DNA of 18,156 nt. It comes from Spirochaetaceae bacterium. GTDB lineage: Bacteria; Spirochaetota; Spirochaetia; SZUA-6; Bin103. Below, piece by piece: positions 1-18,156 of the stretch. The notes beneath the pieces are model-generated. The model worked only from the letters and a program-made list of their open reading frames with translations. It was not told the origin of the DNA and ran no database searches. The stretch spans positions 1 through 18,156 of the forward strand of contig JAPOQV010000612.1 of the NCBI GenBank assembly GCA_026710565.1, written 5' to 3'. Made by a program: the position numbers and the translations under genes. Position 1 is the first letter of the stretch. Each line of letters opens with the position of its first letter.

Positions 1-525
1 GCGCGCCGGCGCGGGTTGCGGGCGGCCGTGGCCGCGCCGGCGCCGGGGCCCCCGACCCCCCCCGCCCCGGCGCGGTCCCCCGCCTCGGCACCTGGCGCGC
101 CGGCCGCGCCGGCCGCCGAACCGCCTTCGGCAGCCGATGCCGGTTCCGCGGCCGACGCCGGTCCGGCGTCCGCCGGTTCGGCGTCCGGCTCGGAGGCATC
201 CGGAGAGCCGGCAGAGCAGCCGATCGCCGCCCTGCGCCAACGCCGGCCGCCGGTCGCCTCCGCGTTGGAACGGGCGGAGGCGGTCGAGCTCCGCGGAGAG
301 GAGCTGCGCGTGCGCTTCGGCAAGGGAGACGCCTACTCGGCGGACACGGTACGGCAGCACGCCGCGGAGGTCGCGGCGGCCTACGGACTCGCCGGACCGG
401 GCGCAATCAGCGTACAACTGGGTTCAGGCGAGGGGGACGGTGACGATCACGGAGAGGCGGCAGCGCCCGGCGTGGAGATGATCAGAAGCATCTTCCGGGG
501 CGAGATCGTGCAAGGTGGAGGCTGA
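1..525 (+). CDS. dnaX: DNA polymerase III subunit gamma/tau, C-terminal part (5' end outside window)
   Basis: The frame is open from base 1 to a TGA at 523-525, so the gene starts upstream of the window. The visible part begins with about 70 residues almost entirely Ala, Pro, Gly and Ser, a typical disordered linker. A small folded-looking C-terminal segment follows (about the last 90 residues) and ends in PGVEMIRSIFRGEIV, which resembles the end of many DnaX proteins (Pro-Val...Phe-Gly-x-Ile-Val). DnaX is the clamp-loader ATPase subunit that organises the replicase; its ATPase domains are not visible here. The call rests mainly on the dnaX-ybaB-recR order, which is conserved in many bacteria, with only 8 bp to ybaB. 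The linker alone would not identify it. Confidence 0.72.
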   Translation, partial: ARRRGLRAAVAAPAPGPPTPPAPARSPASAPGAPAAPAAEPPSAADAGSAADAGPASAGSASGSEASGEPAEQPIAALRQRRPPVASALERAEAVELRGEELRVRFGKGDAYSADTVRQHAAEVAAAYGLAGPGAISVQLGSGEGDGDDHGEAAAPGVEMIRSIFRGEIVQGGG

Positions 526-533
526 AGGCGCGC

Positions 534-848
534 ATGGCGAACAACCCGTTCGACTTGTTCAAGATGATCCAGGGCATGCAGAAGCAGATGGCCGAGGTGC
601 AGGGCAAGCTTGCCGATGTCCGCGTCACCGGCACGGCCGGCGGCGATATGGTGCAGGTGGAGCTCACCGGAAACCTGGAGGTGGTGAAGGTGACGCTCGA
701 CCCGATCGTGATCGATCCCGCGGAACGTTCGGTGCTGGAGGACCTGATCACGGCGGCGATGGGCGACGCCCTGCGCAAGGTTCGCGAGGAGCTCAAGCAG
801 CAGGTCGGCGGCGGGCTGAACCTGCCACCCGGGTTTCCCGGCGTCTGA
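534..848 (+). CDS. ybaB: YbaB/EbfC family nucleoid-associated protein
   Basis: This 104-residue protein has the usual YbaB length and signature: an N-terminal helix rich in Met, Gln and Lys (NPFDLFKMIQGMQKQMAEVQ), then a beta-sheet segment with GGDMVQVELTGNLEVVKVTLDP, then VLEDLITAAMGDALRKVREE. Family members are dimeric DNA-binding proteins that coat or bend DNA and are linked to recombinational repair. The gene sits 8 bp after dnaX and 10 bp before recR, the standard operon. A GGAGG lies 12 nt before the ATG and an AAGG nearer to it, so translation probably uses a weak site or is coupled to dnaX termination. Confidence 0.93.
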   Translation: MANNPFDLFKMIQGMQKQMAEVQGKLADVRVTGTAGGDMVQVELTGNLEVVKVTLDPIVIDPAERSVLEDLITAAMGDALRKVREELKQQVGGGLNLPPGFPGV

Positions 849-858
849 GCGCACGCGC

Positions 859-1461
859 ATGCAGACCCTCGAGCGCCTCGTCCACGGCTTCTCGCGCCTG
901 CCGGGACTGGGCCGCAAGAGCGCCGAGCGGCTGGTGTACTTCCTGCTTGGAGCGAGGGACGAATTCGTGGAGTCGCTGGCCCGCGACCTGATCGCTCTCA
1001 AGCGCAACACCCGCCCCTGTACCCGCTGCGGCGTGTATGCGGAGGCGGAGCAGTGTGCCTTCTGCACCGATCCCACGCGGGAGACCGACACGATCTGCGT
1101 CGTCGAAGAGTCCCGGGACGTCATCACCATCGAGTCCACGCACACCTTCCGCGGGCTCTACCACGTGCTGGGCGGGGCGATTTCGCCGGTCGACGGCGTC
1201 AGGCCGGCGGACCTGACCATCGATGCCCTGGTCCGGCGGGTGCGCGACTCCCGCGTGCGCGAGGTGATCCTGGCAACCAACCCCACGGTCGAGGGGGAGA
1301 CCACCGCGCTCTACCTGCGCGACCGCCTGCAGGCGGCCGACGAGGCGGCAGGCGAGCTGACCGTCACGCAACTCGCGCTGGGCCTGCCGGTCGGCGGCGA
1401 CCTGGAGTACGCGGACCGCCTTACCCTGGCGCGCGCCCTGAACGGCCGCACGGCGGTCTGA
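859..1461 (+). CDS. recR: Recombination mediator protein RecR
   Basis: The protein is 200 residues, the normal RecR length. It acts with RecO (and RecF) to load RecA on SSB-coated single-stranded DNA at gaps. Visible domains in order: an N-terminal helix-hairpin-helix (FSRLPGLGRKSAERL, about 11-25), a four-Cys zinc finger with C54, C57, C66 and C69, a Toprim core starting at ICVVEESRDV (about 79) and continuing through HTFRGLYHVLGG, and the late Toprim segment NPTVEGETTALYL. The ATG at 859 gives the expected N-terminus (MQTLERLVHGFSRLPGLG). It is the last gene of the dnaX operon. Only 13 bp separate its TGA from the convergent glycoside hydrolase gene. Confidence 0.97.
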   Translation: MQTLERLVHGFSRLPGLGRKSAERLVYFLLGARDEFVESLARDLIALKRNTRPCTRCGVYAEAEQCAFCTDPTRETDTICVVEESRDVITIESTHTFRGLYHVLGGAISPVDGVRPADLTIDALVRRVRDSRVREVILATNPTVEGETTALYLRDRLQAADEAAGELTVTQLALGLPVGGDLEYADRLTLARALNGRTAV

Positions 1462-1474
1462 GCGTGACGGGGAG

Positions 1475-3028
1475 CTAAATCTTGTCGACCAGGATCGCGC
1501 ACTTGCCCGAGGGAATGGGCAAGGTCTTGCGGCGGCGCCCCAGGACGTGGATCGCCAGATAGTAGAGCTTCTCGGACTCCAGGCGCACTTCCCAGCCGCG
1601 ATCCGAGTTGTGGGTCTGGATGGACACCAGGTTGCGCTTCAGGGTCAGGTTCTCGATCCCCATGCCCTCCAGTACCGGCAGCGTCCAGTCCACGGTCTTG
1701 CGAGGGAGTGAGATCGAGAGGCCCAGCACGTTCTCGATCACCAGCGCGACCGTGGACAGGGCGACGAACGGCAGGTACGACTTGCGGGGAAAGCCTCCCT
1801 TGCCGTGCCACTTGGCCGCCGCCTCGTGCTCGGGCGCATAGGCGTCCCACAGGTCGCCGACTCCACGTTCCGGGACCAGCACGTCGTGCATGGCGAACAG
1901 GTGGCGCAACGCGAACTCCCGCGCCATGCCGATGTTTCCGTAGCGCTCCAGCCCCTTGACGATCGCGTAGTTCGCGTAGGGCAGCACCGATCCCCGGTAG
2001 CCGCCGCCGTGCGGGTCGTAGAGCGCCTCGTCGGCCGCCAGGCTCGGGAACGGATGGCTCCGGCCGAAGGTCCGGGGGTCGCTCAGGTGGCCGATCAGCC
2101 GGCGCGCCTTGTCCTCGCTCGGAATCTCCGCCAACAGCGTCCAGAACGCCGCGATCGTCTTGACCTTGAGCTGCTGTCCGTAGCGGTCCAGGTCGTAGTA
2201 GATCGAGTCCTCCTCGTTCCACATGAGCGACTGGATGCGCGTCTTCAGGGCGAAGTACTCGCGCTTGTAGCGGAAGGCGACCTCCTTGTCGTTCAGCGCG
2301 TCGGCGATGGTCGAGATGAAGGACGCGCTGGCCGCCTGCTGCGCATTGAAATCCACCGGATAGGCGATGCGGTCGCGGGGGCTGTTGCCCATGCTCAGAG
2401 CCTGGCGCGGAACCGCCAGCAGGCCGTTGTCCCGGCGGAAGCTGGCCTGGATCCACTGGTAGTAGCGTTCCAGGACCGGCAGCACCTCGCGCAGGCGCCG
2501 CTTGGAGCCGAGGCGGTGGTACAGGTTGTACTCCGCCCACGCGAACAGGGGCGCCTGCACGCCGTGCGGGTTCGCCTTGATCAGGATGGGCTGCCCGTCG
2601 ACCAGGCTGTATTCGCCGTGAATGGCGCCGCACGGCTGCTGCTTGGCGTAGAATGCGTCGAGCTGGGCCTCCACCGGAAACTCCCGGTTCGAGTACACCA
2701 GCGAGAAGGTGGAGCAGCAGGCGGCCACCTGGTTCATGCGGTCCTGCGCCGGATCGCAGAATACCCGGTCGAAACCGCTTCCCGGCTCGCCCCGGCGCCA
2801 ATAGCCGGGCATCAGCTCCCAGGTGGCATCGAACAGGTCGACGAGCGCCTGGTGGTCGTGGACGAGGCGGGGAAGCTCCTCCCTCGTGGTGTTCACGACC
2901 GGTGCCTGCTGCGGAACTGCTACGTTGGAGATGACTGGTGCCTGCAAGAGAGAAGCGCGGGAAGTGTGGCCTGCGATCATAGCACGGGCCGCGGTTCCGA
3001 TGTCAAAGCGGAGCAGGTCCGTGGCCAC
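1475..3028 (-). CDS. Trehalase/GH63-like (alpha/alpha)6-barrel glycoside hydrolase
   Basis: A protein of about 517 residues, rich in aromatic residues and Trp/Tyr/Asp/Gly motifs as in (alpha/alpha)6-barrel glycosidases of the trehalase (GH37) and GH63 / mannosylglycerate-hydrolase-like group. Examples are PGYWRRGEPGSGFDRVF, a central LVDGQPILIKANPHGVQAPLFAWAEYNLYHR, NEEDSIYYDLDRYGQQLKVKT (a common glucosidase-type acidic segment) and GGGYRGSVLPYANYAIVKGLERYG. The family hydrolyses or remodels alpha-glucosides or mannosylglycerate-type solutes, but the substrate cannot be read from sequence. No export signal is evident, so it is probably cytosolic. Start is uncertain: GTG 3028 has AATAGT seven bases upstream and no ribosome site; ATG 2980 and TTG 2947 are alternatives. 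The gene is convergent with recR and divergent from gatC (46 bp). Confidence 0.75.
   Translation of the reverse strand: MATDLLRFDIGTAARAMIAGHTSRASLLQAPVISNVAVPQQAPVVNTTREELPRLVHDHQALVDLFDATWELMPGYWRRGEPGSGFDRVFCDPAQDRMNQVAACCSTFSLVYSNREFPVEAQLDAFYAKQQPCGAIHGEYSLVDGQPILIKANPHGVQAPLFAWAEYNLYHRLGSKRRLREVLPVLERYYQWIQASFRRDNGLLAVPRQALSMGNSPRDRIAYPVDFNAQQAASASFISTIADALNDKEVAFRYKREYFALKTRIQSLMWNEEDSIYYDLDRYGQQLKVKTIAAFWTLLAEIPSEDKARRLIGHLSDPRTFGRSHPFPSLAADEALYDPHGGGYRGSVLPYANYAIVKGLERYGNIGMAREFALRHLFAMHDVLVPERGVGDLWDAYAPEHEAAAKWHGKGGFPRKSYLPFVALSTVALVIENVLGLSISLPRKTVDWTLPVLEGMGIENLTLKRNLVSIQTHNSDRGWEVRLESEKLYYLAIHVLGRRRKTLPIPSGKCAILVDKI
3001..3006 (-). promoter_or_regulatory. Possible internal promoter for the glycoside hydrolase (-35 TTGACA, -10 at 2976-2981)
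   Basis: On the minus strand TTGACA (3006 to 3001) is followed after 19 nt by TGC-TATGAT (hexamer 2981 to 2976), an extended -10. If used, the transcript would begin near 2968 and translation would start at a downstream codon such as TTG 2947, shortening the protein's N-terminus. The 19-nt spacer is long, so this is tentative. Confidence 0.3.
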
Positions 3029-3039
3029 GTACGCAACTA

Positions 3040-3068
3040 TTGACAGGGGCAGGGAATGGTGCTTGACT
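3040..3068 (+). promoter_or_regulatory. Candidate promoter of the gatCAB-aspS operon
   Basis: A perfect -35 TTGACA (3040-3045) is followed after 17 nt by TTGACT (3063-3068, three of six matches to TATAAT) and after six more bases by GTG 3075. That geometry puts the transcription start at the GTG itself, a leaderless arrangement like that seen before argS and the DAC gene. The -10 is weak. Confidence 0.4.
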
Positions 3069-3074
3069 CGATCG

Positions 3075-3362
3075 GTGGGTCAGACAGAGCCCGGTACGCT
3101 CGAGGCGACCGCCGCCATGGCCAGATTGCGGTTCGGCGCGCACGAAAGCGCCCGGCTCGAGGCGGAGTTGTCGCGTATCGTCGACTACTTCGCCCTGCTT
3201 GCGGAGGCCGACGTGGACGACCTGAGGCCGACGACCCATCCGCTGCTGACCGGATCCCGATTGCGCGACGATGAAGTCTCCGACCTGCCCACCGCCTACG
3301 ACCCGGTCCGGGCAGCACCGGACCGCGACGAACGGTTCATCGTCGTACCGAACGTCCTGTAA
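3075..3362 (+). CDS. gatC: Asp/Glu-tRNA(Asn/Gln) amidotransferase subunit C
   Basis: About 95 residues, the standard GatC length. GatC is the small belt subunit that wraps and stabilises the GatA-GatB interface of the tRNA-dependent amidotransferase. The sequence matches the family: TAAMARLRFGAHESARLEAELSRIVDYF corresponds to the usual LARL...E...F...L..IL.Y helix pair (residues about 12-39). ADVDDLRPTTHPL matches the evD...P..hp region, and the end ERFIVVPNVL matches the conserved F.VP.vl tail. GTG 3075 was chosen because it includes the whole first helix and fits the promoter geometry. TTG 3063, with AGGGA upstream at 3051-3055, is a real alternative; ATG 3117 would cut the first helix. gatA follows after 19 bp. 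Confidence 0.9.
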   Translation: MGQTEPGTLEATAAMARLRFGAHESARLEAELSRIVDYFALLAEADVDDLRPTTHPLLTGSRLRDDEVSDLPTAYDPVRAAPDRDERFIVVPNVL

Positions 3363-3381
3363 CGTTCGAAGCGGGGGACGA

Positions 3382-4764
3382 ATGGCGGAGGTTGCGCGCT
3401 GGCGCGCGGTATTCACGGATGAGAGCGGACGGCGCCGCTGGCTGGCATACGCCCGCGGCTGGAACGAGCGCATCAACGCCTTCGTGTCCTTCGCAGACGC
3501 GGACGGTGGCGCCGACGGCGAGCCCGCCGGGCCGCTCGCCGGCATGCCGTGCGCGGTCAAGGACAACATCGCCGTAGCCGGCCAGCCGCTGAGCTGCGGC
3601 TCGGCGCTGCTCGGCGCGCACGTGGCCCCGTTCAGCGCCACCTGCGTGCGGCGGCTGCAGCGCGCCGGCGCGATCGTGGCCGGCAAGACCAATCTGGACG
3701 AGTTCGGCATGGGCTCCGACACGCAGGCATCCGTGCACGGCCGCTGCGCCAACCCCTGGGACACCGAACTGGTGCCCGGCGGGTCCAGCGGCGGATCGGC
3801 GGCCGCGGGTGCGGCCGGCATCGTGCCGTTCGCCCTGGGATCGGACACGGGCGGTTCGGTCAGGCAGCCGGCCTCCTTCTGCGGCGTGTTCGGGCTCAAG
3901 CCCACTTACGGCGTGGTTTCCCGGTTCGGGCTTGTCTCCTACGCCTCGTCGCTGGAGGTGATCGGCATCATCGCCGAGACGCCTGCGCTGTGCGGTGAGG
4001 TGCTGGAGGTGATCGCCGGCGTGGACGAGCACGACCAGTCCACGGTCGCGGGCTCGCCCGAGCGGGACGAGGTGCGGACGATCGGCGTGCCGCGCGCATG
4101 CCGGGCGGAGCTGCGCGATCCGCAGGTGCGCGCGGCGCTCGACGATTCCGTCGACCAGCTCGGCGAGTTGGGTTACCGCGTCGTGGACGTCGACCTCACC
4201 ACGCTGCGCTACGCCGCCGCCGCCTACTACGTGATCTCCTGCGCGGAGGCCAGCGCCAACCTGGCCCGCTTCGACGGCGTACGCTACGGGGCGCGCGCCG
4301 CCGCCGAGTCGGCGGACGAGACGATCATCGCTTCCCGCTCCGAGGGATTCGGGGACGAGGTCAAGCTTCGCGTCCTGGCCGGCACCTACGTGCTGCGCTC
4401 CGGCTTCCACGACCGCTACTACCTGCGCGCGCAGCGCGTGCGCACGGCGCTGCGCGACGAGCTTGCCGGCCTGTTCGGTCAGGTCGACCTGCTGCTCATG
4501 CCGGTCTACCCGGTGCCGCCCTTCGCGCGCGGCAGCGCCCGACTGGACCCGTTCGAGCAGAAGGTCGCCGACCGGTACACGACCGTCGCCAACCTGGCCG
4601 GCGCTCCCGCGGTGAGCTTCCCCACCCCGCAGTCGCGGGTGCCGATCGGGATGCAGTTGATCGGACCCAATTTCGGGGAGCGGCTGCTGCTGGACGTGGC
4701 GGCCCGGTATGCGGCGGCGCATCCGCCGGCCCGGCCGCAGGGTTACTCGGAGGACTGGCGATGA
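3382..4764 (+). CDS. gatA: Asp/Glu-tRNA(Asn/Gln) amidotransferase subunit A (amidase)
   Basis: A 460-residue amidase-signature enzyme. It hydrolyses glutamine to give ammonia, which is channelled to GatB for amidation of Asp-tRNA(Asn) or Glu-tRNA(Gln). The Ser-cisSer-Lys triad can be read: K60 in CAVKDNI, S135 in GGSSGGSAA and S159 in DTGGSVRQPA. The K-to-S spacings (75 and 99) equal those I recall for the S. aureus enzyme (K79, S154, S178). KTNLDEFGMGSD and VSRFGLVSYASSLE are further family motifs. ATG 3382 follows GGGGGA at 3374-3379 and gives MAEVARWRAVF; the frame is open upstream but within gatC. The stop overlaps gatB by 4 nt (ATGA), indicating translational coupling. The protein is a little shorter than many GatA proteins (about 485). 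Confidence 0.97.
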   Translation: MAEVARWRAVFTDESGRRRWLAYARGWNERINAFVSFADADGGADGEPAGPLAGMPCAVKDNIAVAGQPLSCGSALLGAHVAPFSATCVRRLQRAGAIVAGKTNLDEFGMGSDTQASVHGRCANPWDTELVPGGSSGGSAAAGAAGIVPFALGSDTGGSVRQPASFCGVFGLKPTYGVVSRFGLVSYASSLEVIGIIAETPALCGEVLEVIAGVDEHDQSTVAGSPERDEVRTIGVPRACRAELRDPQVRAALDDSVDQLGELGYRVVDVDLTTLRYAAAAYYVISCAEASANLARFDGVRYGARAAAESADETIIASRSEGFGDEVKLRVLAGTYVLRSGFHDRYYLRAQRVRTALRDELAGLFGQVDLLLMPVYPVPPFARGSARLDPFEQKVADRYTTVANLAGAPAVSFPTPQSRVPIGMQLIGPNFGERLLLDVAARYAAAHPPARPQGYSEDWR

Positions 4765-6206
4765 GCGCCGCCCGTGCTGACGCAGGCGCGTACGACACGT
4801 TCGTGGGGCTGGAGATCCACATCCAGCTCGACACCCGCACCAAGGTGTTCTGCGGCTGTCCGGTTGCCTTCGGCGGCGACCCCAACACGCGGGTCTGTCC
4901 GATCTGCCTCGGCTTCCCCGGCGTGCTGCCGGCCCTGAACCGGGAGGCGGCGCGCATGGCCTACGTGGTCGCGCAGGCCGTGGGCTGCACGCTGTCGACC
5001 GAGGCGGTGTTCGAGCGCAAGAACTACTTCTACCCCGACCTTCCCAAGAACTACCAGATCTCCCAGTACGGCGCGCCGATCGGCGCCGGCGGCTCGCTGA
5101 CCGCGCCGCTCTCCCCCACCCGGCCGGTGGCGATCCGGGAGGTGCATCTGGAAGAGGACGCCGGCAAGATGATCCACGCTGGCGACGTCTCCCTGCTGGA
5201 CTTCAACCGCTCCGGAACGCCGCTGGTGGAGATCGTGACCGCGCCGGAGCTGCGTTCAGGCGACGATGCGATCGCCTTCCTGCAGTACTTCCGCCGCGTG
5301 GTACGCCACCTTGGCGTGTGCGACGGGAACATGGAGGAGGGGTCGCTGCGCTGCGACGCCAACGTGTCCATCAACCACGCGGGAGCCGGTCTGGGCAGCA
5401 AGGTGGAAATAAAGAACATCAATTCCTTCAAGTTCGTCGGCCGCGCCATCGAGTTCGAACTCGACCGGCAGCGCCGGGAGCTCGAGGCCGGACGCAGCGT
5501 GCGGGTCGAGACCCGCCACTGGAACGAGAACCGCGACGTGACCACGCCGATGCGGGTGAAGGAGTCCGACTCCGACTACCGCTACTTCCCGGAGCCGGAT
5601 CTGCCGCCGCTGCGGCCGGACGCGTCGTTCCTGGAATCGGTGGACGCCGCGCAGGTGGAGCTGCCGATGGCACTCCGCGACCGGTTGGCAGCCGAGCACG
5701 GCCTCTCCGGCGCGCAGGCCGAGTTCCTGAGCGAGGAGCGGGCGACCGCCGAGCTGTTCGAGCGTGCGGTCGCCGCCGGCGCCGATGCCCAGCAGGCAGC
5801 CCGCTGGTTGGCGGGCGACGTGCGCCGGCTGCTGAACCGGACCGGCATGACCCTCGCGCAGTCGCCGCTGAGCGCCGCCCGCCTCGGCGAGCTGCTGGAG
5901 TTGATCGACACCGGCGCCATCTCCGGCAAGATCGCCAAGGGGGTGCTGGAGTCGGTGCTGGCCGACGACCTGGCCCCGGCCGAGGTGGTCGAGCGGCAGG
6001 GGTTGCGGCTGATCGCCGACGAAGCTGAGCTCGGCGGATACGTCGATGCCGCGATCGCGGCGTTCCCGGAGGCGGCCGCGCAGATGCGCCAGGGCGACGG
6101 GCGGCCGGTCGGCTTCCTGATCGGCGAGGTGATGAAGCGAACCGGCGGCCGCGCGGCCCCGGAGCCCCTGCGGCGCATGCTGCAGGCCCGGATAGGAGGA
6201 GAGTGA
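4761..6206 (+). CDS. gatB: Asp/Glu-tRNA(Asn/Gln) amidotransferase subunit B
   Basis: A 481-residue GatB, the kinase/transamidase subunit that phosphorylates the misacylated aminoacyl-tRNA carboxylate and amidates it with ammonia from GatA. The N-terminal GLEIHIQLDTRTKVFC and a complete zinc site (C31, C33, C46, C49) are visible, as are FERKNYFYPDLPKNYQISQY, EEDAGKMIH, DFNRSGTPLVEIVT, and EEGSLRCDANVS with KNINSFKFV. The C-terminal part from about residue 310 is the helical YqeY-like tRNA-binding tail, with ISGKIAKGVLE. The ATG overlaps the gatA stop, with GGAGGA (4749-4754) six bases upstream. The gene overlaps aspS by one base or slightly more. The three Gat genes and an AspRS in one transcript suggest a dedicated Asn-tRNA pathway. 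Confidence 0.97.
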   Translation: MSAARADAGAYDTFVGLEIHIQLDTRTKVFCGCPVAFGGDPNTRVCPICLGFPGVLPALNREAARMAYVVAQAVGCTLSTEAVFERKNYFYPDLPKNYQISQYGAPIGAGGSLTAPLSPTRPVAIREVHLEEDAGKMIHAGDVSLLDFNRSGTPLVEIVTAPELRSGDDAIAFLQYFRRVVRHLGVCDGNMEEGSLRCDANVSINHAGAGLGSKVEIKNINSFKFVGRAIEFELDRQRRELEAGRSVRVETRHWNENRDVTTPMRVKESDSDYRYFPEPDLPPLRPDASFLESVDAAQVELPMALRDRLAAEHGLSGAQAEFLSEERATAELFERAVAAGADAQQAARWLAGDVRRLLNRTGMTLAQSPLSAARLGELLELIDTGAISGKIAKGVLESVLADDLAPAEVVERQGLRLIADEAELGGYVDAAIAAFPEAAAQMRQGDGRPVGFLIGEVMKRTGGRAAPEPLRRMLQARIGGE

Positions 6207-7504
6207 TGGCGGACGCCGGCTCGTGGTCTGACCGGACCCTGGTGGCCGATATCGGCGACCGGCGCGGAAACGAGGTCACGGTGGCCGGCTGGGTGCACCG
6301 GGTGCGCTCGCTCGGCCGGGTGGCCTTCGTGCTGCTTCGCGACCGCTCGGGCATCGCCCAGCTCGTGTTCCCGGGCTCGGTGGACCTGTCCTCCGAGTCC
6401 GTGGTCACGGCGACCGGCACCGTGGAGGCCAACGACCGCGCGCCCGGCGGGTTCGAGGTGCAGGTGCGGGAACACCGCGTGCTGTCGACGGCGGCGGCGG
6501 ACCTGCCGCTGGCGGTCAACGGCCGGCCGGAGAACCTGTCGCTCGACGCGCAGCTCGACCACCGCATGCTGGCGCTGCGCATGCCCAGGCTGCTGGACGT
6601 GTTCCGGGTGCAGGCCACCATCGTCGAGGGCTTCGCCGGCCACCTGCGCGGCGAGGGGTTCACGGAGATCAAGACCGCCAAGCTGATCGGCTCCGGCACC
6701 GAGGGCGGCACCGGCCTGTTCGCGGTGCGCTACTTCGACCGCGAGGTGTTCCTGGCGCAGTCGCCGCAGCTCTACAAGCAGGCGATGGTGGCGGCGGGCC
6801 TTGAGCGGGTGTTCGAGATCGGCCACGCCTACCGGGCGGAGAAGCACGACACCCCCCGCCACCTGAACGAGTACGTGTCGCTGGACGTGGAGATGGCCTT
6901 CATCGAAAGCGAGCACGACCTGATGGACCTGGAGCAGCGCATCCTCAAGACCATCTTCGCCGCGATCGCCGAGCGCAACGGCCGCGAGCTCGACGCCTGG
7001 GGCGCATCGGTCCCGACCCCGGAGGCGGTCGACGCCCTGCCGCGGCTGAACCACGACCAGGCGCTCACGCTGGCCTCCGAGTTGGTCGGCCGGCGGGTGT
7101 ATGAAGTGTCGCCGGAGGTGGAGCGCGAGCTCTGCTCCTGGGCCGAGCGCGAGCACGGCACCGATGGCTGCTTCGTGTACGGCGACCCGCGCCGCAAGCG
7201 GCCCTTCTACACGCACCCGGCGCCGGACGGCAAGACCATGTCCTTCGACCTGTTGTTCCGGGGCGTGGAGATCACCACCGGCGGCCGGCGTATCGAGCAG
7301 CATGACCTGCTGGCCGAAAGCATTGAGGCCAACGGCCTCTCGGTCGAATCGCTGGCCGACTACCTGTCGGTGTTCCGCTACGGCTGTCCGCCGCACGGCG
7401 GATTCGCGATCGGCCTGGAGCGCCTCACCCAGAAGGTGCTGGGCCTGGAGAGCGTCAAGGAAGCCTCCCTCTTCCCCCGCGACCGCAAGCGCACCCGCCC
7501 CTGA
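6206..7504 (+). CDS. aspS: Archaeal-type aspartyl-tRNA synthetase, probably non-discriminating (Asp/Asn)
   Basis: A 432-residue class II synthetase. Bacterial AspRS is usually near 590 residues with a GAD insertion; that insertion is absent, so this is the archaeal/AspRS2 type. Domains: N-terminal OB-fold anticodon binding (about 1-100); motif 1 region GFTEIKTAKL; GSGTEGGTGLFAVRYFDREVFLAQSPQLYKQ; motif 2 FEIGHAYRAEKHDTPRHLNEY; motif 3 GGFAIGLERLTQKVLGL near the C-terminus. H31 in GWVHRVRSLG and P80 in RAPGG correspond to the two anticodon-recognition residues reported, as I recall, for non-discriminating AspRS2 of Deinococcus. Such enzymes make Asp-tRNA(Asn) for GatCAB to amidate. ATG 6206 shares its A with the gatB TGA and lies six bases after AGGAGG (6194-6199); GTG 6203 is the alternative. 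Confidence 0.93.
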   Translation: MADAGSWSDRTLVADIGDRRGNEVTVAGWVHRVRSLGRVAFVLLRDRSGIAQLVFPGSVDLSSESVVTATGTVEANDRAPGGFEVQVREHRVLSTAAADLPLAVNGRPENLSLDAQLDHRMLALRMPRLLDVFRVQATIVEGFAGHLRGEGFTEIKTAKLIGSGTEGGTGLFAVRYFDREVFLAQSPQLYKQAMVAAGLERVFEIGHAYRAEKHDTPRHLNEYVSLDVEMAFIESEHDLMDLEQRILKTIFAAIAERNGRELDAWGASVPTPEAVDALPRLNHDQALTLASELVGRRVYEVSPEVERELCSWAEREHGTDGCFVYGDPRRKRPFYTHPAPDGKTMSFDLLFRGVEITTGGRRIEQHDLLAESIEANGLSVESLADYLSVFRYGCPPHGGFAIGLERLTQKVLGLESVKEASLFPRDRKRTRP

Positions 7505-7564
7505 CGACTCGGCCGGTTCTCCGATCAGGCCGGCCGATGCCGCTCTGTTCGCCACGTAGGTGAC

Positions 7565-7608
7565 CCCCACCGCTTCCGGGAATAGGTGGGGCCGCCGCGA
7601 ACGGCGGC
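7565..7608 (+). terminator. Tandem GC-rich hairpins downstream of aspS
   Basis: CCCCACC (7565-7571) pairs with GGTGGGG (7585-7591) around a 13-nt loop. CCGCCG (7592-7597) then pairs with CGGCGG (7602-7607) around a CGAA tetraloop, extendable to 7 bp. The pair lies 60 bp after the aspS stop and just before the recombinase remnant. There is no T tract, so an intrinsic terminator is possible but unproven. The 107-bp interval otherwise holds nothing I recognise. Confidence 0.4.
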
Positions 7609-7611
7609 GAC

Positions 7612-8090
7612 TCGCTCGCAGGGTTGCGCGACGGCGCCCTGCTCCGGGTCATGTCCGACACGCTGGCGCGGATCTCCGAAGTTGTCAGCGCTCCAGGTGT
7701 CCGACGTGGAAGCCACCGGCGACGGCGGCACCGTGACCATCCGCGCCTCGAAGACAGACCAGCAGGGGGACGGCGCGGTGCGGTTCCTCGGCGCTCCCAC
7801 GGTCGCGCCCGTGCAGCGCTACATCGAAGCCGCCGGCATCACCGACGGGCCGCTGTTCCGGCGGATCCGCAAGGGCGGCCACGTCACCGACGCCGGGCTG
7901 GGCGCCGATTCGATCCGGGCGATCGTCCGCACGCGCGCGGCGGCCGTCGACGGGATCGCCGGCCGGATCGGCGGTCACTCGCTACGGGTCGGCTCGGCGC
8001 GCGAGCTCGCCGCCGACGGCGCGTCCCTGGTCGAGCTCCAGCACGCGGGCGGATGGCGCTCGCCGACCACGCCGGCGGTCTATCTAGGTC
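7612..8090 (+). pseudogene. Tyrosine recombinase (phage-type integrase) catalytic-domain remnant, copy 1
   Basis: Reading from about 7615, LAGLRDGALLRVMSDTLARISEV is the start of a tyrosine-recombinase catalytic domain with its first Arg (ARISE). One extra base near 7684-7688 then shifts the frame to SALQVSDVEATGDGGTV. From there the catalytic Lys (ASKTDQQG), the HxxR box (GGHSLRVGSARELAADGAS), the GGWRSP box and a Tyr (PAVYLG) all follow at normal spacing. The N-terminal core-binding domain is missing, and the sequence diverges just after the nucleophile Tyr at about 8088. The gene is therefore 5'-truncated, frameshifted and probably 3'-truncated. A 66-nt segment (8018-8083) recurs in copy 3 (10180-10245) with six mismatches by my count. 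The intact protein would have catalysed site-specific DNA integration or excision. Confidence 0.82.
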
Positions 8091-8612
8091 GAACATCCGG
8101 TCCGGGATGTCGACCCGGTAAATTTCCCGGCCTTCGAGCCGGTAGATCACCCGGTCGGAGCCGTCGACAAGCTGTTGCAAGAACGCCACTAGGACTAGGG
8201 CCTCGGTCGAGAGCCCGACGATCGTCGCTGTACGGGCCAGGCCGTCACCCTCGAATACCGCCTCGACTCGGAAGGCCGGGTTACTCCCGACTCGGACGTC
8301 GACCCATATCTGCCGGAGCGTACCGGATTCGAGATACTGGCTCCCCAGGGACGGATGGAGGACGCCGTCATCCCCGATGGTGACGTAGACCGCGTCGAGG
8401 CCGACAGAGTATTCGAGCCGCAGTAGGCCTCCGGGCGTGGCGCCGCAGCGATGGATGAAGACCGACGAGACCTTGTCCGTGAACTGGTCGACCGCAGAGT
8501 CGAGCCTGCAGCGGCCGATCGTCAGGCCGTCTTTCTGTTGGGCGAAGACGGCGCCCGTCGCCGTAAGTACGAACAGCGCCCCAGGGCGCTCGACCGAAGG
8601 TTCCTCATCCAA
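7884..8612 (-). CDS. Hypothetical exported protein, weakly VasI-like; C-terminus chimeric over the recombinase remnant
   Basis: The first ~175 residues (8612 to about 8088) look like a genuine protein. A hydrophobic segment ALFVLTATGAVFAQQ resembles a signal peptide ending A-x-A, though the N-region is oddly acidic. FTDKVSSVFIHRCGATPGG and a later beta-rich region with LSTEALVLVAFLQQLVDGSDRVIYRLEG and YRVDIP follow. The pattern (a C-containing strand, a polar patch, then FL..L and a final strand) loosely resembles VasI-like periplasmic proteins; this is a weak impression. Beyond 8088 the frame continues about 70 residues antisense to recombinase copy 1, giving an Arg/Pro-rich tail, so the natural C-terminus has probably been lost. 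TTG 8612 follows GGGAGGA by three bases. The function is unknown. Confidence 0.5.
   Translation of the reverse strand: MDEEPSVERPGALFVLTATGAVFAQQKDGLTIGRCRLDSAVDQFTDKVSSVFIHRCGATPGGLLRLEYSVGLDAVYVTIGDDGVLHPSLGSQYLESGTLRQIWVDVRVGSNPAFRVEAVFEGDGLARTATIVGLSTEALVLVAFLQQLVDGSDRVIYRLEGREIYRVDIPDRMFDLDRPPAWSASAIRPRAGARPGTRRRRRARAPSRPVASDRRSGRRSRRRPPRACGRSPGSNRRPARRR
8018..8083 (+). repeat. 66-nt recombinase-derived direct repeat (with 10180-10245)
   Basis: The two 66-nt segments cover the LVE(L/V)QxAGGWRSPTT-to-Tyr region of recombinase copies 1 and 3 and differ at six positions by my count. The first ~24 nt also match copy 2 (9583-9606) less well. Homologous recombination between them would delete about 2.1 kb of cargo. 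Confidence 0.75.
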
Positions 8613-8788
8613 GGGTCCTCCCTCTCATGTCGGCGGCCTCGTTCATCGGGAGCCGCGTCCGCCCGCGCCGCCAAGGACGCGCTCCGGGTCGACGGCGGTT
8701 GACCGGCCGCTGATGGAGCCGGCGGTCGCCAGCTCCGGCGGCCAGATGCTCGGGCGTGCGGTCGCCCGCGACGGCCGCGAGTGAGCCT
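8613..8788. other. Short intergenic stretch, nothing recognised
   Basis: These 176 bases separate two minus-strand genes. They hold the Shine-Dalgarno of the 8612 gene (GGGAGGA on the minus strand, 8616-8622). A plus-strand frame can be read through most of it but resembles nothing I know. Confidence 0.3.
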
Positions 8789-9247
8789 TCAAGCGTTCAC
8801 AGCCACCGCGCGGGCGTACTTACGCTCAATCACGACTATCAGACCCCGCACCGCCCACAGGCTGACCGGCAGGACCAACGTAAGTGCCACCCACAGATCA
8901 GCGGCCGTCCCGGCGGCAGTGCCGAGTGCCCAGCTCGCGACAGCGAACAGGACGCCGCCGACCAGGGATAGGCGCCAAGTCAGCGCCCACCACGCGGCGA
9001 ACACCCACGGCCACGGCACGCGCACCAGCCTCCGCACCGCCCACAAGCTGACTGTCAGCCATACCACGGAGCCCACTGCGGTGCCCGCCAGCGTGCCGCC
9101 TGTGCTGAGTAGCGCGTTAGCTCCGAGGGTCAGCGGGCTGCCGATCAGGATCAGGCGCCAGACCAACCCCCACCAGGTGCCGAGCACCAGCATCCGACGC
9201 ACGGTGCGGTCCTCCGCTACTGCGGAGCCCAGGTCCTTGGGGGTCAT
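8789..9247 (-). CDS. Small integral membrane protein with an internal duplication
   Basis: The 152-residue protein is strongly hydrophobic, with about four membrane segments and Arg clusters at their ends. Its two halves are repeats: WWGLVWRLILIG (25-36) matches WWALTWRLSLVG (86-97), and SLWAVRRLV (67-75) matches SLWAVRGLI (129-137), a period of about 62 residues. The duplication is still visible in DNA: 8846-8866 and 9032-9052 differ by one base, offset 186 nt. The hydrophobicity and conserved repeat frame argue that this is or recently was a real gene. ATG 9247 has no clear ribosome site. I do not recognise the family. It lies in the recombinase-remnant region with other exported minus-strand products. 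Confidence 0.6.
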   Translation of the reverse strand: MTPKDLGSAVAEDRTVRRMLVLGTWWGLVWRLILIGSPLTLGANALLSTGGTLAGTAVGSVVWLTVSLWAVRRLVRVPWPWVFAAWWALTWRLSLVGGVLFAVASWALGTAAGTAADLWVALTLVLPVSLWAVRGLIVVIERKYARAVAVNA

Positions 9248-9525
9248 GCGCGCGCCGCCCGCGTTTCGGCATCGGCGGACAGATAGCGGCGAGTCGTGGC
9301 GTGGATCATCCGCAGGGGACCATACGATACCCGCGGATCCCGCGAATCAGGGGGTACCTCTACCCTTCCCCGCCTTCGGAAAAACACCTCACAGGCAATC
9401 CTCGTGCGTCGTTTCTGTCGACCACGGCGGCAACTCCCGGGCCGGCAGGGTGCCCGGACCGCCCAGGAACCACCGCCCGGCGGCCACCAAGGGGCGTCAG
9501 GGCGCCGCGGGGTTCGAACCCCAGC
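9248..9525. other. Intergenic stretch between membrane protein and recombinase copy 2
   Basis: No convincing gene in these 278 bases. A hyphenated inverted repeat sits at its right edge: GGCGC (9501-9505), the perfect palindrome GGGGTTCGAACCCC (9509-9522) and GCGCC (9524-9528). It resembles a tRNA T-arm, but no D-arm, anticodon arm or matching acceptor strand is present. Confidence 0.4.
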
Positions 9526-9610
9526 GCCGGAGCGATCGGCTACTCGCTCTGGGTTGGTTCAACCCGCGAGCTCGCCGCCGCCGGCGCGGCCCTGGTCGAG
9601 CTCCGGCGCC
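9526..9610 (+). pseudogene. Tyrosine recombinase remnant, copy 2
   Basis: About 85 bp align with 7966-8035 of copy 1. The translation IGYSLWVGSTRELAAAGAALVEL corresponds to IGGHSLRVGSARELAADGASLVEL. A three-base deletion and substitutions have removed both residues of the catalytic HxxR box (now YSLW). Similarity stops at about 9610, before the GGWRSP box, so this piece cannot be functional. A minus-strand lipoprotein gene ends 43 bp further on. Confidence 0.7.
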
Positions 9611-9652
9611 CCGAACGGTTCACCGCGTCAGCGTGCCGGAGGCGCTCTGGGA

Positions 9653-10120
9653 TCATCGGGGCGGGACTACCACAACGCGCAACTGGGAGCCGCCTTCGAG
9701 GTTAGCGGCCACCGCAGCCGTCCCGATCGCGTCGGGTGAGTCGATCTGCAAGCCCACAAAGCCCGGCGAGTAAACGAACATTGTCGTTGCTACTACCAGA
9801 TCGTCCCACTGGAACACGTCCGGCAGCGACCGCCAAGAGTCATGCGACCTGCGATACCGCCAGTGCGCGACTACGATACCGCTGTCAAAGGTCTCTTGCG
9901 TTACTTCTGGCATGCTCCATAGCACCGTGGCTATCTGGCCATCGGTCGAAAAGCTGAAGTCAGCCGACTGAATCGTGAACACTCTGGTCGTGATTGCCGT
10001 ATTGCCAGCAGGGCCAGCAGGGCCAGCAGGGCCGGCCACCGGCGTCGTCTGTTCGCACGCCATCAGGAGCGTGCCCAACAAGGCCGTGCCCACCAGCGCG
10101 GTCATCACTCTCGCTTTCAT
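9653..10120 (-). CDS. Small lipoprotein with a short collagen-like Gly-Pro-Ala stretch
   Basis: The 155-residue product begins MKARVMTALVGTALLGTLLMAC, a classic lipoprotein signal peptide with the lipobox LLMAC. After lipidation at that Cys the mature chain starts EQTTPVAGPAGPAGPAGN, three Gly-Pro-Ala triplets encoded by a 9-nt tandem repeat (10004-10030). The rest is a beta-rich domain with several Trp and Asp residues and a natural-looking end GSQLRVVVVPPR. I do not recognise the family; the surface location is inferred from the signal. ATG 10120 has no Shine-Dalgarno, but TATACT (10134 to 10129) lies eight bases upstream, so the transcript is probably leaderless. It lies between recombinase copies 2 and 3. 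Confidence 0.68.
   Translation of the reverse strand: MKARVMTALVGTALLGTLLMACEQTTPVAGPAGPAGPAGNTAITTRVFTIQSADFSFSTDGQIATVLWSMPEVTQETFDSGIVVAHWRYRRSHDSWRSLPDVFQWDDLVVATTMFVYSPGFVGLQIDSPDAIGTAAVAANLEGGSQLRVVVVPPR
10004..10030 (+). repeat. 9-nt tandem repeat (unit gccagcagg, three copies)
   Basis: Three exact copies plus a degenerate fourth encode the Gly-Pro-Ala triplets of the lipoprotein on the minus strand. Such repeats can expand or contract by slippage and remain in frame. Confidence 0.85.
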
Positions 10121-10128
10121 GGCGGCGG

Positions 10129-10134
10129 AGTATA
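10129..10134 (-). promoter_or_regulatory. -10 element TATACT for the lipoprotein gene
   Basis: TATACT (five of six consensus bases) lies eight bases before ATG 10120 on the minus strand, with no ribosome site between. No good -35 is seen at 16-18 nt. Confidence 0.4.
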
Positions 10135-10167
10135 GGTTGGGCGCCGGGAAGCCGCCAGAACCGCCGG

Positions 10168-10309
10168 GGCGTCGCCAGCGGCGCGTTCCTGGTCGAGGTC
10201 CAGCAGGCGGGCGGATGGCGCTCGCCGACCACGCTGCCGGTCTACGTGCGCCGCCGAGTCCGCCCGCTACGGGCCGGTCGCCCGCCGGCGGTACGGGGTG
10301 GGGCAGTAG
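10168..10309 (+). pseudogene. Tyrosine recombinase 3'-end remnant, copy 3
   Basis: SGAFLVEVQQAGGWRSPTTLPVYVR is the end of a recombinase catalytic domain, including the GGWRSP box and the nucleophile Tyr. After YVR the frame shifts by one base. The shifted frame reads AAESARYGPVARRRYGVGQ and then TAG (10307-10309), which looks like the true recombinase C-terminus. Everything upstream of the LVEV box is missing. A minus-strand gene ends 50 bp further on. Confidence 0.75.
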
Positions 10310-10328
10310 GCGGGGGCGCACTACTACA

Positions 10329-10350
10329 GCGCCGGCGCGACGGCCGGCGC
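10329..10350. terminator. Perfect 8-bp GC hairpin between convergent genes
   Basis: GCGCCGGC (10329-10336) pairs with GCCGGCGC (10343-10350) around the loop GCGACG. It lies between the stop of recombinase copy 3 (10309) and the stop of the minus-strand gene (10359), so it could terminate both. It lacks a T tract. Confidence 0.4.
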
Positions 10351-10358
10351 CCGGAACC

Positions 10359-10649
10359 TCAGCCTACGGCAAGAATCGCGTTAGCGATCGAGCGCAGGGC
10401 ACTAGCGATTGCTCTTGCGTCCGCCGAAGCTCCGTACTGCACAGGCACCGGCAGGGCGTCAGTACCGTTCACCGACGGCACCAGGGGCGCGGCGCCCGCG
10501 ATCGCGTCTACCAGGCGGCCGAACTTCACCACGGCCACAGTGCCAAGGGTCAGCGTCCAGACGCCGCCCACGATCGCCAGCGCCGTAAGGATCGGTCGAT
10601 GCTTCATGCAGACGATCATCGGCAGGTGTCCGACCGGCCGGGAATCCAT
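10359..10649 (-). CDS. Small protein with one N-terminal membrane segment, hypothetical
   Basis: From ATG 10607 the product begins MKHRPILTALAIVGGVWTLTLGTVAVV, a positively charged end followed by a long hydrophobic segment: a signal anchor or uncleaved signal peptide. About 55 residues of Ala/Val/Asp-rich sequence follow, ending ASALRSIANAILAVG. The open frame extends upstream to ATG 10649, but the extra 14 residues do not look natural. No ribosome site is evident at any of these starts. It is the third minus-strand exported or membrane product placed tail-to-tail with a recombinase 3' end. The family is unknown. Confidence 0.45.
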   Translation of the reverse strand: MDSRPVGHLPMIVCMKHRPILTALAIVGGVWTLTLGTVAVVKFGRLVDAIAGAAPLVPSVNGTDALPVPVQYGASADARAIASALRSIANAILAVG

Positions 10650-10734
10650 GCACCAGCGCCACCACGGCGCCCAGGTGCAGCGCAGCCACGCCGGGGGTAC
10701 CCTCTTTTTTACACGACCACGGCCGCAGAACGCC

Positions 10735-11379
10735 GCTCACGCCAGCCTCAAGCACACCGTGGCCGCGCTCAAGCCGCGGCTGCTCATCCTCGACCCGTTC
10801 GTGCGCCTGCACCGCGTCGACGAGAACCCAGTGGCGAAATCGCCCCGTTGCTCGCCTATCTGCGCGAACTGCAACGCCGCCATCAACTCGCCGTCCTGGT
10901 CGTGCATCACGCCAGGAAGGCCGCCCATCGCCTGCGCGACGGCCAAGCGCTGCGCGGCTCATCGGAGTTTCACGCCTAGGGGGACTGCAACCTGTATCTG
11001 CGCCGTCTCGACGACTCGCTCACCCTCACCGTCGAGCACCGCGCCGGCGCCGATTCCGCTCATCCTGCGCGCCGACGACGATACGGTCGCCCTGGACGTC
11101 CGCGACCGGCCGCCGCCGCTCACGTCAGCCTCGCCGTCGCTCGATGAGCGCATCGCCACCGCCCTCGCGGCCGCTTGCCCCGGTGCGCTGTCGGTCGCCG
11201 CGCTGCGTTCCCGCTGCCGCGTCCGCAACGCCACTCTCTACCGTCGCCTTGCCGCGCTGTGCAGCCAAGGCGTTCTCGTCACGTCCACCGCCGGCTATCG
11301 CCTCGCCGATGAGCCTGACGCTTCCCTTCCCGCTCTCTCTACGCCACCCGGGAACGGTACCCGGAGCTCAACCGATTAG
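10735..11379 (+). pseudogene. RepA-like AAA ATPase (plasmid/phage replication helicase type), broken 3' part
   Basis: Pieced together over three frame segments, the translation is a typical C-terminal half of a RepA/AAA_25-type ATPase. It reads LKHTVAALKPRLLILDPFVRLHRVDEN (Walker B, LLILD), then SGEIAPLLAYLRELQRRHQLAVLVVHHARK, GQALRGSSEFHA, GDCNLYLRRLDDSLTLTVEHRA and a C-terminal winged-helix-like region with VAALRSRCRVRNATLYRRLAALCSQGVL. Lesions: a frameshift near 10830; TAG at 10977-10979 where the family has Trp (FHAWGD); and a frameshift back near 11045-11055. The Walker A part is absent. Such genes sit beside integrases in integrative elements and plasmids, so this fits the recombinase fragments upstream. 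It is not functional as read. Confidence 0.82.
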
Positions 11380-11380
11380 C

Positions 11381-11584
11381 GTGCAAACAACGCCATCCAT
11401 TACCGTGCTCACGCTCACTCAAGTCATCGATCCTCGCCGGCGGGTGCGCCTTTGGCGTTGGGCCGACGTGGAGCGATGGATCACGCCGCATCTGCACGAT
11501 GCGGAGCCTTCTACAGCCGATGACATCGTAACTGCCATCAACGCCAGCCCGGAACTCCGTCGGTACGGCCGTCGGCTCTCGTAG
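11381..11584 (+). CDS. Small ORF downstream of the RepA-like pseudogene, hypothetical
   Basis: GTG 11381 opens a 67-residue frame: ITVLTLTQVIDPRRRVRLWRW, then ADVERWITPHL and a C-terminal NASPELRRYGRRLS. The Trp/Arg pattern (RRRVRLWRWADVERW) looks like real protein rather than shadow coding. Its place immediately after a RepA-like gene suggests an accessory gene of the same element. The frame is open upstream through the pseudogene, so the start is only a guess. No function is assigned. Confidence 0.4.
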   Translation: MQTTPSITVLTLTQVIDPRRRVRLWRWADVERWITPHLHDAEPSTADDIVTAINASPELRRYGRRLS

Positions 11585-11639
11585 TCGCGCCAGCGCAAGC
11601 TGAGGGTGCGCGCCGGCCTTGAGTAACGGCGTGCGTCCC

Positions 11640-12980
11640 TCAGCCGATGGTGAGGACGAGCTGGCCGCCCTTGAAGATGCGGATCTCGCCCGAGGACTCC
11701 GAGACCGCGATGCCGAGGGCGTCGGTGGCGGCGGTGATCGCCGCCGCAGCGGCGTGACGGGCGCCCAGACCCGGCGTCTGCGCCGGTGAGGCCGGGGCGC
11801 CCAGGAAGGCGCCGGCCGATTCGACCACGCCGTCCCGGCGAACGACGAAGGCGCCGTCCATCAGCGCGTACTCCTTGATGGTCTCATCGAGCGCCGGGTC
11901 GAGCAGGTTGCGCTCGTCGTCCGGGTAGCCCCGGAACGGGTTCATCACGAGCTGGCTCGTGTGGCCGAGCACGCGCTCGTGGTCGCCAACCACGAACAGC
12001 GCGCCTACCGGCCGGCCCTCGCGCCCCTGGGTGGCGAGCTCGCGGCCGATCTGCAGCACCCGCTCGAGCACCCCGCGCCGCGCCCCCTCCGCGAGGGGCT
12101 GCCGGCGGACCGAGGCGAAGGTCTCGACCTCCACGCCGACGTCCGTGACCACCACGGTGTCGAGCACGCCGGTGTCCGGCAAGCCGAAGACGCTGACGAC
12201 GCGGTCGGCGTGGTCGATCACGCCGCGCGACAACGCAAGCAGGATGGCGACCTCCACCTGGCTGGACCGCGAAGGCACGGAGAACGGGATCAGCACCTGG
12301 TCCGAGAAGCCGGCCGGCAGGGACGCCTCCGATGCCGGATGGGAGCTGGCCAGAACCGCGCGGCGCTCGATGCCGAAGCCGCCGGCGGCCCCGAACTCGC
12401 GCACCATGGGCCGGGAGACCTCGTCGACGTGCAGGATGACCGTGCTGGCCTCCACCTCCGCGGCCAGCGCGCCCGCGTGCACCAGTACGCGCGCGGATAT
12501 CCGGTCGGCGCCGGCGCGCGTGGGCGCACTGTCCGGGCCGGCGAGCAACCGGCAGACCGCCTCGGGCAGATCGGCCTGCAGCAGCCGCTCGACCAGGCGC
12601 TTGTCCCGCAGCGTGGCGGCGATGTCGGCCAGCAGCGCCACGTGCCCGTCGGGGTCCAGCGAGTCGCCCAGGATCAGAAAGATCAACGCGACGTGGCCAT
12701 CGTCGCCGCCGCTGTCGTAGTTCACGCCGTCGAAGGAGCGGCCGATCACCACGAGCGTCCGCCCGAATCCCGGGATCTGCAGGTGCGGGAACGCGATGCG
12801 GTCGGAGATGCGCGAGCTGAGCGCCAGCTCCCGCTGCCACAGGCCGTCCATCACCGCCTCTACGTCCAGCGGGCCGCCGGAGCGGGCCGCCGCCTGCACC
12901 AACTCGGCCAGCGCGGCACGCTTGTCGCGGTTGCGCAGGAACACCACCCGCTCCACGGCCACCAGCTCGCGCAACTTCAT
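11640..12980 (-). CDS. PTS EIIA-like domain fused to a DisA-type diadenylate cyclase (c-di-AMP synthase)
   Basis: A 446-residue two-module protein. Residues 1-148 resemble PtsN/fructose-type PTS EIIA: a helical start, then RIAFPHLQIPG with the phosphorylatable H66, ALIFLILGDSLDPDGHVALLADIA, and a terminal helix. Residues about 160-290 form an alpha/beta segment I cannot assign. Residues about 300-446 are a DAC domain: GALFVVGDHE, TSQLVMNPFRGYP, the DGA motif (375-377), GLGARHAAAAAITAATDALGIAVSE with R408-H409, and a final SGEIRIF strand. DAC domains condense two ATP molecules to c-di-AMP. No membrane segment is seen. The third position of the RHR motif is Ala. The fusion suggests that PTS phosphorylation tunes c-di-AMP output (inference). 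A leaderless extended -10 promoter precedes ATG 12980. Confidence 0.88.
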   Translation of the reverse strand: MKLRELVAVERVVFLRNRDKRAALAELVQAAARSGGPLDVEAVMDGLWQRELALSSRISDRIAFPHLQIPGFGRTLVVIGRSFDGVNYDSGGDDGHVALIFLILGDSLDPDGHVALLADIAATLRDKRLVERLLQADLPEAVCRLLAGPDSAPTRAGADRISARVLVHAGALAAEVEASTVILHVDEVSRPMVREFGAAGGFGIERRAVLASSHPASEASLPAGFSDQVLIPFSVPSRSSQVEVAILLALSRGVIDHADRVVSVFGLPDTGVLDTVVVTDVGVEVETFASVRRQPLAEGARRGVLERVLQIGRELATQGREGRPVGALFVVGDHERVLGHTSQLVMNPFRGYPDDERNLLDPALDETIKEYALMDGAFVVRRDGVVESAGAFLGAPASPAQTPGLGARHAAAAAITAATDALGIAVSESSGEIRIFKGGQLVLTIG

Positions 12981-12986
12981 ACCGTG

Positions 12987-12995
12987 ATTATGGCA
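12987..12995 (-). promoter_or_regulatory. Extended -10 promoter of the PTS-DAC gene (leaderless)
   Basis: On the minus strand TGC-CATAAT (12995 to 12987) is an extended -10 with five of six consensus bases, ending six bases before ATG 12980. Transcription would begin at or next to the A of the start codon. No Shine-Dalgarno is present and no good -35 is visible, which suits an extended -10 promoter. Confidence 0.55.
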
Positions 12996-13113
12996 CCGCC
13001 GCGCGAGCGAGTGATCCCCTAGCGTTGCGTTGCCGGCGGTGTGCCTCCGGCAGTTGAGGGCGGAATTCGCGGCTGCCGTACCGGATCGGCGGGCAGCGGC
13101 ACCCGGGACGCCG
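12996..13113. other. Intergenic region between DAC gene and subtilase
   Basis: Apart from the DAC promoter it contains a small hairpin, TGCCGG (13031-13036) with CCGGCA (13047-13052), downstream of the subtilase stop. This could be a weak terminator; there is no T tract. Confidence 0.3.
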
Positions 13114-14508
13114 CTACGGACCGGCGGGAATCGTGGAGTCGAAGTCGTCGAATCCGGCGATGAGTTCCTTCGCCTTCAGCAGGGCGTTCTCCAGGTCCAG
13201 CAGACCGTAGCCGTACACCGCGTCGATACCTGGCTCGCCGAGGTCGCGGGCCGACCTCAGCAGTACGTATCCGATCTGTTCCGGGGTGAGGGAGGGGCAC
13301 ATCTGGCTCAACACCGCGGCCGCGCCGGTCACGCGAGGCGCCGCAAACGAGGTCCCGGAAAACGCCGACGGCCGGTTGTCGTCCGGAGCGACGAGGAAGG
13401 CATTGCGGGCCGCGCCTGCGCGGACCGAATGTCCCTCCGAATCGTGGGACAGAATCCAGCCTCCTTCGGCCGACTGATCGGCGGGGCGATGATCGACCGC
13501 GCCGACGACCAGCAAGCCGCTCTTGGCGTGCATGAGTCCGATCGGACGATAGTCGTCACCCGCGTTGTCCGGAGGGAACCCGGCGTAACCTGCGACCAAG
13601 CCGCTCTGCTTGATGGCAGGTGTCGCGCGCGCCGGCGCGCCGCCCGGAAGCGCCCCGGCGGCATTGCCGCCCCCCAAGACGCTGACGTGGACGATCCTTC
13701 CTTCGGTCGAGAGGTCGCTCGTGCTGCCGGACTGTTCCGTCGGAAGTCGATCGGGCACATCGGGCGGACGGGCCGTGGCAACGGATCTGTTTTGTACAAA
13801 GAACGTATATGGGTCGAGAGGGGCGGGCCGCGATTCGCCGCCATCTTGGGCATAGACGAAGGTTGCGTTGGGCGCGTAGCGGCGCGCTACGTGGGCGACG
13901 CCGGTGCCGTGCGCCGGGGTGGAGATTTCCGGCGAAGGCCGGTCTTCGTTGAATTGGTCCAATATGAGGATCTGGACGCCGTCGCCGTTCCAGCCCGCCG
14001 CGTGCAGCGCCTCGAGTGCGTCCCGTTCGTAGTCGGTGAAGTCCAATGTTTCGGATGCGGGATAGCTCCATTCGGTCTGCGTGGGTGCGGGATTGCCGAC
14101 ACATGCGGCGGGCGAGGCGGTTGCGGACGGCGACCACGGGCCGTCGTCGCCAGCGCTGCTCGCCAGAACCTGCACGTCGTACACGGTGCCGTTGGTAAGC
14201 CCCTTGATGATGGTGGTGTAGGTCCCAATTGGAGGATGCAGCACCTCAGCGTTTGCCCAGCCTTGGGCGGAGGGCTTCCACCGCACCTTGTAGGCGACGA
14301 CCCTGACCGGCGACGCCGGCGCGTTCCAGGTAACCGAGAGCTGTTGGTGGCCCGGCGTCAGTGTCGGTTGCGCGGGGGCGCCGGGTACGAGACCGTTCAT
14401 CGATCCGTCAGCGTCCATCGGTCCTTCGCAGGAGGCGACGGCCAGCACGACTGCAAGCAGCGCGAAGCGCCGCAAGGAGTATCCGATCGACACGACGAGT
14501 CGGTCCAT
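13114..14508 (-). CDS. Subtilisin-family (S8) serine protease, lipoprotein with FnIII domain
   Basis: A 464-residue product. MDRLVVSIGYSLRRFALLAVVLAVASC is a lipoprotein signal with lipid-acceptor C27. Residues about 43-133 form a fibronectin type III domain (LSVTWNAP, VAYKVRWKP, TIIKGLTNGTVYDVQVLASS). A peptidase S8 domain follows, about 150-450: D184 in ILILDQ, H200 in HGTGVAHVA and S387 in FSGTSFAAPRVTGAAAVL, so the triad is complete. YGYGLLDLENALL is the usual C-terminal motif. The expected oxyanion Asn motif (AAGN) is not obvious; the equivalent region reads LVAGYAGFP, so activity is uncertain. No pro-domain is recognisable. It probably sits on the cell surface or in the periplasm as a protease. 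It is divergent from argS across 106 bp. Confidence 0.9.
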   Translation of the reverse strand: MDRLVVSIGYSLRRFALLAVVLAVASCEGPMDADGSMNGLVPGAPAQPTLTPGHQQLSVTWNAPASPVRVVAYKVRWKPSAQGWANAEVLHPPIGTYTTIIKGLTNGTVYDVQVLASSAGDDGPWSPSATASPAACVGNPAPTQTEWSYPASETLDFTDYERDALEALHAAGWNGDGVQILILDQFNEDRPSPEISTPAHGTGVAHVARRYAPNATFVYAQDGGESRPAPLDPYTFFVQNRSVATARPPDVPDRLPTEQSGSTSDLSTEGRIVHVSVLGGGNAAGALPGGAPARATPAIKQSGLVAGYAGFPPDNAGDDYRPIGLMHAKSGLLVVGAVDHRPADQSAEGGWILSHDSEGHSVRAGAARNAFLVAPDDNRPSAFSGTSFAAPRVTGAAAVLSQMCPSLTPEQIGYVLLRSARDLGEPGIDAVYGYGLLDLENALLKAKELIAGFDDFDSTIPAGP

Positions 14509-14524
14509 GCTGCTTCCCGCCGAC

Positions 14525-14554
14525 AGCCTAGTCGCTCTCAGCGCTGCATTTCAA
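14525..14554 (-). promoter_or_regulatory. Candidate promoter of the subtilase lipoprotein gene
   Basis: On the minus strand TTGAAA (14554 to 14549) is followed after 18 nt by TAGGCT (14530 to 14525). ATG 14508 lies 16 bases further, after a GGGAAG that may act as a weak ribosome site. This is one of the few operon-first genes here with a short leader. Confidence 0.4.
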
Positions 14555-14579
14555 CCTCACGGAATGGGAATGCACCCCC

Positions 14580-14608
14580 TTGCGTCACCTGGCCGTGAGC
14601 CGTAGCGT
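14580..14608 (+). promoter_or_regulatory. Candidate leaderless promoter of argS
   Basis: TTGCGT (14580-14585), a 17-nt spacer and TAGCGT (14603-14608) are followed by six bases and ATG 14615. There is no Shine-Dalgarno. The hexamers are weak, but the geometry matches that at the DAC and Uma2 genes. Confidence 0.4.
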
Positions 14609-14614
14609 GCGCCG

Positions 14615-16303
14615 ATGCAAGACTATCGCGGCGTTGCGCTTGATGCCGTCTCCGCCGCGCTCGCCGCTCTGGCCCCCGGTGCCGACGCCGGCGGCCTGAG
14701 CGTCGCCACCCCTCCCGATCCGTCGCTGGGGGACCTGTCCGTGCCGTGCTTTCCGCTGGCCCGGACGCTGCGACGCGCGCCGGCGCAGATCGCCGCCGAT
14801 CTTGCCGCGGCCGTCGAGATGCCGGCCGCCTTTCGGCGCGTGAGCGCCGACGGCGCGTACCTGAACTTCTTCATCGATCCGGGCGACCTGATCGCCGGGG
14901 TGGTCGGCGCCGTGCACGGGGCCGGCGCGTCCTACGGGTCGAACGGCACCGGCATCGGCCGCACCGCGCTCCTGGAGCACACCTCGATCAACCCGAATGC
15001 CTCCCCGCACGTGGGGCGGGCGCGCAACGCCCTGATCGGCGACGTGCTGGCGCGGCTGCTGCGCTTCGAGGGCTACGACCTGGAGGTCCGCTACTTCGTC
15101 AACGACGTCGGCAAGCAGATCGCGCTGCTGGTGCTGGCCGCCGGCGACCGGCAGGTGCCGTTCGCGGAGATCCTGGATCTCTACGTGCAGGCCAACGCGC
15201 GCCTGGAGCAGGACCCGGACCTGGAACGGCAGACGTTCGATCTGCTGCGCAAGCTCGAACAGGGCGACGCCGACACGCGGCGCCGCTTCGACGCCATCGT
15301 GGACGTCTGCGTGGCCGGACAGCGCGCCATCCTGGAGGCGCTGGACATCCGCCACGACCGCTTCGACAAGGAGTCGGAGTACCTGTGGAGCGGCCGCACG
15401 CGGGATGTGATCGAGCGCCTGCGCGGCACCGGCCGGCTGTCGACCGACGATGAAGGCCGCTCCGTCCTTGACCTGGACGGCTACGACCTGCCGTCACGCA
15501 ATCCGGTGGTGGTGCTGGAGCGCTCCGACGGCACCTCCATGTACCAGCTCCGCGACATCGCCTACACCCTGGACAAGATCGAGGCCGGCGCCGACCGCAA
15601 CCTGATCGTGCTGGGCGAGGACCAGCGGCTGCACCACCGGCAGCTCGGCGCCGCGATCGACCTGCTGGGCGGACAGGCGCCGGAGGTCGTGCACTACGCA
15701 TTCCTCAGTCTGGACGACGCCAGCATGTCGACCCGCTCCGGGAACGTGGTCCTGCTGGAGGAGTTCATGGCGGAAGCCGTGGAACGTGCCGGGCGCGCGC
15801 TGGCCGAGCGCGGGGTGGCGTTCGACCGCGAGCGCGCCGAGGCGGTCGCGCACGGCGCCGTCCGCTACAGCATCCTGCGCGTCGCCAACGAGAAGATGGT
15901 GCGCTTCGACTTCGAGGAGGCACTCGGCTTCGAGGGCGACACCGGCCCGTACCTGCTGTACGGCCACGCGCGCATGTGCGCGCTGCTGCGCCGCCACGGC
16001 CAGGAGCTCCCGGAGAGCGCCGACTTCGGCCTGCTGGCCGAGGGCGCCGAGCTCGAGCTGGCCAAGGCGGTCGCCGGCTTCCCGGAGGCGGTGGCCCGCA
16101 CCCTGCGGGAGGCCAGTCCGCACGTGGCGGCCGACTACCTGTACGGGCTGACGCGCGCCTTCACGGCCTTCTACCACGCCTGTCCCGTGCTGGACGCGCC
16201 CGCGCCGCTGCGCGACGGCCGGCTGCTGCTGGTCGACGCCGCGCGTCAGACCCTCCGCAACGGCATGCTCGTCCTCGGCATGCGGCCCCTGGAACGGATG
16301 TAG
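14615..16303 (+). CDS. argS: Arginyl-tRNA synthetase
   Basis: A 562-residue class I synthetase that charges tRNA(Arg). Order: an N-terminal Add-1-like domain (about 1-110, with YLNFFIDP); the HIGH region INPNASPHVGRARNALIGD (H132-V133-G134-R135); DVGKQIALL; SDGTSMYQLRDIAYTLDKI; NLIVLGEDQRLHHRQL; the KMSKS region DASMSTRSGNVV (370-377); and a helical DALR anticodon-binding domain from about 400, with AVRYSILRVANEKMVRFDFEEALGFEGDTGPYLLYGHAR and the end LVLGMRPLERM. HVGR replaces the usual HVGH and Ser replaces the first Lys of KMSKS; the latter loss is common in ArgRS, the former less so. Its last ~80 bp are partly duplicated 1.2-1.5 kb downstream. Confidence 0.96.
   Translation: MQDYRGVALDAVSAALAALAPGADAGGLSVATPPDPSLGDLSVPCFPLARTLRRAPAQIAADLAAAVEMPAAFRRVSADGAYLNFFIDPGDLIAGVVGAVHGAGASYGSNGTGIGRTALLEHTSINPNASPHVGRARNALIGDVLARLLRFEGYDLEVRYFVNDVGKQIALLVLAAGDRQVPFAEILDLYVQANARLEQDPDLERQTFDLLRKLEQGDADTRRRFDAIVDVCVAGQRAILEALDIRHDRFDKESEYLWSGRTRDVIERLRGTGRLSTDDEGRSVLDLDGYDLPSRNPVVVLERSDGTSMYQLRDIAYTLDKIEAGADRNLIVLGEDQRLHHRQLGAAIDLLGGQAPEVVHYAFLSLDDASMSTRSGNVVLLEEFMAEAVERAGRALAERGVAFDRERAEAVAHGAVRYSILRVANEKMVRFDFEEALGFEGDTGPYLLYGHARMCALLRRHGQELPESADFGLLAEGAELELAKAVAGFPEAVARTLREASPHVAADYLYGLTRAFTAFYHACPVLDAPAPLRDGRLLLVDAARQTLRNGMLVLGMRPLERM
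16225..16256 (+). repeat. argS 3'-end segment A, duplicated at 17411-17442
   Basis: The 32 bases starting GCTGCTGGTCGACGCC recur at 17411-17442 in the same orientation with a single difference (T16246 to G). In argS they encode LLVDAARQTL; in the second location they are not part of an argS frame. Confidence 0.9.
16283..16303 (+). repeat. argS 3'-end segment B including the stop, duplicated at 17748-17768
   Basis: The 21 bases ending CTGGAACGGATGTAG recur at 17748-17768 with one difference. The two segments are 26 bp apart in argS but 305 bp apart in the downstream copy, so the second copy carries an insertion and has lost the 26 bp. Confidence 0.85.
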
Positions 16304-16319
16304 TTCAGTTCATCACGCC

Positions 16320-16325
16320 TAGTGT
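16320..16325 (+). promoter_or_regulatory. -10-like TAGTGT before prlF
   Basis: TAGTGT lies five bases before ATG 16331, with no Shine-Dalgarno and no clear -35. It fits the leaderless pattern, but is weak on its own. Confidence 0.3.
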
Positions 16326-16330
16326 CGATC

Positions 16331-16651
16331 ATGTCGATCATCCACGAAATCGCCACGATGACCGCGAAAGGCCAGATCACGGTGCCTAAGCCGATCCGCC
16401 AGGCACTCGGCGTCGACGCCGGGACCAAGGTGACGTTCGAACTGCACGAGAACGGACAGGTCAGTGTGAGCCGCGCTGACGCCGAGCACGAAGACCCAGC
16501 CATCGGAGCATTTCTCGACCTGCTCGAACGCGACATTGAGGCCGGACGCCTGATCGAGCAACTGCCCGACGGTCTGGCACGGATAATGCTAGAAGACGCG
16601 GAGTTCGACGTCGATCTCCATGAGCCTATCGAGGGCGACTTGGACCTGTAG
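16331..16651 (+). CDS. prlF: PrlF-type antitoxin (AbrB/SpoVT-like DNA-binding)
   Basis: The 106-residue product starts with an AbrB/MazE swapped-hairpin domain (ATMTAKGQITVPKPIRQALGVDAGTKVTFEL, about 9-40). The PrlF-specific C-terminal part DPAIGAFLDLLERDIEAGRL...FDVDLHEPIEGDLDL follows. PrlF antitoxins bind and neutralise the YhaV ribosome-dependent RNase and autorepress the operon. The stop TAG overlaps the yhaV start by one base, the normal coupling. ATG 16331 was chosen; GTG 16322 is in frame. The gene begins only 27 bp after argS. The frame is intact while the partner toxin is broken. Confidence 0.88.
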   Translation: MSIIHEIATMTAKGQITVPKPIRQALGVDAGTKVTFELHENGQVSVSRADAEHEDPAIGAFLDLLERDIEAGRLIEQLPDGLARIMLEDAEFDVDLHEPIEGDLDL

Positions 16652-17114
16652 TGGAACGACACGGATGGAGGATCCTGTTCCATCCGGAACTGGTCAGGCA
16701 GCTCGGAAAGCTCAAGGAAGCAAGGGAGCGCGCTCGGCGAAACCCGCACGGACTTGAGTCGAATGCGAACGTCAAGCTGCTGCCGGCGGTCAACCGGGCG
16801 ATGACGGAGGCATCCCGCAGGACCCATCCCGGGTCGAGTACCGGCAGGGGAATACGCTCGGGACACGCTACCGCCACTGGCGGCGCGCCAGGATCGGCAG
16901 ACGGTTCTGACTGTTCTTCCGCTATGACGCCAGGGCAAAGGTGATCGTCTATTCATGGATGAATGACGAACGCACGGTACGGTCCTCGGGGAGCAAGACC
17001 GATCCGTACGCCGTCTTTGCCAGAATGCTCGCGCAGGGGAGTCCACCCGACGATTGGGCCTCGTTGATTACGGCTTCAAGGCGGAACCCGCAACCAGAAC
17101 AACCAGAAAGGTAA
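16651..17114 (+). pseudogene. yhaV: YhaV-type toxin (RNase), inactivated
   Basis: GTG 16651 starts GWRILFHPELVRQLGKLKEARERARRNPHGLESNANVKLLPAVNRAMTE, a good YhaV N-terminus. At about 16808 the frame shifts; the new frame reads GIPQDPSRVEYRQGNTLGTRYRHWRRARIGRRF, then TGA (16908-16910). Beyond the TGA it continues LFFRYDARAKVIVYSWMNDERTVRSSGSKTDPYAVFARMLAQGSPPDDWASL, the expected YhaV end, to TAA 17112-17114. The TGA stands where the family usually has Arg (GRFRLFFRYD), so CGA-to-TGA is likely. With one frameshift and one nonsense codon this ribonuclease toxin is dead, while its antitoxin gene upstream remains open. Confidence 0.88.
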
Positions 17115-17165
17115 CGGCGTCCGGCCGCAGCTCAGCACCACCGAGGTGTCGAGGTAGACGGTCAT
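17076..17165 (-). pseudogene. VapC-type PIN toxin, 5' stub
   Basis: ATG 17165 starts MTVYLDTSVVLS, the typical first strand of a PIN-domain toxin with its first catalytic Asp (D6). After about 12 residues the sequence turns into antisense of the yhaV remnant (about 17114-17130) and no longer resembles PIN. The start overlaps the upstream antitoxin stop as ATGA, as in intact antitoxin-vapC pairs. More than 100 residues are missing, so the gene is a remnant. Confidence 0.68.
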
Positions 17166-17410
17166 CGCCGTCTGCGGTCGGCCAGCAGCGCGGCCACCCC
17201 CGGAATCGATCGGCCGGACGGCAAGCGGTCGAGCCGGGCAAGGGCCTCGGGCGACTCGGTCGGCTCTTCTATGAGCAACTCCTCTTCGACGGCCGGCACC
17301 AGCCGGGCGACACTCTGGCGGTAGGAGGTGACATCGATCGTCGCTCCAGCACGCACCATCCCGAGGTACCTGCCGAGCCGAGACTTCAACTCCGCGGTAC
17401 CGAGCTTGCC
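17162..17410 (-). pseudogene. Phd/YefM-like antitoxin, 5'-truncated
   Basis: The frame reads KLGTAELKSRLGRYLGMVRAGATIDVTSYRQSVARLVPA, the standard Phd/YefM N-terminal domain (usually M-x-VG..ELK.RLSEYL..V..G). A VapB-style acidic middle and the end GRSIPGVAALLADRRRR follow. No start codon precedes KLGTAELK; upstream the frame runs straight into the reverse complement of argS segment A (17411-17442), so the first few codons were lost there. TTG 17389 might give a short product. It would have bound and neutralised the VapC encoded next to it, which is also truncated. Confidence 0.7.
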
Positions 17411-17709
17411 GCTGCTGGTCGACGCCGCGCGGCAGACCCTCCACGTGCCGTGTGCAGTGACGATTTCTGACGAATCGACGGGAGAACGGTGCGCCGCCAG
17501 CCGTCCTGCGGCGCCCTATCGACGGTGACGTCACTCACGCCGCCACCGGCGTCTGCGCCCACCTCCCGCTCCAGCGCCTCCTGCACCAGCCGATTCAGTG
17601 AAATGCCGCGTACCGTCGCCCGCTCTGCCGCCTTGCCGTAGAAGACCTCGTCGTCGGCGTTGAAGTGCACGGACCCGACAAATCCCTTGTATGACAGACT
17701 GTCCCTCAC
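17386..17709 (-). CDS. hicB: HicB-family antitoxin with internal deletion
   Basis: From GTG 17709 the product starts MRDSLSYKGFVGSVHFNADDEVFYGK, a classic HicB N-terminus. It then jumps directly to AAERATVRGISLNRLVQEALEREV, the C-terminal ribbon-helix-helix part. The roughly 50-60 residues that usually lie between (the RNase-H-like core) are missing in frame, so a short protein with the DNA-binding part could still be made. The last ~50 residues (Arg/Ser-rich) run across argS segment A and are probably not native. GTG overlaps the preceding TGA as GTGA, so an upstream cistron was coupled. Only a short tail of that cistron (LIEEHLREKGYLT) survives at about 17706-17747, and I cannot name it. 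Confidence 0.68.
   Translation of the reverse strand: MRDSLSYKGFVGSVHFNADDEVFYGKAAERATVRGISLNRLVQEALEREVGADAGGGVSDVTVDRAPQDGWRRTVLPSIRQKSSLHTARGGSAARRRPAAASSVPRS
17411..17442 (+). repeat. Displaced copy of argS 3'-end segment A
   Basis: 31 of 32 bases match 16225-16256, same orientation. It forms the boundary between the truncated Phd-type antitoxin (left) and the hicB fragment (right). Confidence 0.9.
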
Positions 17710-17747
17710 GTCAGGTACCCCTTCTCCCGCAAGTGTTCCTCAATCAA

Positions 17748-17768
17748 CGGCCTCTGGAACGGATGTAG
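17748..17768 (+). repeat. Displaced copy of argS 3'-end segment B
   Basis: 20 of 21 bases match 16283-16303, including the argS stop codon. On the minus strand it reads LHPFQRP in frame with the cistron remnant upstream of hicB, an artificial fusion. Confidence 0.85.
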
Positions 17769-17804
17769 CGTATAGAACGCGGAACCGTAGGACGCGAACT
17801 TGGC

Positions 17805-17834
17805 TTGTAAGCACCCGGAGCGGAGAGCTACCTT
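17805..17834 (+). promoter_or_regulatory. Candidate leaderless promoter of the Uma2-family gene
   Basis: TTGTAA (17805-17810), an 18-nt spacer and TACCTT (17829-17834) are followed by five bases and ATG 17840. No well-placed Shine-Dalgarno exists; GGAGAG is too far upstream. Confidence 0.4.
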
Positions 17835-17839
17835 GGCGC

Positions 17840-18156
17840 ATGGCCGCTGGCCAAACCGCCACCGACACACGGCCTGCCGGGCGGGTAGACGGCGCGGCCG
17901 TCCGGTCGCGCGCCGAGGCCGCGTCGCCGGCGTTCCCCGGCTGCACGCCGGTGCACCTGTCGCGCGCTGAGCTCGAACACTTCGACCGGCGTCTGGAGTA
18001 CTGGGAGGCGGCCACCGAGACCGCCTGGGTCTGCGAGCCGGCCACGTCCTATCACGAACGTCCTTCACGTCTCTTGCCGCAGTTGGCGATCTTGATAGCC
18101 AAAGTACGCGGTTCGCGTATCGAGTGCTACGGCTCCATGGATCTGCTGCTGCGCGA
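17840..18156 (+). CDS. Uma2-family (DUF820) putative endonuclease, N-terminal part (runs off the window)
   Basis: ATG 17840 opens a frame that stays open to the window end (105 codons). After a low-complexity start the sequence reads SRAELEHFDRRLEYWEAATETAWVCEPATSYHERPSRLLPQLAILIAKVRGSRIECYGSMDLLLR. This matches the beginning of Uma2/DUF820 proteins as I know them: a short acidic E..RLEYW..DTE segment, P....HE.P...L, then a strand-helix leading to the restriction-fold core. Catalytic Asp/Glu/Lys residues lie beyond the window. Such genes are abundant in a few lineages with unknown targets. It is the first intact-looking gene after the toxin-antitoxin remnants. Confidence 0.78.
   Translation, partial: MAAGQTATDTRPAGRVDGAAVRSRAEAASPAFPGCTPVHLSRAELEHFDRRLEYWEAATETAWVCEPATSYHERPSRLLPQLAILIAKVRGSRIECYGSMDLLLR

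Follow-up and report, generated by a model that had tools for sequence, protein, structure and literature searches.

An 18,156-nucleotide stretch of Spirochaetaceae DNA (the window) encodes on its minus strand, at positions 11640..12980, a 446-residue protein in which a PTS EIIA domain of the Ntr type, a pyruvate-kinase-like domain and a diadenylate cyclase (DAC) domain are fused. We tentatively propose, with doubt slightly outweighing confidence, that this protein is the cell's only c-di-AMP synthase and a direct client of a PEP-dependent Ntr phosphorelay, in which the state of H66 together with a pyruvate-kinase-like effector input would translate the PEP/nitrogen balance into a c-di-AMP level and, through it, into K+. 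On the same reading, a Chitinivibrionales/Fibrobacter-type clade put this switch out of action, probably on several occasions, when both active-site histidines were replaced, mostly by glutamine, so that the EIIA domain would be locked in a single state next to a cyclase that still works. A preliminary description of this DNA had reported the fusion and suggested control of the cyclase by PTS phosphorylation; the observation was right, the mechanism is plausible and a candidate only, the architecture is known, and the physiological context is now sharper. New here are the relay gene set of a sister genome in which the fusion is the only DAC found, the presence of a single DAC type in 40 of 45 full-fusion genomes of a second phylum, and the loss of H66 in 85 of 121 listed relatives.

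Most diadenylate cyclases are not known to respond to a particular input signal. The fusion carries a candidate input, a PTS phospho-acceptor together with a pyruvate-kinase-like domain, each from a family linked to the PEP node. Potassium control has been studied separately through PtsN and through c-di-AMP; the fusion would join both routes, and could let cells set their potassium balance directly from carbon and nitrogen supply. The naturally H66-less relatives and the genomes without another DAC type make the question of PTS control directly testable.

Domains and active sites of the fusion protein

The open reading frame extends from an ATG at 12980 to a stop codon at 11640-11642, exactly the extent given in the preliminary description, from which the strand (minus) had been omitted; the plus-strand frame across the same positions is interrupted by a stop codon. 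In the alignment, the ATG matches the starts of most homologues. Three domains were delimited on the minus strand: EIIA at residues 1-150 (12531..12980), DacZ_P, which is pyruvate-kinase C-terminal-like, at residues 156-285 (12126..12515), and DAC at residues 294-446 (11643..12101). Pfam searches matched PTS_EIIA_2 (PF00359) to residues 13-146 (E 2.5e-15; 57.1 bits, cut-off 27), DacZ_P to residues 165-286 (E 2.5e-7; 30.9 bits, cut-off 27.4) and DAC (PF02457) to residues 316-440 (E 9e-22; 77.3 bits, cut-off 27). This HMM check bore out the earlier calls of an N-terminal EIIA and a C-terminal DAC domain, the latter with its DGA and RH motifs, and gave an identity to the middle domain, which had been called unassigned and is DacZ_P, a domain resembling the C-terminal one of pyruvate kinase. 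Structure prediction (mean pLDDT 87.8) agreed, with three stretches matching EIIA-Ntr, pyruvate-kinase C-terminal domains and DisA/CdaA. The middle domain, whose predicted fold corresponds to the effector-binding domain of pyruvate kinase, is probably a ligand sensor. In profile comparisons, PtsN came closest to the EIIA domain. Nothing speaks against the earlier reading of the fusion as a soluble enzyme. Matches to NCBIfam models, among them DacZ, PtsN, CdaA and DisA, were all sub-threshold; with all three Pfam domains over their cut-offs, the domains are sure and no full-length NCBIfam family fits.

Homologues of the fusion at E<=1e-3 numbered 658 among 7995 scored candidates. Of the 120 listed, which take in the window's own protein, 101 have all three Pfam domains, 18 have EIIA and DAC, and one (the fragment P0019) has none, so the fusion is not due to chance. 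Homologues include P0174 from Spirochaeta dissipatitropha and P0102 from Opitutus.

The 120 listed homologues were aligned with 30 loci to give 150 rows (one gene appears twice, as L001 and as L031), five of which are incomplete at the N-terminal end, leaving 145 rows scored at H66. H66 (12783..12785, minus strand) lies within AFPHLQIPG, at the position given previously, and is aligned with the histidine of the PtsN PH motif (1a6j, 4gqx), which we take to be the phosphorylation site. It is His in 143 of the 145 rows with a residue there, the exceptions being P0054 and P0094, and this conservation suggests that H66 is phosphorylated. The conserved R50 (12831..12833, minus strand), presumably the EIIA active-site arginine as in EIIA-Mtl and PtsN, is retained in as many rows, 143 of the 145 in which its position is filled. 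H113 (12642..12644, minus strand), which we assume to be the second active-site histidine of EIIA, is His in 89 and Tyr in 49 of the 150 rows, with two gaps.

The DGA, RH and Ser active-site residues of DAC are all present in the fusion. The DGA motif occupies residues 375-377 (11850..11858, minus strand), D375 and G376 each being found in 149 of 150 rows with one gap. The RH of the RHR motif is at residues 408-409 (11754..11759, minus strand; R408 in 150/150 rows, H409 in 149/150 with one gap), and its third position, residue 410, is Ala, as in 124/150 rows. S427-E428-S429 (11694..11702, minus strand) is the counterpart of S-E-E in CdaA, with S427 in 149 rows (one gap) and S429 in 147 of the 150. 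Among the residues of Listeria CdaA named in PMC7288161 as contacting ATP are Thr102 and Glu124, which correspond in the alignment to Ala407 and Ser429 of the fusion. Both changes are shared by stand-alone DacZ_P-DAC proteins (P0220, with ARHE and SES; P0192, with ARHQ and SQS), and therefore belong to the DacZ branch, not to the EIIA fusion.

Distribution, genomic context and relay proteins

Genome G001 (4.1 Mb, an uncultured Spirochaetia bacterium), which holds locus L001 at 89% identity, was used as a stand-in for the window's genome. One DAC match was found in G001, which is the fusion. G001 has one HPr gene, directly behind hprK and rpoN, and a single, PtsP-like EI that carries GAF and PEP-utiliser domains; both genes, whose presence the preliminary description had left to be checked, are thus found in the nearest genome examined. 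Four EIIA_2 matches were counted including the fusion; one of the four, rescored at the protein level, falls under the cut-off. No EIIC of PF02378, the only EIIC family searched, was found, and by this check the PTS of G001 looks regulatory. The presence of EI-Ntr, HPr and HPr kinase and the absence of PF02378 argue that a regulatory phosphorelay exists there. At L062 of G001 (100-2313), a second EIIA protein of 279 residues follows a gene of the Na+/H+ exchanger family, possibly another link from the PTS to ion transport.

Across G001 and its relatives, 22 of 61 genomes match the A1 fusion model along most of its length, and two further genomes match at the DAC end only. A second, stronger-scoring DAC match is also present in 21 of these 22 fusion genomes, G001 alone being without one. 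EI was found in 22/22 and HPr in 21/22 fusion genomes (missing in G006), with a background of 60/61 and 59/61, respectively; EI is also present in all five genomes carrying L002-L006. PF02378 passed its cut-off in 5 of these 22 genomes, and a sixth, G035, has one match below it. Six of the 61 genomes show no DAC. In G002 and G003, which head the list of G001 relatives, no DAC was found, yet HPr and EI are present. Laboratory E. coli, included as a control genome, likewise shows no DAC.

The phylum of G063, a Kiritimatiellae MAG, was represented by 288 genomes, and 47 of them gave an A1 match at E<=1e-60; 45 of these matches are full-length, and those of G180 and G311 are without the EIIA part. 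A single DAC match, scoring as weakly as the fusion usually does, was found in 39 of the 45 full-fusion genomes, and two DAC matches in the other six (G063, G101, G225, G238, G289 and G313). Both matches of G238 look DacZ-type, the second being a partial A1 match. No other DAC type was therefore found in 40 of the 45, and a DAC is present in 235 of the other 243 genomes; the genomes of this phylum are related and may be incomplete, and the 45 are not independent events. Because the fusion is the sole DAC type found in these 40 genomes, its cyclase is very likely active; lineages in which the one DAC retained is the fusion argue that it works. HPr was found in 287 of the 288 genomes, all 45 full-fusion ones included. 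The genome survey suggested previously thus found HPr and EI together with the fusion, but both are near-universal (HPr in 59/61 and 287/288), and their co-occurrence has no discriminating power.

The c-di-AMP riboswitch RF00379 was found in 0 of 61 genomes under strict filters. No conserved operon was seen in 22 loci, in which no gene cluster spans more than three loci apart from two: the fusion's own cluster, and a four-locus cluster that is probably an overlapping frame and is confined to loci where the fusion was uncalled. The simple gene caller used called the fusion in 17 of the 22 loci and missed it in L070, L071, L072, L075 and L079. Stand-alone DacZ_P-DAC proteins without EIIA exist, as in P0220 (302 residues, on a 180-kb contig). 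P0171 (318 residues, from a metagenome) is by eye almost identical to the later portion of the L035 fusion and starts without EIIA, which suggests a truncated or separately started form.

The window and L001 share the order gatA/gatB/aspS, then the fusion, then argS (gene names read from translations), at 85-89% nucleotide identity. Two stretches of the window that flank the fusion, 7507-11635 and 13001-14596, are absent from L001. The first, about 4.1 kb between aspS and the fusion, contains broken-looking frames and a weak phage-integrase match (7586-8383) below the Pfam cut-off. The second, about 1.6 kb, carries a gene with fn3 and subtilase (S8) domains (13114-14508, minus strand) and occupies the place of the fusion's upstream region. 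In L001, 70 bases separate the start of the fusion from the divergent argS frame, and only about 20 bases upstream of the fusion ATG in the window can be aligned with L001; the promoter in the window is therefore probably different from that of L001, and the fusion may now share a transcript with the S8 peptidase. Elsewhere in the window, a PrlF/MazE-type antitoxin gene lies beyond argS (16322-16651), followed by a small frame (16651-16944) without a Pfam match, and a MGH1-like/trehalase-like glycoside hydrolase gene (1475-3028, minus strand; 87% protein identity in L001) lies between recR and the gat genes.

The dN/dS values between the window and L001 (0.26 for EIIA, 0.10 for the middle domain and 0.08 for DAC) indicate that the fusion is under purifying selection between the two, with EIIA the least and DAC the most constrained domain in this one pair. 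A tree groups the window protein with the G001 copy alone, on a long branch.

Loss of H66 and proposed control of the cyclase

The fusion may be a soluble, presumably oligomeric c-di-AMP synthase under a nitrogen-type regulatory PTS, a reading for and against which we find the case evenly balanced. Phosphate would pass from PEP through EI-Ntr (PtsP) and HPr to H66 of the fused EIIA-Ntr domain, and the middle domain would pass the EIIA state, perhaps also a ligand signal, to the DAC domain. Unphosphorylated EIIA would permit cyclase activity and phospho-H66 would restrain it. With PEP plentiful relative to nitrogen, c-di-AMP would fall and K+/osmolyte uptake would be released. An effect of EIIA on DAC is suggested by the fusion itself, the direction of control by the H66-less relatives described below and by the practice of PtsN, and K+ as the putative output by known c-di-AMP biology. 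Unphosphorylated PtsN of E. coli is described in PMC13104625 as contacting TrkA, YcgO and KdpD, and these contacts with K+ systems were counted for the favoured direction.

A search with P0054 (Chitinivibrionales) returned 1363 proteins, and the 120 listed were aligned together with P0094 (121 in all, among them P0054, P0094 and P0234-P0351). Where organisms are named in this listing, they are Chitinivibrionales, Chitinispirillaceae or Fibrobacter. Position 66 is Gln in 78, His in 36, Tyr in 6 and Thr in 1 of the 121. Among the 85 listed relatives without H66, 80 are also without H113 and 75 retain R50; H113 is kept in 30 of the 36 with H66. Eleven positions of the DAC half were checked: all 85 H66-less relatives keep G319-R320-E321, N347-P348, D375-G376, R408-H409 and S427, and 84 keep A377, the remaining one having A377S. 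In this clade EIIA is kept without its phospho-acceptor beside a cyclase that appears intact, and phosphorylation would therefore not be needed there for catalysis. The best tree, made from the other two domains by a quick method and with 50 of its 127 inner branches open, needs seven changes at H66, four of which are forced by starred branches.

In the two genome sets, H66 and R50 are kept in 22/22 fusions among the relatives of G001 and in 30/30 of the G063 phylum, where the 30 full-length matches with the highest scores were taken from the 45. Position 113 holds His in all but one of the former 22 (21/22) and Tyr in all 30 of the latter, so that phosphotransfer may differ or be absent in the G063 phylum. 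Conservation of H66, which the preliminary description had named as a check on its claim, thus holds in the window's lineage (143/145, 22/22 and 30/30) but not family-wide, given its loss in 85 of the 121 listed P0054 relatives.

The H66-less relatives are the main evidence for the favoured polarity, and they feed equally an explanation in which EIIA is a phosphorylation-independent part, such as an oligomerisation or docking surface, the ligand signal enters through the pyruvate-kinase-C-like domain, and H66 is kept by ancestry or for another role. Consistent with this are the intact DAC motifs of those 85 proteins, 80 of them also without H113, the at least four H66 changes forced by starred branches, the existence of DacZ_P-DAC proteins without EIIA (P0220) and the predicted match of the middle domain to the effector-binding domain of pyruvate kinase; the invariance of H66 and R50 in 52/52 fusions sampled from two genome sets and the purifying selection on EIIA in the window lineage argue against it, and we consider it unlikely, if still a serious contender. 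In E. coli, phospho-EIIA-Glc is thought to activate adenylate cyclase. By analogy, the same logic of EIIA plus nucleotide cyclase could apply here with the polarity reversed, phospho-EIIA activating the cyclase; the retention of H66 in 143 of 145 rows would fit, and Gln at position 66 could mimic one state. The H66-less proteins, however, keep their DAC active-site residues, so phosphorylation cannot be required in them, and reversed polarity appears distinctly improbable. Control could also flow the other way: the c-di-AMP or ATP state of DAC would govern phosphate transfer by EIIA, and the protein would modulate the PTS while its cyclase activity had become secondary or had been lost. The two changed ATP-contacting positions would suit this, but it is very improbable given that DAC is the most constrained domain and that no DAC type besides the fusion was seen in 40 of the 45 full-fusion genomes, in a phylum in which 235 of the 243 others have a DAC.

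Against the favoured reading, a PTS-restrained cyclase, count the dispensability of H66 in one clade, the second DAC match in 21 of the 22 fusion genomes of the G001 set, the lack of a conserved operon in 22 loci, EIIA being the least constrained domain, and the Ala and Ser at two ATP-contact positions of CdaA, the Ser being shared with stand-alone DacZ-like proteins.

Relation to known cyclases and PTS proteins

The EIIA-DacZ_P-DAC architecture is widespread and present in Pfam, and is an already recorded class rather than a new kind. One name under which such proteins are entered in databases is 'DNA integrity scanning protein DisA with diadenylate cyclase activity/mannitol/fructose-specific...', and the Pfam models DacZ_P, DacZ_T and DACZ_N also point to a recorded class. 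DACs were earlier classified by their attached domains, and DacD representatives given in PMC6741144 are Lacunisphaera limnophila, Coraliomargarita and other Opitutae/Verrucomicrobia. P0127, from Lacunisphaera sp., is the same fusion, and from these representatives and P0127 the fusion probably belongs to the DacD class (Corrigan & Gruendling 2013); the window's member differs in that its nearest relative examined is a Spirochaetia bacterium, in keeping H113 and in its long branch. Galperin 2023 ('All DACs in a row') and Corrigan & Gruendling 2013 very probably describe this architecture, and we therefore do not claim it as unpublished; among the literature matches listed, judged by titles and the starts of abstracts, none was a paper on an EIIA-DAC fusion.

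The DacZ-type branch is described in PMC6741144 as having an N-terminal domain with PK_C fold and as including bacterial proteins, and the fusion has a PK_C-related domain N-terminal to DAC, as in the DacZ superfamily. Like DacZ of Haloferax volcanii and CdaZ of Methanocaldococcus jannaschii, it has a pyruvate-kinase-C-like domain followed by a C-terminal DAC; unlike them, it adds an N-terminal EIIA and scores 120 of the 430 bits set for the DacZ equivalog NF041371. PtsN (EIIA-Ntr) differs in that the window's EIIA is fused to an enzyme, and the score for TIGR01419 was 39.8 of 138.7 bits. Control of K+ by PtsN is established in several species; the main text of PMC13104625 is without the term c-di-AMP, and H66A and H66E in PtsN1 of Sinorhizobium fredii are reported in PMC9239096 to have opposite effects on nodule number.

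CdaA and DisA share with the fusion the DAC fold and the DGA and RH motifs, whereas the scores fell far short of the full-length cut-offs for both (32.5 of 188.8 bits for CdaA, TIGR00159; 25.8 of 201 bits for DisA, NF010009). Listeria CdaA has RHR and SEE motifs where the fusion has RHA and SES and the stand-alone P0220 has RHE and SES; unlike in DisA, DAC is the last domain in the fusion. In E. coli, the phosphorylation state of EIIA-Glc sets the cAMP level through adenylate cyclase. The fusion would resemble this system in that the amount of a nucleotide second messenger putatively depends on EIIA phosphorylation, and differs from it in being covalent, in its Ntr-type EIIA and in making c-di-AMP instead of cAMP.
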